From Gammaproteobacteria bacterium (GTDB taxonomy: Bacteria > Pseudomonadota > Gammaproteobacteria > AKS1), in the NCBI GenBank assembly GCA_027006175.1, contig JALTKS010000025.1, positions 1 through 64,000 on the forward strand: a DNA stretch of 64,000 nt. The letters are read 5' to 3'. The translations under genes and the position numbers were made by a program. Of this stretch, positions 1 through 64,000 are shown one piece after another (the first letter of the stretch is position 1; each line of letters opens with the position of its first letter). The notes beneath the pieces are model-generated. The model was not told where the DNA came from and did not search any database. It saw only the letters and a program-made list of their open reading frames with translations.

Positions 1-129
1 TTATCAGTACCACAAATGCCTGTTGGCACACCGGGTATGGAACATCCAAAACGTAAAGACCCTTACAAGGTTATTAGCTTTGATAAGCAAGGTAAGGGAA
101 GTGTGTTTTCTGAGTATAAAAATTACTGA
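1..129 (+). CDS. DUF411-family metal-binding protein, C-terminal end
   Basis: Frame 1 is open from the window edge to a TGA at 127-129 and gives the last 42 residues of a protein. The stretch VPQMPVGTPGMEHP followed by DPYKVISF is the typical C-terminal signature of DUF411 proteins, small periplasmic proteins often found beside copper-resistance genes. The N-terminus and any signal peptide lie outside the window, so length and export cannot be judged. Only 52 bp separate it from the first CRISPR repeat, and no terminator-like hairpin is visible there. Confidence 0.75.
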   Translation, partial: LSVPQMPVGTPGMEHPKRKDPYKVISFDKQGKGSVFSEYKNY

Positions 130-181
130 TTAGTCAGTCTAAGGCTACATTACTTCATTTAAAGCATCCCGCTCACTAGAT

Positions 182-2850
182 GTTGTGACTTGCAGATAGA
201 CCTTAGTCGGTTACACTAGCATCGAATCAATAAACGCAATCCTTTTGTTGTGATTTGCAGATAGACCTTAGTCGGTTACACTATGGTTTTGTTTTCATCT
301 TTCATCAGCTTGTTGTGATTTGCAGATAGACCTTAGTCGGTTACACTTTGCTCAGAATTACAACGCCCGCCTGTTGGGTTGTGATTTGCAGATAGACCTT
401 AGTCGGTTACACTAATGCAGGCGTTTCCTGACGACGAGCATCGGTTGTGATTTGCAGATAGACCTTAGTCGGTTACACTTCTGTGCCTCGATATCCGCGA
501 ACGTTGACGGTTGTGATTTGCAGATAGACCTTAGTCGGTTACACTAGATCCTATATATATCCTAATCCCTGATGCGTTGTGATTTGCAGATAGACCTTAG
601 TCGGTTACACTAGACTCCATGCTCATACCGCCATCAATCGAGTTGTGATTTGCAGATAGACCTTAGTCGGTTACACTATTGAGGGTAATGGTATTAACGT
701 CACCTGTGTTGTGATTTGCAGATAGACCTTAGTCGGTTACACTGCTGAACTTTATTTGAACACTAATACTGGTGTTGTGATTTGCAGATAGACCTTAGTC
801 GGTTACACTACAATAAAATAACGCATCATTCCTCCAACAAGTTGTGATTTGCAGATAGACCTTAGTCGGTTACACTTTAAACAAAGTTAAATATTTATTT
901 GCATTGTTGTGATTTGCAGATAGACCTTAGTCGGTTACACTGCAATCGCCGCCCGTATTCCCGCTGCGCGTGTTGTGATTTGCAGATAGACCTTAGTCGG
1001 TTACACTCTGCAAAGGAATCTAATTGTATTGGCTGAAGTTGTGATTTGCAGATAGACCTTAGTCGGTTACACTCGATACGTTGATCCATTTGTTGCTCTT
1101 TCAGTTGTGATTTGCAGATAGACCTTAGTCGGTTACACTCTTATTTCAGGGTCGGCTGTGCCAGAGCGGTTGTGATTTGCAGATAGACCTTAGTCGGTTA
1201 CACTGCGCTCACCAATAAGGTCTTCTGAACACCTGTTGTGATTTGCAGATAGACCTTAGTCGGTTACACTGGGGTCAACAATGAAATCGGCAGTTTTCAA
1301 GTTGTGATTTGCAGATAGACCTTAGTCGGTTACACTAAAACCTGATTTAATTCTTATGTCTTCGTTAGTTGTGATTTGCAGATAGACCTTAGTCGGTTAC
1401 ACTACAGTTGCTGAGACTCTGGAACAGACTGAAGTTGTGATTTGCAGATAGACCTTAGTCGGTTACACTATTACGTGTAGTTCGTCTATTAGTTGTAAGT
1501 TGTGATTTGCAGATAGACCTTAGTCGGTTACACTCGTTTATATCGTTCATGTCGTCAGTGTAAAGTTGTGATTTGCAGATAGACCTTAGTCGGTTACACT
1601 AAGCAATACCTTTCTGCCAAATGCTTATTGTTGTGATTTGCAGATAGACCTTAGTCGGTTACACTGCATAACCTGTTTATGATCCCGGTAGTGAAGTTGT
1701 GATTTGCAGATAGACCTTAGTCGGTTACACTGTGCGCTTAAAATGGCTCACAGCCCAGAGTGTTGTGATTTGCAGATAGACCTTAGTCGGTTACACTCTT
1801 AAGCTTTGGAAACAAAGCGATGACATGTTGTGATTTGCAGATAGACCTTAGTCGGTTACACTTACAACCAATACAGCGTCCACATGGTAGTTGTTGTGAT
1901 TTGCAGATAGACCTTAGTCGGTTACACTATCAAGTTTGATTCGTGTTGTTATTGAATAGTTGTGATTTGCAGATAGACCTTAGTCGGTTACACTTCATCA
2001 GTATCAATAACAGGTGAATTGATTGTTGTGATTTGCAGATAGACCTTAGTCGGTTACACTGATTTTTTCTCATTAGCTGAGTCCCTGTAGTTGTGATTTG
2101 CAGATAGACCTTAGTCGGTTACACTCAAACTCAAACAGGCATTATATACCTTACGGTTGTGATTTGCAGATAGACCTTAGTCGGTTACACTTGTACGGCA
2201 CAAGCGAACGCAAATGGGGGGTTGTGATTTGCAGATAGACCTTAGTCGGTTACACTAACAACATCGAACGGCGTGTTGTCTTTAAGGTTGTGATTTGCAG
2301 ATAGACCTTAGTCGGTTACACTTCCACGTCCTGGTCTTTTAACGCCTGCTGGGTTGTGATTTGCAGATAGACCTTAGTCGGTTACACTGAGCCGCCGAAT
2401 GTTATACCGGCAGTGAAAGTTGTGATTTGCAGATAGACCTTAGTCGGTTACACTCATAAAGCACGCAACAATCCCCCCGCAGGCGTTGTGATTTGCAGAT
2501 AGACCTTAGTCGGTTACACTTTGGTAAAAACCAGAGTGAACGTCGCCGTAGTTGTGATTTGCAGATAGACCTTAGTCGGTTACACTACTATTAACGTATA
2601 GGACTTATCCGCGTAGGTTGTGATTTGCAGATAGACCTTAGTCGGTTACACTTGGGCTTCTGATTTTGCTGATGCGTTCATGGTTGTGATTTGCAGATAG
2701 ACCTTAGTCGGTTACACTAATTTCAGCTTTTGATGAAGCGTTAAGCAGGTTGTGATTTGCAGATAGACCTTAGTCGGTTACACTGCCTCATAGAACGCGG
2801 GCTGTTTGCGGAAGGTTGTGATTTGCAGATAGACCTTAGTCGGTTACACT
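182..2850 (+). CRISPR. Type II-C CRISPR array, 41 repeats and 40 spacers
   Basis: A 36-bp repeat starting GTTGTGATTTGC and ending TCGGTTACACT occurs 41 times (first at 182, last at 2815-2850), separated by 40 spacers of 29-31 bp. By eye all copies are identical except the first (182-217), which has C instead of T at repeat position 8. No spacer appears duplicated. The crRNA sense is inferred to be the plus strand, because the tracrRNA anti-repeat at 7269-7290 is complementary to the plus-strand repeat and its tail and terminator also run on plus. The repeat contains a possible promoter (TTGCAG, 16 bp, TACACT) directed into the next spacer, as known for Neisseria and Campylobacter II-C arrays. 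Flanks are short: 52 bp to the DUF411 gene and 30 bp to the hairpin at the end of cas2. Spacer targets cannot be identified without a search. Confidence 0.98.
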
Positions 2851-2880
2851 ATCTGTAGAATAAGAAATTGATTTAAAAGT

Positions 2881-2910
2881 AGTTTTTCTAACATGGAAGT
2901 TAGAAAAACT
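2881..2910. terminator. Hairpin between array and cas2, probable bidirectional terminator
   Basis: Perfect 12-bp inverted repeat, AGTTTTTCTAAC / GTTAGAAAAACT, with a 6-nt loop. The cas2 stop codon (2900-2902) lies in its right arm. It would end the minus-strand cas operon, and also plus-strand array transcription coming from the other side. The stem is A/T rich and neither exit has a long clean U-tract, so strength is uncertain. Confidence 0.6.
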
Positions 2911-3229
2911 GTAATTGCTGAGGTGGTAGCTCAGTCTTAATACGCTTACTGCCATAAAAGACCTCGATATTGCTAAATTGTTTGTCTGTAATTTTTATTA
3001 TACGTACTTCTCCATCTGGTGGAAGGTTTGATTTTATACGCTTTACATGAACATGAGCATTCTCGTCACTTGCACTGTGCCTTATATAGATTGAATATTG
3101 CATCATATTAAAGCCATCATTCAATAAATGCTTGCGAAAAATAGAGTACTGTTTTCTAGCTTTGGGTGTGTCAGTTGGTAAATCAAACATAACGATGACC
3201 CACATTGTGTTCAGTCCACCAAAATTCAT
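2900..3229 (-). CDS. cas2: CRISPR-associated endoribonuclease-fold protein Cas2
   Basis: 109 aa, the usual Cas2 size. The N-terminal strand WVIVMFDLP carries the conserved Asp of the ferredoxin-like Cas2 fold, followed by a helix (RKQYSIFRKHLL) and the strand MMQYSIYIR. Cas2 dimers bridge Cas1 dimers in the spacer-integration complex. The start at 3229 overlaps the cas1 stop in an ATGA; an internal Met (MWVIV) eight residues later is an alternative, but the overlap favours the upstream one. It is last in the cas9-cas1-cas2 operon, with no csn2 or cas4, which defines subtype II-C. Confidence 0.95.
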   Translation of the reverse strand: MNFGGLNTMWVIVMFDLPTDTPKARKQYSIFRKHLLNDGFNMMQYSIYIRHSASDENAHVHVKRIKSNLPPDGEVRIIKITDKQFSNIEVFYGSKRIKTELPPQQLQFF

Positions 3230-4137
3230 TGCAGCGAAAGCTGTCGTGACCAGTTGGGATATATAAGTTTAAAGTTATTATTTTTAAAACTTTTTTTAAA
3301 ATCTGAGACTAAATAGTGGCATGCAACCATAAGTGGCATGGTTTTATTATTAAATTCGACCATTTCAGAAGGTAGTTTAAGAAAAAGAGATTTATTTTGC
3401 TTGTTTACTTCGAAATTTGAGTTGGGATTATTTGTTGATAAATTGAACACAAGCCAGTCAATCCATGGACGAAATGGTTCCATTAAATCATCGACTAAGC
3501 AGAGACCATTATATTGATTTTGATGAAAAACACCGAGAGCAGGATGTAAACCGCTACCTACTACGGCTCGGGCGGTCATAGCTCTGACAATAGAATAACC
3601 ATAATTAAGGAGACTGTTAATACCGGTTTCATTAATATTGCGGCGAAATTTATCGCCAAAAAGTAAATGCCAGTATTTTTTAGCTGCTTGTGCTTCAATA
3701 TTTTCTGGATCACCAGATTTAATCTTTTTTGCAAGGCGATTAAGTTGCGTTGTATTTTTCCTGGCTTTTTGTAATGTTAAGGATTGTTGTATTATTTTGT
3801 TATGGACTATTTGTTTCCATAGCTGTTTTTTACAAGGTTTTGACATTTCTATTTGACTGCGTAAGACTTTATTATGCAATGCATTACCATCACTAATGGG
3901 TAGTAAAAGTGAATAGGGGAGATGTCGTTCATCACAAAATACAATGGCTGTATTATTCTTTTGGCAAGCGATAATCGATGCCTGTGTTAGAGTTATTTGT
4001 GAGTTTTCTAGTATGATAATACCAATGTCTTCAATTGGAATTTTACCAACTGTAACTTTGTCTTTATCTATAAATAATTGCTTATTTTTTAAATGAAGAT
4101 AAGCGGGCTCACTAATATCAATTATTCGCTTAATCAT
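3226..4137 (-). CDS. cas1: CRISPR integrase Cas1 (type II-C)
   Basis: 303 aa, matching type II Cas1 enzymes. Cas1 integrates new spacers at the array end together with Cas2 (and, in type II, Cas9). The metal-binding residues are visible: Glu148 in NIEAQAAKKYW, His205 in GVFHQNQYN and Glu220 in VDDLMEPFRP. Positions and spacing match catalytically active type II Cas1, so adaptation should be functional. Both ends overlap neighbours by four bases (ATGA with cas9 upstream and cas2 downstream), pointing to translational coupling. Confidence 0.97.
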   Translation of the reverse strand: MIKRIIDISEPAYLHLKNKQLFIDKDKVTVGKIPIEDIGIIILENSQITLTQASIIACQKNNTAIVFCDERHLPYSLLLPISDGNALHNKVLRSQIEMSKPCKKQLWKQIVHNKIIQQSLTLQKARKNTTQLNRLAKKIKSGDPENIEAQAAKKYWHLLFGDKFRRNINETGINSLLNYGYSIVRAMTARAVVGSGLHPALGVFHQNQYNGLCLVDDLMEPFRPWIDWLVFNLSTNNPNSNFEVNKQNKSLFLKLPSEMVEFNNKTMPLMVACHYLVSDFKKSFKNNNFKLIYPNWSRQLSLQ

Positions 4138-7100
4138 GAAATAATCTCACCCAAAGAATTAACGTTTAAAAGCGTTAAATTCTTATTCATTAATGATGGA
4201 ATAGTTAGTTCTCTATCGGGAAAGGTTTCATGGTCATTGTTCAACACAGATGCAGTATGAAGCCTTAACTTAATGCGTTTGTTAGGGCTATCGAGCATTT
4301 GCACACGATAATATTGAAGTTGTCCATTTTTAGTAATACTAACAGTGTCGTTAATATGCAAAGCCATGATAAATTTATACTCTGAACCATGATCTGTATT
4401 TATAATTGCCTGCTTTGTACAGTTAATTCCTTTGGCTCGGTGGCTTGCTTCCATAGCTGTAATGAAAACACCAGAATATTTCTCGCTGGGAATATGTTTT
4501 ATAATTTCAACGTGATGCATATTACCATATGGCATCCATTTAAAAACATTTCCTTGCTTGTTTCTTGCTCCGAATTTTGATTTTTCCAATTTTTTCAGGG
4601 TAGTCGCAGATTGTAATATACGCACTCTCTTAATTGGTGTTTCCCCATCTTTATGATAAACAGTAACATCAGGTGCAAATGCTTCTTTAGGATTATTGTT
4701 GTAGTTAGCAAGGTGATTAATAACAATAGTTTTAACTTCGGGATCGATTATTTTTTTTGTTTGAGTTAGCTTGAAGTCGGTATTTAAATTTGCTCTATAG
4801 ACAGTTCCTTTCCCTTTTATAAAACCTGCTCCTGTTTCTTCATGTAGGGCACCTGATATTTTTTTATGTGGTGTGTGAGAAACGATCATATTGTTCAAAA
4901 AAATATTTAGATCGTGTCGAAAATCATTCCAAGGGGTATCAATATGTAGATCTCTCAAGTTAAGTTCTGGCTGTCGTTTTTCAATGTCTTTGGCAAGACC
5001 TACCAGATTCTTATAAAAAGTTCTGTCGACACATGCGATAACTACGGCATCTATTGCATGATGTCTATGATCGGTACGTTCTTTTTTATTAGTATCACCA
5101 ATCAGGCTATTTAGATCCCATTGGTGTCTTAGCCATGAAGTTGTAATTCCCTTGCTTACAGAAACATCAGCACCAAGTTGTTTAACATAGTCTAAGGTGA
5201 GTTTACTTATGTAACGTGTGTCGTTGAGCTGACTATTTATAAAATCACGATCTTGTAAATCATCGGATGTTGTAAAAAAACGATTCTTTTTAGCTTTTAA
5301 GTTTTTATATATTTTACCAGTTGATTGACTGATTTGATTCCATTTGTTTTCATCACTACCAAATGCGTCAATTGGTGTTCTTTGACCTTTGTATTGATTT
5401 TCGTTTGAAAAGCAAATGACCTTATTCATGTAGGAATCATCAAGCGATTGGCTATATGGAATAATGTGGTCAATTTCTATTTCTGGACTGAATAGCGTAG
5501 CAAGGTTTATTGTCTTGCCGCTATAGGCGCAGCGATTATCTTGTTCTTTCCATAGTCGATACTTGAGTTTATCTGTTCTACTCGGATATTTTGAAAGATT
5601 AAGGTGCGGGCTTTTTTTTGCTTCAATTTGAAATTTTTCAATCGCTTCTTCATTTGATTTGGTGTTTGCCAACTGTTGTTTTGTGAACGCCTTATATCGT
5701 TTGGTATTCATTTCGAGGTCGCGTGCCATTTCAATGCGAATATAATCCGGTTTACCATATTTTTTGATAAAAGAATTTATAAGCCGACGTACTTCGTGTA
5801 ATGCTTTATTCACGATAGGGTTAGCCGTTTCTGGTGGTCTACCAAGCCGATCAGTAGTTTTTATTTGCTCCTGTTCATAACCATAACCAGCGGATTTCCG
5901 TGCTTCAGAGTAAATTTGACCCTTTTCCAGGAAGGGTAGTAATTTATTAATTGCTTTAACCGAAAGGTTTGAGTGACCAGGTTCAAATTCAAGCATACAT
6001 ATTTGAACAGCGGTATCTACATTGATGTCCCAATAATTAATAAGTCGTTTCTTAAGGACTGACTTTTTATTTATAGTTAGTATGTCTTCAACTAGATTAG
6101 ATTGTTGTTCTTTTGTTAAATTATCCCAGTCAGGAAAAACCGACCTTATTTCACAGGCAGTCAGGTTGCCCTTAAGTTTTTTGTTATCTGTATCAAGGTT
6201 GAATTCTACTCCCCTATCAAGACCTAAGGTTTTTCTTATATCCGTTTTAAAAGTTGGTCGCGCCTTATGTTCAAATAGTTCGATAAGTTTAGCCTTATCG
6301 TTAGCGGTTATTTCTTTCCATGTTTCTGAATAGTAATCAAAATATTTAAGATTGTTTATGTCTTGTAGGTAACGAAATTGTTGGCAATCTAGTCTCGCTA
6401 TATTTGCGCGGTTACGTGATTTTTCTAGCGAACATTTTCCTATTCGGTCGCTTCGTAATTTTAATGGTCTTTGGTAGAAGATTATTTGTTCGATTTGTTC
6501 TTTAATTTCGTCGGTAAGTATTTTATGGAATAGCCGTTGTTTCTCCCATATGAGTTCAAGCTCATCACGATACATTTGCCTATCGGTTCTTAAGTGCCCA
6601 CCGTTACGTATGCGATTTCTTTTGCAGTCATGCATATTCAGTGAAGCAAGGTACTCCCCTAATGTTCTAAAACCATTTTTATTGATTGAGTTTCGTAACT
6701 CATTAATATCGTTTTTAAAAGCAGTTTCTTCTTTTGCGCGTTCAGATTTTGTATCTTCAATTTCCTCTAATGATGACAATATATCGATAACATCAGGATC
6801 ATCAATCATGTCACCTAATATGGTTTTACGGTTGCTAAGAAAACCACGGCGCTGTACCAGATGAAGTAATATTCTTCCTAATTCAAAAAGCGTTACCTTT
6901 GAATCAAGAGCTTTAGCTCGAAGTTTATATGGATTCCCAATTTCATTAAGTATAATTTCTGGCTGTAGATGACCTTGGAGTTCAGTGGGAAGTAAGCCTA
7001 ATTTTACCAGATAATTTAACATTCGTTGTTTACGGCGAGCACGCCGTTGAATAACGCGTCGAGTCAGTCGAGCATCACGTCGTTTTATATTCTTTGGTGT

Positions 7101-7241
7101 GGGTGTTTTTTCTTCAACAGCTTTGGGGAAAATGCGACTCCCTAAAGCCACAATTTTTGATGGCTTGTTATTGGTCGCTTCTAGCAACGCCCAACCAATG
7201 GAGTTAGTGCCCAGATCCAAACCCAAGATAGTCTTGCTCAT
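4134..7241 (-). CDS. cas9: RNA-guided DNA endonuclease Cas9, compact type II-C
   Basis: 1035 aa, in the compact II-C class (Neisseria type about 1080 aa). Domains in order: RuvC-I with Asp9 in GLDLGTNSIGWAL; arginine-rich bridge helix at about 52-75; alpha-helical recognition lobe to about 490; RuvC-II with Glu504 in IRIEMARDLE; HNH with Asp591-His592 in EIDHIIPYSQSL and Asn615 in ENQYKGQ; RuvC-III with His728 and Asp731 in HHAIDAVV; then the C-terminal wedge and PAM-interacting region from about 790. All catalytic residues are present, so it should be an active nuclease. The start at 7241 has an AAGGAT ribosome-binding site at 7249-7254. Its upstream region is shared with the divergent tracrRNA. 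The PAM cannot be deduced from sequence alone. Confidence 0.98.
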   Translation of the reverse strand: MSKTILGLDLGTNSIGWALLEATNNKPSKIVALGSRIFPKAVEEKTPTPKNIKRRDARLTRRVIQRRARRKQRMLNYLVKLGLLPTELQGHLQPEIILNEIGNPYKLRAKALDSKVTLFELGRILLHLVQRRGFLSNRKTILGDMIDDPDVIDILSSLEEIEDTKSERAKEETAFKNDINELRNSINKNGFRTLGEYLASLNMHDCKRNRIRNGGHLRTDRQMYRDELELIWEKQRLFHKILTDEIKEQIEQIIFYQRPLKLRSDRIGKCSLEKSRNRANIARLDCQQFRYLQDINNLKYFDYYSETWKEITANDKAKLIELFEHKARPTFKTDIRKTLGLDRGVEFNLDTDNKKLKGNLTACEIRSVFPDWDNLTKEQQSNLVEDILTINKKSVLKKRLINYWDINVDTAVQICMLEFEPGHSNLSVKAINKLLPFLEKGQIYSEARKSAGYGYEQEQIKTTDRLGRPPETANPIVNKALHEVRRLINSFIKKYGKPDYIRIEMARDLEMNTKRYKAFTKQQLANTKSNEEAIEKFQIEAKKSPHLNLSKYPSRTDKLKYRLWKEQDNRCAYSGKTINLATLFSPEIEIDHIIPYSQSLDDSYMNKVICFSNENQYKGQRTPIDAFGSDENKWNQISQSTGKIYKNLKAKKNRFFTTSDDLQDRDFINSQLNDTRYISKLTLDYVKQLGADVSVSKGITTSWLRHQWDLNSLIGDTNKKERTDHRHHAIDAVVIACVDRTFYKNLVGLAKDIEKRQPELNLRDLHIDTPWNDFRHDLNIFLNNMIVSHTPHKKISGALHEETGAGFIKGKGTVYRANLNTDFKLTQTKKIIDPEVKTIVINHLANYNNNPKEAFAPDVTVYHKDGETPIKRVRILQSATTLKKLEKSKFGARNKQGNVFKWMPYGNMHHVEIIKHIPSEKYSGVFITAMEASHRAKGINCTKQAIINTDHGSEYKFIMALHINDTVSITKNGQLQYYRVQMLDSPNKRIKLRLHTASVLNNDHETFPDRELTIPSLMNKNLTLLNVNSLGEIIS

Positions 7242-7261
7242 TTTTATTATCCTTGTATACT
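7234..7261 (+). promoter_or_regulatory. Putative tracrRNA promoter overlapping the cas9 start
   Basis: TTGCTC (7234-7239), a 16-bp spacer and TATACT (7256-7261, 5 of 6 matches to TATAAT) on the plus strand. The predicted start, about 7268-7269, coincides with the first base of the anti-repeat. The -35 lies over the cas9 start codon and the spacer covers the cas9 ribosome-binding site on the other strand, so tracrRNA initiation and cas9 translation signals occupy the same 30 bp. Confidence 0.5.
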
Positions 7262-7267
7262 TGAAAT

Positions 7268-7385
7268 CAGTGTAACCGACTAAGGTCTATTGATTTGCTT
7301 TTCATACCAATGAAATAGTTATTTCGTAGGCACCGCTCTTAAGCGACCAAAGCCCTCCCTGTGGGGGCTTCTTCATTTTATTTTC
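7268..7385 (+). ncRNA. tracrRNA for the type II-C system
   Basis: Bases 7269-7290 are a perfect 22-nt complement of the last 22 nt of the plus-strand repeat. After an internal bulge, TCATACC at 7302-7308 can pair with repeat bases 1-7 (one mismatch, one G-U), giving the bulged repeat:anti-repeat duplex usual for type II. The tail has small hairpins (GAAAT/ATTTC, 7312-7325; CGCT/AGCG, 7334-7345) and ends with a GC-rich hairpin, AAGCCC/GGGCTT (7350-7370), followed by a T-rich run to 7384, a factor-independent terminator. Length would be about 118 nt. RNase III processing of the duplex is expected from other type II systems. The 3' end is well defined; the 5' end is an estimate. Confidence 0.85.
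7350..7384 (+). terminator. tracrRNA terminator
   Basis: Stem AAGCCC(T)CC / GGGGGCTT with a CTGT loop (7350-7370), followed by a T-rich run (7371-7384). It closes the tracrRNA and helps to fix its plus-strand orientation. It lies 115 bp before the toxin gene. Confidence 0.75.
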
Positions 7386-7498
7386 CCTTTCCTGAATATA
7401 GCCTGAATATTTGTATGTATTTATAGTACAAATTAGCTATTTGGGTTTAATATTTATAATTTCCTTGCAAAATATTCCTTCTAGGTTATATTTCGTAG

Positions 7499-7855
7499 AT
7501 GACATGGATGGTCGAATATACGGATGAGTTTGGTGACTGGTGGGATTCGTTGGCTGAATCTGCACAGGTTGAGGTGGATGCGGTAGTTAGGCTGCTAGAA
7601 GCCAAAGGTGCTCAGTTACCTTTTCCTTATAGTTCTGGTATTAAAGGCTCACGGTTTCGACACATGCGTGAGCTACGTATTCAGTATCAAGGTCAGCCGC
7701 TACGCATACTTTATGCATTTGATCCAAGACGTTGTGCCATACTTTTAATAGGTGGAAACAAGACGGGTCAGCCGCGTTGGTATGATCTTTACATACCGTT
7801 AGCCGATAGACTTTATGAAGAGCATCTTAATAGTCTTGACGAGGAAGGTTTTTGA
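7499..7855 (+). CDS. HigB-like toxin, Gp49/DUF891 RelE-superfamily
   Basis: 118 aa. Residues 3-15 (WMVEYTDEFGDWW), the GSRFRHMRELRIQYQGQPLRILYAFDP core and LLIGGNKTGQPRWY match the phage Gp49-like/DUF891 branch of RelE-type mRNA interferases. It is followed after one base by a gene for an XRE-type helix-turn-helix protein, the toxin-first order of HigBA-like modules. The family cleaves mRNA at the ribosome; that activity here is inferred. It sits immediately beyond the tracrRNA terminator, at the edge of the CRISPR-Cas locus. Confidence 0.85.
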   Translation: MTWMVEYTDEFGDWWDSLAESAQVEVDAVVRLLEAKGAQLPFPYSSGIKGSRFRHMRELRIQYQGQPLRILYAFDPRRCAILLIGGNKTGQPRWYDLYIPLADRLYEEHLNSLDEEGF

Positions 7856-7856
7856 T

Positions 7857-8174
7857 ATGGCAAAAGCATTTACAAAATTAAGACAAAAGATGTCGAAAGT
7901 GGCACAGGAGCATTCTAGTGAGATTGCACAAAAGATACTGGTATCGATGCCACTTCAGGAATTACGTCAGGCACGTGAAATGTCACAAAAGCAGTTAGCA
8001 GAAGCCTTAAGTGTTCGACAGGCAAGTATTTCAAAGTTAGAGCGTCGCACTGATATGTATATACACAGCTTGCGTCATTATATTGAAGCGATGGGAGGGC
8101 ATTTAGATATAATTGCTCGCTTTCCAGATGGTGAAGTTCGCGTTAATCAGTTTGAAAACATTGATAAGAAATAG
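7857..8174 (+). CDS. HigA-like antitoxin, XRE helix-turn-helix
   Basis: The start at 7857 is chosen because GAGGAAGG (7841-7848) is correctly spaced and the toxin stops one base upstream; a longer frame from 7815 would overlap the toxin without a good site. 105 aa. The HTH_XRE domain covers MSQKQLAEALSVRQASISKLERR, and a short C-terminal part (MGGHLDIIARFPDGEV) is typical of antitoxins paired with Gp49-like toxins. It should neutralise the toxin and repress the operon. It ends 10 bp before the convergent thioredoxin-fold gene. Confidence 0.85.
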   Translation: MAKAFTKLRQKMSKVAQEHSSEIAQKILVSMPLQELRQAREMSQKQLAEALSVRQASISKLERRTDMYIHSLRHYIEAMGGHLDIIARFPDGEVRVNQFENIDKK

Positions 8175-8183
8175 TCTGCTTGG

Positions 8184-8690
8184 TTATGAGTTTTCCTCAA
8201 TAAATTCTTCTATTAGTTTTACCGGGATAGCACCCGCATCGGCAATACGTAATTTTCCTTCAGGTGTATAGATAAAAAAGGTTGGTGTACCAATCCATTG
8301 GTTGCCTGTGAGATCATAGTACATGCCCGCCACATCTTCGAGTGAGCCAATTAAATTAGGAAAATTTAATTTATGTTCATCTATAAATGCCTGTGCAGCA
8401 GCTTTGTTTGCCAGACCATCAACCGAGATGCCTAGCATCTGAATATTGCCATCGTTCTGATTTCGTTTTTGAAGGTCAACGTATTGGCTGGCTTCTTTAT
8501 TACATATATGGCAATCAGATGCCCAAAACATCACAACCAGCCACTTTCCATTGCCGGTATAGTCACTGATATTGGCTGATTTTCCATTGAAGTCAGTAAG
8601 GGGATCGGCTGCATTAGCATATGAGAGGCTAAATAACAGTAATAAACCTGCTAACATCTTGATTATTTTATTATTTTTAATGCTGAACAT
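8184..8690 (-). CDS. Exported TlpA/ResA-like thioredoxin-fold protein
   Basis: 168 aa with an N-terminal signal peptide (hydrophobic MLAGLLLLFSLSYANA, cleavage near AnA-AD). The thioredoxin fold is seen in GKWLVVMFWASDCHICNKEA, with active-site motif CHIC, and in the cis-Pro region GTPTFFIYTPEGKL. Proteins of this kind are periplasmic thiol-disulfide reductases, often used in cytochrome c maturation or to keep a partner reduced. No cytochrome biogenesis gene is adjacent, so the partner is unknown. It is convergent with the HigA-like gene and divergent from the GGDEF gene. Confidence 0.85.
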   Translation of the reverse strand: MFSIKNNKIIKMLAGLLLLFSLSYANAADPLTDFNGKSANISDYTGNGKWLVVMFWASDCHICNKEASQYVDLQKRNQNDGNIQMLGISVDGLANKAAAQAFIDEHKLNFPNLIGSLEDVAGMYYDLTGNQWIGTPTFFIYTPEGKLRIADAGAIPVKLIEEFIEENS

Positions 8691-8788
8691 AGCGACCTCA
8701 TCTATTCATACTATAATAATATGGTTAATACCTAAGACAATAGTTTTTTTTCGTGGTTCAATGCACATTCGAATCAGGGGCAGTTTAT

Positions 8789-9856
8789 ATGCACGTGACA
8801 TTAGATATATTTAAAACGGCTAAGATTAGTCGTGATAATTATCGACTTTATGTTGCGTTAAATTATCTGAGTTACCTGGGCTTTGGTGCGCATGCTTTAT
8901 TTATTCCTTTATTCTTTTGGCTAGGTATTCCTGAGCTTGCCATTTTTAATATCTTTAGCACTTTGCTTTGGGTATTGTCCTATTTTCTTAATCATGCGGC
9001 GCATCATCGTGAAGCAATAATTTTTGCCGCCATTGAAAGTATCACTCATGCGGCGTTAGCCACTTACTTCCTGGGTTGGGATAGTGGTTTCCATTATTAT
9101 TTTTTACCGATCATTTTATTTTTATTTATTAATCATAAACAAAATGTCCTGACCATTATCGTTGAGGCATTGATCATCTTTGCGGGTTATTTATGGTTGT
9201 CTATTTATACGCATGGTGCGGAATTTGCGGCGAGAGCGCCAGCCACTGTACTAGATGGTTTGCTTTACATGAATATTGCCGTTAATTTTTCTGCGTTTGC
9301 TATTTTAGGTTATTTTTTTCGAATCGCCTCGATTCGTGCTGAAGAGCAAATGGAGTTATTAGCAACAACAGACACGCTAACGGGATTATTTAATCGCCGA
9401 AAAATGCGCGAAGCAATTGATCAGGAAGTAGTTCGGTACCAACGAGATAAAAAACCTTTCTTGATCGCCATCACTGATATTGATCATTTTAAGCAGTTTA
9501 ATGACAACTATGGTCATGATTGTGGTGACTATGTTCTACAACAAGTCTCGTTGTTAATGAAAGATTCTCTGCGTCAGCAAGATGTGGTGGCTCGATGGGG
9601 AGGTGAGGAGTTTTTGATTATGTTGCCAGAAACAGAAATGGAAGGCGGGATTCAGGCAATCGAGAAATTACGAGAAACATTGGCAAATACATTATATGAA
9701 TATAAAGGGAATCAATTTTCCGTCACCATGACGTTTGGCGTAACACTCTATGATGGTCGCTGTGATGTTGATACCTGTATCAAACATGCTGACGAAGTAC
9801 TTTATGCCGGTAAACGAGGCGGACGTAACCGCGTTGTTTCAACTCCAATTGTATAA
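8789..9856 (+). CDS. Membrane-bound diguanylate cyclase (GGDEF)
   Basis: The start at 8789 is preferred (AGGGG at 8776-8780); an in-frame ATG at 8753 would add 12 residues. About 355 aa. The N-terminal half holds five or six hydrophobic segments with no recognisable sensor domain. The cytoplasmic GGDEF domain begins at ATTDTLTGLFNRR and has the active-site motif GGEEF in ARWGGEEFLIMLPE. RxxD (RQQD) sits exactly five residues upstream, the inhibitory I-site, so product inhibition by c-di-GMP is expected. It should synthesise c-di-GMP from GTP. A PilZ protein, a possible c-di-GMP receptor, is encoded 2.5 kb away. Confidence 0.92.
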   Translation: MHVTLDIFKTAKISRDNYRLYVALNYLSYLGFGAHALFIPLFFWLGIPELAIFNIFSTLLWVLSYFLNHAAHHREAIIFAAIESITHAALATYFLGWDSGFHYYFLPIILFLFINHKQNVLTIIVEALIIFAGYLWLSIYTHGAEFAARAPATVLDGLLYMNIAVNFSAFAILGYFFRIASIRAEEQMELLATTDTLTGLFNRRKMREAIDQEVVRYQRDKKPFLIAITDIDHFKQFNDNYGHDCGDYVLQQVSLLMKDSLRQQDVVARWGGEEFLIMLPETEMEGGIQAIEKLRETLANTLYEYKGNQFSVTMTFGVTLYDGRCDVDTCIKHADEVLYAGKRGGRNRVVSTPIV

Positions 9857-9878
9857 CGGGTTTTTAAGGAAATAGCAC

Positions 9879-9912
9879 CTATATTAGCATAACCTAATAT
9901 AGATGCTATACT
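9879..9912 (+). promoter_or_regulatory. Palindromic operator and promoter upstream of the DUF2788 gene
   Basis: CTATATTAG (9879-9887), 6-nt spacer, CTAATATAG (9894-9902) form a perfect 9-bp inverted repeat. Four bases later comes TATACT (9907-9912), a good -10 about 28 bp upstream of the start codon. The palindrome covers where the -35 must lie, so a bound regulator would block RNA polymerase. The same arrangement occurs upstream of ppa (62170-62201). The regulator is not known. Confidence 0.5.
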
Positions 9913-9939
9913 ATAGCGTAATATCCTTTGGACAACCTC

Positions 9940-10137
9940 ATGACAATCGAAACCTTTGAATACTACTCATTGATTATTGGCTCTACAGGGCTAATTTTAT
10001 ACATGCTGTATATTATTTACCGTATGGGCAGGGAGTCGAAAGCCGGTCGTTATGGCATGATGGTGCTATTTATTGCATTGGGGCTCGGGTTTGTCGGGTT
10101 TATTGTTAAGACAATATTGGTTGAGTTAATGGGCTGA
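9940..10137 (+). CDS. DUF2788 small membrane protein
   Basis: The ATG at 9940 is chosen; an in-frame TTG at 9928 is possible. 65 aa with two transmembrane helices (SLIIGSTGLILYMLYIIY and GMMVLFIALGLGFVGFIV) joined by a basic loop (RMGRESKAGRYG). Size, topology and the AGRYG...FVGFIVKT pattern match DUF2788, a proteobacterial family without known function. Two bases separate it from the oxygenase-like gene, so they are probably co-transcribed. A palindrome over its promoter suggests dedicated regulation. Confidence 0.75.
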   Translation: MTIETFEYYSLIIGSTGLILYMLYIIYRMGRESKAGRYGMMVLFIALGLGFVGFIVKTILVELMG

Positions 10138-10139
10138 AC

Positions 10140-10658
10140 ATGGCGGGTGAAATCATTTCAGTTCGTGAATTACCAAACTATTTAGCTGTTAATGCGGTAT
10201 TAATTCAGCAGTTCAATCAGTATCGTGATACGGATGAGGTTCGGCGTAGCCACTATTTTTCAGGGCGTTATGAAAATATATACCTCGATCTTGATAAAGT
10301 GCCGGCGATGCAAACCGTGATGCAACAGGCACATTGTTTTGCACAACAAATCCTCAATACATCCCAGGAACTGAAACGTGGTTTCTGGTTTAACCTTATG
10401 TTGCCAGGGCATGTGACACAGCCACATACACATGATGATGATGATGAGTATCTTTCTGGCGTTTATTACATCAATGCCCCTGAAAATAGTGGTGATTTAC
10501 TGCTAAACATTGAATCAGAGTCTATTCAGGTTCATCCACAAGCTGGTAAGTTTGTCTTTTTCCCACCGGATATATCCCACCAGGTCACTGAGAATAAAAG
10601 TAATGACGAGAGGTTATCAGTGGGAATGAATTTTGGTATAGAAATAGACGATATCTAA
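10140..10658 (+). CDS. Putative 2-oxoglutarate/Fe(II)-dependent oxygenase
   Basis: 172 aa. The double-stranded beta-helix signature is visible: HTHDDDDEYLSGVYYIN supplies the HxD iron ligands, GKFVFFPPDISHQV supplies the distal His, and the Arg of ERLSVGMNF is placed to bind 2-oxoglutarate. Such short proteins are annotated as putative 2OG-Fe(II) oxygenases; the substrate is unknown. It follows the DUF2788 gene by two bases and probably shares its promoter. The fold assignment is good; the reaction is inference. Confidence 0.75.
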   Translation: MAGEIISVRELPNYLAVNAVLIQQFNQYRDTDEVRRSHYFSGRYENIYLDLDKVPAMQTVMQQAHCFAQQILNTSQELKRGFWFNLMLPGHVTQPHTHDDDDEYLSGVYYINAPENSGDLLLNIESESIQVHPQAGKFVFFPPDISHQVTENKSNDERLSVGMNFGIEIDDI

Positions 10659-10738
10659 GCGCAACCCGCTAAAGATGTTGCTTGAGATGTCGATATGCCT
10701 TAGACGTAGTCAACTCCATTGCAAAAACAGGATGCAAG

Positions 10739-11542
10739 ATGCCGAATAACTCAAACAGCAGCAATGTTGATATCGAAAAGATGTTGCTGGAGTTACGTTT
10801 AAGTTACGTTGCTGAATTGCCGTTGCGCCTCGAAGAAATTGAACAGATTGTTCTCACGCTAAAACAAACCGATTCATTCACCGAAGATTACCAAAGCATA
10901 TATCGCCATATTCACAGCATTAAGGGCAGTGCGGGGACCCATGGTTTACATATTATTTCGACAGTCTGTCATGTATTGGAAGACAAGGTTATCGAGGTTG
11001 AAGGTAATCAAACGTTAATTAGTGATAACTTTATAGAAAATGTATTGAGCTTTATCGATTTACTTCGCACAACCCTGGATCTTATTAATAGCAAGGTCGA
11101 GGATTTTGCAGAGGTCGAAGCGGAGCTGGAACGACTGAGTGGTAGAGGCAGTGAATATGAATATAAATGTCTGTTAATTATGGCGAGTGTTTTACATCGT
11201 AAAATGGTTACGTCTGCTTTTGAAAAATTTCCAGTTAAATTTCGTTACGAGACAAATGGTTATGATGCATTGGGGCTTTTGTTAAAAGAGCCTTTTGATA
11301 TTTTAGTGACGAATATGGAAGTGTCAGATTTGCAGGGGTTACCTATTATTAGTGCTCTACGCATGTCGCATAATCGAAACCGGGAAATTCCAAGCATCTT
11401 GTTAACATCGGGTAAACTCCATACGTATGGAAGAGCAATTGATCCAAATTATGTAATAAAAAAGGATTCTGAGTTATTAGAAAACCTTCAAATTGCCGCG
11501 ACAAATATTGTCAGAGGGTTAAATGAAAAATTAGAGGCTTGA
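10739..11542 (+). CDS. Hpt domain fused to a degenerate receiver domain
   Basis: The start at 10739 has AGGA at 10729-10732; the open frame reaches back to 10682. 267 aa. Residues 10-130 form a histidine phosphotransfer domain with phospho-acceptor His59 in RHIHSIKGSAGTHG. Residues about 143-262 have a CheY-like pattern, but the acidic pair is lost (CLLIMAS) and the phospho-Asp position is Asn192 (DILVTNMEVSDLQG), so this domain probably cannot be phosphorylated. Hpt proteins relay phosphate in multistep phosphorelays; the pseudo-receiver may act as a docking site. No histidine kinase is encoded nearby. Confidence 0.8.
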   Translation: MPNNSNSSNVDIEKMLLELRLSYVAELPLRLEEIEQIVLTLKQTDSFTEDYQSIYRHIHSIKGSAGTHGLHIISTVCHVLEDKVIEVEGNQTLISDNFIENVLSFIDLLRTTLDLINSKVEDFAEVEAELERLSGRGSEYEYKCLLIMASVLHRKMVTSAFEKFPVKFRYETNGYDALGLLLKEPFDILVTNMEVSDLQGLPIISALRMSHNRNREIPSILLTSGKLHTYGRAIDPNYVIKKDSELLENLQIAATNIVRGLNEKLEA

Positions 11543-11602
11543 TTTGATTGATGATTCTTATCAGCGGGTCTATTATTCTTGGTAACTGTCTGGGGATAAT
11601 AC

Positions 11603-12295
11603 ATGGCTAAAGGGTCTTTTCAGGTAATTTTTAGTGGCGAAATTATTGAGCATGCAGATATCGACATGGTCAAAAGTAATGTTGCACGTGTCTTTAGCCT
11701 ACCGACTGATCGTATTGAAAAACTCTTTTCAGGTCGTCGCCTTGTTCTTAAAAAAGACATCGATCAAGTCACCGCCGAGCGCTATAAAACCACGCTACAG
11801 CGAGCAGGCGCATGCTGTGAGATAGAAGATACTGCTGCGCCAATCGTTGAAGAAATTAAATCAGTACCAGTAGAACAACCAGAACCCGAGCCAGATGAAA
11901 ATGCTATGTCGGTTGCCGAGCCAGGTAGTCAGATTGGTGAGCATCAAGAGATGGTTGAGGCGAATATTGATACAAGTGCTTTCAATATGGCTGAAGTGGG
12001 AATAACACTGGCTGAATCAGAAAATGTGCCTGAGGCGAATATTGATACCACTAATATAGATATGGCCGAGGTGGGTATAACCCTGGCTGAACCCAAAAAA
12101 ATTGAAGAAGCCAACATTGATACAAGTGGCATCGACATGGCAGAAGTGGGCATTACCCTGGCAGAACCGGAAGCGTTTCTGGAAGCGGAATTTGATTTGG
12201 CTGATTTAAGTTTGGATGAAGTAGGTGCAACGTTGGTTGAACCGAAATCGGTTCCTGACGCTAATATCGATACCAGTCAATTAACATTAGACTAG
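11603..12295 (+). CDS. Acidic repeat protein of unknown function
   Basis: 230 aa. Residues 1-75 form a small domain (FQVIFSGEIIEHADIDMV, VARVFSLPTDRIEKLFSGR, LQRAGACCEIED) of a type seen in gammaproteobacterial proteins attached to various membrane or repeat regions. From about 115 to the end there are four to five copies of a roughly 24-residue acidic repeat, consensus ANIDTSxxxMAEVGITLAEP. No signal peptide or membrane segment is present, so it is probably cytoplasmic. The DNA repeats are diverged, so expansion is not recent. Its stop overlaps the convergent PilZ stop by four bases. No function is proposed. Confidence 0.75.
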   Translation: MAKGSFQVIFSGEIIEHADIDMVKSNVARVFSLPTDRIEKLFSGRRLVLKKDIDQVTAERYKTTLQRAGACCEIEDTAAPIVEEIKSVPVEQPEPEPDENAMSVAEPGSQIGEHQEMVEANIDTSAFNMAEVGITLAESENVPEANIDTTNIDMAEVGITLAEPKKIEEANIDTSGIDMAEVGITLAEPEAFLEAEFDLADLSLDEVGATLVEPKSVPDANIDTSQLTLD

Positions 12296-12621
12296 GCGGT
12301 TGTTTCTGGCGGATTAATTTTTGTTAATTTACAGGCAATTTCGTATTTATTCGTTTCTATTTTACTGCATCGAATAATATTTCCTGAACCGCTTAAGGCC
12401 GGAATGACCAGATTACGTCCCCGTTCCAAACGAACATGAATATTTGCTCCAACGTCTAAGGCACGTGCAGACGTAAATAACATTCCCGTTGCGGAAAAGT
12501 TAATGAGAAGACCCACGCTCCATCGTTCTGAATCATCAGAACGATGCATAACCGGGCATTTTGCGTTAATCCGCGGAAACACACGATTATTCGGTGTTTC
12601 TGCTAAATCACTGTTTTGCAT
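12292..12621 (-). CDS. PilZ-domain protein
   Basis: 109 aa, a stand-alone PilZ domain. The c-di-GMP binding signature RxxxR is present as RVFPR near residue 13; the second motif (D/N)xSxxG appears as NFSATGM near residue 43. It probably binds c-di-GMP made by enzymes such as the GGDEF protein at 8789. The output partner is unknown. It is convergent with the acidic repeat protein, and 64 bp downstream of the DUF2797 gene on the same strand. Confidence 0.8.
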   Translation of the reverse strand: MQNSDLAETPNNRVFPRINAKCPVMHRSDDSERWSVGLLINFSATGMLFTSARALDVGANIHVRLERGRNLVIPALSGSGNIIRCSKIETNKYEIACKLTKINPPETTA

Positions 12622-12685
12622 AATTTATTTAGATTTAATTACTATCCACATAAGTAGTATAGGCGTAGATTCACGTAATGAAAGT

Positions 12686-13501
12686 TCAAGTACTAAATTC
12701 GATTTCATAGCCGCTAAATTTGCGTATATTGAGTACGCCGCAATCGAGTATAAGGTACTGTCCTTTAATACCTTTTAAGACGCCTTCAATATGCGGTGTT
12801 TTATCGAAATTAAGAGAGCTGACTTTGCTCGGGTATTCATCGATCGGATAATCAATCGATGTTTGTGCTGTTTCACTTAGCTTGAGCATGGCATCTTTAC
12901 CGTATTGTGATTCAAGTTTGGCTAATTCATCAGCACAAGCAGCAAAAAGTGCATCACGGTGAGCGGCTAAATCAATGGTGTCGGCTGCACCTTTGAGCAT
13001 TTTGCGCCAATCAGTGCGATCACTCACATGATTTTTGATAATCACTTCAACTAGCCCCGATAATCGGCGATGACTCACTTGCATAATGGCCAGTGCTTCA
13101 CTTGCTCCCTGATCGATCCATCGCCCGGGAAGTTGGCGGCTAATGCCAACTTTAATACCAGAAGAATTCGCCAGATAAACATGATGGGGCTGCATGCAAT
13201 GCTCATCACCCCATGCCGCATCACGACACGTTCCTTGATCATAATGGCATGTCTCTGGTTTCATAATACACATGTCACATTGCGGCAGGCTCTTCATACA
13301 AGGAAAGCAGTGCCCCTGACTATAGCTTTTATTGGTTTTGCGGCCACAGGCGATGCAATGAATATTACCGGTGGCTTTAAGGCTAATAGAATGACCGATG
13401 TGCGGGTTCATGGGCTCAAGGTGTTCATTGAGTGGCATTGCGTAGGCAACAGGAGATTCAAGCCTGGTATGCATTTTCTGCAAGTGACCTATTATTTTCA
13501 T
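12686..13501 (-). CDS. DUF2797 protein with cysteine-rich N-terminal region
   Basis: 271 aa. A cysteine cluster (HCIACGRKTNKSY, HCFPCMKSLPQCDMC, ETCHYDQGTCRD) suggests one or two zinc sites; after it, HVYLANSSGIKVGISRQLPGRWIDQGA resembles the start of a GIY-YIG-like fold as described for DUF2797. This family is conserved in gammaproteobacteria but uncharacterised. It lies upstream of the PilZ gene on the same strand; a shared transcript is possible. Confidence 0.75.
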   Translation of the reverse strand: MKIIGHLQKMHTRLESPVAYAMPLNEHLEPMNPHIGHSISLKATGNIHCIACGRKTNKSYSQGHCFPCMKSLPQCDMCIMKPETCHYDQGTCRDAAWGDEHCMQPHHVYLANSSGIKVGISRQLPGRWIDQGASEALAIMQVSHRRLSGLVEVIIKNHVSDRTDWRKMLKGAADTIDLAAHRDALFAACADELAKLESQYGKDAMLKLSETAQTSIDYPIDEYPSKVSSLNFDKTPHIEGVLKGIKGQYLILDCGVLNIRKFSGYEIEFST

Positions 13502-13702
13502 TATGAGTAAAGACCTTATGATGAGGTTAATAATCTTGCAGGTAATTATACATGGCAGAACTCATTCAATACGATTGTTGAGAATGTGATCTGATTTAGT
13601 GAATTAAAAACCTCAAGTTATAAGATCCTATACCGATACAGTTCTTATAGGATGCTATAAGGCATGGAAGATGTAGACGGTTTGGTGCCGTATTAAAATA
13701 CT

Positions 13703-15103
13703 ATGAATAATATCAAAAAGTTAAGTTACTCAGAAATAGACCCAATATATATAAGGGAATATTTAACCGAACATGCATTCAGTTGTGATTCTATTTCTCA
13801 TCAAAAATCACTCACACTAGAAGCACTTGCTGGGCAGTTATTTATCCCACACCACCAATTTGCGCGCGCGCAATTATTGCGTGATAGCAAAGGTTATGCA
13901 TTAGCTATTTTGCCTCTGGGTTGCCATCTGAATTTTGTCAGTATTAAAAATGAAATAGGTCGCAATGTTGAAATGGCCTGGCCAGAAGAATATTCAGCCT
14001 TATTCAGCAAGCTGGATAGTCAGGCAATACCGCCATTATCGATTCTTTTTGATATGGAATGTTTTGTTGATGCTGAGTTGATTAAAAACGAATCTATTTT
14101 TCTTCCGGATGGAAGTGGCCAAGGTTTATTAAAAGTGGCAGCGACTGACTTTGTTGCCTTACAGAAGACCCCACATATTATAAACATGACAGTCGAAATA
14201 ACAGGGAGCGCTGCAAGCAAAGCAATTGGCGTGTCGAGCAAAACGAAACAAATGCGTGAAAAAATTGCCACGCTAGAAACATTACCAATGATGCCCGAGG
14301 TCGCCTCAAAACTACTTAAAATGAGTCGTGATCCAGAAACCATGCCGGAAGATATTGCGGCTGTAGTCGAAACCGATCCGGCGATTGTTGCTCAGGTAAT
14401 GCATTACGCGCGTTCACCCTGGTATGGTTATAAAGGTGAAATCAATTCTGTTAAGGACGCTATTTTTTCCATACTTGGAATGGATATGGTAACAAACATG
14501 GCGTTGGGCATGGCGGCAGGAAAAGTATTTACGAATAAAGCAGAAGGTAAATTAAGCGCAAAAAACCTTTGGCAGCATTCAGTATATTGCGCGGCTTTAA
14601 CAGAGGGCCTGGCCCGAGCAATGCCTGTACGATTTAACATGAAACCGGGTTCGGCCTATCTAACAGGCTTATTACATAACATTGGTTTTATGATTTTGGC
14701 GCACTGTTTTGAAGAAGAGTTCCTGGCGCTATCGACAGAAGTAATGGAGAAACCGAATACCTCTATCATTGATATTGAACAACAAGTATATGGGTTAACC
14801 CACGCCGAAGTTGGCGCTGATTTAATGCGCCGCTGGGACTTACCTGAGAAGGTGATACATGTAATGCGTCATCATCATGATGAGCATTATGAAGGTGAAT
14901 TCCAACGGGATGTGTTGATAGTACAGCTTGCTAATCGCATCATGGCAAACATGAACATTGGCGATGAAACAAATCCTGATATAGATAACGAAATACTGGA
15001 AAAATTAGGCTTAACAGAAGCCGCCGTTGATGCGGTGGTAGAAACAATCTTTGCTGAAAACTCCGCTGAGCTTGATAAAATGGCAACGCTTCTTGCTGCG
15101 TAA
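13703..15103 (+). CDS. HDOD signalling protein with N-terminal YbaK-like domain
   Basis: 466 aa. Residues about 20-155 resemble the YbaK/ProX aminoacyl-tRNA deacylase fold (TLEALAGQLFIPHHQFARAQLL, LAILPLGCHLNFVSI). Residues about 185-395 are an HDOD domain: KIATLETLPMMPEVASKLLKMSRDPE opens it, AGSAYLTGLLHNIG-type and MRHHHDEHYEGE sequences are the degenerate HD sites. HDOD proteins lack phosphohydrolase activity and usually act in signalling or motility control. The deacylase-like domain may be a ligand sensor; whether it still edits tRNA cannot be told. It is monocistronic, with 576 bp of repeat-rich DNA downstream. Confidence 0.82.
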   Translation: MNNIKKLSYSEIDPIYIREYLTEHAFSCDSISHQKSLTLEALAGQLFIPHHQFARAQLLRDSKGYALAILPLGCHLNFVSIKNEIGRNVEMAWPEEYSALFSKLDSQAIPPLSILFDMECFVDAELIKNESIFLPDGSGQGLLKVAATDFVALQKTPHIINMTVEITGSAASKAIGVSSKTKQMREKIATLETLPMMPEVASKLLKMSRDPETMPEDIAAVVETDPAIVAQVMHYARSPWYGYKGEINSVKDAIFSILGMDMVTNMALGMAAGKVFTNKAEGKLSAKNLWQHSVYCAALTEGLARAMPVRFNMKPGSAYLTGLLHNIGFMILAHCFEEEFLALSTEVMEKPNTSIIDIEQQVYGLTHAEVGADLMRRWDLPEKVIHVMRHHHDEHYEGEFQRDVLIVQLANRIMANMNIGDETNPDIDNEILEKLGLTEAAVDAVVETIFAENSAELDKMATLLAA

Positions 15104-15235
15104 AAGTAGTTTTTTTCTTTCGTAAGTTAATAACAAGCTAAGATCTCTAGCATTTCAAATAGACTAGAAAAATAAATCTTACTTCAGCCTAGGTATAATA
15201 TCTTTTATATCGAATCCCAATTTAATGACAACTCA

Positions 15236-15317
15236 GAAAGCTGCCCGTCCTGGCTTTTCGACGAATTGGTGCAGCGCAGCGAACCTCTGAGGAGAGAAGC
15301 CAGGACGGGTAGCTTTC
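15236..15317 (+). repeat. Hairpin element A, conserved loop with private 21-bp arms
   Basis: Left arm 15236-15256 and right arm 15297-15317 are complementary at 20 of 21 positions (the exception would be G-U in RNA). The 40-nt loop contains GACGAATTGGTGCAGCG and AGCGAACCTCTGAGGAG, almost identical to the loop at 17675-17714. The arm sequence is not shared with other copies. No T-tract follows on either strand. Confidence 0.85.
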
Positions 15318-15336
15318 CCCCGGTTCATAGTTTAGA

Positions 15337-15469
15337 TTTTTGTCTGTGGCACTGTACGTTTCTTGCTGTCTATTTAGCTTTTGTGGGTTGGAGTTTCACC
15401 ACTCATAGAACCGCTGCGCGTTTCATTATGAGTACCCTACCCATCTCCGATGGGTCAGGGCAAAAAAAA
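15337..15469 (+). repeat. Long dispersed repeat, copy 1 (contains the two-hairpin element)
   Basis: Matches 17927-18057. The last 76 bp or so (15393-15468) are identical to 17982-18057; the first 55 bp are diverged but alignable (TCTGTGG, CTTGCTGTCT, GTTTCACCACT). A further partial copy of the 5' part is at about 17745-17784. It contains the folded element described at 15394-15461. Confidence 0.8.
15394..15461 (+). repeat. Two-hairpin element, copy 1
   Basis: Hairpin P1: ACTCATA / TATGAGT around a 19-nt loop. Hairpin P2: CCCT-ACCCATC, loop TCC, GATGGGT-(bulged C)-AGGG. Other copies keep the TCC loop, the bulged C and the P1 loop ending CTTCAT or TTTCAT, but have different paired stem bases. 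It lies directly after the T-tract of a minus-strand terminator. Confidence 0.75.
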
Positions 15470-15489
15470 CCCAGCGCGGGGGCTGGGTT
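15462..15489 (-). terminator. Orphan minus-strand terminator
   Basis: On the minus strand AACCCAGC / GCTGGGTT with a GC-rich loop (15468-15489) is followed by eight T (15469-15462). No minus-strand gene lies upstream; 15490-15680 has no sizeable minus-strand frame. It may belong to an unannotated small RNA, or be part of the repeat element. Confidence 0.5.
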
Positions 15490-15679
15490 GGAAAAAATGT
15501 CACTCTTTTGGAAGGAGATTGACGCTAGGAATTATGCTTGAATAGGCGCATGGTTACTGTCAGGGTTTACTGAGAGTCGTGTAGGTTATTTCAGACTTTA
15601 TGCTCACTCTTTTTAGCCCATAAGTATTATTAAAAAAGCTAACTACTTGAATAGATAACAATAAAACAAGGAGAGCAAA

Positions 15680-16237
15680 ATGACAGGTAAATGTAATATT
15701 GTGTTTGGTTTTTTCTATTTGGTATTAACGGCAGCACTTGGCCCCGTGATGGTAAATAACTTACCGGATATCAGTGCGGCCGCGCAGGGTAAACAAGCGG
15801 CAATGGCACCGCTGCAATTAGCCGCAGACAGTGATTTTGAGAATCAGGAAACCCTGGAGCCCATGACAGATGGCGAGATAGCACGGGCAAATGCAAAAGC
15901 CTTACTGGCATTAAACGCACAATTGAATGCCATCGTACCCAATACTGCTATTAAAGGCGGCCCCCATGCGCACGGTAATCTCGAAGCTCTGTTGAACATC
16001 GCAGTGGGTTTAGTGTTACTGATCCTGACAATTGGCACCCGCTTTAAGCAAGCCATCAGTGCTATTTTTATTCTTGGAACCTTATTGCATTCCGGTGTTT
16101 TGTATTTGGGCGTTGTGTTCGGCATGGGCTGGGCTTACACATTACTTGAAACGGGCATCGGACCCGTGTTGATTTTGCTCGGCTTGTTATTGGCAGGTAT
16201 CGCATCGGTAATGGGCATAAAAGACAAAATGGCCTAA
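15680..16237 (+). CDS. Membrane protein of unknown function
   Basis: 185 aa. One N-terminal hydrophobic segment (IVFGFFYLVLTAALGPVMV), a 75-residue polar and Ala-rich periplasmic-type loop, then three transmembrane helices (ALLNIAVGLVLLILTIG, AISAIFILGTLLHSGVLYLG, GPVLILLGLLLAGIASV). The motif GGPHAHGNLEALLNI precedes the second helix. I do not recognise the family. A strong ribosome-binding site, AAGGAGAG, is seven bases upstream of the start. It ends three bases before pip, so they may form an operon with dtd. Confidence 0.7.
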   Translation: MTGKCNIVFGFFYLVLTAALGPVMVNNLPDISAAAQGKQAAMAPLQLAADSDFENQETLEPMTDGEIARANAKALLALNAQLNAIVPNTAIKGGPHAHGNLEALLNIAVGLVLLILTIGTRFKQAISAIFILGTLLHSGVLYLGVVFGMGWAYTLLETGIGPVLILLGLLLAGIASVMGIKDKMA

Positions 16238-16240
16238 TTA

Positions 16241-17194
16241 ATGCGAGGTTTGTATCCAGACATAAAACCCAATCGACAATGGCGTTTAGCGGTTGAATCA
16301 CCGCATGAACTTTATATCGAAGAATGTGGTAATTCAGATGGTATTCCGGTGTTGTTCTTACACGGAGGACCGGGGGCGGGGTGTGTTCCATATCATCGCC
16401 GATTTTATGATCCAGAAATATATCGCATCATCCTTTTTGATCAACGCGGCGCAGGTTTATCGACACCGCATGCTGAATTGGAAGGCAATACGACACAAGC
16501 CCTTATTGATGATATTGAAGCGATAAGAGAAGACTGTGGTGTTGAACAATGGCTCGTGTTCGGTGGCTCATGGGGTTCAACCCTTGCCTTACTCTATGCA
16601 CAAGCGCATCCGCAGCGAGTCTCGGGGCTCATTGTTCGCGGTATTTTTCTTTGTCGCCCGGAAGATATTCACTGGTTTTATCAACAAGGGGCGAGCCGGC
16701 TATTTCCTGAATATTGGGAACAATATCTTGCCCCTGTACCGGAAGCCGAGCGAGATGACATGGTCAGTGCCTACTACCGCCTCCTGACCAGTGACGATGA
16801 ACTAACCCGACTAAAAGCAGCCAGAGCATGGTCATTATGGGAGGGGCATACTATTAGCCTACTGCCGTGCAAAGAAACCGAACAGAGCTTTGCTGCGGCG
16901 AAATTTGCTCTGGCGATGGCGCGGATAGAATGCCACTACTTTATTAATAATAGTTTTCTCGAAGACAACCAGATATTGAACAATATCGACAAGATCGCGC
17001 ATATTCCAGCCATTATCGTGCATGGTCGTTACGATGTGGTGTGTCCAGTGGATCAAGCCTTTGCCCTGCATGCGGTCTGGCCTCAAGCAGAATTACAAAT
17101 CATCCCTAATGCCGGTCACGCTGCCTCCGAGCCAGGCATCATTGATGCATTGGTGAGCGCCACACGGGACATGGCAAGAAGGATAGAGGCATGA
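16241..17194 (+). CDS. pip: Proline iminopeptidase
   Basis: 317 aa, alpha/beta hydrolase of peptidase family S33, normal length. [10 protein letters not shown] gives the oxyanion-hole HGGP motif, FDQRGAGLS is the conserved DQRG segment, and [10 protein letters not shown] is the nucleophile elbow with catalytic Ser. The C-terminal [13 protein letters not shown] and [10 protein letters not shown] supply the catalytic Asp and His. It cleaves N-terminal proline from peptides in the cytoplasm. The stop overlaps the dtd start (ATGA), indicating an operon. Confidence 0.95.
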
Positions 17195-17628
17195 TCGGGT
17201 TATTACAGCGTGTTACCCAGGCGAAGGTAGAAGTTTCTGATACCGTTATTGGCGAAGTCAGTAAGGGCTTACTTGTCTTACTTGGCGTTGAGCGAGGTGA
17301 TACCGAAAAACAGGCAGACAGGTTGCTGGAAAGATTATTGGGTTATCGGGTTTTTGAAGATGATAGTGGTCGCATGAATCTCAGCGTAAAAGATATTCAA
17401 GGTGGCATGTTGATTGTGCCGCAGTTCACCCTTCCCGCAGACACCCAAAAAGGCACTCGGCCGAGTTTTACCCCCGCTGCTTCACCGGAAGAGGGTGAGC
17501 GCTTGTATGATTATTTTGTTCATCAGGCCAAGGCTTTGCATGATGATATTGCTACCGGCCAGTTTGGGGCAGATATGCAAGTGAGCCTTGTTAATGATGG
17601 ACCAGTTACTTTTTGGTTGCATGTTTAG
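17191..17628 (+). CDS. dtd: D-aminoacyl-tRNA deacylase
   Basis: 145 aa, full length for DTD. It hydrolyses D-aminoacyl-tRNAs (and glycyl-tRNA(Ala)) to protect translation. The N-terminal [15 protein letters not shown], the active-site strand [17 protein letters not shown] (most homologues have SQFTL) and the C-terminal cross-subunit motif NDGPVTFWL (Gly-cisPro) are present. It starts within the last codons of pip, a common gammaproteobacterial pairing. Repeat-rich DNA follows downstream. Confidence 0.96.
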
Positions 17629-17659
17629 GGGCTAACAAGGTTCAAATTCAACGAAAACA

Positions 17660-17729
17660 CGTCCCCCTCATCTTATCGACGAATTGGTGCAGCGTAGCGA
17701 ACCTCTGAGGAGAGAAGATGAGGGGGACG
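17660..17729 (+). repeat. Hairpin element B, conserved loop with private 15-bp arms
   Basis: Perfect 15-bp arms CGTCCCCCTCATCTT (17660-17674) and its complement (17715-17729), extendable outward with small mismatches. The 40-nt loop differs from that of element A at only two positions or so (for example GCGTAGCG versus GCGCAGCG). No T-tract follows. Confidence 0.85.
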
Positions 17730-17812
17730 GGTTTCTGATTGCTTAGAGATTTTTGATCTGTGGCACGGGACTTTTCTCGCTGTTTAAATTTTTCCATGGT
17801 GGATGGGGCGAG

Positions 17813-17880
17813 CATAGATGCCTTGAACCATTGGAAATGGTTAAGGTACTTATAATGAAGCTCGAAGAGATTCTATAAGC
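17813..17880 (-). repeat. Two-hairpin element, inverted copy
   Basis: On the minus strand: P1 stem CTTATA / TATAAG around a loop containing TCTTCGAGCTTCAT; P2 CCTT-AACCATT, loop TCC, AATGGTT-(bulged C)-AAGG. Compared with copy 1, several P2 pairs and at least one P1 pair differ with both partners changed, so pairing is kept while sequence is not. Confidence 0.75.
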
Positions 17881-17926
17881 CAGCCTATCGGCGTTTCATT
17901 ATGGATACCTTGTGCTTATCTTCAAA

Positions 17927-18057
17927 TTTTATCTGTGGTGCTGACGGTTACTTGCTGTCTCCTGTGCTTTAGTGGCTTATGGTTTCACCACTCATAGAAC
18001 CGCTGCGCGTTTCATTATGAGTACCCTACCCATCTCCGATGGGTCAGGGCAAAAAAA
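17927..18057 (+). repeat. Long dispersed repeat, copy 2
   Basis: Counterpart of 15337-15469; 17982-18057 is base-for-base identical to 15393-15468, pointing to recent copying or gene conversion. It contains a two-hairpin element at 17982-18050. Its right edge ends in the T-tract (A-run on plus) of the ompW terminator. Confidence 0.8.
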
Positions 18058-18077
18058 GGCCGAGCACTTGCTCGGCC
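18051..18077 (-). terminator. ompW terminator
   Basis: Minus strand: GGCCGAGC / GCTCGGCC stem (18058-18077) followed by seven T (18057-18051), about 50 bp after the ompW stop. A standard factor-independent terminator, abutting a repeat element. Confidence 0.85.
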
Positions 18078-18125
18078 TAAACAGACTCACAGTTCATGTC
18101 TAAGAAACTGTAGAGAGGAGGTTCT

Positions 18126-18806
18126 TTAAAACGTTGTACCGATACCGATACCAAATACCCAAGGTTTGAGATCCACATCCACATCCGCAATACCGCCACC
18201 GACAGCTGTATTTGCAAAATGCGCAGTGGTATCAATATCAATGTATTTCACATCAAAGTTCACAAACCAGTCTTTGTTAATATCAACATCAACACCCGCT
18301 TGAGCGGCTAAGCCCCAGGAGCTGTCAATTTTCACTTTAGCAGTGGCTGTATCGAGGCCGCCATCCACTTCTTCGTCATAGAAATAGGTGTAATTCAGAC
18401 CAACACCCGCATAAGGACGAACCGTTGCATTAGGGCGGAAGTGGTACTGTAAGGTTAAAGTAGGCGGTAAAACCTTGGTATTGATGATGCCACCTAAACT
18501 GGCAAGTGTGCCATCACCATCAACGGTATTGCTGGTGGTGCCAAGAATTAACTCGGCGCCCCAATTCGGGGTAAACATATAGGTAATATCGAGCTCTGGA
18601 ACGGTATCGTTATCAACAGTAACGCCAGAACCGGCAACTGAAGCATTATCAACACGAATCGTGCTGGTGTCTTCATTTGTATTCAGGTGGATGATTCGAC
18701 CACGAACAACCCAATCGCCGGCTTCATAGGCAACAGCACTGACGCTTGTCATGCCAAGGGTTAAAAGAGTGGCTGCAGCAAGTGCAGGTTTGAATCGGTT
18801 GTTCAT
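18126..18806 (-). CDS. ompW: OmpW-family outer membrane protein
   Basis: The start at 18806 has GGAGA at 18814-18818; the frame extends upstream to 18902 but without a ribosome-binding site. 226 aa with a signal peptide (LAAATLLTLGMTSVSAVAYEAGDWVVRGR). Eight beta strands are expected; PTLTLQYHFRPNATVRPYAGVGLNYTYF and the terminal Phe (GIGIGTTF) are typical. OmpW forms a small hydrophobic channel. An FNR box with perfect half-sites lies upstream at 18889-18902, so induction under low oxygen is likely, as for OmpW in enterobacteria. Confidence 0.94.
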   Translation of the reverse strand: MNNRFKPALAAATLLTLGMTSVSAVAYEAGDWVVRGRIIHLNTNEDTSTIRVDNASVAGSGVTVDNDTVPELDITYMFTPNWGAELILGTTSNTVDGDGTLASLGGIINTKVLPPTLTLQYHFRPNATVRPYAGVGLNYTYFYDEEVDGGLDTATAKVKIDSSWGLAAQAGVDVDINKDWFVNFDVKYIDIDTTAHFANTAVGGGIADVDVDLKPWVFGIGIGTTF

Positions 18807-18863
18807 TGTTTCATCTCCAAAAGCAATATCACGTGTTGGTGTTAAAAATAAGTGTTGGCTAAT

Positions 18864-18902
18864 ATTATGCGATAGCCGAAATAACACATTGATTTGGATC
18901 AA
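18864..18902 (-). promoter_or_regulatory. FNR box and -10 of the ompW promoter
   Basis: TTGATTTGGATCAA at 18889-18902 has both half-sites of the FNR consensus (TTGAT-N4-ATCAA) intact. On the minus strand CATAAT (18869-18864) is a -10 with 5 of 6 matches. The implied start, about 18857, places the box centre near -39, close to the -41.5 of FNR-activated class II promoters. Confidence 0.7.
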
Positions 18903-19098
18903 GAATTGTCATCGAGATGTCATGAACAGCTGATTTAGATGGGAACAGGTTTGTTTTGGGAATTATTCACCAAAATGTCAGTTTTTCGGTGTAGATTCGT
19001 ACACACTATGTATAATAAAGCTTGATCGCATCACCGAGCGCGGTATCCTATGCGCCCGAAGTGATTGATTTATCAAGCAGAGATTGATTGGAAGCATA

Positions 19099-19692
19099 AT
19101 GTCAGAACGTAAGGCCACAGTGGCCCGTAATACCAACGAAACCCAAATTGAAATTTCAGTGAATCTGGATGGCACCGGTGCCGCCAATTTTGATACTGGC
19201 GTGGCGTTTTTAGACCACATGCTGGATCAAGTGGCACGCCACGGCATGATTGACCTGGATGTTAAAGCCAATGGCGACCTGCACATTGATGCCCACCACA
19301 CGGTTGAAGACATCGGCATTACGCTCGGTCAGGCAGTGGATAAAGCGCTGGGTGATAAATCAGGCATTCGCCGTTACGGTCACGCTTATGTGCCGCTCGA
19401 TGAAGCGCTATCTCGTGTTGTGATTGATTTCTCAGGCCGTCCCGGTCTGGAATATCACGTTGACTACCCGCGCGCGACCATCGGTGAATTTGATGTGGAT
19501 CTATTTGGTGAGTTCTTCCAAGGATTCGTTAATCACGCCAAAGCAACTGTGCATATTGATAACCTACGCGGTAAAAATGCACACCACGTTGCAGAAACAA
19601 TTTTCAAGGCTTTCGGCCGTGCCATTCGAATGGCAGCGGAGGCTGACTCTCGCATGCAAGGTATCTTGCCATCAACAAAAGGCAGTTTGTAA
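19099..19692 (+). CDS. hisB: Imidazoleglycerol-phosphate dehydratase
   Basis: The ATG at 19099 is chosen (GGAAG upstream; an in-frame TTG lies at 19084). 197 aa, the monofunctional bacterial form without the N-terminal phosphatase of the enterobacterial fusion. Metal-binding motifs [27 protein letters not shown] and GKNAHHVAE are intact. It catalyses the seventh step of histidine synthesis. It is the first of six his genes here. Missing steps (hisG, hisD, hisC) are not in the window. A -10-like TATAAT lies at 19011-19016. Confidence 0.97.
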
Positions 19693-19710
19693 ACAAGACT
19701 GACTCACCTC

Positions 19711-20358
19711 ATGACTAAGCTTGCTGTCATCGATTATGGTATGGGTAATTTGCATTCAGTGTCCAAGGCACTGGAGCATGTTGCTGATACGGGCGTAACG
19801 ATTAATGTAACTGCCGATCCAGAAACAATATTGTCTGCCGACAAAGTTCTGTTCCCGGGTGTGGGCGCGATTCGTGACTGCATGTCTGAATTGCATCGTC
19901 TCGAATTGAGCGAGGTTGTTAAAGAGTGTGCAAAAACAAAACCCTTTTTAGGCGTTTGTTTGGGCATGCAAGCATTACTGGACAGCAGTGAAGAAAATAA
20001 CGGCATTGATTGTCTCGGCATTATTCCGGGCACGGTACGTCATTTTGTCCATGGTATGAAAGATGATGATGGCGAAAAATTAAAAATTCCTCACATGGGC
20101 TGGAATGAAATTTTTCAAATGACACCGCATCCGCTTTGGAAAGACATTGAAGACGGTAGTCGTTTTTATTTTGTACATAGTTATTACGTTGAGTTAGCAA
20201 AACCTGATTTTATCGCCGGCTCAACGAATTACGGTGGTCCGTTTACATCGGCACTGGCAAGAGAAAATGTTTTCGCCATGCAGTGCCATCCGGAAAAAAG
20301 TCAGCACGCTGGCTTACAATTACTAAAAAACTTTATTAGCTGGGACGGCAGTGTTTAA
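19711..20358 (+). CDS. hisH: Imidazole glycerol phosphate synthase, glutaminase subunit
   Basis: 215 aa, class I glutamine amidotransferase. The catalytic triad is visible: Cys in [12 protein letters not shown], and His and Glu in [12 protein letters not shown]. It supplies ammonia to HisF, with which it forms a heterodimer. It lies 18 bp after hisB and 14 bp before hisA, clearly within the his operon. Confidence 0.97.
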
Positions 20359-20372
20359 GAGGATATGGTGAG

Positions 20373-21116
20373 ATGTTATTAATACCCGCAATTGATCTGA
20401 AGCAAGGCAAGTGTGTACGTTTGCGTCAGGGAAAAATGGATGATGAAACAATATTTTCAGATGATCCTGTTGCCATGGCAGGACGTTGGGTAGAAGCCGG
20501 GGCAAGACGCTTGCACATCGTTGACCTTGATGGCGCCTTTGCAGGAGAGCCTGTTAATGCAGGCGTAATTCACGATATTGCTGAAGCCTACCCTGATTTA
20601 CCGATTCAGGTTGGTGGTGGTATTCGCCATGAAGATACCGTGCAAACTTATTTAGAAGCCGGTGTGCAGTATTGCATTATTGGTACCAAAGCCGTGAGCG
20701 CACCACACTTTGTGAATGATCTTTGTGTTGAATTTCCAGGGCATATTATTGTGGGTCTCGACGCCAAAGATGGCAAAGTGGCGATTGATGGCTGGTCAAA
20801 ATTATCACATCACGATGTTGTCGATATGGCGAAACATTTTGAAGACGATGGAGTTGAAGCCATTATCTTCACGGACATTAGCCGTGATGGCATGATGGAA
20901 GGTGTTAACCTTGATTCAACGGTAGAGCTTGCACAAGCCATTACGATTCCTGTCATTGCCTCTGGTGGTATTACCAATATCGATGATGTGCGCGAACTTT
21001 CCGCTGTTGAAGAAGAAGGCATTACCGGTGCTATTACGGGACGTGCCATTTATGAAGGTACGCTTGATTTTGCAGAAGGCCAAAAATTGGCTGATGAACT
21101 GACAGGCAGTAAATAA
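20373..21116 (+). CDS. hisA: ProFAR isomerase
   Basis: 247 aa TIM barrel. It isomerises N'-(5'-phosphoribosyl)formimino-AICAR-phosphate. The two phosphate-binding repeats ([12 protein letters not shown] and [12 protein letters not shown]) and catalytic Asp residues in [14 protein letters not shown] and [12 protein letters not shown] are present. It is closely related to HisF, with the usual order hisH-hisA-hisF. Confidence 0.97.
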
Positions 21117-21119
21117 ACC

Positions 21120-21914
21120 GTGGGTTTAGCCAAGCGCATTATTCCCTGTTTAGATGTTGATAATGGTCGCGTTGTAAAAGGCGTGCAGTTTGTTGATATC
21201 CGTGATGCCGGTGATCCGGTTGAAGTCGCCAAGCGTTACGATGAGCAAGGTGCCGATGAAATAACATTTCTGGATATCACGGCCAGTTCGGATAATCGTG
21301 ACACGATTGTGCATGTAGTAGAACAAGTTGCTGGTCAGGTATTTATTCCCTTAACGGTTGGTGGTGGTATTCGTACGGTTGATGATATTCGCCGTATGTT
21401 AAATGCTGGCGCTGATAAAGTCGGTATTAATACAGCCGCGGTACATCGTCCCGAGTTTGTACGCGAAGCGGCGGAAAAATTCGGTTCGCAATGTATTGTG
21501 GTGTCGATTGATGCCAAGTGCGTGAGTGGCGAAGGTGAGCCAAAGAAATGGGAAATCTTTACGCATGGCGGCCGTAAAGGCACGGGTTTGGATGCCATTG
21601 AATGGGCGATCAAAATGGTTGAGTACGGTGCGGGTGAAATCCTCCTCACCAGTATGGATCGCGATGGCACCCGTGATGGATTTGATATTGCACTAACCAG
21701 TGCAATTTGCGATGCGGTAGATGTACCTGTGATTGCTTCGGGTGGGGTCGGTAACCTTGACCATTTAGCCGATGGAATCATCAAAGGTAAGGCAGATGCC
21801 GTGTTGGCAGCGAGTATTTTCCATTTTGGTGACCACACGGTGGGTGAAGCCAAGGCGCACATGGCATCACGTGGCATTGAAGTGCGTAGAATGGCGGCCA
21901 AACCTGCGGAATAG
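21120..21914 (+). CDS. hisF: Imidazole glycerol phosphate synthase, cyclase subunit
   Basis: 264 aa, GTG start three bases after hisA. TIM barrel with [32 protein letters not shown] and the phosphate-binding [13 protein letters not shown]; catalytic Asp residues in CLDVD and LTSMDRDGT. With HisH it makes imidazole glycerol phosphate and AICAR. No tryptic or loop insertions are seen. Confidence 0.97.
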
Positions 21915-21941
21915 CATGGATTTTGCTACACTGGATACATT

Positions 21942-22331
21942 ATGTCAGATGCCTGGTTAGATGAAGTAAAATGGACAGCCGATGGTCTGGTTGCGGTGAT
22001 TGCGCAGGAATCAGCAACCGGCAAGATTCTGATGATGGCCTGGATGAACCGCGAAGCTCTGGCATTGACGGTTGAAAAGCAAGTTGCTGTTTACTGGTCA
22101 CGCTCACGTGGCAAATTATGGCACAAGGGCGAAGAATCTGGTCATGTACAAATGGTCAAAGATATCCGTCTTGATTGTGATAATGATGTGATTCTGCTCG
22201 AGGTGGAACAGAAAGGCGGGATCGCCTGTCATACGGGAAGACATAATTGTTTTTATAAACAATTCCAGGATGGCAAGTGGGTTGCGGTTGAACCGGTTTT
22301 AAAAGACCCGAACGAGATATACAAAAAATAA
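21942..22331 (+). CDS. hisI: Phosphoribosyl-AMP cyclohydrolase
   Basis: 129 aa, cyclohydrolase domain only (not the fused HisIE). Key sequences: [30 protein letters not shown] and metal-binding [28 protein letters not shown] with the conserved cysteines. Its stop overlaps the hisE start (TAATG), so translation is coupled. It starts 27 bp after hisF. Confidence 0.96.
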
Positions 22332-22648
22332 TGAGCGATGTACTACAACAATTAGCAGAAGTACTTGAGTCACGTAAGCAACAAAATGCTGACGAGTCTT
22401 ATGTTGCCAGTTTGTATGCAAAAGGGCTCGAAACCATTTTGAAAAAAGTGGGTGAAGAAGCGACTGAAACCGTGATTGCGGCGATGTCTGGTGATAAAGA
22501 AAAAATAATTTATGAAACTGCCGATTTGTGGTTTCACACAATGGTAATGCTCGCCAATGCGGGTTTGGGTCCAGACGATGTGCTTAATGAATTGTCACGC
22601 CGTGTTGGTGTATCTGGGCATGAAGAGAAAGCATCGCGCACAAAGTAG
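22331..22648 (+). CDS. hisE: Phosphoribosyl-ATP pyrophosphatase
   Basis: 105 aa, stand-alone PRA-PH enzyme of the all-alpha MazG-like NTP pyrophosphohydrolase superfamily. [29 protein letters not shown] contains the EExxE metal-binding helix, and [13 protein letters not shown] the second acidic helix. It does step 2 of histidine synthesis, before HisI. Next comes tatA, 34 bp on; a his-tat arrangement is common in gammaproteobacteria. Confidence 0.96.
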
Positions 22649-22682
22649 GCGCGGGTAAAACATATAGTTTAGGAGAAATATT

Positions 22683-22919
22683 ATGGGTTTTGGTGGCATC
22701 GGTATTGGTTCACTTATACTTATCCTGGTAATCGTTATTTTATTATTCGGTACCAAGAAGTTACGCAACGTTGGCTCTGATGTGGGCGGCGCATTAAAGA
22801 ATTTCCGTAAAGCAATGAAAGACGGTGATGAAGGATCGACTGACACCGCTCAAATTGATAAAAAAGACAGCGATGCGATTGATGCAGAAGTTGTTTCCAA
22901 GGAAAAGGAAAAGAGCTAA
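22683..22919 (+). CDS. tatA: Sec-independent translocase component TatA
   Basis: 78 aa. One N-terminal transmembrane helix ([25 protein letters not shown]) with the conserved FGTKKL hinge, followed by an amphipathic helix ([11 protein letters not shown]) and an acidic/basic tail. TatA oligomers complete the channel that exports folded, twin-arginine-tagged proteins. A ribosome-binding site TAGGAG is at about 22671. Confidence 0.95.
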
Positions 22920-22937
22920 TATTTTTAGCTTCCTCCC

Positions 22938-23327
22938 ATGTTTGACATTGGTTTTTCAGAACTTGTCCTGATAGCAATTGTTGCCTTGCTGGTCATTGGT
23001 CCCGATCGTTTACCGAAAGTTGCGCGCACGGCGGGTCTTTGGGTGGGCAAAATGCGTGGTTTTGTCTCATCTGTAAAAGCCGATATTGACCATGAACTTG
23101 CGGCAGATGAATTGAAAAAAATATTAAAAGAACAGGCGGATTCAACCGGTATTCATGAAATCATCGAAGATACAAAATCAGCCGCCGCGGATATTCAGCA
23201 GCAAGATTATGTGATGCGGGCAATTGTAGATGATGCGCCCGAAGACGATGGATCAGATCTGGATTCAGACAAAGACAAACAACCAGCAAAAATAGAGAAG
23301 ACAGACGGAAATGAGCGAGGCGAATAA
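22938..23327 (+). CDS. tatB: Sec-independent translocase component TatB
   Basis: 129 aa. N-terminal MFDIGFSELVLIAIVALLV with the TatB-type Glu in the membrane helix, then GPDRLPKVARTAGLWVGKMRGFV, the TatB hinge and amphipathic helix, and an acidic tail. It forms the substrate receptor with TatC. Its end overlaps the tatC start by 17 bp. Confidence 0.95.
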   Translation: MFDIGFSELVLIAIVALLVIGPDRLPKVARTAGLWVGKMRGFVSSVKADIDHELAADELKKILKEQADSTGIHEIIEDTKSAAADIQQQDYVMRAIVDDAPEDDGSDLDSDKDKQPAKIEKTDGNERGE

Positions 23328-24351
23328 TCCTGGCGAAGAACCTGTGTTCATGTCGCACCTCATTGAGTTGCGCGACCGCTTGCTACGAAGCGTGTTGGTG
23401 GTTTTTGTTATTTTATTGCCACTGCTGTTTTTTTCCGCCGATCTGTTTACCTACCTTACTGTGCCTATCATGGCAGTATTGCCCGAGGGACAACAGCTTA
23501 TTGCGATAGACGTTGCATCGCCGTTTCTGGCACCGTTTAAGCTGGCGATATTTACCGCAATATTTCTTGCTATCCCTTATCTTTTGTATCAGGCATGGTC
23601 GTTTATTGCGCCGGGCTTATACCAGAATGAACGCAAGCTGGTCGTACCACTATTAATATCAAGTACCTTACTTTTTTATGCCGGGATCGCTTTCGCATAT
23701 TTGGTCGTATTCAAATTAGTGTTTGGTTTCTTTTATGCGATTGCGCCAGAGGTGGTCAATGTCACGCCGGATATAAATAGTTATTTAGATTTCACGATTA
23801 AAATGTTTTTTGCTTTTGGTATTTCTTTTGAAGTGCCTATCGCGACTATCCTGTTCTGTTGGACGGGTATGACAACCCCGGATAAATTAGCCGATAAGCG
23901 TCGTTACTTCATCGTTGGTGTATTGATTGTTTCAATGCTAATGACACCACCGGATGTTGTTTCGCAGTTGTTACTGGGTATTCCTATGTGGCTTTTATTT
24001 GAAGCCGGCATTTTCTTTGCCCGCCGTATATTGCCAAAACGCAATAGTGATGACGACGATGACGTTGAGGACGAAGAAGAAAATTCAATTATGCCTAACG
24101 ATGTCGCGGCAAAAGCCTCTACTACCGTATCAACCGGCGTTGGTGCAGCTGAACCACCAGCTGAGCCAGAGGCTAAAACAGAATCTGAACCTGAATTTGA
24201 AACAGAAGAAGAGTTCGAAGAGCCCTATGTTGAACCAACGGATGAAGAAATTGAGGCAGAATTCGATCGTATCGAAGCAGAAGAAGATGACGACGAAGAT
24301 GATGATGGCTCTGATCCACAGTCACTGGAACCAGAGAAAAAGCCTGAATAA
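23311..24351 (+). CDS. tatC: Sec-independent translocase TatC with long acidic C-terminal tail
   Basis: 346 aa. The TatC core (about 1-245) has six membrane helices and the signature PVFMSHLIELRDRLLRS and FGISFEVPI. From about residue 246 to the end there is a roughly 100-residue low-complexity tail of Asp and Glu (DDDDDVEDEEE, EEEFEEPYVEPTDEEIE, EEDDDEDDDGSD), which typical TatC proteins of about 250 aa lack. The tail is on the cytoplasmic side, where twin-arginine signals dock; any role is unknown. The frame is unbroken. Confidence 0.93.
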   Translation: MSEANNPGEEPVFMSHLIELRDRLLRSVLVVFVILLPLLFFSADLFTYLTVPIMAVLPEGQQLIAIDVASPFLAPFKLAIFTAIFLAIPYLLYQAWSFIAPGLYQNERKLVVPLLISSTLLFYAGIAFAYLVVFKLVFGFFYAIAPEVVNVTPDINSYLDFTIKMFFAFGISFEVPIATILFCWTGMTTPDKLADKRRYFIVGVLIVSMLMTPPDVVSQLLLGIPMWLLFEAGIFFARRILPKRNSDDDDDVEDEEENSIMPNDVAAKASTTVSTGVGAAEPPAEPEAKTESEPEFETEEEFEEPYVEPTDEEIEAEFDRIEAEEDDDEDDDGSDPQSLEPEKKPE

Positions 24352-24430
24352 TCCACTTTGATGGAATAATTGCGGTTAATTGCTGTCATAGCAATGGTGA
24401 AGTGTACAGTCATTAACAGGACCTCTGCCC

Positions 24431-26281
24431 ATGCTACGCATTATTCTACTTTTGAGTTTTTTACTCCCAAGCTTTGCTTATGCTGATCTCAGCAATACCT
24501 TAAAAGGTAATTCATCCCCCTACCTTGCGATGCATGGCAATGACCCCGTGAAATGGCAGCAGTGGAATAGCGAGACGGTTGCACGAGCAAAAGCCGAGAA
24601 TAAACTCTTATTTGTTTCGATTGGTTATTTTGCCTGTCATTGGTGTCATGTCATGCAAAAAGAGTCCTATCAGGCAGCTGATACCGCAAAGGTACTAAAT
24701 AGTAAATTTATCCCAGTGAAAGTTGATCGTGAATTAAATCCCGCACTGGATGCGAGGATGATTGAGTTTGTAAATCGAACCCGTGGGTATTCAGGCTGGC
24801 CGCTGAACGTGTTTATTACTCCCGATGGGTATCCACTATTTGGCCTCGTGTATTTGCCGCACGATGACTTCACAGCGCTGGTTGAGAAATTGGCAAGTTA
24901 TTGGGATGAAGATTCAGCCGGACTTATTGCTGATGCTAAATTAGCGGCCAGTGAACTTGCACCTGCCGACATCGATGTGACTAAAACATCACTTTCAGAC
25001 AGGGTAGACCGCTTGGGTAAGGAATTTGTAAAACGGACCTTGATTGATGCAGATAAGTTTTTAGGCGGCTTTGGTGAACAAAGTAAATTTCCATCGGCGC
25101 CACGTGTAGCTGCTTTATTGGAACAATATAAAAAAACAGACGATGAGAAACTGGGTAAATTTTTAAAAACCACCTTAAACAGTATGCAGAAATACGGGCT
25201 GTATGATTCCCTGGGCGGCGGTTTTTTTCGTTATACGGTTGACCCACAATGGCAGGTGCCACATTTTGAAAAAATGCTTTACGACAATGCTCTATTAGCC
25301 AGACTATATTTTGATGCCGCAGAAGTATTTGAGCGAAATGATTATAGAGCAACCGCAATTGCTACAACACGTTTTATGTATAAAACCTTAGGAACGAAAA
25401 GTGGTGGTTTGGTTGCCAGCCTTTCAGCAGTCGATGATAACAATGTAGAAGGTGGTTATTACCTTTGGGATCGAGATGAGATCAAAAGCATACTCAGTCC
25501 AGGAGAATGGGCTGTCGTTGAACCGGCATGGAATATAGTGGGAACGCCGACCCTCGATGGTTTATTTTTGCCGATTGCAGAAGGTGATGTGAATGAACTC
25601 GCTAAGGAAAAGAGTGTGGTGGCGGCAGGTATAAAACAGCAAGAACTCACAAGCTTACTTGATGCAGCACGAAGTAAATTACTCAAAGTAAGAGCGAAGC
25701 GTGGCCTACCGGTTGATACCAAGCGTCTGGCTGCATGGAATGGTCTGGCTCTGTCTGCACTGATAAGAGCAGCGCAGGTGACAAATGATCAGCAAGATAA
25801 ACAGGCAGCAAAAGATCTAAGAGATTTTCTGGTCAAACAGCTCTGGGATGGAAAACAGATTATTCGCGCACGCAATAAGCAAGGTAAAGCGATAGGCAAG
25901 GCAACCATTGAAGACTATGCCTTTGTTGCAGAGGGTTTGCTGGAGTGGGCACGATACACGAATAAACAAGAAGATTATCAGTTAGCGGTGGAAGTAACGA
26001 ATCAAGCCTGGAAGCGATTCTTTGGTAAGCAGGGCTGGCGATTGAGTGAAGAGAATTTACTTGCTTATGGGATCAGCGAGCACGCAATTGCTGATGGACC
26101 AATGCCATCACCGGCTGCGATTATCTTACGTGTGACACAGGATATCCTTACGCAGGATAGTCATGCTAACTTACCGATGAAAGATTTCAGGATTGCGCTG
26201 GCAGCAAGTGAAGCAGAAGTACTGGATGACCCTTTCTGGTTCTCAAGCTATGTTGCTGTCTTAGAAGCAGCACGAGAATGA
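24431..26281 (+). CDS. Exported DUF255 thioredoxin-domain protein (YyaL/spermatogenesis-associated type)
   Basis: 616 aa. The N-terminal hydrophobic segment IILLLSFLLPSFAYA looks like a Sec signal peptide. The DUF255 domain follows (NTLKGNSSPYLAMHGNDPVKWQQW), with thioredoxin-like motif FACHWCHVM (CHWC). The C-terminal two thirds are alpha-toroid-like, as in N-acylglucosamine-epimerase folds (HFEKMLYDNALLAR, LAAWNGLALSALIRAA). Most relatives are cytoplasmic; a signal peptide suggests a periplasmic version. Function unknown. The last 34 bp overlap the end of the convergent RND gene. Confidence 0.85.
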   Translation: MLRIILLLSFLLPSFAYADLSNTLKGNSSPYLAMHGNDPVKWQQWNSETVARAKAENKLLFVSIGYFACHWCHVMQKESYQAADTAKVLNSKFIPVKVDRELNPALDARMIEFVNRTRGYSGWPLNVFITPDGYPLFGLVYLPHDDFTALVEKLASYWDEDSAGLIADAKLAASELAPADIDVTKTSLSDRVDRLGKEFVKRTLIDADKFLGGFGEQSKFPSAPRVAALLEQYKKTDDEKLGKFLKTTLNSMQKYGLYDSLGGGFFRYTVDPQWQVPHFEKMLYDNALLARLYFDAAEVFERNDYRATAIATTRFMYKTLGTKSGGLVASLSAVDDNNVEGGYYLWDRDEIKSILSPGEWAVVEPAWNIVGTPTLDGLFLPIAEGDVNELAKEKSVVAAGIKQQELTSLLDAARSKLLKVRAKRGLPVDTKRLAAWNGLALSALIRAAQVTNDQQDKQAAKDLRDFLVKQLWDGKQIIRARNKQGKAIGKATIEDYAFVAEGLLEWARYTNKQEDYQLAVEVTNQAWKRFFGKQGWRLSEENLLAYGISEHAIADGPMPSPAAIILRVTQDILTQDSHANLPMKDFRIALAASEAEVLDDPFWFSSYVAVLEAARE

Positions 26282-29200
26282 AGTATAAGATACATAATCG
26301 GTATTAGTAATAAACTTACAAATAAAGAGAAAGACAAGCCTGAAACAATGGTGATGGCCAAGGGCTGTAGCATTTCAGCACCTTCACCCAGTTTTAGTGC
26401 CAATGGCGACATGCCGACAACGGTTGTTAAGGTGGTCATTAAAATCGGACGCAGCCGTAATTGAGCAGACACAATCACTGCCTCGACAATCTCCATACCT
26501 TTGCTGCGTTGTAGTTCAATATATTCAACTAACACGATGGCATTATTAACAACAATCCCTGCGAGCATGACCAGACCGAGCATGACGGGCATGGATAATG
26601 GAATCCCAGTAACAACAATACCGATAGCAACACCAATCAATGCAAAAGGCACACTCAGTAGAATAAGCGCAGGATTCAGGAGTGACTCGTATTGAATCGC
26701 CATAACCACCAGTACCAGAAACAGCGCCAGCGCAATTAGCACCGTAAACAGTTGCTGCCCCTGCTGCAGTGCCTCTTTAGAGCCGCCATCATAAAAGCTA
26801 TAGCCATCTGGTAAGTTCAATTCTTTAAGACGTTGCTCAATGTCAGCATGAACCCGACCGGCAATACCGCTGATTGAGGCACTGATTTCTACATAGCGTT
26901 GCTGTCTGTCACGTAATATTTGTGCGGGGCTAGCAATAATTTTAACGCTGGCGACATCACTAAGGTAAATGGCAGGGCGGTTATCACGTGAACTAAAGAG
27001 TAAAACAGAGTCAAGATCATCAGGCGATGTTAGTTGACTACGAGCCAGACGAAGACGAATATTATAACTGCGATCACCATCAATAAAGTCACTAACAATC
27101 GTGCCTTCTAATGCGTAACGCATTGCCTTGGCAATATCTTCAATATCCAGTTGTAGGGTGGCGGCACGATCCCGGTCAACAACAATGGCCAGTTCCTGAC
27201 GCACTTCTTCTGATGAATGTTTAAGATTGCGTAAACCTTCGGTACCTTGCAGGCGTTGCATAATATCTTCGCCAATAAGATTCAGGGTTTCTAAATCGGG
27301 TCCTTGAATCCGCAAGCTGAGATCGTCATCACCGCGACTGCTACGGAAACCACGAATACCATAAGTACGGAGTCGCACACGAATCCCCGCAAGATTTTCT
27401 TTGCGGATTAGTTTATTCATTTTATCCTTCCACTGTTCGCTGTTTAATGTGCGTTGATTAACAGGCACAAGCTGTACAGTGAGGGTGCTCTTGTTGCTGG
27501 ACTCATACTGTGAACGACCAAAAATAAATCCACCCACGATCGTAAAGACACCGGTGACTTCTGGTTGTTGGCGCAACAAGTTCTCGATACGTTTAACACT
27601 GCTATCCATTTCCGATAATGAAATACCGGGATCAGCACTGATACTGACACGAAGCTTTCCATCATCAAATTTAGGTAAAAATATTTGTTTATCAGGATTG
27701 AATATGATTAAGATACTGGCAATGAAACTGATACCTAAAATTGAAATGGTAATGATTTTATAAACCGTGCTAGATAATATAGATGTCAGTAGTCGTGAAT
27801 AGCCTTGTTGAATCGATGCAATAAAAGCATCGATAGCAATGCGTAATTTGTTCACAGCTTGATGCGGTGAATGTGCCGCAAGTGCCGGCACCAGGGTTAA
27901 GGCAACAATCATGGATGCGACAATGGCAGCAGAAATGGTAAATATAAGTTCACGGAACAGTAAGCCAACAAGACCACCAATAAAGAGAAAGGGCAGTACC
28001 GCCGCCAGATTAGTGCTGGTTGATGCAATAATCGCGCTGTTTACTTCACCTGCGGCATTAATGGCCGACTGCGTTTCTTTGTCATAGTTATCATTAGCAG
28101 AAGATTGTTGGTCGCGTTGATGGCGTGAAATATTTTCCAACATCACAATCGTGTTATCGACCAACATACCAATACCGAGTGCAAGCCCACCGAGTGTCAT
28201 AATATTAAGTGTCAGGTTACCTAAACCCATAATGATAAAGGTCACCATGATAGCAATCGGAATCGCGCTACCAATAATTAAAGTGTGGCGGAAATTACCC
28301 AGAAATAAATAGACCACGAGCATGGCTAAAATAGCACCACTGATAGCGGCTATGCTGGCATTATTGAGCGCATTGCGAACATAAATAGCCTGATCATTGA
28401 CGTTTTGCACGGTGATATGGTCGGGCAGTAAGTCTTGTTCCTGTAGCCAGTCAAGTTGCTTAAAGACCGCATCAGCAACATTCACTGTGTTGGCAGATGG
28501 TTGTTTTTGTATAGAGATTTTTACACCGGGGATATCATTGTAACGAACCCGAAGTCGTTCATCTTCGTTTCCATCAATGACCTCTGCAATATCAATTAGC
28601 TTGATACTGTTGCCATCTTTTAAAGCAAGCGGTAAGTCGGCAATGTCCTGCACTGTTTTAAAGCGACCAGCGGTACGACTAATAATTTCCTGCTGCTGCA
28701 TAATCAGGCGACCAGCAGGTGATTCAACATTACCGCGTTGTATCGCGTTAATAACATCATCAATACTGAGACCCAGTCCGGAAAGGCGTTTTTGATCAGG
28801 CTGAATGAGAATTTCGCGTACCAGACCACCACCCACTTCAACCGAGGCAACGCCGGGTAGATTGAGGAACCATTTACTATAGGTGTTATCGACCCAGTCG
28901 CGAAGCTGTACCGAATTCATTTTGTCAGAACTGATCACATATTCGAGTACCGGAATTTGTGCCGGATCACGTTTATAGATAACCGGTGGGTCGATTGTTG
29001 TGGGTAGAAAACGTTTGGCGCGATCAAGCCGGGTACTGGCATCACGTAAAGCAATATCAACATCTTTACCATAGTTAAAAGACAGATCGACCGCGCTACG
29101 CCCTTCAGAGGTACGGGATTGAATACTGATCGCATCCTCGGTAATCGCAAGCTGTTCTTCCAGCTGCCGAGTAATGCGATCTTCCATGACGCTGGCGGGC

Positions 29201-29397
29201 ACGCCCGGATCAATAATACGAACGCGTACATCAGGATAAATAATATGTGGCAGTAAATTAATGGATAAACGATCCAGTACAAACCCGCCGAGTACCACCA
29301 TGGCAAGAGTGATCATCATTACACCAACGGGATGGCGGATAGACCAGCTAGCGAGCCCTCCTGAGCGAAAACGTATTTGTGGTGAGGGTGATGACAT
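26248..29397 (-). CDS. RND-family efflux transporter, inner-membrane pump
   Basis: 1049 aa, the full AcrB/HAE1 length. N-terminal helix PVGVMMITLAMVVLGGFVLDRLSI; two large periplasmic loops; helices 2-6 include GGLALGIGMLVDNTIVMLENI, with the proton-relay Asp typical of the family; helices 8-12 include GIVVNNAIVLVEYIELQR. It exports hydrophobic compounds with the adaptor encoded 3 bp upstream (29401-30480). No outer-membrane TolC-like factor is present here. Substrate cannot be told. Confidence 0.92.
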   Translation of the reverse strand: MSSPSPQIRFRSGGLASWSIRHPVGVMMITLAMVVLGGFVLDRLSINLLPHIIYPDVRVRIIDPGVPASVMEDRITRQLEEQLAITEDAISIQSRTSEGRSAVDLSFNYGKDVDIALRDASTRLDRAKRFLPTTIDPPVIYKRDPAQIPVLEYVISSDKMNSVQLRDWVDNTYSKWFLNLPGVASVEVGGGLVREILIQPDQKRLSGLGLSIDDVINAIQRGNVESPAGRLIMQQQEIISRTAGRFKTVQDIADLPLALKDGNSIKLIDIAEVIDGNEDERLRVRYNDIPGVKISIQKQPSANTVNVADAVFKQLDWLQEQDLLPDHITVQNVNDQAIYVRNALNNASIAAISGAILAMLVVYLFLGNFRHTLIIGSAIPIAIMVTFIIMGLGNLTLNIMTLGGLALGIGMLVDNTIVMLENISRHQRDQQSSANDNYDKETQSAINAAGEVNSAIIASTSTNLAAVLPFLFIGGLVGLLFRELIFTISAAIVASMIVALTLVPALAAHSPHQAVNKLRIAIDAFIASIQQGYSRLLTSILSSTVYKIITISILGISFIASILIIFNPDKQIFLPKFDDGKLRVSISADPGISLSEMDSSVKRIENLLRQQPEVTGVFTIVGGFIFGRSQYESSNKSTLTVQLVPVNQRTLNSEQWKDKMNKLIRKENLAGIRVRLRTYGIRGFRSSRGDDDLSLRIQGPDLETLNLIGEDIMQRLQGTEGLRNLKHSSEEVRQELAIVVDRDRAATLQLDIEDIAKAMRYALEGTIVSDFIDGDRSYNIRLRLARSQLTSPDDLDSVLLFSSRDNRPAIYLSDVASVKIIASPAQILRDRQQRYVEISASISGIAGRVHADIEQRLKELNLPDGYSFYDGGSKEALQQGQQLFTVLIALALFLVLVVMAIQYESLLNPALILLSVPFALIGVAIGIVVTGIPLSMPVMLGLVMLAGIVVNNAIVLVEYIELQRSKGMEIVEAVIVSAQLRLRPILMTTLTTVVGMSPLALKLGEGAEMLQPLAITIVSGLSFSLFVSLLLIPIMYLILHSRAASKTAT

Positions 29398-29400
29398 TAT

Positions 29401-30480
29401 TTATGATTGCGTTTTAACAGTATTAGCAGTACGAATAGTGTTACCGGCTTTCAGACCTAAAAAACCTTTTGTAACGATTTTTTGTCCTGAACGAAGTCCA
29501 CTGAGGATTTCAATTCTATCGTTGAAACGTAGTCCTGTTGTAACGGAACGTCGCGCCGCTTTATTGTTGCTATCGACAATATAAACATAGCTACCTTTGC
29601 TGTCTTGACGAAGGGCTTTGAAAGGAACTAATAATCGATCGGTTAATTTAGATAGTAAGGTAACACGACAAAATTGGCCGGGTCGGGCGCCAGCCGGTGC
29701 CGGATCTAATATTATTTCAACAATACCATTTCGCGTAGAGGGATCGAGTGTTGGGTGAATACGTAAAATGCGACCCACAAAAGTTTGATTGGGTAATGCA
29801 TCAATACGAACATCAACGTTATCACCAACCTGGAGAGAACTGATGAGCAAGTCGGACACGGCCACTTCGGTAATAAGTGTGCTGGTATCAATGAGTGTGA
29901 GCAATTGCGTGTGACGCGGTGCTACATCCCCTATTTCAGCAAGACGCTCGCTTATAATACCGTCAATCGGCGCTTTAACAGTGGTATAGCCAAGTCGTGT
30001 TGCCAGTAAGCGCTGTTCTGCTTCAGCAACATTAAGCGCAGTTTTAGCACGATTAACTTCGTCTTCTGCAACAAGACGCTTTTTGCGTAGTTTTTGTAAA
30101 CGAACCAGATCTTGTTGGGTTTGTTCCAGCGTTGCACGGGCCTTATTAAATTGTACGCGTAGTAACTGGTCATCAATCTTAAGCAGTATGTCACCTTTTT
30201 TTACTTGATCGCCTGCATAGAACGGCAGCGAGGTTAATGTACCTTCTTCCTGGTTAAAGATTCGTATTGTTTTACGCGCTTTTAGCGTGCCGGTACGCTG
30301 ACTTTTATGCTGGATAGGTATCGTTTTTGCCGTGGTTAATTCAACTAATTGAGCCGGTCTTTTCGAATGTTTGCTTTTGTTCGCAGCGGGTTTATCAGAG
30401 CAGCCAGATAAAGTCATGGATACGACTAGTATAAGACTAGCAAGTATGAATGTACGGTTATATTGAATCTGCTTAATCAT
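29401..30480 (-). CDS. RND efflux periplasmic adaptor (membrane fusion protein), lipoprotein
   Basis: 359 aa. Signal peptide ending in the lipobox LSGC (lipidated Cys near residue 27). Barrel-sandwich halves are seen in GTLTSLPFYAGDQVKKGDILLKIDD and VKAPIDGIISERLAEIGDVA, separated by an alpha-hairpin (about 110-160); beta-barrel and membrane-proximal domains follow. It links the RND pump encoded immediately downstream to an outer-membrane channel. The two genes form a two-gene operon. Confidence 0.92.
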   Translation of the reverse strand: MIKQIQYNRTFILASLILVVSMTLSGCSDKPAANKSKHSKRPAQLVELTTAKTIPIQHKSQRTGTLKARKTIRIFNQEEGTLTSLPFYAGDQVKKGDILLKIDDQLLRVQFNKARATLEQTQQDLVRLQKLRKKRLVAEDEVNRAKTALNVAEAEQRLLATRLGYTTVKAPIDGIISERLAEIGDVAPRHTQLLTLIDTSTLITEVAVSDLLISSLQVGDNVDVRIDALPNQTFVGRILRIHPTLDPSTRNGIVEIILDPAPAGARPGQFCRVTLLSKLTDRLLVPFKALRQDSKGSYVYIVDSNNKAARRSVTTGLRFNDRIEILSGLRSGQKIVTKGFLGLKAGNTIRTANTVKTQS

Positions 30481-30697
30481 GGTAAATTCCCTGAAACTTG
30501 TTATAAATCATATAGTAATTGCCGGGGTTTGTAATGGTTTTTAGATTGAAACAGACGATGAATCTGTTAATAATGATGATCCAGCTCAGGATACTGTGAA
30601 TTTAGGCTTAAATTTTGAAGTTAAGTCGCTGTTTGTTAGATTGTGGTCTATAAATAGATAATAAGAAAAGATATTGACGATGTGGGAGAGGTAAAGA

Positions 30698-31549
30698 ATG
30701 TTGAAAAAACAATGTTTGAAGGTGTTGCGTGCAATTAGCTTGTTAGCTGTGGCGGGAATAATCTGGGGTGGTCAGGCTAATGCAGCAGAGCAAGACGTCA
30801 TCACCTTCACAACAGCGCCAACTCAGTCATTGGCTCAAACTAAAAAGATTTATGGCCCATTAGTGGATTATTTGGCCAAATCAACGGGTAAAAATATTCA
30901 ACTTGTTGCGGCAAGAAATTTTCTTGAATACACCAGTAGAATGCGAAAAGGTGAGTACGATATTATTTTTGATGGCCCGCATTTTGTTAACTGGCGTATG
31001 ACCCATATTGATCATACGCCGATTGCGCGACTACCCGGAAAACTAGTCTTTGCGGCAATTGTGAAAGATGGTGGTGTCATTAATAATATTAAGCAGCTTA
31101 TTGGTAAGAAGGTTTGTGCGGTTAACTCGCCTAATCTTGCGACATTGATGATTCTCGATTCATTTCCGAATCCAGTTAGACAACCTGTGATTGTATCAGC
31201 GAGAAGTTTTAAAGACGCCTTCAAATGTCTTAAAACGGGTAAGGGGCAGGCCGCATTTTTACCGATTGGTTTTTGGAAGAAGTTTAAGAAAAAAGGTAAA
31301 ACAAAAGGCTTAAGGATTCTTTATACTACCAAGAAAAAACCTTTACCAACACGGACTTTTTCTATATCTAAACGCATTGACGCAGCAACCAGAAGTGCTA
31401 TTCAACAGGCATTGCTCAATACGGATGGTCAGGAAGGTGCACAACCTTTGTTAAAACGCTTTCGTCGAAAGAACTTTGTTGAAGCACCGAGTGGTGAATT
31501 TAAGGGTTTATCTAGATTACTGCTCTCAGTATGGGGTTTTCATCAATAG
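30698..31549 (+). CDS. PhnD-like periplasmic substrate-binding protein
   Basis: 283 aa with signal peptide (AISLLAVAGIIWGGQANAAEQ). VITFTTAPTQSLAQTKKIYGPLVDYLAKSTGK and RKGEYDIIFDGPHFVNWRM are the hallmarks of the phosphate/phosphite/phosphonate binding family (PhnD/PtxB type). No permease or ATPase gene is adjacent; instead a chemoreceptor follows, so it may be a sensory rather than a transport protein. Ligand unknown. A clear terminator follows at 31574-31597. Confidence 0.85.
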   Translation: MLKKQCLKVLRAISLLAVAGIIWGGQANAAEQDVITFTTAPTQSLAQTKKIYGPLVDYLAKSTGKNIQLVAARNFLEYTSRMRKGEYDIIFDGPHFVNWRMTHIDHTPIARLPGKLVFAAIVKDGGVINNIKQLIGKKVCAVNSPNLATLMILDSFPNPVRQPVIVSARSFKDAFKCLKTGKGQAAFLPIGFWKKFKKKGKTKGLRILYTTKKKPLPTRTFSISKRIDAATRSAIQQALLNTDGQEGAQPLLKRFRRKNFVEAPSGEFKGLSRLLLSVWGFHQ

Positions 31550-31573
31550 TTAAAATACACCGTTTTGTGTTTA

Positions 31574-31597
31574 AAGGCGCTTATTAGCGCCTTTTTT
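31574..31597 (+). terminator. Terminator after the PhnD-like gene
   Basis: AAGGCGCT / AGCGCCTT stem with TATT loop followed by TTTTTT, 25 bp after the stop codon. Confidence 0.9.
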
Positions 31598-31721
31598 ATG
31601 CAAAAAAATCAACAATCCTTATAAAACCCATATTTAATAAATGGTAATGCTTTATGTGCTTCTGTCGATATATTGTGAGGTAGGGCTACATCTATTTTTA
31701 ATTTATGCAGGGTGATATAGC

Positions 31722-33803
31722 GTGAGTAATTTTTTAAGAAATAAATATTTTAAAGCAACTATCCGTAACAAGATGATTGCAACAAATGCTTTATTAGGCT
31801 TTATTATCATTTCCGCTGTTAGCATAATGTTGTTTAGTTCATATTTAGCAGAAACAGCAACAGAAAAAGCACTCAATACTTATCAGCCACGTCATGAGCA
31901 TTCATTAAAACTGGAAATACATATTAAAGAAGCGCAAGCGGATCTTGGTATTTATGTTATTAGTAAACGCAAGGAACATTTAGATAAATATTATATGCAT
32001 ATGGCAATGGCAAATGAATCTCTGGATAATTTGATTAACAGTATGAAGGATGAAACTGAATATGTAGATCAAATATCACACTTGAAAGAGGATCTGGAAA
32101 AGCTTTCTATTTTGACCGAAGATATTATTCGTTTACAGGATGAAATAGTTGAGAACATTCCTGGATTGGTAATAGCAGGAGAAATATTAGAACCGCAGGG
32201 CCAGGAAGTGTCAGGGTTGATTCAAGCCGCATTACAGGAAGCCAGTGCTTATGAAGAAATAGGAAGCGAGCAGGTTAAAAAACTGATTGACCTTTCACTA
32301 AGTTGGGGGCGTATTCGTTCAGGGATTAGAGCCTTTTTATCGTTTAGAACCGAAAAATCAGTAGAATCAATTAGAGTCGATTTAGAGGTTTTCAAGGAAA
32401 ATCTAAAAAAAGTTGCATCAATCAGAAATCTCGATATTAGTTTAGAAACAAGTATTGAGGAAATTCAGTCTATCCTTGTAAAGTTTGATAAAGATTTAAA
32501 TAAATTGATTAGTGTCCACACAAGTCGCGTATGGCGAAAAGATATCATGATTATGGAGAAAGATATTAATCCTATATTGCATGATTTAGATGAAGATTTG
32601 AATGAATTAATTGAAAGGTACGGCCAGAAAAGCAGTGATGCGAGTAATAAAGTGTTAGCACTGCTCAGACAGAATTTACAGGATGGTGTGGTTACTATTT
32701 TAATCGTTGTTTTAACAGGCATACTCATGCTTCTGTACATGATGCGTTCAGTGTTAGTACCGCTGCAAACAGCACTGGATACCATGCAGGAAATTGCTGA
32801 TGAGGGAAATCTTGAGAATACGCTTCCCGCTGACGGTGTTGATGAATACAGTGACATGGGTAAGGCCTTTAATCAGTTTATTAAAAAAATCCATGGCGTA
32901 GTTGATTTGGTGATTCATGCCTCAAAGAATCTGGTCAGTGAGTCAGATAGATTATCGTTGGTAACCAGTAGCAGTGAACAACGTGCAGTACAGCAGGAAG
33001 ATGAAATCAAGCAAGTCTCAGATACTTTCCAACAATTAAACGACAGTATGCAGGTCGTACAATCGAATACAGCAGAAGCCGCAGAAGCGGCTAATACTGC
33101 AAATCAACATTCTGAAAAAGGTCAACTGGTTGTTGGTGAAACAGTTAAATCAATGGGTGCACTGGCAAATCAGGTTGATACAACCCACAGTAAAATTGAA
33201 GAGCTCTATGAAATGAGCAATAAGATTGGTGCAGTAGTAAAAGTTATTCGAGGTATTACCGATCAAACAAATTTATTGGCACTCAATGCAGCAATTGAAG
33301 CTGCGAGAGCCGGTGAGCAAGGGCGAGGTTTTGCCGTGGTTGCCGATGAAGTAAGAAACTTGTCTCAGGATGTGCAAAAAGAAACAGACAGTGTTGATGC
33401 ACAAATAATTGAATTACAAAACGCTGTATCTGAAGCATTAGAAAGCATGGCACAAAGTAAGCAACAGACTGAAGATAATGTTGGTATGGTCGGAAATGTT
33501 GGTGAAGCATTACGAGAAATCTATAGCTCCGTCAATACGATTACAAATATGAATGTATCCATTGCAGAAGAAATCAATGGTCAAAGCAATCAATCAAAAG
33601 CGGTGTTAGATAAATTAAATTCAATTGCTGCCATTGCAGAAGAATCAGCAAGCTCGGCTCGAGATGTGTCTGCACTGGGTAATGAATTCAAAATTCTTGC
33701 GCAACAATTAGAAGATATGGTGCAACAGTTCTTGTTGAGTAAACAAGAGGTTGAAAACACAGAAACAGAAGAAATTTCGGTTGATGATGTTGAATTATTC
33801 TAG
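31722..33803 (+). CDS. Methyl-accepting chemotaxis protein
   Basis: 693 aa, GTG start. First transmembrane helix at about 21-43 ([20 protein letters not shown]), a long helical periplasmic region (about 44-325), second helix [23 protein letters not shown] domain ([19 protein letters not shown]), then the signalling domain with the highly conserved hairpin tip [20 protein letters not shown]. It transmits ligand occupancy to CheA. The ligand domain is a helical bundle without a PAS or Cache pattern. The adjacent PhnD-like protein could be a binding partner, which is speculation. Confidence 0.92.
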
Positions 33804-33810
33804 GCCTAAA

Positions 33811-34878
33811 CTATAACCATCGCCGAGCGATCCAACCGATGAACTCTAATATGCGTCCAGCCCAAAAACGGTTACGCCATTTTTTCCTGTGAATTTCTTC
33901 CGCCAGTTCAATATCACGATAAAATTGATTTTGAAGATGGTTACATGTTGTCGCATCATGGGTAAATATATTTAACTCATAATTAAGAAAGAAACTTCTA
34001 TAGTCCAGATTTGCCGTCCCGAGCGTTGCATAGTCGCCATCAATGATAATTGTTTTGCTATGTAGCATGCGCGGCAAGTATTCGTAGATTTTAACACCAG
34101 TAGAAAGCAGTCCATCATAGGCGGCATGTGCGGCCCACCTGGCCAGTTTTACATCACTTTTTCTAGGTACAAGAAGTCGAACATCAACTCCCCGTTGCGC
34201 AGCAGATTGAAGTAGACGCTGGGTATGTCGATCGGGAACAAAATAAGGGGTTGTTAAAAAAATAGATTTCTGCGCAGAACCAAACATGGCTTCTAACATG
34301 CAGCGTAATTGAAACTGACAATGACGGGTATTATTAGGGATGAGTTGACTATTGGCATCGGTAATGGTGGGTGGCAACCAGCGATGTTCACCTTGCCAGA
34401 AATGCTCAAACAATTCAGCTGCATGAGCTGCAAGCTCACCGGATATACGTAAGTGAGTATCTCGCCAGCGCTGCGCACCAAAAATACGTTGAGATGATTC
34501 ACGGTGAATATTGAAACCACCAACGAAGGCGGTTTTTTCATCAATGACTAATAGTTTACGATGATTACGACGGTTGTATTTAAAAGGTCTTCGCCAGTTC
34601 CATCGGTGAAACCAATGAAGTTTTACGGCATTTTTTCTTAGCTGTTGAAAATGGTGTCCGGCTCGAACGAACATCGAACCAGCCGCATCAAGGTTCACGC
34701 GGACATCAACCCCCGCCTGTGCTTGTTGAATCAATGCGTCAATAAATCCCCTGCCAATTTCATCGTAGGCAAAGATATAACTTTCTAAGCGTATGCTGTG
34801 TTGTGCTGAGCGAATACTGGCGAGCATTGCTTGATAAAGCTCATCGCCTTCAATAAATAACTGTAGTTTATTGCTCAT
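33811..34878 (-). CDS. Cardiolipin synthase / phospholipase D-like protein
   Basis: 355 aa with two HKD motifs: HRKLLVIDEKTAFVGGFNI (about residue 106) and HSKTIIIDGDYATLGTANLD (about 268). No N-terminal membrane helices are present, so it resembles ClsB rather than ClsA. It probably transfers phosphatidyl groups between phospholipids to make cardiolipin. It is transcribed away from the tRNA and toward the chemoreceptor gene (convergent, 7 bp gap). Confidence 0.87.
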   Translation of the reverse strand: MSNKLQLFIEGDELYQAMLASIRSAQHSIRLESYIFAYDEIGRGFIDALIQQAQAGVDVRVNLDAAGSMFVRAGHHFQQLRKNAVKLHWFHRWNWRRPFKYNRRNHRKLLVIDEKTAFVGGFNIHRESSQRIFGAQRWRDTHLRISGELAAHAAELFEHFWQGEHRWLPPTITDANSQLIPNNTRHCQFQLRCMLEAMFGSAQKSIFLTTPYFVPDRHTQRLLQSAAQRGVDVRLLVPRKSDVKLARWAAHAAYDGLLSTGVKIYEYLPRMLHSKTIIIDGDYATLGTANLDYRSFFLNYELNIFTHDATTCNHLQNQFYRDIELAEEIHRKKWRNRFWAGRILEFIGWIARRWL

Positions 34879-34902
34879 GTTGAGTAAGACTAGCAGAAAT
34901 AG

Positions 34903-34931
34903 TTGGGGCCAGAAAAAAATTCCGGCCCCAA
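34903..34931. terminator. Hairpin between tRNA-Ile2 and the cls-like gene
   Basis: TTGGGGCCAGAA (34903-34914) and TTCCGGCCCCAA (34920-34931) pair at 11 of 12 positions around a 5-nt A-rich loop. It begins six bases after the tRNA 3' end on the minus strand and probably ends the tRNA transcript, but no T-tract follows the stem. Confidence 0.4.
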
Positions 34932-34936
34932 GAATT

Positions 34937-35013
<77 letters not shown>

Positions 35014-35075
35014 TAAAAAGAGTTTATCCTCTTGTTATCGAGCACATTGTATCAATGTTTTGCAATGAGTGGCAT

Positions 35076-35104
35076 AAAAAAAGCCTGTCAGAGACAGGCT
35101 TTTT
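35076..35104. terminator. Terminator downstream of rpoD
   Basis: AAAAAGCCTGTC / GACAGGCTTTTT with AGA loop. On the minus strand it is followed by a T-run and ends rpoD transcription; it also works in the other direction. It lies 24 bp after the rpoD stop. Confidence 0.9.
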
Positions 35105-35127
35105 CAGGTGAGGCTTAATCTTCCAGA

Positions 35128-36945
35128 TTACGAACCGGTTTGCTGGTCAAGGAAGCTGCGTAATTGTTCAGAGCGGCTTGGATGACGTAGCTTACGTAAT
35201 GCTTTGGCTTCAATCTGACGAATACGTTCACGGGTCACATCAAACTGCTTACCCACTTCTTCAAGTGTGTGATCGGTGTTCATATCAATACCGAAGCGCA
35301 TGCGTAGTACTTTTGCTTCACGTGCAGTTAAGCTACCTAGAATATCTTTCGTGGCTTCCTGTAGTCCAGCAATGGTGGCTGAATCGAGTGGTAGCACAGC
35401 CAGTGCATCTTCAATGAAGTCGCCCAGGTGTGAATCTTCATCATCTCCAATCGGTGTTTCCATTGAAATAGGTTCTTTGGCAATTTTCATGACCTTGCGA
35501 ACTTTATCTTCTGGCATTTCCATGCGTTCAGATAATTCTTCCGGTGTGGGTTCGCGACCCATTTCCTGCACCATCTGACGTGAAATACGTGAGAGTTTGT
35601 TAATGGTTTCGATCATATGTACTGGAATACGAATGGTACGGGCCTGATCCGCAATAGAACGCGTAATCGCCTGACGGATCCACCAGGTGGCATAGGTAGA
35701 GAATTTGTAACCGCGACGGTATTCAAATTTATCCACGGCTTTCATTAAGCCGATATTGCCTTCCTGAATAAGGTCGAGGAATTGTAAACCACGGTTGGTA
35801 TATTTTTTCGCAATGGAAATAACCAGACGTAAGTTGGCTTCCACCATTTCTTTTTTAGCTCGGCGAGCTTTGGCATCACCAATCGACATCTTACGATTGA
35901 TTTCTTTAATCAACCGAATTGTCATGTTGCATTCCTGCTCCATCGCAATCAGTTTGTTTTGAGCGCGAAGAATCTCGTCTTTGTATTGTTCAAGCACCGC
36001 AGAATAAGGTTTGCCTGCTTCAATATGTTTTTTTAACCATTCTGGATCAGTTTCATTGTCAGGGAAGCTAACAATAAAATCTTTACGTGGCATGCGTGCT
36101 TTGTTGACACAAATATCCATCATGATTTTTTCTTGCTCACGTATACGCTCAACCATGTCACGAATTTGTGCAACCAGACGATCAATTTGTTTTTGTGTCA
36201 GTTTGAGCTCCATGAACATATCAGAAAGCTGGCCACGCATTTTTTCACATTTTTCATCTGTGCTGCCGTGCTTGCTCACAGCGTTAAGGTAACGCTTGTA
36301 AAGTTTACGCATCGCATCAAAGCGTTCTTTTGCTTCTTCTGGGTCTGGACCTGTATCAACTTCTTCCTCTTCGTCATCGTCTTTTTTATCCTGTGGTTGA
36401 ACAGGCTTGGGAATGATGTCGGGGGCATTGGGGTCAATAAAGGCAGTCAGTATGTCTGTTAAACGGGCTTCTTCACGTTCAACACGTTCATATTGTTCGA
36501 TAAGGGTCGCAATGGTTTCACTGTAAGTCGCCATGGCGCTGAGCATGTGATTGGTACCGGCTTCGATACGCTTGGCGATACGAATTTCACCTTCACGTGA
36601 GAGCAGGCCAACCGCCCCCATTTCACGCATGTACATGCGGACAGGATCAGTAGTGCGTCCAAATTCAGCTTCAACGGTGGAGGCAAGACGGGCTGCGGCT
36701 TCTTCAGTCGCATCTTCATCGGTGGTGCTACCACCTTCAGTGAGGATAACGGTGTCTTGATCAGGGGCAACTTCATGCACTTTAATGCCCATGTCGTTAA
36801 TCATGGAGACAATGTCTTCAATCTGTTCTGGATCAACAATCTCAGGAGGTAAGCTGTCGTTCACCTCGGCATACGTGAGGTAACCTTGCTCTTTACCCTT
36901 AGCAATCAATATCTTGAGTTGGGTTTGTTGTGCTTCCTTATCCAT
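35128..36945 (-). CDS. rpoD: RNA polymerase primary sigma factor
   Basis: 605 aa. Region 1.1 at the N-terminus ([20 protein letters not shown]), the acidic non-conserved region ([19 protein letters not shown], about 205-224), region 2 with [20 protein letters not shown] for -10 recognition, and region 4 with the -35 recognition helix [20 protein letters not shown]. This is the housekeeping sigma-70. It is last in the rpsU-yqeY-dnaG-rpoD series on the minus strand, 120 bp after dnaG. Confidence 0.98.
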
Positions 36946-37065
36946 TCAAATGCCTCTAAGTCAAACAAAATCAGGCGTCGCAAAAGGGAGCCTGTGAAAA
37001 CCATTAATTATAGCGTAGTTTAGTAATAGTTACATACCAAATAAACGCTAACGTGCTTTATTTAC

Positions 37066-38850
37066 CTATACCAGCGACTGATTACGGAAGCTGTTTTTTT
37101 CCTCTTCACTCCACTCGGAGTAAGGCTTGTTGCTTAGCGCTGCGTGCATAGCCTCTAATTTTCGGCGTTGCCCCTGTTTTCTGAGACTTTCCATCATGGC
37201 CTCAAATTCATGCATCAGGGCGGCTTCATCGTCTAAAAGCGGCGATTGACCTGCCAACTCCGCCATTCTTGCGCCGGCAGGCTTGTCACGCCAGTGCTCA
37301 ATAATGGCGGCGGTATTCAGCTCAGGCTGTGCCTGAAGTAAGCCTAATAATTCGACCAGTATTTCAACGCCGGGTTCACCCGAGCTAAGTAAATTTGCGG
37401 GTTCACCTGCCAGTGCCGCCAAATTTGGCTTATGCAACAAGCACTGAATAATACGGCCTAAAATCTTGTTGTCTGCACGGGTTCTCGCGGCAACGTGGCT
37501 CGGTTTACGTTGCGGCGTTGCTGTTTCTGCTGTGCTGGCAGCTTGTTCTGATTTGTATAAATGTCCGGCAAGGCGATCAGGATCCATTTCGGCCAGTTTG
37601 GCGAGTTGGTCGGTGATCAAATCACGGTAAATACCGGGACTGAATTTGCTAAACAAAGGACGCGCCAGTTCCAACAACCGTGCACGACCATCAACGCTTT
37701 GTATATCGGCCTGATCAGTGAGATTTTCAAGGAGAAATTGCGATAAAGGCATGGCTTTTTTGACGCGCGTCTCAAAATTGGCCTGACCTTCACGGCGGAT
37801 CAGGCTATCCGGGTCTTCACCATCCGGTAAAAACAGGAATTTGGCTTCACGACCTTCACGAATCACGGGTAGGGCATTTTTAAGTGCTCGCTCCGCTGCG
37901 GCACGACCAGCCCGATCACCATCAAAGCAAAAAACCACTTCATCGGTGGCTCGAAACAGTTGTTCAAGGTGCTCACTGGTGGTTGCCGTGCCGAGGGTTG
38001 CGACAGCGTAGCGGACACCAAATTGCGCCAGAGCAATCACATCCATATAACCTTCAACCACCAATAAACGAGGAATATCACGGAGTGCTTTGCGTGCCTG
38101 ATAAAGCCCGTAGAGTTCACGACCTTTATGGAAAATAGGTGTTTCAGGTGAGTTAAGGTATTTAGCGCCCTGACTATCGCCATCAAGAACGCGCCCACCA
38201 AAGGCAATGACACGGCCGCGTTTATCAAGAATAGGAATCATGATGCGATCACGAAAACGGTCATAGCGTTTGCCATCGTCTTTTTCGATAACCATGCCGG
38301 TGGTGGTGAGTGCTTGTTGTTTAGCGGGATCATCCCCCACATGCTTAATGAGGTTGTCCCAACCGGCAGGCGCAAAGCCGATACCAAAGGCGGTGGTAAT
38401 TTCACCGGAAAGCCCCCGATCTTTTAAGTAGTCGATGGCGCGTTGTGCTTGTGGGTGATGGCGGAGTTGCTCACGAAAGAAGAGCGAGCTGGCCTCGAGC
38501 TGTGCATAGAGTGGTTCGTAATTAACGCGTGGGCGGTTATCTTCCCCTTCTTCTCGCGGTACTTCCATTCCCGCCTGCGAGGCGAGCATTTCAATGGCTT
38601 CGACAAAACCAAGGTGCTCGTAATCCATGAGAAAACTCAGCGCGCTACCGGAAGCGCCACAGCCAAAGCAGTAGTAAAATTGTTTTTCACGGCTCACACT
38701 GAATGATGGGGTTTTTTCACCATGAAACGGGCAGCATGCCATGTAGTCTTTACCCTTCTTTTTAAGGGTAACGCGGCTATCAATGACATCGACCACATCG
38801 GTGCGTGCGAGTAAGTCGTCAATGAAAGATTGTGGGATTTTGCCAGCCAT
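37066..38850 (-). CDS. dnaG: DNA primase
   Basis: 594 aa. N-terminal CHC2 zinc-binding domain (CPFHGEKTPSFSV ... YYCFGCGASG), TOPRIM catalytic domain with LLVVEGYMDVIAL and FCFDGDRAGRAAA, and a C-terminal DnaB-binding domain (about 450-594). It makes RNA primers for replication. Between it and yqeY are 574 bp of hairpins and tandem repeats, unusual inside the macromolecular-synthesis gene group. Confidence 0.98.
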   Translation of the reverse strand: MAGKIPQSFIDDLLARTDVVDVIDSRVTLKKKGKDYMACCPFHGEKTPSFSVSREKQFYYCFGCGASGSALSFLMDYEHLGFVEAIEMLASQAGMEVPREEGEDNRPRVNYEPLYAQLEASSLFFREQLRHHPQAQRAIDYLKDRGLSGEITTAFGIGFAPAGWDNLIKHVGDDPAKQQALTTTGMVIEKDDGKRYDRFRDRIMIPILDKRGRVIAFGGRVLDGDSQGAKYLNSPETPIFHKGRELYGLYQARKALRDIPRLLVVEGYMDVIALAQFGVRYAVATLGTATTSEHLEQLFRATDEVVFCFDGDRAGRAAAERALKNALPVIREGREAKFLFLPDGEDPDSLIRREGQANFETRVKKAMPLSQFLLENLTDQADIQSVDGRARLLELARPLFSKFSPGIYRDLITDQLAKLAEMDPDRLAGHLYKSEQAASTAETATPQRKPSHVAARTRADNKILGRIIQCLLHKPNLAALAGEPANLLSSGEPGVEILVELLGLLQAQPELNTAAIIEHWRDKPAGARMAELAGQSPLLDDEAALMHEFEAMMESLRKQGQRRKLEAMHAALSNKPYSEWSEEEKNSFRNQSLV

Positions 38851-38949
38851 GTTTGTAGTGTAAGCCTAGATGGGTTTTAGATCAGCTTGTAAATTTGGTT
38901 TTTTTTGAATCAGGTTTAGGCTCGCTATCCGTCTTGTCTTGCCCAAAGA

Positions 38950-39002
38950 ATCTCTTCGAGCTTCATTATGAATACCCTAACCTCTTCCAGAGGTTCAGGG
39001 CA
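38950..39002 (+). repeat. Two-hairpin element, truncated copy
   Basis: Contains TCTTCGAGCTTCATTATGA, then P2: CCCT-AACCTCT, loop TCC, AGAGGTT-(bulged C)-AGGG. The left arm of P1 is missing, so only P2 folds. P2 stem bases differ from those at 15437-15460 with pairing kept. Confidence 0.7.
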
Positions 39003-39004
39003 CC

Positions 39005-39138
39005 TCCTTAGGGTTACGCTGTGTTGCGCAATGTGAATGGGGCTTGGGCTCGTTAGCCTCCTTCCCTTCCCTCCTTAGGGTTACGCTGTGTTGCGCAATG
39101 TGAATGGGGCTTGGGCTCGTTAGCCTCCTTCCCTTCCC
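39005..39138 (+). repeat. Tandem 67-bp direct repeat beside hairpin E
   Basis: Two copies of a 67-bp unit start at 39005 and 39072 (TCCTTAGGGTTACGCTGTG ... CCTTCCCTTCCC), and a third begins at 39139 and runs into the loop of hairpin E. Each unit holds a diverged loop core plus the full left arm of hairpin E, so the left arm occurs more than once but the right arm only once. Confidence 0.85.
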
Positions 39139-39195
39139 TCCTTAGGGTTCCGCTGCGCTGCACAATGCGTCGGGAAGGGAAGGAGGCTAACGAGC
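39115..39195 (-). repeat. Hairpin element E, private 24-bp arms
   Basis: Perfect 24-bp arms (39115-39138 and 39172-39195; purine/pyrimidine-rich, CTCCTTCCCTTCCC). Loop of 33 nt which on the minus strand reads GACGCATTGTGCAGCGCAG and ends ACCCTAAGGA, the same core as the other elements. Confidence 0.85.
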
Positions 39196-39252
39196 GTGAT
39201 GAAGTTGGGTTTTATTTTATCTGTTGGGTTAACTAAACCCACAGTTTTGTAT

Positions 39253-39338
39253 ATGAATCTAAGCCAGATCTCTTTTTCTGCGCATTGGTGCAGCGCAGCG
39301 AACCCCTAAGCAGAAAAAGAGATCTGGCTTAGATTCAT
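39253..39338 (+). repeat. Hairpin element D, private 29-bp arms
   Basis: The longest of the group: perfect 29-bp arms (39253-39281 and 39310-39338) around a 28-nt loop (GCATTGGTGCAGCGCAGCG, then AACCCCTAA). Neither side carries a T-tract. Confidence 0.88.
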
Positions 39339-39424
39339 CATCCCCAAAAAGAACACCATACCAAGATTTTTACACAACAAAAGAAGCTGGAGACACTTAA
39401 GAAGCGATTACCAAAAAGATAAGA

Positions 39425-39877
39425 TTAAGAGAGCTTAGCCTTAATTTTCCCACTAACAGCACCCATGTCGGCACGTCCAGCGAGTTTGGGTTTGATGATA
39501 CCCATGACCTTACCCATGTCTTTCATGCTGCTGGCACCGGTGGCGGCAACCGCTTCGTCGATGATGGCGCTAATTTCGTCATCCGTCAGTTGTGAAGGCA
39601 TGAATTCTTGAATAATGGTGATTTCGAAGGCTTCCTGATCCGCCAGTTCCTGACGTTCAGCGGCTTCGTATTGTTTGATGCTCTCACGGCGTTGTTTGAG
39701 CATTTTATCAAGAATGGTGAGGATGCGTGCATCATCAAGTTCGATGCGTTCATCGACTTCGATTTGCTTCATCGCCGATGTCATTAAACGAATAACACCC
39801 AAACGCGCTTTGTCTTTCTCGCGCATGGCCGTTTTCATGGCATCGGTGATCTGTGCTTTTAGATCGCTCACAATCAA
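39425..39877 (-). CDS. GatB/YqeY domain protein
   Basis: 150 aa, all-helical YqeY family. LKAQITDAMKTAMREKDKARLGVIRLMTSAMKQIEVDER and the C-terminal half (GASSMKDMGKVMGIIKPKL) resemble the tRNA-binding tail of GatB. YqeY is commonly encoded between rpsU and dnaG; its exact role is unclear, perhaps tRNA-related. It starts 48 bp after rpsU. Confidence 0.93.
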   Translation of the reverse strand: MIVSDLKAQITDAMKTAMREKDKARLGVIRLMTSAMKQIEVDERIELDDARILTILDKMLKQRRESIKQYEAAERQELADQEAFEITIIQEFMPSQLTDDEISAIIDEAVAATGASSMKDMGKVMGIIKPKLAGRADMGAVSGKIKAKLS

Positions 39878-39925
39878 CTTCCTGATAGCTGAGCCGAATA
39901 CTCGGTTCAGACGTTTAAGAAATTC

Positions 39926-40141
39926 TTAGTAAAGGCGAACGCGGTGCTGGATTTGACGAGAAACCTTTTTCGCGTGACGCTTAACAGCAGCAGCGGCTTT
40001 GCGCTTACGTACTGACGTAGGCTTTTCGTAGAATTCACGACGGCGAATTTCTGAAAGTACACCTGCTTTTTCGCAAGAACGCTTGAAACGGCGTAATGCA
40101 ACGTCAAATGGTTCGTTGTCTCTAACTTTTACTGATGGCAT
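39926..40141 (-). CDS. rpsU: 30S ribosomal protein S21
   Basis: 71 aa. [21 protein letters not shown] and the basic C-terminus [13 protein letters not shown] are diagnostic for bS21, which helps the 30S subunit start translation. First gene of the rpsU-yqeY-dnaG-rpoD group; tsaD is divergent across 189 bp, the standard gammaproteobacterial layout. Confidence 0.98.
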
Positions 40142-40330
40142 TTAAAATAACCTGTTTAAATTTAAATTAACTATAGTTTTAGGGTCTTCACCCCAAAGCC
40201 TTGCAAGGGGGCGCAATATTAATGAGTTATTGGCTAAAATGCAAAGGATCTGGGCAACTATCTGCCTGTTTTTAGCGATCTTTCTGCTAGAATGCCGCGC
40301 AAACCATTATTTAGATGAAAATCAGGCGAA

Positions 40331-41350
40331 ATGATGCGAATTATCGGGATTGAAACCTCATGTGACGAGACTGGCGTGGCTGTTTATGACAGCAAGCAAG
40401 GTCTGCTGGCGCACGCGCTTTACAGCCAGGTTGAGTTACATGCCGAGTATGGTGGCGTGGTGCCGGAATTGGCGTCTCGTGACCATGTGCGGAAGATTTT
40501 GCCTCTATTGGAGGAAGTGTTGACGCAGGCTAAGACCTCCCGAGATGAGATTGATGGCATTGCCTATACCGAAGGTCCCGGTCTGGTTGGCGCACTGCTT
40601 GTGGGCGCGGCAGTTGGGCGAAGTTTAGCGTGGGCGTTAGGTGTGCCGCATGTCGGTGTGCATCATATGGAAGGGCATTTGCTCGCGCCGATGTTGGAAG
40701 ACAATCCGCCAGAGTTCCCTTTTATTGCCTTGCTGGTGTCGGGTGGTCATACGATGTTGGTGAAGGTGTCCGGTGTGGGTCAATACGAGATTTTGGGTGA
40801 TACGCTGGATGATGCCGTGGGCGAGGCGTTTGATAAAACCGCCAAGTTGCTGGATTTGGGTTATCCCGGTGGACCGGCAATTGAGAAATTAGCAGAGCAG
40901 GGCGATCCAGATCGCCTGACCTTTCCGCGGCCGATGGTAAATCGCCCAGGGCTTGAGTTTAGTTTTAGTGGCTTGAAAACGTTTGCATTGAATACATGGC
41001 AGGAGTTGGGTGATTCACCGCAAAACAAAGCTGATATTTCGCGTGCGTTTCAGGACGCGGTGTTAGAGACGCTGGCAATTAAATGTAAGCGGGCGATTCA
41101 GCAAACAGGTGTAAATACCTTGGTACTTGCGGGCGGAGTGAGTGCTAACAAAGCCTTGCGAGCTCGGATGCAAAAGATGGTTGAGAAAGAAAAGGCTGAG
41201 GTATTTTATCCGCGCATGGAGTTTTGTACGGATAATGGCGCGATGATTGCCTTTGCCGGGCATTTGCGATTGTTGGCGGGTGAGAGAGGTGGCGAAGGGT
41301 TTAAGGCGCAGCCTCGGTGGTCATTAGAAGAATTGGTGGCGCCCATTTAA
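40331..41350 (+). CDS. tsaD: tRNA N6-threonylcarbamoyladenosine transferase, catalytic subunit
   Basis: 339 aa, Kae1/TsaD of the ASKHA fold. [16 protein letters not shown] at the N-terminus, metal ligands HHMEGH near residue 110, the phosphate loop [10 protein letters not shown], and the third ligand in FCTDNGAM. It forms t6A37 in ANN-decoding tRNAs. A second ATG follows directly (40334), so the start may be either. Its stop overlaps the end of the convergent RelE-type gene by four bases. Confidence 0.97.
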
Positions 41351-41601
41351 TACACATCACTTCGATGCCCAACTTTTATTACGAGTATGATCAGTTCTTC
41401 ATCCTTAATCTCGTACACTACTCGATAGTTTCCTTGCCTTATTCGATACCATTCCTGACCAGAAAGTTTAATGCAGCCTTCTGCCCTTGGGTTATCCTGA
41501 AGTGACTCGATACATTTGAGTATTCGCCTAACATCCTTGTTTGGAATACTGCGTAGGTCTTTCGCAACGGACTTTTTAAAGACAAGGCTATAATTTGCCA
41601 T
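41347..41601 (-). CDS. RelE/ParE-family toxin
   Basis: 84 aa. [25 protein letters not shown], the middle [19 protein letters not shown] and the final strand [15 protein letters not shown] are the standard RelE-type fold with C-terminal basic and Tyr residues. It probably cleaves mRNA on ribosomes. It overlaps the antitoxin gene by 14 bp (antitoxin first). Confidence 0.9.
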
Positions 41602-41821
41602 GGGTTTTTAAATCTTCAAGCAATGCCTCATAGCTTACTGTTTCCTCACCTACGCGTTGTGCGATGGTATTCAGATCCGCCTGATCTTCACGCAAAGCCA
41701 TGCGTACAGCCTCATTTACCACCTCAGAGACGGATTGGTGCGTTGTTGCAGCCTTGACTCTCAGCGCCTGATGAATATCAGCCTCAAAGTAAACAGTTGA
41801 TCTTTTTGATAATTCGCTCAT
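41588..41821 (-). CDS. Ribbon-helix-helix antitoxin
   Basis: 77 aa. The N-terminal RSTVYFEADIHQALRVKAATTHQSVSEVVNEAVRMAL is a CopG/MetJ-type ribbon-helix-helix, for dimeric DNA binding; the rest should wrap the toxin. Upstream at 41842-41894 is a 53-bp sequence with an AGCGTC-AA-GACGCT palindrome that is repeated at 43479-43531; it may be the operator. Confidence 0.88.
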   Translation of the reverse strand: MSELSKRSTVYFEADIHQALRVKAATTHQSVSEVVNEAVRMALREDQADLNTIAQRVGEETVSYEALLEDLKTHGKL

Positions 41822-41841
41822 ATCTCTAATACCTCATATAT

Positions 41842-41894
41842 CTGTAAAGAATAGCGTTACAACGTTATAGCGTCAAGACGCTGTAGTAATAAGG
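41842..41894 (+). repeat. Duplicated operator-like sequence, copy 1
   Basis: About 90% identical over 53 bp to 43479-43531. Shared core AACGTTATAGCGTCAAGACG with the palindrome AGCGTC/GACGCT. This copy precedes the RHH antitoxin; the other precedes the secreted-protein gene. Each copy lies next to plsY 3' sequence. Confidence 0.75.
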
Positions 41895-41900
41895 ATATTT

Positions 41901-42139
41901 AGTAGATTCCAGAGACGTAATAATCTGTTCGTATGCAAACAATGGTGGCATCATAAGGGCTCGCACTCAGTATCATATTTCCTCCTCAGAGATTCGCTAC
42001 GCTGCATCAATTCGTCGGAAATATGATACTGAGCGCGAGCGTGGAGTAATAGGAGTAATAGGTTCCAGAGACGTAATAAAGTAATAGGTTCCAGAGACGT
42101 AATAATATAATTTCAAAAGTAATAGGTTCCAGAGACATA
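41901..42139 (+). repeat. Short interspersed direct repeats
   Basis: AGTAATAGGTTCCAGAGACG-type units at about 42055-42078, 42080-42105 and 42118-42139, plus a diverged one at 41901-41924 (AGTAGATTCCAGAGACGTAA). Hairpin element C lies between the first and the rest, as though inserted into an older repeat series. Confidence 0.8.
41959..42040 (-). repeat. Hairpin element C, private 24-bp arms
   Basis: Arms 41959-41982 and 42017-42040 match at 23 of 24 positions. The 34-nt loop on the minus strand reads GACGAATTGATGCAGCGTAG ... CTCTGAGGA, the same core as elements A and B. Confidence 0.85.
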
Positions 42140-42144
42140 TTTAG

Positions 42145-42212
42145 CTGAATATTAGAACGGTGCCGCCACGTCAGGGTGACGGTAATAATCACGCAATCCA
42201 TATTTTCCGTCA
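42145..42212 (-). pseudogene. plsY 3'-end fragment
   Basis: Matches 43619-43697 of the intact plsY (CTGAATATTAGAACG, GCCGCCACGTCAG, GACGGTAATAAT, CAATCCAT) with scattered substitutions and an internal deletion of about 10 bp. It encodes only the PlsY C-terminal motif around LTWRHRSNIQ. It is a remnant of a duplication flanking the secreted-protein gene. Confidence 0.8.
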
Positions 42213-42252
42213 GAGCGCACTTTTCGTTTTTGAAACCAATTTTCCGGCACCC

Positions 42253-43428
42253 TCATTTTAATAACGCTTGCCCCTTGGCTTTTCTAAGAAAATTTTCACG
42301 AAGTTGCTTAAGATCCTGGGAACGACATCCAGTTGCTTTAATGAAACGCGCAAACTGGTTTGTTGGATGGTTATACAAGAAATTGCGAGTAACATTCCTT
42401 AAACCACCTAAACGCCCTAAGCCACCTTGCAAAATACCATTAAGATTTGCCATTGTGTTTTTTTGTACACGATTTGAAAAACGGGCGTGTGCTGATGCAT
42501 ATTCATCATATTTTTTTAAAAATCGGGGATCAACGAGTAAAGAGTTATTTTCTTCGCGACCGTTTTCATATCGGCGAAGAAAACCTCTTTTCACTGCATT
42601 TTTTGGAAGCTGTTTTCGACACGCGCCATCATAAGCAACTTGTAATGTTCTAAAATAAGTTTTAAACCGATCGTCTATTTTTACTGATTCATTGCCATAA
42701 TAAATAGCATACATAATTTCAGGTAAGTCATTACTTGTCCAAAAGTTTTTAATTTTCCATTCGCTTATTCGGGTAGGTTTTTTATACGCCTGTAAGCAGG
42801 CGCTGCCTTGTTTAACCGCTGCGCGCAACACCTTATTAAAATTAATTTTAGGTTGTTTTGCAGGTTTTTTTTGGTCTTCAATGTATTTGGCAAGCCAACG
42901 TTGTCGGGAACAATAACCCGCATAGCCATCGACATCAAAATTTCGTTGTGTTACTTCATTTGAACCAAATTGCTCATGAAGTTGCTCGTTTTTAGGTATA
43001 TATTTTTCCTTTATTTTTTGAATAGCATCTTGATGTTCTATGGTAAGTAAACGTAATTCTTCTGCATCATATTCAGAGAGTGGTTTCCTGGCGACTTTTT
43101 TATAATATTCAGTGGCTTCTTTATGATAAGTAGCGCTAAGTTCACATAAGGTATCGAATTGTTCAACACTTAAAGTAGGATCTGATTTTTGAGCATAGCT
43201 TAAGTAAGTAGCGATGGATTCTTTACTAGATTTAATTACTTTTTCAGCCGGAGTAATACGTTCTATTGAACCATTATATTGCCCATGATCAAGCGCACAT
43301 TGGCAAAAGGCAGTGGGCTGATTGCGTTGGCAATCAGTCATAAATTCACTTTTATTACCGGTTTTGTCTTTAGCTGAAATGGCGGGTGAAATCAGTATTG
43401 ATATAATCAATAAAAAAAATAAACGCAT
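42253..43428 (-). CDS. Secreted protein of unknown function
   Basis: 391 aa with a clear signal peptide (MRLFFLLIISILISPAISA). The mature part is basic and helical, with scattered cysteines (TDCQ, AFCQCAL, LCELS, GYCSRQ, SACLQ, GACRKQ, GCRSQ) that could form disulfides in the periplasm. No family is recognised. It is flanked by duplicated sequence (plsY 3' end plus operator-like repeat on both sides), which marks it as an acquired or duplicated insert. A/T content appears higher than that of plsY and tsaD. Confidence 0.7.
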   Translation of the reverse strand: MRLFFLLIISILISPAISAKDKTGNKSEFMTDCQRNQPTAFCQCALDHGQYNGSIERITPAEKVIKSSKESIATYLSYAQKSDPTLSVEQFDTLCELSATYHKEATEYYKKVARKPLSEYDAEELRLLTIEHQDAIQKIKEKYIPKNEQLHEQFGSNEVTQRNFDVDGYAGYCSRQRWLAKYIEDQKKPAKQPKINFNKVLRAAVKQGSACLQAYKKPTRISEWKIKNFWTSNDLPEIMYAIYYGNESVKIDDRFKTYFRTLQVAYDGACRKQLPKNAVKRGFLRRYENGREENNSLLVDPRFLKKYDEYASAHARFSNRVQKNTMANLNGILQGGLGRLGGLRNVTRNFLYNHPTNQFARFIKATGCRSQDLKQLRENFLRKAKGQALLK

Positions 43429-43478
43429 AAATAATCTCTTATTAAAGTTGAAACTTTTCCTTTGACACGTCCTTAATG

Positions 43479-43531
43479 TATAAAGAATAGCGACACAACG
43501 TTATAGCGTCAAGACGCTGTGGTGATAAGGT
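43479..43531 (+). repeat. Duplicated operator-like sequence, copy 2
   Basis: Partner of 41842-41894, with TATAAAGAATAGCG, AACGTTATAGCGTCAAGACG and GATAAGG. It lies between the intact plsY stop and the secreted-protein gene. Confidence 0.75.
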
Positions 43532-43566
43532 TATGCAGGCGGAGTAAGTCGGAACACCGACGAACC

Positions 43567-44169
43567 CTAACTATCTTTATCCGACCCAATCCCATCTTCA
43601 GTTCCCTGAATCAAATTCTGAATATTAGAACGATGCCGCCACGTCAGCATGACGGTAATAATGGAGGTGATGATCACCCAATCCATGTTTTTCGTCATGA
43701 TCCAGATAATCGCCGGTGCAAACGCGGAAGCAATGAGGGCAGCGAGGGAGGATATTTTGAATACCTTGGCGACGATGAGCCAAACGGCGATCACCGCCAG
43801 CCCCATTTGCCAGTAGAGCGCGAGGTAAACGCCAAATGCCGTTGCAACGCCTTTACCGCCTTTGAAGCCGAAGAAGAGGGGGTAGAGGTGCCCGATGAAG
43901 GCAGCAAAGCCGACCAGCCCGAGAGTCAGGTCGTCTGCGCCCAGTAATTGTGCGGCGATGACGGGAATCACCCCTTTTATCATGTCACCAAGCAGGGCGA
44001 TGGCGGCGGCTTTTTTGCCACCGAAGCGCAGTACGTTAGTCGCACCGGGGTTGTTGGAGCCAAGCGTGCGGGGATCAGGGAGCCCCATTAACTTACAAAC
44101 GATAATGGCGCTGGAAAGTGAGCCAAGCAGGTAAGCGGCGATGATGAGGCTGATGTCGAGTATTTGCAT
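43567..44169 (-). CDS. plsY: Glycerol-3-phosphate acyltransferase PlsY
   Basis: Start at 44169 (MQILDISLIIAAYLLGSLSS); the open frame continues upstream without homology. 200 aa, five membrane helices. The three conserved loops are present: GSLSSAIIVCK, RTLGSNNPGATNVLRFGGKKAA and FGFKGGKGVATAFGVYLAL. It acylates glycerol-3-phosphate with acyl-phosphate to start phospholipid synthesis. It is divergent from folB, as in many gammaproteobacteria. Confidence 0.95.
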   Translation of the reverse strand: MQILDISLIIAAYLLGSLSSAIIVCKLMGLPDPRTLGSNNPGATNVLRFGGKKAAAIALLGDMIKGVIPVIAAQLLGADDLTLGLVGFAAFIGHLYPLFFGFKGGKGVATAFGVYLALYWQMGLAVIAVWLIVAKVFKISSLAALIASAFAPAIIWIMTKNMDWVIITSIITVMLTWRHRSNIQNLIQGTEDGIGSDKDS

Positions 44170-44266
44170 GGGGCTATTGGAAACGTTGTTCGCGTGAAAG
44201 GCAAGCCCGTTAGCGGACAAATATGCTAGAGTGCGGCTTAATTTATTGAAGCAGAAATGATTTGAA

Positions 44267-44629
44267 ATGAGCATGGATATAATTTTTCTTAAAAGATTAG
44301 AGATCGAAACCGTTATTGGTATTTACGACTGGGAACGTGAGATCAAACAGGTGGTGGTGCTTGATATTGAGATGGCATCGGATATTCGTAAAGCGGCGGC
44401 AACGGATCATATTGATGATACGCTGGATTATAAGTCGGTCGCGAAACGCCTGATTCAGTTTGTGAGTGAGTCAGAATTTGGTCTGGTTGAAACACTGGCT
44501 GAAAGAATTACCGAAATTATATTGACTGAATTTAAGGTGCCGTGGGTCAAGCTGGTGTTGAATAAACGTGGTGCCATTAGTGGCGCAGAGGGTGTCGGTA
44601 TCATTATCGAACGCGGTAAAAAGGACTGA
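44267..44629 (+). CDS. folB: Dihydroneopterin aldolase
   Basis: 120 aa. DIIFLKRLEIETVIGIYDWERE contains the conserved Glu and Tyr of FolB, and LNKRGAISGAEGVGIIIER the C-terminal strand. It converts dihydroneopterin to 6-hydroxymethyl-dihydropterin in folate synthesis. An internal ATG at 44273 is an alternative start. folK follows after one base. Confidence 0.94.
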   Translation: MSMDIIFLKRLEIETVIGIYDWEREIKQVVVLDIEMASDIRKAAATDHIDDTLDYKSVAKRLIQFVSESEFGLVETLAERITEIILTEFKVPWVKLVLNKRGAISGAEGVGIIIERGKKD

Positions 44630-44630
44630 T

Positions 44631-45119
44631 ATGGCACAGGTTTATTTAAGTCTGGGCAGTAATATTGAAGCAGAAAAGTATATTCGCTCTGCGATTACTG
44701 TTCTGAAAGAAATTTATCCTGACATGAAGGTTTCTTGTGTGTATGAAAGTGAGGCGGTGGGCTTTCAGGGGGATAATTTTTTAAATCTTGTCGTAGGTTT
44801 TGAAACAGATTTAAGCGTGCAAGGTATCCACGAGCAGATGAGCGAGATTGAAGAAATGCACGGTCGTTTGCGTGGCTCCGAAAGTTTTATGGCGCGAACA
44901 TTGGATATTGATTTACTGCTTTATGATGATTTAATTCTCGAAGAAGACGGTTTGCATATTCCTCGCCGTGAGATTGAAGAATATGCTTTTGTGCTTTTAC
45001 CGCTAACAGAGTTAGCTCCCGATCTTACCTATCCTTTAACGGGTGAAACCTATAGCGAAATGTGGGAGAGGTTTGATAAGGGTGATCAGAATTTGTGGGC
45101 GGTTGATTTAGACTATTAG
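44631..45119 (+). CDS. folK: 6-hydroxymethyl-7,8-dihydropterin pyrophosphokinase
   Basis: 162 aa, start ATG at 44631 one base after folB. VYLSLGSNIEAEKYIRSAI, GPR-like loop replaced by ESFMARTLDIDLLLYDD, and LHIPRREIEEYAFVLLPLTELAP are the FolK signature. It acts directly after FolB in folate synthesis; the two genes form an operon. Two hairpin elements fill the 288 bp downstream. Confidence 0.95.
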   Translation: MAQVYLSLGSNIEAEKYIRSAITVLKEIYPDMKVSCVYESEAVGFQGDNFLNLVVGFETDLSVQGIHEQMSEIEEMHGRLRGSESFMARTLDIDLLLYDDLILEEDGLHIPRREIEEYAFVLLPLTELAPDLTYPLTGETYSEMWERFDKGDQNLWAVDLDY

Positions 45120-45135
45120 GTTTATTTTTGAGTTC

Positions 45136-45209
45136 GCTATCATGACTGCCTTTTCGACTTAGGGGTTTACTGCGTTGCACCAATGCGTCGAAAAGGCAGT
45201 CATGATAGC
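45136..45209 (-). repeat. Hairpin element F, private 22-bp arms
   Basis: Perfect 22-bp arms (45136-45157, 45188-45209). The 30-nt loop on the minus strand reads CGCATTGGTGCAACGCAG ... ACCCCTAAG, clearly the family core. It lies 17 bp after the folK stop. Confidence 0.86.
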
Positions 45210-45284
45210 TCTAGTGATGAATTTAAGTAGTGATTGCTGTTAGATATTATGTTGCATTAGAAAGCGCAAAACTAAAATTCATAA

Positions 45285-45367
45285 AAGGGTGTTCAGCTGA
45301 TGTTCGAGCCGCATTCTGAACGAGCGTAGCGAGATCTGCGAGGCTCGAACATCAGCTGAACACCCTT
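45285..45367 (+). repeat. Hairpin element G, private 26-bp arms, divergent loop
   Basis: Perfect 26-bp arms (45285-45310, 45342-45367). The 31-nt loop (GCATTCTGAACGAGCG, TAGCGAGATCTGCGA) shares only GCATT and AGCGTAGCGA with the others, so it may be a second subfamily. Confidence 0.8.
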
Positions 45368-45407
45368 AACCATATTTAAACGAGGTGTCCCAACTTACAA
45401 CAACTTA

Positions 45408-46157
45408 TCAATTACTTAATGTTCGACCACCATCAACCGCCAGAATCTGCCCCGTAATATAATTCGCTTCATTAATTAAAAACCGCACCGTCGTCGCAAT
45501 ATCATCTGCCGATCCCTGACGTTTTAATACCGTATTAGAAAGAATCCGTTTCTTGGTGACATCATCAATATCATTCTCAGGCCAGAGAATCGCACCCGGA
45601 GCAATGGCGTTTACGCGAACTTCAGGGGCGAGTTCGCGCGCAAGCGATTTGGTCAGCATAGCCAACCCGGCTTTAGCAACACAGTAAACAGTATGATTTT
45701 TCAGCGGTCGGTCGGCATGAATATCAACAATATTAACAATACAGCCTTGTTGTTGTTTTAAATAAGGTGCCGCCGCTTGAGACAAAAACAGTGGCGCTTT
45801 CAGGTTACTGTTAATTAAATCATCCCAGGCTTTTTCATCAATATCACCAATCGGGGTTGGGTAGAAACTCGAGGCATTGTTAACAATGGCATCAATACGC
45901 CCCCAGCCTTTTACGGCTTCACGGATCATTTCTGATATTTTATTGGTTTCAGACAGATCCGCCTGGATTAAAATAACGGAGTCTTCACGCTCGGCATTGA
46001 GTTCCTGCTGGATTTTTTGTGCATCACTGCGTGAATGACGGTAGTGCAGGATGATGTTCATGCCTTCGGCGTGCATTAAACGCACAATGGATTCGCCAAT
46101 GCGTTGTGATGCGCCAGTCACTAAAAGCACTTTGCCCGCGATAGAGGTTTGTTCCAC
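45408..46157 (-). CDS. Pteridine reductase-like short-chain dehydrogenase (FolM/PTR1 type)
   Basis: 249 aa SDR. The N-terminal TGASQRIG carries the TGxxxRIG motif that marks pteridine reductases rather than the usual TGxxxGIG. Catalytic residues are YCVAKAG (Tyr-xxx-Lys) and Asp in NIVDIHADRP; NNASSFYPT is typical of the FolM branch. It probably reduces dihydrobiopterin or dihydrofolate-type pterins with NADPH. Placement beside folB-folK supports a pterin role. Confidence 0.88.
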   Translation of the reverse strand: MEQTSIAGKVLLVTGASQRIGESIVRLMHAEGMNIILHYRHSRSDAQKIQQELNAEREDSVILIQADLSETNKISEMIREAVKGWGRIDAIVNNASSFYPTPIGDIDEKAWDDLINSNLKAPLFLSQAAAPYLKQQQGCIVNIVDIHADRPLKNHTVYCVAKAGLAMLTKSLARELAPEVRVNAIAPGAILWPENDIDDVTKKRILSNTVLKRQGSADDIATTVRFLINEANYITGQILAVDGGRTLSN

Positions 46158-46234
46158 GTTATTTCCCGTTCATGTCTGGTATTATGGCGTTTACTGTAAC
46201 CCAAAGCCGCTACTTTATATATAAATACAATATT

Positions 46235-47398
46235 ATGTCATTACCGCAGCCGAGCCAATTAGCACAACAGCACAGCGAAACATTGCTGAAACAAATCCAG
46301 ACGGTTATCGCCGAGTCCGGTGGCGAGATCAGTTTTGCAGAATTTATGCAGCTGGCATTGTATGCACCGGCAGCCGGTTACTATAGCGGTGGGCTCGAAA
46401 AGTTTGGTGTTGGTGGTGATTTCACCACCGCACCGGAAATATCGCCGTTGTTTTCCCAGTGTGTGGCGGAGCAATGTGCGCAGGTATTAGCAGAATTAGG
46501 GCACGCAGATATTCTGGAAGTTGGTGCAGGTTCCGGAATAATGGCGGCGAATATTTTATTGACGCTGGATAGCCGCCAGCAATTGCCTGATCGGTATTAT
46601 ATTCTCGAACTCAGTGCAGAATTACGCCAGCGGCAGGCAGAAACAATTAAGTTGCACTGCCCTCAATGTTTTGAGCGTGTGCAATGGTTAGATGCCTTGC
46701 CGCTATCGGGTTTTCGAGGTGTTGTCCTGGGTAATGAATTGATTGATGCCATGCCAGTGCAGCGTTTTATTATTGAAGCGGGGCAGGTACGCGAACAAAC
46801 GGTAATAAGCCATGACGGAGAATTACGTTTGGCAAGCAGAGAAGCAGACTCGAGCCTAGTTGCGGCGGTAAGAAAAATTGAAGCGGAACTTGGTGAAGAT
46901 TTTACTGATGGTTATGAATCTGAAATAAATGCGGCGGCAGAGGCTTGGCTGCAAAGTGTCTCTGAATTGTTAGAGTCGGGATTAGTTTTGTTGATTGATT
47001 ATGGTTACACACGCCGTGAGTTTTATCATCAACAGCGTAATACCGGTACCCTGATGTGTCATTATCAGCATCGTGCCCACCCTGATGCGATGATATTAAT
47101 TGGTTTGCAAGATATCACCGCGCATGTTGATTTCACCGCGCTTGCAGAAGTGGCTGCCAACAATGATTTATCCGTTGCCGGTTACACAACGCAGGCGCAT
47201 TTTTTGTTGTCGATGGGCATCGAGCAACGTGTTGCGAAAATTACCGATAGCAATCAACAAATAAAAATGACACAACAAATAAAACAATTAGTGTTGCCTT
47301 CTGAAATGGGTGAATTATTTAAGGTTATCGCCTTGACGCGTAATCTGGCGTTACCGTTGCAAGGGTTTACATTTCAGGATCAACGTAGTCGATTATAA
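46235..47398 (+). CDS. SAM-dependent methyltransferase, MidA/NDUFAF7 family
   Basis: Start at 46235 (MSLPQPSQLAQQ) is preferred; an ATG at 46172 gives 21 unlikely residues. 387 aa. ISFAEFMQLALYAPAAGYYSGG, GGDFTTAPEISPLF and the SAM-binding ILEVGAGSGIMA match the DUF185/MidA family, which methylates an arginine of a complex I subunit in mitochondria. The bacterial substrate is not established. Divergent from the pteridine reductase-like gene. Confidence 0.88.
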   Translation: MSLPQPSQLAQQHSETLLKQIQTVIAESGGEISFAEFMQLALYAPAAGYYSGGLEKFGVGGDFTTAPEISPLFSQCVAEQCAQVLAELGHADILEVGAGSGIMAANILLTLDSRQQLPDRYYILELSAELRQRQAETIKLHCPQCFERVQWLDALPLSGFRGVVLGNELIDAMPVQRFIIEAGQVREQTVISHDGELRLASREADSSLVAAVRKIEAELGEDFTDGYESEINAAAEAWLQSVSELLESGLVLLIDYGYTRREFYHQQRNTGTLMCHYQHRAHPDAMILIGLQDITAHVDFTALAEVAANNDLSVAGYTTQAHFLLSMGIEQRVAKITDSNQQIKMTQQIKQLVLPSEMGELFKVIALTRNLALPLQGFTFQDQRSRL

Positions 47399-47428
47399 TA
47401 ATACGAATTGTATTAAAGGGATATTTGA

Positions 47429-48226
47429 ATGCCGATTGAACAAACATTCTTTTTAGCTTTGTTGCAGGGCTTAACAGAATTTTTACCTATTTCGAGTTCG
47501 GCACATTTGATTTTATTGCCGTTACTGAATGGTTGGAAAGATCAGGGCTTGGCGTTTGATATTGCCGTTCACCTTGGTAGCTTAACCGCGGTGGTTTGGT
47601 ATTTTCGTCATGAACTGATCACGATGAGTAAGGATTGGACAAGTTCGGTTGTGCAACGACAATCAGTCGGTGAAAGTCGTTTAGCGTGGGCGGTATTACT
47701 TGGTACGATTCCCGTTGGTTTAGTCGGTTTAATTTTTCATGATTTTATTTCCACTGAATTACGTTCACCGTTGGTGATTGCGGCAACCACCATTGGTTTT
47801 GGTCTTTTACTGGGTTGGGCCGATTGGAAAGCAAAGCAAGTACGCAATGAACACTCGCTAACCTGGGGTGATGTTGCTTTTGTTGGTATTGCACAAGCTA
47901 TTGCGCTGATACCAGGGACATCACGTTCAGGTATTACCATGACAGCCGGTTTAATATTGGGGCTGGAGCGTGCGGCAGCGGCGAGATTTTCATTCTTGCT
48001 TTCAATACCGGTGATTGTTTTATCAGGCGGTTTGGAAACTGTTAAGTTAATCAAAGCAGAGACAGCCGTTGACTGGATGACATTGCTATTGGCAACGGGT
48101 TTATCTGCCGTAGCGGCTTACTTATGTATTTATTTATTCTTGAAACTCATTAGTCGTATGGGTATGTGGCCGTTCGTTGCTTACCGGCTTGTACTCGGTG
48201 CTGTGCTGCTCTATTTATTTCTATAG
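47429..48226 (+). CDS. uppP: Undecaprenyl-diphosphatase UppP (BacA)
   Basis: 265 aa membrane protein. Active-site motifs LLQGLTEFLPISSSAHLIL near the N-terminus and IPGTSRSGITMTAGLILGL in the C-terminal half are intact. It recycles the lipid carrier for cell-wall synthesis and gives bacitracin tolerance. The VanZ-like gene starts two bases after its stop. Confidence 0.96.
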   Translation: MPIEQTFFLALLQGLTEFLPISSSAHLILLPLLNGWKDQGLAFDIAVHLGSLTAVVWYFRHELITMSKDWTSSVVQRQSVGESRLAWAVLLGTIPVGLVGLIFHDFISTELRSPLVIAATTIGFGLLLGWADWKAKQVRNEHSLTWGDVAFVGIAQAIALIPGTSRSGITMTAGLILGLERAAAARFSFLLSIPVIVLSGGLETVKLIKAETAVDWMTLLLATGLSAVAAYLCIYLFLKLISRMGMWPFVAYRLVLGAVLLYLFL

Positions 48227-48228
48227 TC

Positions 48229-48615
48229 ATGATGATCTCTCAAACAGAATTACACTGGACAAGCTTATGGCACTGGCTAGGTGCGCTGATGGTCTTATTT
48301 ATTGTTTATACGGCATTAGCAACGCACCCTGTCTTAACCATGTCGGGCAAGTGGTCGGACAAGATCTATCACTTTAGTGGTTATTTTGGTGTGATGGCGT
48401 GGTACGCACAATTTATAAGGCAGCGTTTATTAACCGTGGTTTTGTTAGTACTGCTTGGTATCACGCTTGAGTTTGCGCAGATGTTAGTGAACACACGAAG
48501 CTTTGAATGGGCAGATATGTTAGCGAATGTATCAGGGGTGGTTATTGCGGCGATAATGATTCGTGGTGTGTTGGCGAAATTACTTTGCTTTGTTGAGGGA
48601 TGGTTTAGAAAGTAA
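48229..48615 (+). CDS. VanZ-like membrane protein
   Basis: 128 aa; two adjacent ATGs (48229, 48232). Four hydrophobic helices, with SDKIYHFSGYFGVMAWYAQ and ITLEFAQMLVNTRSFEWADMLANVSGVVIAA matching the VanZ-like family (conserved EFxQ and R..D..D). Function unknown outside of teicoplanin resistance. Co-transcribed with uppP. Confidence 0.82.
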   Translation: MMISQTELHWTSLWHWLGALMVLFIVYTALATHPVLTMSGKWSDKIYHFSGYFGVMAWYAQFIRQRLLTVVLLVLLGITLEFAQMLVNTRSFEWADMLANVSGVVIAAIMIRGVLAKLLCFVEGWFRK

Positions 48616-48640
48616 TTATTGTGAAATAGTTCGAGGCAAT

Positions 48641-48673
48641 AAAAAAGCCCCTTCATTCATGAAGGGGCTTTTT
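48641..48673. terminator. Bidirectional terminator between vanZ-like and porin genes
   Basis: AAAAAGCCCCTTCAT / ATGAAGGGGCTTTTT, a near-perfect symmetrical stem with A-run and T-run on both strands, in the gap between convergent genes. Confidence 0.93.
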
Positions 48674-48695
48674 AGTCACTATATCTAACTAAATA

Positions 48696-50186
48696 TTAGA
48701 AGATGTACGTTAACTGTAGCCCAACACGGTCACCGATGGAATCAGTAACGATGTTAGCATTGCTCGTAAATCTTGGTGCAGCTGCTGCACCGATACCTGT
48801 TGCTGTATCGTAGTCAGTTGGTGCTTCAACATCACGGAATGCATAGTTAAATGTCAGACGTGATTTTTTAGTGAAGTGATAAGTAACACCGAGTGTTGTT
48901 TCATCAATTTCACGTTCTGCGCCTTTGTTGATATTTGCAGATGTTTCGTAGAGACGTTGTTCACGCGCCCAACGAATATCGAACTGCCAATTTTTGTTCA
49001 GGTAGAATGCGTATTCAATTTGGAAAGCTCGTGATTTATTACTTTCATCTGTCGCAAATGAAACACTACCTGGACCAGCGGTTGCGCTACCACGTGCAAC
49101 ACCTGCGGCAGGACCCATGAAGATCATACCTTTTGCATACTCAAGTTCAGCACCGAAACGATGTTTGTATTTAGAACCAAAGAATTTGCCAAGTGCTTTT
49201 ACACCGATACCGTAACGTGTACGGTCAAAGCTTTCATTAGTAGCATCAGTATAGAATTGACGTTTACCACTTTGATGCCAAGCATAGTATTTAACACCGT
49301 TCTTACGTGGACCGCGACCACCTTTAAGGTTCTTTTCGGCTGAAGCATAAAGGTAAAGCTCGTTGTCACCATTAGTATCATTACCACGACTAATCGCTTC
49401 ACCACGACCTACTTTAATCGCGTAGCTTAAGTCCCATGATTTGTTAGCGACTTTAAAGCTATCAAATACCTGGATACCCCAGTCACGTACCGCACTGAAA
49501 CCATAGGCACTGTACTGGGCTGTACCTGACCCGCTTGTTGTTGAACCAGGAGCGTTTGCATTACCTGAATAGAAGTTTTCTAAAACTTGTGTTGCATTGA
49601 AGCTAGTGAATTGAATGAATTCGATTGATGCAACGCCCTGAAACACTTCATCTGATACCGGGTTTTTGAATAAACCAACACGAATGCGTGCGCCTGGTAT
49701 ATGGTTGAAAGTTAAACTTGCATGATCCAATGTCAGAGGACGACGATCTGTGCTGAATTGATTTTGGTTAAATAAACCATCATCAAGTGCAACCATGGCG
49801 AAGTAGTTAATCTTTGATGTGAAGCTGTTTTTCCATGGACCGGAGAAACGACCACGCATACCAACACGAGCACGACGCATGTAGATTTCACTGGTTTCGT
49901 TAAACTCTGGTGTAATTGTGTTAGGAACAGCATATTGACCGTTAGCAACACCATCAGGGAAAAGTGCGCCAGAGCTAGGATTTACAAGTCCTTGTAACTT
50001 ATCACCATTCACCGATGCATCATATGCAGGTTGAATAAATGAGAATAAACGATGGTTAGGTGCTTTCTTCCCTTCCACACCTTGTAGCATGAGCCAGTTG
50101 ACGGCACTGGCAGAGCCAGAGAGCAACAGCCCTGTTGTGCACGCAGCGGCGATGAGGCTGCGCTTAATAGTTGTTGATTTAAACAT
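48696..50186 (-). CDS. Phosphate-selective porin-like outer membrane protein (OprO/OprP family)
   Basis: Start at 50186 (MFKSTTIKR, GGAG upstream). 496 aa with signal peptide (IAAACTTGLLLSGSASA). SEIYMRRARVGMRGRFSG and ALDDGLFNQ... with INYFAMVALDDG match the OprO/P family; the C-terminal strand DRVGLQLTYIF ends in Phe as needed for BAM assembly. Phosphate selectivity cannot be assumed. A strong ECF-type promoter motif (50342-50373, minus) points to control by the divergent sigma factor. Confidence 0.88.
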   Translation of the reverse strand: MFKSTTIKRSLIAAACTTGLLLSGSASAVNWLMLQGVEGKKAPNHRLFSFIQPAYDASVNGDKLQGLVNPSSGALFPDGVANGQYAVPNTITPEFNETSEIYMRRARVGMRGRFSGPWKNSFTSKINYFAMVALDDGLFNQNQFSTDRRPLTLDHASLTFNHIPGARIRVGLFKNPVSDEVFQGVASIEFIQFTSFNATQVLENFYSGNANAPGSTTSGSGTAQYSAYGFSAVRDWGIQVFDSFKVANKSWDLSYAIKVGRGEAISRGNDTNGDNELYLYASAEKNLKGGRGPRKNGVKYYAWHQSGKRQFYTDATNESFDRTRYGIGVKALGKFFGSKYKHRFGAELEYAKGMIFMGPAAGVARGSATAGPGSVSFATDESNKSRAFQIEYAFYLNKNWQFDIRWAREQRLYETSANINKGAEREIDETTLGVTYHFTKKSRLTFNYAFRDVEAPTDYDTATGIGAAAAPRFTSNANIVTDSIGDRVGLQLTYIF

Positions 50187-50341
50187 TAGTTTCTCCAAAT
50201 CGGATGGTATTTTATATATAATTTTTTATAATTATCAGCTATTAATAACTTATATAACAGCCTATTACAAGAACTTTATTATAATTTAGTTTAATCTTTT
50301 CCCTTTTTTAACAAGGGTTTTAAAGACTTTAATCACTTATG

Positions 50342-50373
50342 TAGACGAGAAGGTACCACTGTTTATTCCATTT
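50342..50373 (-). promoter_or_regulatory. Putative ECF-sigma promoter of the porin gene
   Basis: Minus strand: AAATGGAATAA (50373-50363), 15-bp spacer, CGTCTA (50347-50342). It shares the complete 11-bp upstream box and the CGTCTA hexamer with the sigma promoter on the other strand. It implies a leader of about 150 nt before the porin start. Confidence 0.6.
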
Positions 50374-50422
50374 TCATTATTTATATATTTTATGGCTGTA
50401 ATAAGTAGAAAAAACAGAGATG

Positions 50423-50453
50423 AAATGGAATAATTCCCCAGCTTTGTCGTCTA
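50423..50453 (+). promoter_or_regulatory. Putative autoregulatory ECF-sigma promoter
   Basis: Plus strand: AAATGGAATAA (50423-50433), 14-bp spacer, CGTCTA (50448-50453), about 28 bp upstream of the sigma start. A CGTC-type -10 is characteristic of many ECF sigma factors. Confidence 0.6.
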
Positions 50454-50481
50454 TTAATGAGTAGATTGGATAAGAATAATT

Positions 50482-51042
50482 ATGAACCCGTTTGAAGTGC
50501 TATGTAAAAATCGCGAATTTGAACAAGCGTTGACGAAAAGTCGTGAGCGTTTGTACCGAATTGCTTTTGCATGGAGCCATAGCCCGGACATAGCCGATGA
50601 TCTGGTTCAAGAGACTTGTTCCAAGGCACTGCGGCAGCGTAAACAGCTTAGAGATCCCGAATCAATCGGACCGTGGTTGTTCAGAATTATGAAGAACAGT
50701 TGGCATGACCACTTGCGCGGTAAGAAAGAAACGCTTGAATTTGATGAGACGCTGCACATTGATGAGCAAACACCTGAAACGGTCAATTCTCGTTATGAAA
50801 CGGTGCAGCGAGTGAGACAGGCAATGCAGGCTTTGCCGATTGGACAGCGTGAAGTGCTGGCGTTGGTTGATTTAGAGCGCTGCAGTTATGCAGAAGTGGC
50901 AGAAATATTAGAGATTCCAGCGGGTACGGTAATGAGTCGTTTATGCCGAGCCCGGCGACAATTGAAAGAATTATTGCTTGACCAGGCACCATCGCAAAAC
51001 AAGGGTGCTGAAGTAGTATCATTACGGAGAAAGAAGCAGTGA
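50482..51042 (+). CDS. ECF-type RNA polymerase sigma factor
   Basis: 186 aa. Sigma region 2 (RLYRIAFAWSHSPDIADDLVQETCSKAL) with the -10 recognition end, and region 4 (LPIGQREVLALVDLERCSYAEVAEILEIPAGTVMSRLCRARRQL) for -35 recognition; region 3 is absent, as in group IV. The last codon overlaps the anti-sigma-like gene (ATGA type overlap, 4 bp). Likely regulon members: itself and the divergent porin. Confidence 0.93.
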   Translation: MNPFEVLCKNREFEQALTKSRERLYRIAFAWSHSPDIADDLVQETCSKALRQRKQLRDPESIGPWLFRIMKNSWHDHLRGKKETLEFDETLHIDEQTPETVNSRYETVQRVRQAMQALPIGQREVLALVDLERCSYAEVAEILEIPAGTVMSRLCRARRQLKELLLDQAPSQNKGAEVVSLRRKKQ

Positions 51043-51749
51043 ATAAGGCTAACTATTTAATATCAGATGAAGAGTTGAATGCTTTTCTTGATGAACAACT
51101 TGATTCACATGAACGGGATCGCGTATTGGAAGCAATTAATGCTGATACCCGTGTTAATCAACGTATCAATGAACTGCGTTTATTACGCGATATGGTTCAA
51201 CACGCGTATGAGGAACCGCCTCAGCGAGATCGTTTAATCCGTCATGCCTCGAGAACATCTAACTCACGTTGGGCGATTGCCGCTTCTTTTGTGTTATCAC
51301 TCGGTGTTGTGCTGGGCTGGTTTGGTCATCAGGGTGTGGTGGCAGAAAATCAGCTAGCCAATAGCAGTGTGAATGTGCCAGCGAAATTGAGCAATGTCAT
51401 TTTACATTTGTCATCCTCAAACCCTGAAAGAATCAGTGCTGCGTTAGATAAAGCAGAAGAAATGCTGTTAGCGTATAAAGCACAAAATAAGGATTTACGC
51501 CTGGAAGTCATTGCTAATGATGGTGGACTCAACTTAATGAGAAATGATATTTCGTCATTTCAACCACGTATTCAGCAATTGAAAAATAAATATGGCAATG
51601 TTGAATTTCTTGCCTGTGCAAAGGCGATTAAACGACTTCAGGAAAAGGGTGTCGATGTTGAGTTATTGCCTGAGGTAAAAGTGGCACCGTCTGCCTTAAA
51701 ACAAATAATTCAACGTATGCAGGAAGATTGGCGCTATATTAAAGCTTAG
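51039..51749 (+). CDS. Probable transmembrane anti-sigma factor with DsrE-like C-terminal domain
   Basis: 236 aa. The N-terminal 70 residues (SDEELNAFLDEQLDSHERDRVLEAI) resemble the cytoplasmic sigma-binding domain of RsiW/ChrR-type anti-sigma factors, but have no HxxxCxxC zinc motif. One transmembrane helix (AIAASFVLSLGVVLGWFG) follows. Residues about 108-235 look like a DsrE/DsrF fold: NVILHLSSSNPERISAALDKAEEML, LRLEVIANDGGLNL and VEFLACAKAIKRLQEKGVDV, with one Cys at the usual DsrE position. A DsrE domain on the periplasmic side could sense sulfur species. This reading is inference. Confidence 0.75.
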   Translation: MNKANYLISDEELNAFLDEQLDSHERDRVLEAINADTRVNQRINELRLLRDMVQHAYEEPPQRDRLIRHASRTSNSRWAIAASFVLSLGVVLGWFGHQGVVAENQLANSSVNVPAKLSNVILHLSSSNPERISAALDKAEEMLLAYKAQNKDLRLEVIANDGGLNLMRNDISSFQPRIQQLKNKYGNVEFLACAKAIKRLQEKGVDVELLPEVKVAPSALKQIIQRMQEDWRYIKA

Positions 51750-51779
51750 TTTTGTCGCATATTCTGGTAGTCTATCAGT

Positions 51780-51998
51780 ATGTGCCAACACGAAATCAAA
51801 CAATGCCCTCGTTGCAAAACTGATTTTGAATGCAAGACAAATAATGTTTTGCAATGCCAGTGTGTTGGAATCCCCTTATCGGAAAAGCAGCGTGCAATGA
51901 TCGCGGATGATTACGGTGATTGCCTTTGTGCCAATTGCCTGCATTATTTTTCACGCGGTCAGGACCGGCTCGAACAGCTGATTGCCGAGCGTTCATAA
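51780..51998 (+). CDS. Cysteine-rich CWC-family protein
   Basis: 72 aa. Cysteines in HEIKQCPRCKTDFECK, QCQCVG and CLCANCLHYF suggest one or two zinc sites, as in the Cys_rich_CWC family. Function unknown. It follows the anti-sigma-like gene by 30 bp and may be part of that operon. Confidence 0.8.
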   Translation: MCQHEIKQCPRCKTDFECKTNNVLQCQCVGIPLSEKQRAMIADDYGDCLCANCLHYFSRGQDRLEQLIAERS

Positions 51999-52004
51999 TT
52001 CTAC

Positions 52005-53231
52005 TCAAGATTGTTTGTTTAATGCGTTCTTAATGGCGGTAATACGTTGTTTTTGCAATGCATCACGTATTGCTGCTCCCTGATGTCCTGCCGTAATAAT
52101 TTCCTGAGTATCAACTGCTTTGGCTGCAGTGTAAGCACGATGAAATAAGTCAGCCTGCGGATAATCATCTTTTTCATGATCTTTTCTGCCTCGAGCGTCT
52201 GCCGTACAAGCTAACAGGAAGCCGTTAAATTGCGCCGGTTTGCGAAATGCATCACAAGCCTCAATGACTTTAAGCATCGTGGCTGGTTTTAACTCAGCGG
52301 CACGGTGGCAGTGGGTGTGATATTGCGCTGTGATTTTAGCCAGCGAACGATAATCATTAGGAATTTTAAGTCTATCGCAGAGTTGTTCGACGAGTTTGAC
52401 ACTCCGTTGTTCATGACCCACATGCCTGGGCCATTCAGATTCAGGTGTGGTTGCTTTGCCAAGATCATGCGTGAGGGCGGCAAATCGAACCTTGGGATCG
52501 TCACTTAACTGAGATGCTTGTTGTAGCACCATCATGACATGAACACCGGTATCGATTTCACCGTGGTGATGCTCTGGTTGTGGCACACCATAGAGAGTAT
52601 CAATTTCAGGGAATAATTTGGCTAGTGCCCCACAACCACGTAACACCTTAAAAAAAGCCTCGGGGTTAGATTCGGCAAGCGCAGAGGCGAGTTCTTTCCA
52701 GACACGTTCAGCAACCAGGGCATCGACCTCACCATTATCGACCATATTACGCATTAATTTGTTTGTGCCATGGGCGACTTTAAAGCCAAATTTGGTAAAG
52801 CGGGCAGCAAACCGTGCAATTCTTAATATACGCACAGGATCTTCAGAAAAGGCAGCCGATACGTGTTTGAGTAACCCTGCCTCTAAATCATCTTGCCCAT
52901 TAAAAGGATCGATCAGTGAGCCGTCATCATCCATCGCAATTGCATTGATAGTGAGATCGCGGCGCAATAAATCTTCTTCGAGCGTCACATCGGGAGCGGC
53001 ATGGAAGCTGAAACCGGTATAGCCTGGGGCGGTTTTACGCTCAGTACGCGCCAGGGCGTACTCTTCTTTGGTTTCAGGGTGTAGAAACACAGGGAAGTCT
53101 TTACCCACGGGTTTATAGCCCAATTTGAGCATTTCGTCCGGACTGGAGCCGACCACGACCCAATCGCGTTCTTTGGGCTCAAGCCCCAGTAATTTGTCGC
53201 GGACCGCGCCGCCCACTAAATAGGTTTTCAT
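52005..53231 (-). CDS. cca: tRNA nucleotidyltransferase (CCA-adding enzyme)
   Basis: 408 aa. The class II nucleotidyltransferase core GGAVRDKLLGLEPKERDWVVVG with the catalytic DxD-type residues, the RRDLTINAIAMDDDG motif, and an HD domain (HHGEIDTGVHVMMV, ALTHDLGKATTPE) with phosphohydrolase activity in gammaproteobacterial homologues. It repairs or adds the 3' CCA of tRNAs. Confidence 0.96.
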   Translation of the reverse strand: MKTYLVGGAVRDKLLGLEPKERDWVVVGSSPDEMLKLGYKPVGKDFPVFLHPETKEEYALARTERKTAPGYTGFSFHAAPDVTLEEDLLRRDLTINAIAMDDDGSLIDPFNGQDDLEAGLLKHVSAAFSEDPVRILRIARFAARFTKFGFKVAHGTNKLMRNMVDNGEVDALVAERVWKELASALAESNPEAFFKVLRGCGALAKLFPEIDTLYGVPQPEHHHGEIDTGVHVMMVLQQASQLSDDPKVRFAALTHDLGKATTPESEWPRHVGHEQRSVKLVEQLCDRLKIPNDYRSLAKITAQYHTHCHRAAELKPATMLKVIEACDAFRKPAQFNGFLLACTADARGRKDHEKDDYPQADLFHRAYTAAKAVDTQEIITAGHQGAAIRDALQKQRITAIKNALNKQS

Positions 53232-53391
53232 GCGCAGATCATAGCATGAGCCTGTAGTTTCAGGGGGATAGCCGGCTTATAAGCCCCGTCATGGTATCTA
53301 TTAATGTAATTTTGTTTGAAACGAGAGCCGATCTTGATGTAAAACGGCATCCCTATGTAAGAATTTAAATAGTTAGATACGGAGAATACCC

Positions 53392-54576
53392 ATGATTAAA
53401 CCAATTGGTGCTGACGAACTGAAGCCATTGTTCGTTTACGATACAGATGAACATGCTGCACTCACCAAAGAAGCAGAAGGCTTGCCTTCAGTAGTAATTA
53501 GTTCGGCGGCTGCAGGTAATGCAGTAATGATGGGGGGTGGTTACTTCACACCTTTAACCGGTTACATGAACGTGGCAGATGCCATGGGTTGTGCCGAAAA
53601 CATGAAGACAACCGATGGCAAATTCTTCCCGGTACCGGTATTGAACCTGGTTGAAGATGCGTCTGAAGTACAAGGTGCGGCACGTATTGCCTTACGTGAC
53701 CCGAATGTTGATGGCAATCCAGTGATTGCAATCCAAACAGTTGAAGCCATCGAAGAAGTCTCTGATGCGCAAATGGCAACCATGACCGACAAGGTTTACC
53801 GTACCGATGACATGGAACACCCGGGTGTTGCAGCATTTAACTCAGTCGGTCGTTTTGCTATTTCAGGTCCTATTCAGGTATTAAACTTCAGTTACTTTAT
53901 AACTGACTTCCCGGATACATTCCGTACAGCGGTAGAAATTCGTAATGAAATTTCCGAGCATGGCTGGAATAAAGTGGTGGCTTTCCAAACACGTAACCCA
54001 ATGCATTTGGCACATGAAGAATTGTGTCACATGGCAATGGAACGTTTAGGTTGTGATGGTCTGGTTATTCACATGCTATTAGGTAAGTTGAAGCCAGGTG
54101 ATATTCCTGCTGACGTACGTGATGCGGCGATTCGTAAAATGGTTGAAGTGTACTTCCCGCCAAACAGTGCAATGGTGACTGGTTACGGTTTCGATATGCT
54201 TTATGCCGGTCCTCGTGAAGCGGTACTGCATGCTTACTTCCGCCAGAACATGGGTGCAACACACTTTATTATTGGTCGTGACCATGCCGGTGTGGGTGAC
54301 TACTACGGTGCCTTTGATGCGCAGACTATTTTTGATGACGAAGTACCAGCCGGTGCAATGGAAATCGAAATGTTCATGGCAGATCACACAGCATGGTCCA
54401 AGAAGCTAAACAAAGTCGTTATGATGCGTGAAGTTGATGATCATGAAAAGGATGACTTTGTCTTACTGTCAGGTACCAAGGTGCGTGAAATGTTAGGTAA
54501 TGGTGAAGCGCCACCGAAAGAATTCTCGCGCCCTGAAGTTGCGAAGATTCTGATTGATTACTACTCAAACCTGTAA
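53392..54576 (+). CDS. sat: Sulfate adenylyltransferase (ATP sulfurylase), dissimilatory-type
   Basis: 394 aa homo-oligomeric form, unrelated to CysDN. The substrate-binding motif QTRNPMHLAHEELCH contains the HxxH nucleotide site, and GRDHAGVGDYYGAFDAQ the second conserved loop. In sulfur oxidisers it runs in reverse, making ATP and sulfate from APS and pyrophosphate. No aprAB or dsr genes are in the window, so a role in sulfur oxidation is inferred. Ends with a clear terminator. Confidence 0.94.
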   Translation: MIKPIGADELKPLFVYDTDEHAALTKEAEGLPSVVISSAAAGNAVMMGGGYFTPLTGYMNVADAMGCAENMKTTDGKFFPVPVLNLVEDASEVQGAARIALRDPNVDGNPVIAIQTVEAIEEVSDAQMATMTDKVYRTDDMEHPGVAAFNSVGRFAISGPIQVLNFSYFITDFPDTFRTAVEIRNEISEHGWNKVVAFQTRNPMHLAHEELCHMAMERLGCDGLVIHMLLGKLKPGDIPADVRDAAIRKMVEVYFPPNSAMVTGYGFDMLYAGPREAVLHAYFRQNMGATHFIIGRDHAGVGDYYGAFDAQTIFDDEVPAGAMEIEMFMADHTAWSKKLNKVVMMREVDDHEKDDFVLLSGTKVREMLGNGEAPPKEFSRPEVAKILIDYYSNL

Positions 54577-54600
54577 CGTAAGTTTCAGGTTTATGAAGAA

Positions 54601-54625
54601 GGCTGCCTAAGGGCAGCCTTTTTTT
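54601..54625 (+). terminator. sat terminator
   Basis: GGCTGCC TAA GGGCAGCC stem followed by TTTTTTT, 25 bp after the sat stop. Confidence 0.93.
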
Positions 54626-54634
54626 ATGGTATAA

Positions 54635-55681
54635 ATGCGTATGCGATTTATATCACTATTATTCGTTCTGTTTTTAAGCGGTTGCGCTGAGCTGCAATAC
54701 TATGGTCATGCTGTTTCAGGGCAGTTAGATGTCTTGTCTAAGCGCCGCCCCATTCCTGAGGTAATTAACGATCCAACGACTAAAACCGAAGTTGTTCAGA
54801 AGCTAAAAGACGTTGAGCGAATGCATGATTTTGCTATCAGCGATTTGTCGTTACCGGATTCAGACAGCTTCCGCAGTTACAGTGATGTTGGTCGTCCTTA
54901 TGTCTTATGGAATGTATTCGCAACACCTGAATTATCCTTACAAACCAAACAATGGTGTTACCCTTTTCTGGGATGTTTAGGATATCGTTCCTATTTTGAA
55001 AAAGCCTACGCAGAATCAGTTGCGAATGAGTTAGCACAACAGGGGTGGGATGTGCATGTAGCACCGTCACCTGCATATTCAACGCGTGGTTTTTTTGCTG
55101 ATCCGATTTATAGCCCAATGTTACGTTATGATGATTTGGTGTTGGCAGGGATTCTTTTTCATGAATTGGCACACGAGAAAATTTATTTTAAAAATGATAG
55201 TGAGTTAAATGAGTCTTTTGCGGTGGCAGTACAGGATGAAGGTGTTAAACGCTGGTTAGTACATGAAAATAAGCCGCAGTATTACTCTGAGTATGTCATT
55301 GAACAGCAACGCGACAAGCAGTTTGTTGATTTGCTGTTAAAATACAGAAAACAATTAGAAATATTATATGAATCTACGCAAAGTAATAATCAAAAACGGA
55401 TTAAAAAATTACGTATATTGAATTCACTACGTCGAGCCTATTATAAGCAACGAGCAGAGTGGGGTGGTTATGCCGCTTATGATCATTGGTTTGAGAAACC
55501 ACTTAATAATGCTCGTTTGGCACCGGTAGGGACATATCAAGGTTATTCATCAGCCTTTGCTGCTTTAATTAAAAAAAATAACAACGACCTGCTATTATTT
55601 TACAGGCAGGTAGAAAAAATATCAGCGTTACCGAATAAAGAGCGTCGTACAATATTACAAAAAAACCTGAATAGTGATTAA
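54635..55681 (+). CDS. Predicted aminopeptidase lipoprotein (PF10023-like)
   Basis: 348 aa. Signal peptide with lipobox LFLSGCAE, so anchored in a membrane. HELAHEKIYFKNDSELNESFA provides an HExxH-like zinc motif (HELAH) with a downstream Glu, as in the predicted aminopeptidase family. The conserved GQLDVLSKRRPI segment near the N-terminus is also characteristic. Substrate unknown. Stop overlaps the convergent slt stop by four bases. Confidence 0.83.
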   Translation: MRMRFISLLFVLFLSGCAELQYYGHAVSGQLDVLSKRRPIPEVINDPTTKTEVVQKLKDVERMHDFAISDLSLPDSDSFRSYSDVGRPYVLWNVFATPELSLQTKQWCYPFLGCLGYRSYFEKAYAESVANELAQQGWDVHVAPSPAYSTRGFFADPIYSPMLRYDDLVLAGILFHELAHEKIYFKNDSELNESFAVAVQDEGVKRWLVHENKPQYYSEYVIEQQRDKQFVDLLLKYRKQLEILYESTQSNNQKRIKKLRILNSLRRAYYKQRAEWGGYAAYDHWFEKPLNNARLAPVGTYQGYSSAFAALIKKNNNDLLLFYRQVEKISALPNKERRTILQKNLNSD

Positions 55682-57618
55682 GATTTAGGCTTGATATCAT
55701 CCAGTCTTTTTAATAACGGTGTTACCGGTTGTTCAAGATGCTTCTCAAACACCGCCATAGTGGACATGACACGTTTTACATATTTTCGTGTTTCTCTAAA
55801 AGGGATTGTTTCAATCCAGATATCTGCCGGGACAACATCTGATTTTGGTAACCAGCTTTTAACGCGTTGATAACCAGCATTGTAAGAGGCTGTTGCCAGA
55901 ACATGGCGACCTTCATTAATATCCAAAACACGTTTCAGGTGCGCAGTACCAAGACGAATATTTTTATCAACATTTAAAATTTCATGACGGTTACGAAGAC
56001 GAATGCGCAACTTACGTGCTTCGCTGCGTGCTGTTCTTGGCATGAGTTGCATAAGGCCTAATGCGCCCGCATGAGAACGTGCATCTGTCATGTAAGCACT
56101 TTCCTGTCGCAATACACCGTATACCCAGGCGGCAGAGATTTTATTATGCAATGCATAACGAAGCACTTTTTTCTTAAAGACGATGGGGTAACGTAGTTTT
56201 AAGTCATCAAGTGTGTTTGTTTTACCTATTGTTAGCACAGCACGATCATGCCAGCCCAGTTTACTCGCAACCACTGCCGCAACCTGTAATTTTCGCGGAG
56301 ACATATTTTTAATTGCAAACTGCCATTCACGGCGAGCATCAATCGTCATGCCAAGTTTATATAATTCAATGGCACGCTCGATACCCGGAATTTTTTTCAG
56401 GGCTTTTATTTCCTGTTTAGTGGACACGAGACGTGTGCCATCAAGGGCATATTTTGCACCTATTTTATCAGCCGCCAATAAACCCGGGTAACTAAATGAT
56501 CTGGAAAGTTGTTGATAGATCGCAATGGATTTTTCTTTAAAGCCCAGCTTTTGCAAGGCGCGCGCTCGCCAATATTGCCAATTATCTTTTTGCTGTTGTT
56601 CAACAGGCAGTGAATCAACGGACTGGAGTACTGAATCCCAATCTTTAAGCTGTAATGCACTGCGTACCCGCCATGTTTGAATGGGCTCATCCATCCATTT
56701 TGGGTCAACTTGTTTAATCAGTGTTAATGCTTCAGGTATTCCCTGTGTGGCGGCAGACAGACCGATGCGGCGTTGAATTTTTCCAATATCCTCATCAGTG
56801 AATTGATAACGAGGTTTGATTGTTTGCCAACGTTTGGCGGCTTCATTGGCATCAATACGTGCAAGCCGTTCAACGCCGTGGAGAACAATTTCTCTCACCA
56901 GTGGCGTGTCAGAGCGGAAGTATTTATGGTCCAACATTTTTGCAGGTCGGCGATACATTTGTCGCCAGCGTTTAACCCACTTGCGCTCAGAAGGTCCTAA
57001 AAATTTCGCGAGGTATTTTGCGAGATTGGGTTTACGTTTATGCATGGCAAGGCGAATACGTTGCCATATAAGTTCCGGTGTTGCTTCACCTCGTGCCCGC
57101 CAGTTTTTAAAAACTGCATCACAACTACGTGGTTGTGACTTGCCGGTAAGCCATAATTCTTCAGCAGCCAGTTTTGCTTGTTTTGTATCACCAACATTTT
57201 GTAATGCCAGTGCTTGAGAACAAGCAAGGCGAGTGCTGTTCAAATCTTTATAATATTCCAGAAATAATTTCCAGCGACCTTGTTTGGCGAGTACGGTCAG
57301 CCATTTAGCACGCAGCCTATTTGAGATAGGTGAGTCCTGATACTGGTTAAAGAATTGTTGATAGTCTTTAACGCGTGGTTTGTATAATTGCCGTTTCAGA
57401 TAGGCATAATCAAGATAACCGCGAAGTGGGTAATCATTGAGTTGACTGCGTAATTTACGGTAGCGGGTAATAGTGCCGTTACGAATAGCTTTACGTGCTT
57501 GCTTGAATAAATCTCGTTGCGTTTCAAGTTTGCTACTTGCCTGAGAGTAGGTCGGCGCAAGCCCTGCCATGCTTGTTAGTATGGCGGTTACAATAATAAT
57601 ACGTAATTTATTTCTCAC
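55678..57618 (-). CDS. slt: Soluble lytic murein transglycosylase
   Basis: 646 aa with signal peptide (ILTSMAGLAPTYSQA). A long superhelical U/L-domain of alpha-hairpins (about 30-470) precedes the lysozyme-like domain with catalytic Glu in VYGVLRQESAYMTDARSHAGALGLMQLMPRTA and GTAHLKRVLD. It cleaves peptidoglycan glycan strands, giving 1,6-anhydro-muropeptides, in the periplasm. Length matches Slt70. Confidence 0.94.
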   Translation of the reverse strand: MRNKLRIIIVTAILTSMAGLAPTYSQASSKLETQRDLFKQARKAIRNGTITRYRKLRSQLNDYPLRGYLDYAYLKRQLYKPRVKDYQQFFNQYQDSPISNRLRAKWLTVLAKQGRWKLFLEYYKDLNSTRLACSQALALQNVGDTKQAKLAAEELWLTGKSQPRSCDAVFKNWRARGEATPELIWQRIRLAMHKRKPNLAKYLAKFLGPSERKWVKRWRQMYRRPAKMLDHKYFRSDTPLVREIVLHGVERLARIDANEAAKRWQTIKPRYQFTDEDIGKIQRRIGLSAATQGIPEALTLIKQVDPKWMDEPIQTWRVRSALQLKDWDSVLQSVDSLPVEQQQKDNWQYWRARALQKLGFKEKSIAIYQQLSRSFSYPGLLAADKIGAKYALDGTRLVSTKQEIKALKKIPGIERAIELYKLGMTIDARREWQFAIKNMSPRKLQVAAVVASKLGWHDRAVLTIGKTNTLDDLKLRYPIVFKKKVLRYALHNKISAAWVYGVLRQESAYMTDARSHAGALGLMQLMPRTARSEARKLRIRLRNRHEILNVDKNIRLGTAHLKRVLDINEGRHVLATASYNAGYQRVKSWLPKSDVVPADIWIETIPFRETRKYVKRVMSTMAVFEKHLEQPVTPLLKRLDDIKPKS

Positions 57619-57703
57619 AAGGTTATTATAAACCGAATAGTAAGCAGGGGCAGTAATACTTTTGTGTATTATGCATTTTGAACAAATGACGACGGAATAA
57701 TAA

Positions 57704-58504
57704 GTGGAACCAATTGTACTGGAATGGTTTAGTTACCTTCTGTTAGGTGTCTTCGCTGGGACTATAGCGGGCTTGCTCGGTGTAGGCGGCGGTCTGATTA
57801 TTGTTCCCATGTTGGTGTTTATTTTTACCGGTTCACAGTTTCCACCTGAATTGGTTGTACATATGGCAGTAGGGACATCCTTGGCATCCATAATAATGAC
57901 TTCCATTTCATCAACTTGGGCGCATCATCAGCATGGAGCCGTAATCTGGGTGCTTTTCTGGCGCTTAGTACCGGGTATTATTGTGGGGACATTTATGGGT
58001 GCCATCCTTGCGGATTTAATGAAAGCAAACGCACTAAGAATATTTTTTGGTGTTTTTGAATTGCTTGTTGCGATGCAAATGGCACTGGATATTAAGCCAT
58101 CCCCTTATCGACAATTTCCGCATCAGTTAGGCACAGGTATTGCGGCAACAGGGATCGGAGTTGTTTCTGCCATTGTTGGTATTGGTGGCGGCACGCTGAC
58201 AGTGCCATTTTTAGTTTGGTGTAATACTTCAATGCACAAGGCAGTTGCAACATCAGCAGCATGCGGTTTACCGATTGCTGTGGCAGGAACCTTGGCTTAC
58301 AGCATCACGGGGTTGAATGAACTGAACTTACCAGATGGGGCGGTTGGGTATATCTATTGGCCCGCATTTATTGGTATTGTCATTACCAGTATGTTGTTTG
58401 CGCCATTGGGCGCAAGGTTAGCGCATCGTTTACCTGTTGGCATACTGAAAAAGGTGTTTGCAGTTTTGCTTGTCGTTTTAGGTGTTCGAATGTTATGGAA
58501 CTGA
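57704..58504 (+). CDS. TauE/SafE-family permease (putative sulfite exporter)
   Basis: 266 aa, GTG start. Eight hydrophobic helices arranged as two repeats; GTIAGLLGVGGGLIIVPMLV and GVVSAIVGIGGGTLTVPFLV are the paired TauE motifs. The family exports sulfite or organosulfonates, among other anions. In a genome with sat, sulfite export is attractive but unproven. greB follows 25 bp downstream. Confidence 0.88.
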   Translation: MEPIVLEWFSYLLLGVFAGTIAGLLGVGGGLIIVPMLVFIFTGSQFPPELVVHMAVGTSLASIIMTSISSTWAHHQHGAVIWVLFWRLVPGIIVGTFMGAILADLMKANALRIFFGVFELLVAMQMALDIKPSPYRQFPHQLGTGIAATGIGVVSAIVGIGGGTLTVPFLVWCNTSMHKAVATSAACGLPIAVAGTLAYSITGLNELNLPDGAVGYIYWPAFIGIVITSMLFAPLGARLAHRLPVGILKKVFAVLLVVLGVRMLWN

Positions 58505-58528
58505 AATAATTGTTAATGAGAATATGTT

Positions 58529-59026
58529 ATGGGTCGCTATCGTCCACCGGCAGCAAAAAAATCACCTTATATCACGGTTGAAGGTCATCAACGCTTAAGT
58601 GATGAGCTTGAAAACCTGTGGCCAAAGCGTCGTGAAGTCGTCGCGGCATTATCTGCGGCGGCAGCGGAGGGCGATCGTTCTGAGAATGCTGAATATATTT
58701 ATCGAAAAAAACAATTGGGTGGTATCGATCGCCGGGTTCGCTATTTACAAAAACGCCTGGATGAGTTGAAGGTGGTCGATAATAAACCGTCCGATCAGAA
58801 TAAAGTATTTTTTGGTGCCTGGGTTGAGCTGGAAGATGAGCAAGGTGAAGTTGTTAAATACAGAATAGTCGGCCCGGATGAATTTGATGAGCATGATGAT
58901 TACATTAGTATGGATTCACCCGTAGCGAAAGCATTGCTCGGTAAAAGCATAGATGATGATGTTATGGTTGAAACACCAAAAGGAAAACTGAATTACTTAA
59001 TTATCAGTGTTGAGTACATGGATTAA
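58529..59026 (+). CDS. greB: Transcription elongation factor GreB
   Basis: 165 aa. The coiled-coil tip residues GDRSENAEY(I)Y place the catalytic acidic pair, and [18 protein letters not shown] with [16 protein letters not shown] matches GreB rather than GreA. It stimulates RNA cleavage in backtracked polymerase. The stop overlaps the end of the convergent ctaA gene by four bases. Confidence 0.95.
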
Positions 59027-60072
59027 TGCGAATTTAATCGGTGATTCAACAGAAGCGACAGACTAAAGAGTATTAATGCCCCTGCCTGATGCATCGCGCC
59101 AAGCGTCACAGGTACAACATGCAATAGTGTTGCGATCCCTAAGCCAATTTGTATCAATAACATTAAGAATAATAAGGTGAAGGTAAAGCAGGTTGTGTCA
59201 TTAATCGCTTTGTTGCGCCAGCCGCGTAAGGCGTAAGTAAAAACAGTGAGTGCAACCACAATGGCTAATACGCGATGATTAAATTGTACGGTCGCTAGGT
59301 TATCAAAGAAATTTCTCCACCAGGGTTCCAGTGCCATGCCGCCAGGGGGGAGCCACTGACCGTCCATCATTGGGAAGGTATTAAACACGTAACCAGCTTT
59401 GGTTCCCGCAACAAAACCACCGGAAATAATCATCAGTGAAATAATGCCTGTAGTAAAACGACCGTGTTTTCGTAAGCTGTTAATGGAAGGGTGAGATTCG
59501 ACTAAGTGATCACCTCTTAACAGCGTCATCGCATTCCAAAGAATGAATGCATATAAAGTGATAGCGGCAACAAGGTGAGCTGTAAGCCGGTACTGACTGA
59601 CCTGTGGTATATCAACGAGGCCACTCTTTACCATGTACCACCCGAGAACACCTTGTAAGCCACCAAGTATGAAGAGGATGATAAAACGTGGTATCAGGGT
59701 ACGGCGTATTTTTCCTTGCCACCAAAAAATCAGGAATGGAATAAGAAAGGCCAGACCAATGGTTCGACCCAGCAACCGGTGTCCATATTCAAACCAGAAG
59801 ATAGATTTGAATCCTTCGAGATCCATGTGAAGGTTTTCTTTCAGGTATTCCGGGGTTGCCTTGTATAAATCAAAAACCCGGTGCCATTCCACTTCATTCA
59901 GTGGCGGGATAGCACCCATAAGCGGTTTCCAATGAACAATCGACAGGCCAGAGTTAGTAAGGCGAGTAACACCACCCAGAATGACCATGGCAAAAATAAG
60001 TGCAGCAACGGCAAATAACCACATTGCTAGTTGACGATCATTGTGTCGAGTATTGGAAAGGCTATTGTTCAT
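59023..60072 (-). CDS. ctaA: Heme A synthase (CtaA/COX15)
   Basis: Start at 60072 ([14 protein letters not shown]) is preferred over the longer frame to 60129. 349 aa, eight membrane helices in two four-helix halves. Conserved [27 protein letters not shown] and QFNHRVLAI supply the heme-binding His residues. It oxidises heme O to heme A for aa3-type cytochrome oxidase. Hence the organism probably has an aa3 oxidase, though the structural genes are not here. Confidence 0.94.
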
Positions 60073-60209
60073 GGCGTATACGTCCCGTTTATCTGGCGCG
60101 CATTGTACAATAATTGGCGAAAAAACCACAGATAAAAAATGTATTCATGAGCCTTAGGTTTCCTTTGGGGGAGCCGATATATAGGGAACAATATTTTAGG
60201 AGAAGTAAT

Positions 60210-60575
60210 ATGAGTTCACTATTTGAAAAGATTGGCGGAGAAGCTGCAGTGGATGCGGCGGTAGATATTTTTTACCGCAAGGTGCTATCTGACGACAGTA
60301 TTAGCCATTTTTTTGAAACAACCGATATGGAAGCGCAACATGCCAAACAGAAATCGTTCTTGACGATGGCATTTGGTGGTCCGAATAATTATAGCGGTAC
60401 TGATATGCGTACAGCCCATGCGCCACTGGTGGCAAAAGGCTTGAATGAAGACCATTTCAATGCGGTTGCAGGTCATCTACAATCAACACTGGAAGAATTG
60501 AATGTACCTGCTGATTTAATTGCTGAAGTAATGGCGATTGCAGGTAGCACCAAGGATGATGTACTCGGACTTTAA
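60210..60575 (+). CDS. Group I truncated haemoglobin
   Basis: Start at 60210 with AGGAGA upstream. 121 aa. LFEKIGGEAAVDAAVDIFYRKVLSD and the short 2-on-2 globin pattern, with proximal His in RTAHAPLV and a Phe-rich B/E region (HFFETTDM, FLTMAFGGPNNY), are typical of trHbN. Such proteins bind O2 and can detoxify NO. A flavo-iron-sulfur reductase gene follows 15 bp downstream and could reduce the heme. Confidence 0.9.
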   Translation: MSSLFEKIGGEAAVDAAVDIFYRKVLSDDSISHFFETTDMEAQHAKQKSFLTMAFGGPNNYSGTDMRTAHAPLVAKGLNEDHFNAVAGHLQSTLEELNVPADLIAEVMAIAGSTKDDVLGL

Positions 60576-60590
60576 ATATTAGGAAAACTT

Positions 60591-61571
60591 GTGCCCAAAA
60601 TTACCTACCAGGGTAAGGCGTACTCAACGGAACCCGATGAAACGGTACTAAACACCTTGTTACGCAATGGTGTTTTAGTGCCGTATTCATGTGGGGCGGG
60701 CTCATGCCATACCTGTATGTTGCATTGTCAAAAAGGCGATGTAACAGAACGTTCACAGAAAGATCTTAAACCGGCGCTAAAAAGTTTAAATTATTTTCTT
60801 GCCTGTCAGTGTACACCTGAATCTGATATTGAGGTGGCATTGCCGGATGATGAAGATGTTTATATCTCGGCACGTTGTATTGAAAAACAACAATTATCCC
60901 CTACTGTTTGGCGGTTTCGTTTAGAAACGGCGGTACCCGTTTATTACCATGCTGGTCAATTTGTCAATTTAAAAAATGATAAAGAATGGGTACGGAGTTA
61001 TTCGCTTGCCAGTTTACCTGTTGAAGATGACCTGATAGAAATACAGGTAAGACGCAGGCCAGACGGTGTAATGAGTCATTGGATGGCGGATGAATTTGAT
61101 GTCGATATGCACATTGATTTAGAAGGTCCCAATGGTCATTGTATTTATACGGATGGTAAACCGGAAATGCCGATATTGATGTTAGGGACGGGAACCGGCC
61201 TGGCACCATTAATAGGTATTTTGCGTGATGCATTACATCAAAAGCATTCGGGGCCTGTTTATCTCTATCACGGTGCACGAACGAGTGATGAAATTTATTT
61301 ACACGAAGAAATTAAAGCGATTGCCGCACAGCACAACAATGTTCATTACTACGGTTGTGTTAGTGGTGATGAGGTTGCAGCCGATATGCAAGCAGGACGT
61401 GCCGCCGATATTGCGATGCAACAACATCCTGATTTGAAAGGCTACCGTTTATTCTTGTGCGGTGCGCCAGAGATGGTGCGCGAAATGCGTAAGAATGCAT
61501 TTCTTGCCGGCGCATCAATGGCAGATATTTCAGCCGATGCGTTTACCGCACCGGAACACGAAAAACCCTAG
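60591..61571 (+). CDS. Ferredoxin-NAD(P)H reductase with N-terminal 2Fe-2S domain
   Basis: 326 aa, GTG start. Plant-type 2Fe-2S domain ([13 protein letters not shown], then C in LACQC), FAD-binding domain with RSYSLASLP, and NAD(P)-binding domain with [14 protein letters not shown] and [10 protein letters not shown]. This is the layout of oxygenase reductase components and CDP-6-deoxy-glucose-type reductases. With the globin just upstream, an NO dioxygenase system made of two polypeptides is plausible. Confidence 0.9.
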
Positions 61572-62116
61572 AAGGCGGGTTTTTCTGGTGCGTTATTAAA
61601 CCGTTCAATGGACTCAAGAATTTCTTGGTAGGCATCTTGTGTATCACCCCAGCCATCGATTTTCACCCATTTGTTTTCTTCCAGATCTTTGTAGTGTTCA
61701 AAGAAGTGAGAAATTTGTGCTAACAACATGGGTTGCACATCATCAATGGTTTTTACTTTACGGAAAGAAGTACAAAGTTTATCAACAGGCACAGCAAGTA
61801 CTTTAGCATCAGGGCCGGCTTCATCCGTCATTTTTAAAACCCCGACAGGGCGGCAGCGAATCACAGAACCACTGATTAATGGCACCGGTGTAATGACGAG
61901 TACATCAACGGGGTCACCATCTTCAGAAAGGGTGTGTGGAACGTAGCCGTAGTTACATGGGTAATGCATGGCGGTATTCATGAAGCGATCCACAAACATC
62001 GCACCGGTCTTCTTATCCACTTCGTATTTAACAGGATCACTGTGTGACGGGATTTCGATAATGACGTTAATATCTTCAGGGACGTTGATACCTGAATCGA
62101 CGCGGTCGAGGATCAT
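61568..62116 (-). CDS. ppa: Inorganic pyrophosphatase (family I)
   Basis: 182 aa. [39 protein letters not shown] (signature with three catalytic Asp) and [11 protein letters not shown] match soluble family I enzymes. It hydrolyses pyrophosphate and so drives biosynthesis. A palindrome covering its -35 region is shared with the DUF2788 promoter. Stop overlaps the convergent reductase stop by four bases. Confidence 0.96.
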
Positions 62117-62169
62117 AGCTTAGCTCCAAACTTTAGAATCTAGGGTGCTCAATATAGAACAGGACGGTT

Positions 62170-62201
62170 ATTATAGCTTCTATATTAGAATTGTCTAATA
62201 T
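62170..62201 (-). promoter_or_regulatory. ppa promoter with palindromic operator
   Basis: Minus strand: ATATTAG, 6 nt, CTAATATAG, 4 nt (AAGC), then TATAAT (62175-62170). The 9879-9912 region reads ATATTAG, 6 nt, CTAATATAG, ATGC, TATACT: the same order, spacing and sequence. ppa starts 54 bp further on. Confidence 0.55.
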
Positions 62202-62208
62202 GTTATTT

Positions 62209-63189
62209 TTATCCGCCTGTCATCGACATAAAGCGAACAATCTGGCTCGGTTTGTCATTAAATTCATGACGTTCGGGTTTACGCGCAATAGCATCAAGAA
62301 TCGCCGTTTGTAAGTCTTCATCACTGATACCATGTCGTAATAGAGGGCGTAATTCGAGTTTGTCATTTTGGCCGAGGCACATATAAAGCGTCCCTTCGGC
62401 GGAAAGTCGGACACGGTTACAGGTTTCGCAAAAATGCTGTGAAATGGGGGTAATAAAGCCAATGCGAACTTCCGTTCCTGACACTTGCACGTAACGGGCA
62501 GGACCACCACCGGGCATGACGCCGGGGATTAGATCAAAACGTTGTTCAAGTCGTTGGCGCACATCCTGTAGGTTTACGTAGCGGTCACTGGCTTCAAGTC
62601 CTGTGTCACCCATTGGCATGGTTTCAATAAAGCGCAGTGTAAAGTCGTGTTCTATGCAGAAATCGACCATATCTTCGACTTCATCGTCATTGATACCCTT
62701 CATTACGACCATGTTAATTTTGATGGGGCTTAATCCCGCTGCTTTAGCGGCCATTAGGCCAGCGATAACCTTTTCAAGTTTACCCTTGGTGATAGCCCTA
62801 AAACGATCGGCTCTAAGAGAGTCGAGGCTAACATTAATGCGAGAAACCCCCGCATTATGAAGTGCATCTGCATGTTTGTTTAGTTGAACGGCATTGGTAG
62901 AAAGCGATAAATCGTCAATACCGTCTAATTTGGCAATACGAGAGGCTAATTCAGGAACGCCTTTTCGAACAAGCGGCTCGCCACCTGTCAGGCGAATGCG
63001 ACTGACGCCGAGTTGACCAAAAACAGCAATAACACGTTCAATTTCATCAAAGCTGAGCCAGTGATCGGGTGTTTCATAATCATTGAAGCCCTCAGGCATG
63101 CAATAGACACAACGCAAGTCACAGCGATCCGTGACCGAAAGACGGACGTAATCAATATGGCGACCAAATGTGTCAATGAGCTGGGTCAT
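62209..63189 (-). CDS. moaA: GTP 3',8-cyclase MoaA
   Basis: 326 aa radical SAM enzyme of molybdenum cofactor synthesis. N-terminal cluster motif CDLRCVYCMPEGF (CxxxCxxC) and C-terminal cluster HFCETCNRVRLSAEGTLYMCLG; the sequence ends MTGG, containing the Gly-Gly tail needed for activity. Molybdoenzymes such as nitrate reductase would need it. The promoter has a TATAAT -10 and an FNR box near -42. Confidence 0.96.
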   Translation of the reverse strand: MTQLIDTFGRHIDYVRLSVTDRCDLRCVYCMPEGFNDYETPDHWLSFDEIERVIAVFGQLGVSRIRLTGGEPLVRKGVPELASRIAKLDGIDDLSLSTNAVQLNKHADALHNAGVSRINVSLDSLRADRFRAITKGKLEKVIAGLMAAKAAGLSPIKINMVVMKGINDDEVEDMVDFCIEHDFTLRFIETMPMGDTGLEASDRYVNLQDVRQRLEQRFDLIPGVMPGGGPARYVQVSGTEVRIGFITPISQHFCETCNRVRLSAEGTLYMCLGQNDKLELRPLLRHGISDEDLQTAILDAIARKPERHEFNDKPSQIVRFMSMTGG

Positions 63190-63216
63190 ACTTAAGTACC
63201 GATAGTTGAGCTGCGC

Positions 63217-63259
63217 ATTATAACTGAGTTCAAATATAAGCTGAATTGATGCAGATCAG
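63217..63259 (-). promoter_or_regulatory. FNR box in the moaA-fnr intergenic region, with moaA -10
   Basis: TTGATGCAGATCAG at 63246-63259 matches the FNR consensus at 9 of 10 half-site bases. On the minus strand a perfect TATAAT lies at 63222-63217; the predicted start, about 63210, puts the box centre near -42, a class II activation position. For fnr, the box lies upstream of a TATACT at 63292-63297, near -50. Confidence 0.65.
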
Positions 63260-63345
63260 GAATAATAAATTTAATTAAACTGAAATCAGTTTATACTAAG
63301 TATAAAATTAATGTAGTTAATGTGTAATTACCTTACGAACAGTAA

Positions 63346-64000
63346 ATGAATAACCCTAAACAAGAAACCAAGTTAAAAGTACGTCCCGCCTGTGAATCTT
63401 GCGGTGTGAGGGCGCTATGTCTGCCAGTTTCACTTGATGGTGAGGCACTGTCTTTAATGGATGATTTGGTTAAACGCCGTGCACCTTTAAAGAAGGGTGA
63501 TTATCTGTTCCGCACGGGTGACAAATTCAAATCGCTGTTTGCTATTCAGTATGGTTCGATGAAAAGTTATGGCTTAACGATTGATGGCAAAGAACAAGTA
63601 ACCGGTTTTCATTTAACGGGTGAAGTGCTGGGTATGGATGCCATTGATGAAGATGTTCACCATTGTAATGCAGTTGCATTAGAGAAAACTGAAATCTGCG
63701 AATTGCCTTTTTCTGCTTTAGAACACTTACAAAATGAAGTACCAAGTTTGCAGCACGATTTAAATTGCATCATGTCTAGAGAGATACGCCGTGACCATCA
63801 TATGTTACTCATGTTGGGTTCAACAACAGTAGAACAGCGCATGGCGCGTTTCCTGCTTAATCTCTATGAGCGCTTACAAAAACGTGGCGCTGAAAATAAT
63901 ATTCTCAATCTTTCCATGACACGTCAGGATATCGGTAATTATTTGGGCGTGGCATTCGAGACAGTCAGTCGTCAGCTTGCGCATATGCAAGATGAAGGTA
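63346..64000 (+). CDS. fnr: FNR-type oxygen-responsive transcription regulator (cut by window end)
   Basis: 218 codons are visible, running off the window. N-terminal cysteines CESCGVRALC (spacing C-x2-C-x5-C) plus Cys in HHCNAVAL match the four ligands of the oxygen-labile 4Fe-4S cluster of FNR. A cNMP-binding-type domain follows (about 45-150), then a dimerisation helix and the HTH SMTRQDIGNYLGVAFETVSRQLAHM, where the E-xx-SR recognition residues contact TTGAT half-sites. So it should bind the boxes found at ompW and moaA. Confidence 0.95.
   Translation, partial: MNNPKQETKLKVRPACESCGVRALCLPVSLDGEALSLMDDLVKRRAPLKKGDYLFRTGDKFKSLFAIQYGSMKSYGLTIDGKEQVTGFHLTGEVLGMDAIDEDVHHCNAVALEKTEICELPFSALEHLQNEVPSLQHDLNCIMSREIRRDHHMLLMLGSTTVEQRMARFLLNLYERLQKRGAENNILNLSMTRQDIGNYLGVAFETVSRQLAHMQDEG

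Follow-up and report, generated by a model that had tools for sequence, protein, structure and literature searches.

Sulfite-responsive ECF sigma factors are known from the ECF26 group, which comprises RpoE4/RpoE1 of Sinorhizobium meliloti and SigE of Starkeya novella. These proteins respond to sulfite-generating sulfur compounds and govern a small regulon (PMC3511301, PMC6527743), and the RpoE4/SigE promoter has a -35 box of GGAAT and a -10 box of CGTC (PMC6527743). Control of sox genes by ECF sigma factors has been described in Arcobacter butzleri, where the effect of sigma-2/sigma-7 on the sox genes was measured (PMC3445524). For class I anti-sigma factors, a survey of domains reported that the fused C-terminal domains vary from one group to another and are the probable determinants of the signal (PMC7406223). 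The word DsrE was not found in that survey, and the searched literature held unrelated or separate mentions and no DsrE-bearing anti-sigma factor, an absence on which we base a claim of novelty, with the large main ECF classification excepted as lying outside that search.

The window analyzed here, meaning the whole stretch of 64,000 nucleotides, carries a divergent locus that joins an ECF sigma factor, a DsrE-bearing anti-sigma factor, and a porin in the following arrangement.

48696 to 50186, minus strand: porin gene, divergent from the sigma gene (ORF list)
50342 to 50373, minus strand: predicted ECF promoter of the porin gene, with -35 TGGAATAA and -10 CGTCTA (core GGAATA-N16-CGTC)
50423 to 50453, plus strand: predicted ECF promoter of the sigma/anti-sigma operon (core GGAATA-N15-CGTC)
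50482 to 51042, plus strand: ECF sigma factor gene, 186 aa, regions 2 and 4 (Pfam Sigma70_r4_2, 1e-16; Sigma70_r2, 1.6e-14)
51039 to 51749, plus strand: predicted anti-sigma factor gene with a DsrE domain, 236 aa, GTG start (ORF list and Pfam; full-length relatives exist)

The sigma protein has the ECF layout, with regions 2 and 4 only and a length of 186 aa where about 180 aa are expected, and the GTG start of the anti-sigma gene overlaps the sigma stop by 4 nt. For comparison, we assembled 82 non-redundant full-length anti-sigma ORFs of relatives from fetched loci; in 76 of these, the sigma gene lies directly upstream, so that the anti-sigma gene follows directly 3' of it. The divergent gene encodes an NWLMLQGxE porin of 496 aa with a signal peptide, most likely starting at the ATG at 50186 (the alternative being a TTG at 50198), and porin homologues adjoin the sigma/anti-sigma pair in relatives. 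Because a Pfam search of the porin product gave no match and its model is a low-confidence beta-barrel (pLDDT 56) with general porins as best structural matches, the subtype is left unspecified, and "porin" is the full extent of the claim.

In overall plan, the locus resembles the ECF26 systems in having an ECF sigma factor and a membrane anti-sigma factor in one operon, the same promoter and spacing (the latter also seen in the S. meliloti rpoE4 and sorT promoters), and a small regulon. It differs in that the C-terminal part of the ECF26 anti-sigma factor is of COG5662 type, not DsrE, and in that the ECF26 target is sulfite oxidase, whereas the predicted targets here are a DsrE protein and a porin. 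We regard the DsrE-fusion system as a variant within the known ECF sigma/membrane anti-sigma systems, with an architecture and a putative regulon that are strongly supported by sequence.

The initial annotation had placed mirrored promoter boxes before the sigma and porin genes, and both are present. In their longer form, they read AAATGGAATAA-N14-CGTCTA on the sigma side (50423-50453, plus strand) and AAATGGAATAA-N15-CGTCTA on the porin side (50373-50342, minus strand), and the pattern AAATGGAATAA-N12-17-CGTCTA gave these 2 exact matches in the window versus 0 in 100 dinucleotide shuffles. Outside the boxes, the two sequences are unrelated, as had also been stated: the spacers differ in length (14 nt on the sigma side and 15 nt on the porin side) and share no similarity. 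The promoter at 50423 to 50453 probably confers autoregulation on the sigma/anti-sigma operon. Genome scans for promoters were done by pattern matching, and the genome search for the strict motif that had been suggested at the outset (TGGAATAA-N13-17-CGTCTA) returned just the two divergon sites. Relaxing the -10 box to CGTC added one gene-start site, which is on contig C46 and precedes the gene for a secreted DsrE protein. This gene lies 3' of adk, unlinked to the sigma locus, and has TGGAATAA...CCGTC upstream; the same type of promoter is kept before the secreted DsrE gene in two congeners, where the gene is likewise unlinked to the sigma locus. The strongest argument for a single regulon under the three promoters here is the conservation of this unlinked one. 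The porin promoter, for its part, is kept in two genomes of the same genus (G003 and G002) and in other families. A larger regulon in this genome was considered and rejected: additional GGAATA/TGGAATAA...CGTC sites on contigs C27, C101, C111, C34, and C118 are taken as chance matches because they lie off gene starts and a reversed-pattern control gives similar numbers.

Among 369 genomes sampled from the same class, 66 carry the full-length fusion, spread over 40 families as counted from the anonymous family labels of the genome table. Named relatives with the fusion include Sulfuricella, Sulfurimicrobium, and Acidiferrobacteraceae, Ectothiorhodospiraceae, Chromatiales, and Rhodocyclales records. 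In 299 genomes from across the phylum, no full-length fusion was found outside the class, where the DsrE part alone matches. The promoter has been conserved together with the pair. An exact GGAATA-N15/16-CGTC stands within ~380 bp upstream of the sigma gene in 59 of the 76 relatives with that gene order, versus 0.09 on average and at most 3 in 200 dinucleotide shuffles, with a spacing of 16 in 50 relatives and 15 in 9; 33 of the 76 also have the motif on the other strand, reading towards the divergent gene. Far from occurring at random before unrelated genes, the motif precedes the sigma gene in the majority of independent relatives, and the shuffles of both the window (0 in 100) and the relatives (mean 0.09) rule out chance matches. 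What needed revision in the initial annotation was the form of the motif. Its two sites stand, and relatives share GGAATA-N15/16-CGTC as the core; the longer AAATGGAATAA/CGTCTA version is confined to this species and its nearest relative. By eye, the remaining 17 of the 76 mostly show the same -35 with a GCATC-type -10; with the -35 mostly kept, it is possible that sigma factor and promoter changed together in some lineages.

The anti-sigma factor itself is divided as follows.

51060 to 51209, plus strand: N-terminal anti-sigma-like helical domain, residues 8-57, with three predicted helices and no zinc motif
51267 to 51332, plus strand: one membrane-spanning helix, residues 77-98, with basic residues on its N side (from the sequence and a predicted helix)
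51387 to 51743, plus strand: DsrE domain, predicted to be periplasmic, residues 117-235 (Pfam, PDB sequence match, and Foldseek)
51615 to 51617, plus strand: codon of Cys193, aligned with a cysteine of MTH1491

An AlphaFold2 model built from 33 sequences (pLDDT 85) shows N-terminal helices at 9-16, 22-34, and 36-57 (numbered from residue 2), a long helix at 76-98, and an alpha/beta C-terminal domain. The match of the N-terminal domain to anti-sigma profiles is marginal, which counts against the explanation that we favor below: RseA_N scored E=0.021, below the cut-off, and reached E<=0.01 in 3 of 33 relatives, and zf-HC2 or RseA_N match weakly in a few relatives' N-terminal domains. The lack of a zinc motif had been pointed out initially and holds across the family; Hx3Cx2C occurs in 0 of the 82 relatives, which rules out a zinc anti-sigma factor. 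Residues flanking the membrane helix are basic before it and acidic after it, and by the positive-inside rule we infer that the N terminus is inside and the DsrE domain outside, which suggests a periplasmic location for the latter.

The DsrE-like domain that had been proposed beyond the membrane helix is recovered both by profile and by fold. Pfam DsrE (PF02635) matches residues 133-235 with an E value of 2.1e-8 and 34.8 bits against a curated cut-off of 22.7, and in the structure prediction of 51039-51749, as advised at the outset, the C-terminal domain adopts the DsrE fold. A sequence profile alone matched MTH1491 among PDB sequences (E=3e-17), and Foldseek matched MTH1491 (1L1S; TMt 0.89), ST0148, and the DsrE subunit of DsrEFH (2HY5_A; TMt 0.60). 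Cys193 is invariant in 33 of 33 relatives and is the sole cysteine after the membrane helix in all 33, making it a candidate sulfur-reactive residue. MTH1491 and ST0148, DsrE-like proteins of solved structure, are thus alike in sensor domain sequence and fold, including the aligned cysteine, but stand alone, without fusion to an anti-sigma domain or a membrane helix. RseA-RpoE and the class I anti-sigma factors offer the other likeness, with an N-terminal helical, anti-sigma-like domain without a zinc motif, one membrane helix, a sensor part that is predicted here to be periplasmic, and a gene directly after that of the sigma factor. However, RseA has an RseB-binding periplasmic segment in place of the enzyme-like DsrE domain, and the RseA_N match here falls short of the cut-off.

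Taken as a whole, the explanation that we favor, and hold to be reasonably likely, is an ECF sigma/anti-sigma switch of sulfur-oxidizing Gammaproteobacteria in which a periplasmic DsrE domain serves as the sensor of reduced sulfur. It is in keeping with the sulfur-sensing circuit that had been suggested at the outset. The cytoplasmic N-terminal helices of the anti-sigma factor would hold the sigma factor at the inner membrane, and a reduced or zero-valent sulfur species would react with or bind at Cys193 of the periplasmic DsrE domain. Candidate ligands are thiosulfate-derived sulfane sulfur, polysulfide, persulfide, and possibly sulfite, which might meet Cys193 alone or be delivered by the secreted DsrE protein; another ligand is conceivable since proteins without an assigned function can have DsrE-like folds as well. 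The resulting change would be passed on, either directly or via regulated proteolysis, and the freed sigma factor would then act at GGAATA-N15/16-CGTC promoters of its own operon (autoamplification), the outer-membrane porin, and the secreted DsrE protein.

The neighborhood of the pair in relatives points to a system wider than a local divergon. A secreted DsrE gene and/or a porin gene adjoins the pair in 55 of the 82 loci, the order being DsrE and then porin where both are present in the divergent direction, and the motif recurs upstream of these divergent DsrE/porin genes. Together, these genes form a conserved putative regulon, of which the secreted DsrE protein is the most frequent neighbor and predicted target. 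Furthermore, the congener G002 has two additional paralogous sigma/anti-sigma pairs, one of which lies opposite a gene for a TPR protein; the orthologues of this gene in G001 and G003 have the promoter as well. The TPR-repeat protein has ~475 aa and a signal peptide, with the same promoter in all three (L034 in G002, L053 in G001, and L059 in G003); a full-length version was not found in the genome under study. Some neighbors are not obviously sulfur genes, namely the TPR protein, a secreted protein of 385-423 aa, and whatever is read from a promoter towards rpiA. The secreted DsrE protein is apparently a lipoprotein, with an LSGC motif, in G001 and G003 (L044:7890-8348, L062, and L063), and that of the present genome has a Sec-type signal without a lipobox.

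The same neighborhood invites another reading, namely that the DsrE domain provides a docking site to which the secreted DsrE protein binds, so that the switch would sense the amount or state of that protein, as feedback on sulfur-carrier supply, and no small molecule directly. DsrE-like proteins assemble into oligomers, and such a partner is at hand in the secreted homologue of the sensor domain, which belongs to the putative regulon here too; the domain's relatives MTH1491 and ST0148 also stand alone. However, no DsrE gene lies beside the pair in 32 of the 82 loci (some of which are cut by contig ends), the gene is unlinked in this genome, and the invariant cysteine suggests chemistry at the site. 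We consider docking unlikely.

For sensing of reduced sulfur, the reading that we favor, the co-occurrence with sulfur oxidation is informative. The organism had been described as a probable sulfur oxidizer, and its genome carries both dsrA and soxB. Across the 369 genomes, soxB is found in 64 of 66 with the fusion versus 85 of 303 without it, and soxB or dsrA in 65 of 66 versus 98 of 303; the lone exception comes from a congener whose assembly is 80% complete. Association with soxB gives an odds ratio of 82 for the fusion, 2.9 for the unrelated anti-sigma factor RseA used as a control, and 59 for the fusion within RseA-bearing genomes. This association is partly shared ancestry, which inflates the counts, yet hardly to the difference between 82 and 2.9. 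Gene linkage points the same way. In G268, one strand carries the sigma factor, the anti-sigma factor, a cytochrome c, one ORF without assignment, soxA, and soxB; in G169, the pair is flanked by soxB and a DsrE gene on one side and, on the other, by DsrE, a porin, an ORF resembling a lipoprotein, and a sulfur transporter (PF04143). The sox genes are probably also under the sigma factor in some relatives. This would resemble the ECF control of sox genes by A. butzleri sigma-2/sigma-7, for which no DsrE domain is mentioned and where the effect was measured (PMC3445524); here the link is drawn from sequence. In one locus, the divergent gene beside the pair (L145:4494-6626) encodes metallophosphoesterase and 5'-nucleotidase domains, as found by scanning, and L135:3286-5460 looks alike; both domains of the L145 protein are also seen in SoxB of G268 and G169. 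A single-domain ATP sulfurylase, in keeping with a sulfur oxidizer, is encoded near the divergon (window 53392-54576), and a matching promoter was not seen at that gene.

A further reading is a switch for general envelope stress, or for redox or metal signals, whose frequency in sulfur oxidizers is a coincidence, with the cysteine oxidized or metallated and porin expression as the purpose. Near-exclusive occurrence alongside soxB/dsrA and the linkage to sox and sulfur-transporter genes would then be unexpected; moreover, a distinct RseA-type system is encoded in the genome. Envelope-stress systems typically have porin outputs and an autoregulated pair of ECF sigma factor and membrane anti-sigma factor, a pattern that this locus fits, and there is a single candidate reactive cysteine, but on balance we find this reading quite improbable. 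Plain membership in the sulfite-responsive ECF26 group, with sulfite as the signal, would account for the identical promoter consensus and spacing and for the rpoE4-antisigma-sulfite oxidase locus being, at 36% identity, the best match to the window sigma factor within an S. meliloti record, but it is very unlikely, since a tree with few references and many open forks sets the studied sigma factors apart from four alphaproteobacterial ECF26-like rows, the S. meliloti anti-sigma factor has no DsrE signature, and a sulfite oxidase gene was neither found in the window neighborhood nor noticed in the inspected ORF lists of relatives. The DsrE-fusion system thus appears to work like ECF26, but the tree does not support membership.

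Sensing of reduced sulfur outside the cytoplasm by chemolithotrophic sulfur oxidizers is poorly understood, and the DsrE-fusion switch is a good candidate for it. More tentatively, it might represent a new class of transmembrane sulfur sensor, in which a DsrE sulfur-carrier domain has come to act as an anti-sigma factor's periplasmic receptor and reads zero-valent sulfur via one persulfidable cysteine, with a secreted paralogue as the main regulon product in a sulfur-trafficking feedback loop, across sulfur-oxidizing Gammaproteobacteria and with some lineages wired to the sox operon; this is plausible, though somewhat less likely than not. Because the system combines a defined sensor and promoter with one candidate residue and a small regulon in about 40 sampled families, the question of sulfur sensing becomes testable, either with the module rebuilt in a heterologous host or by knockout in a cultivated relative such as Sulfuricella. 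In addition, the promoter code could be used to find sulfur-related genes in uncultured genomes, such as those for secreted DsrE proteins and porins of the NWLMLQGxE type.

Several minor observations concern the promoters of individual relatives. GCATC stands in place of CGTC upstream of the sigma gene in L032, L035, L039, L040, L139, L148, L152, L157, and L164. In G001, an assembly that is 89% complete, the promoters are present and a full-length anti-sigma factor was not detected. A reverse-strand GGAATA-CGTC promoter reads into the gap towards rpiA in L083, L092, L095, and L133, with no recognized gene at its start; it may possibly serve a small unannotated gene or an RNA. Finally, the sigma/anti-sigma pair is duplicated in tandem in L067 and L074 (G113), and every copy has a DsrE neighbor and a GGAATA-CGTC promoter of its own.
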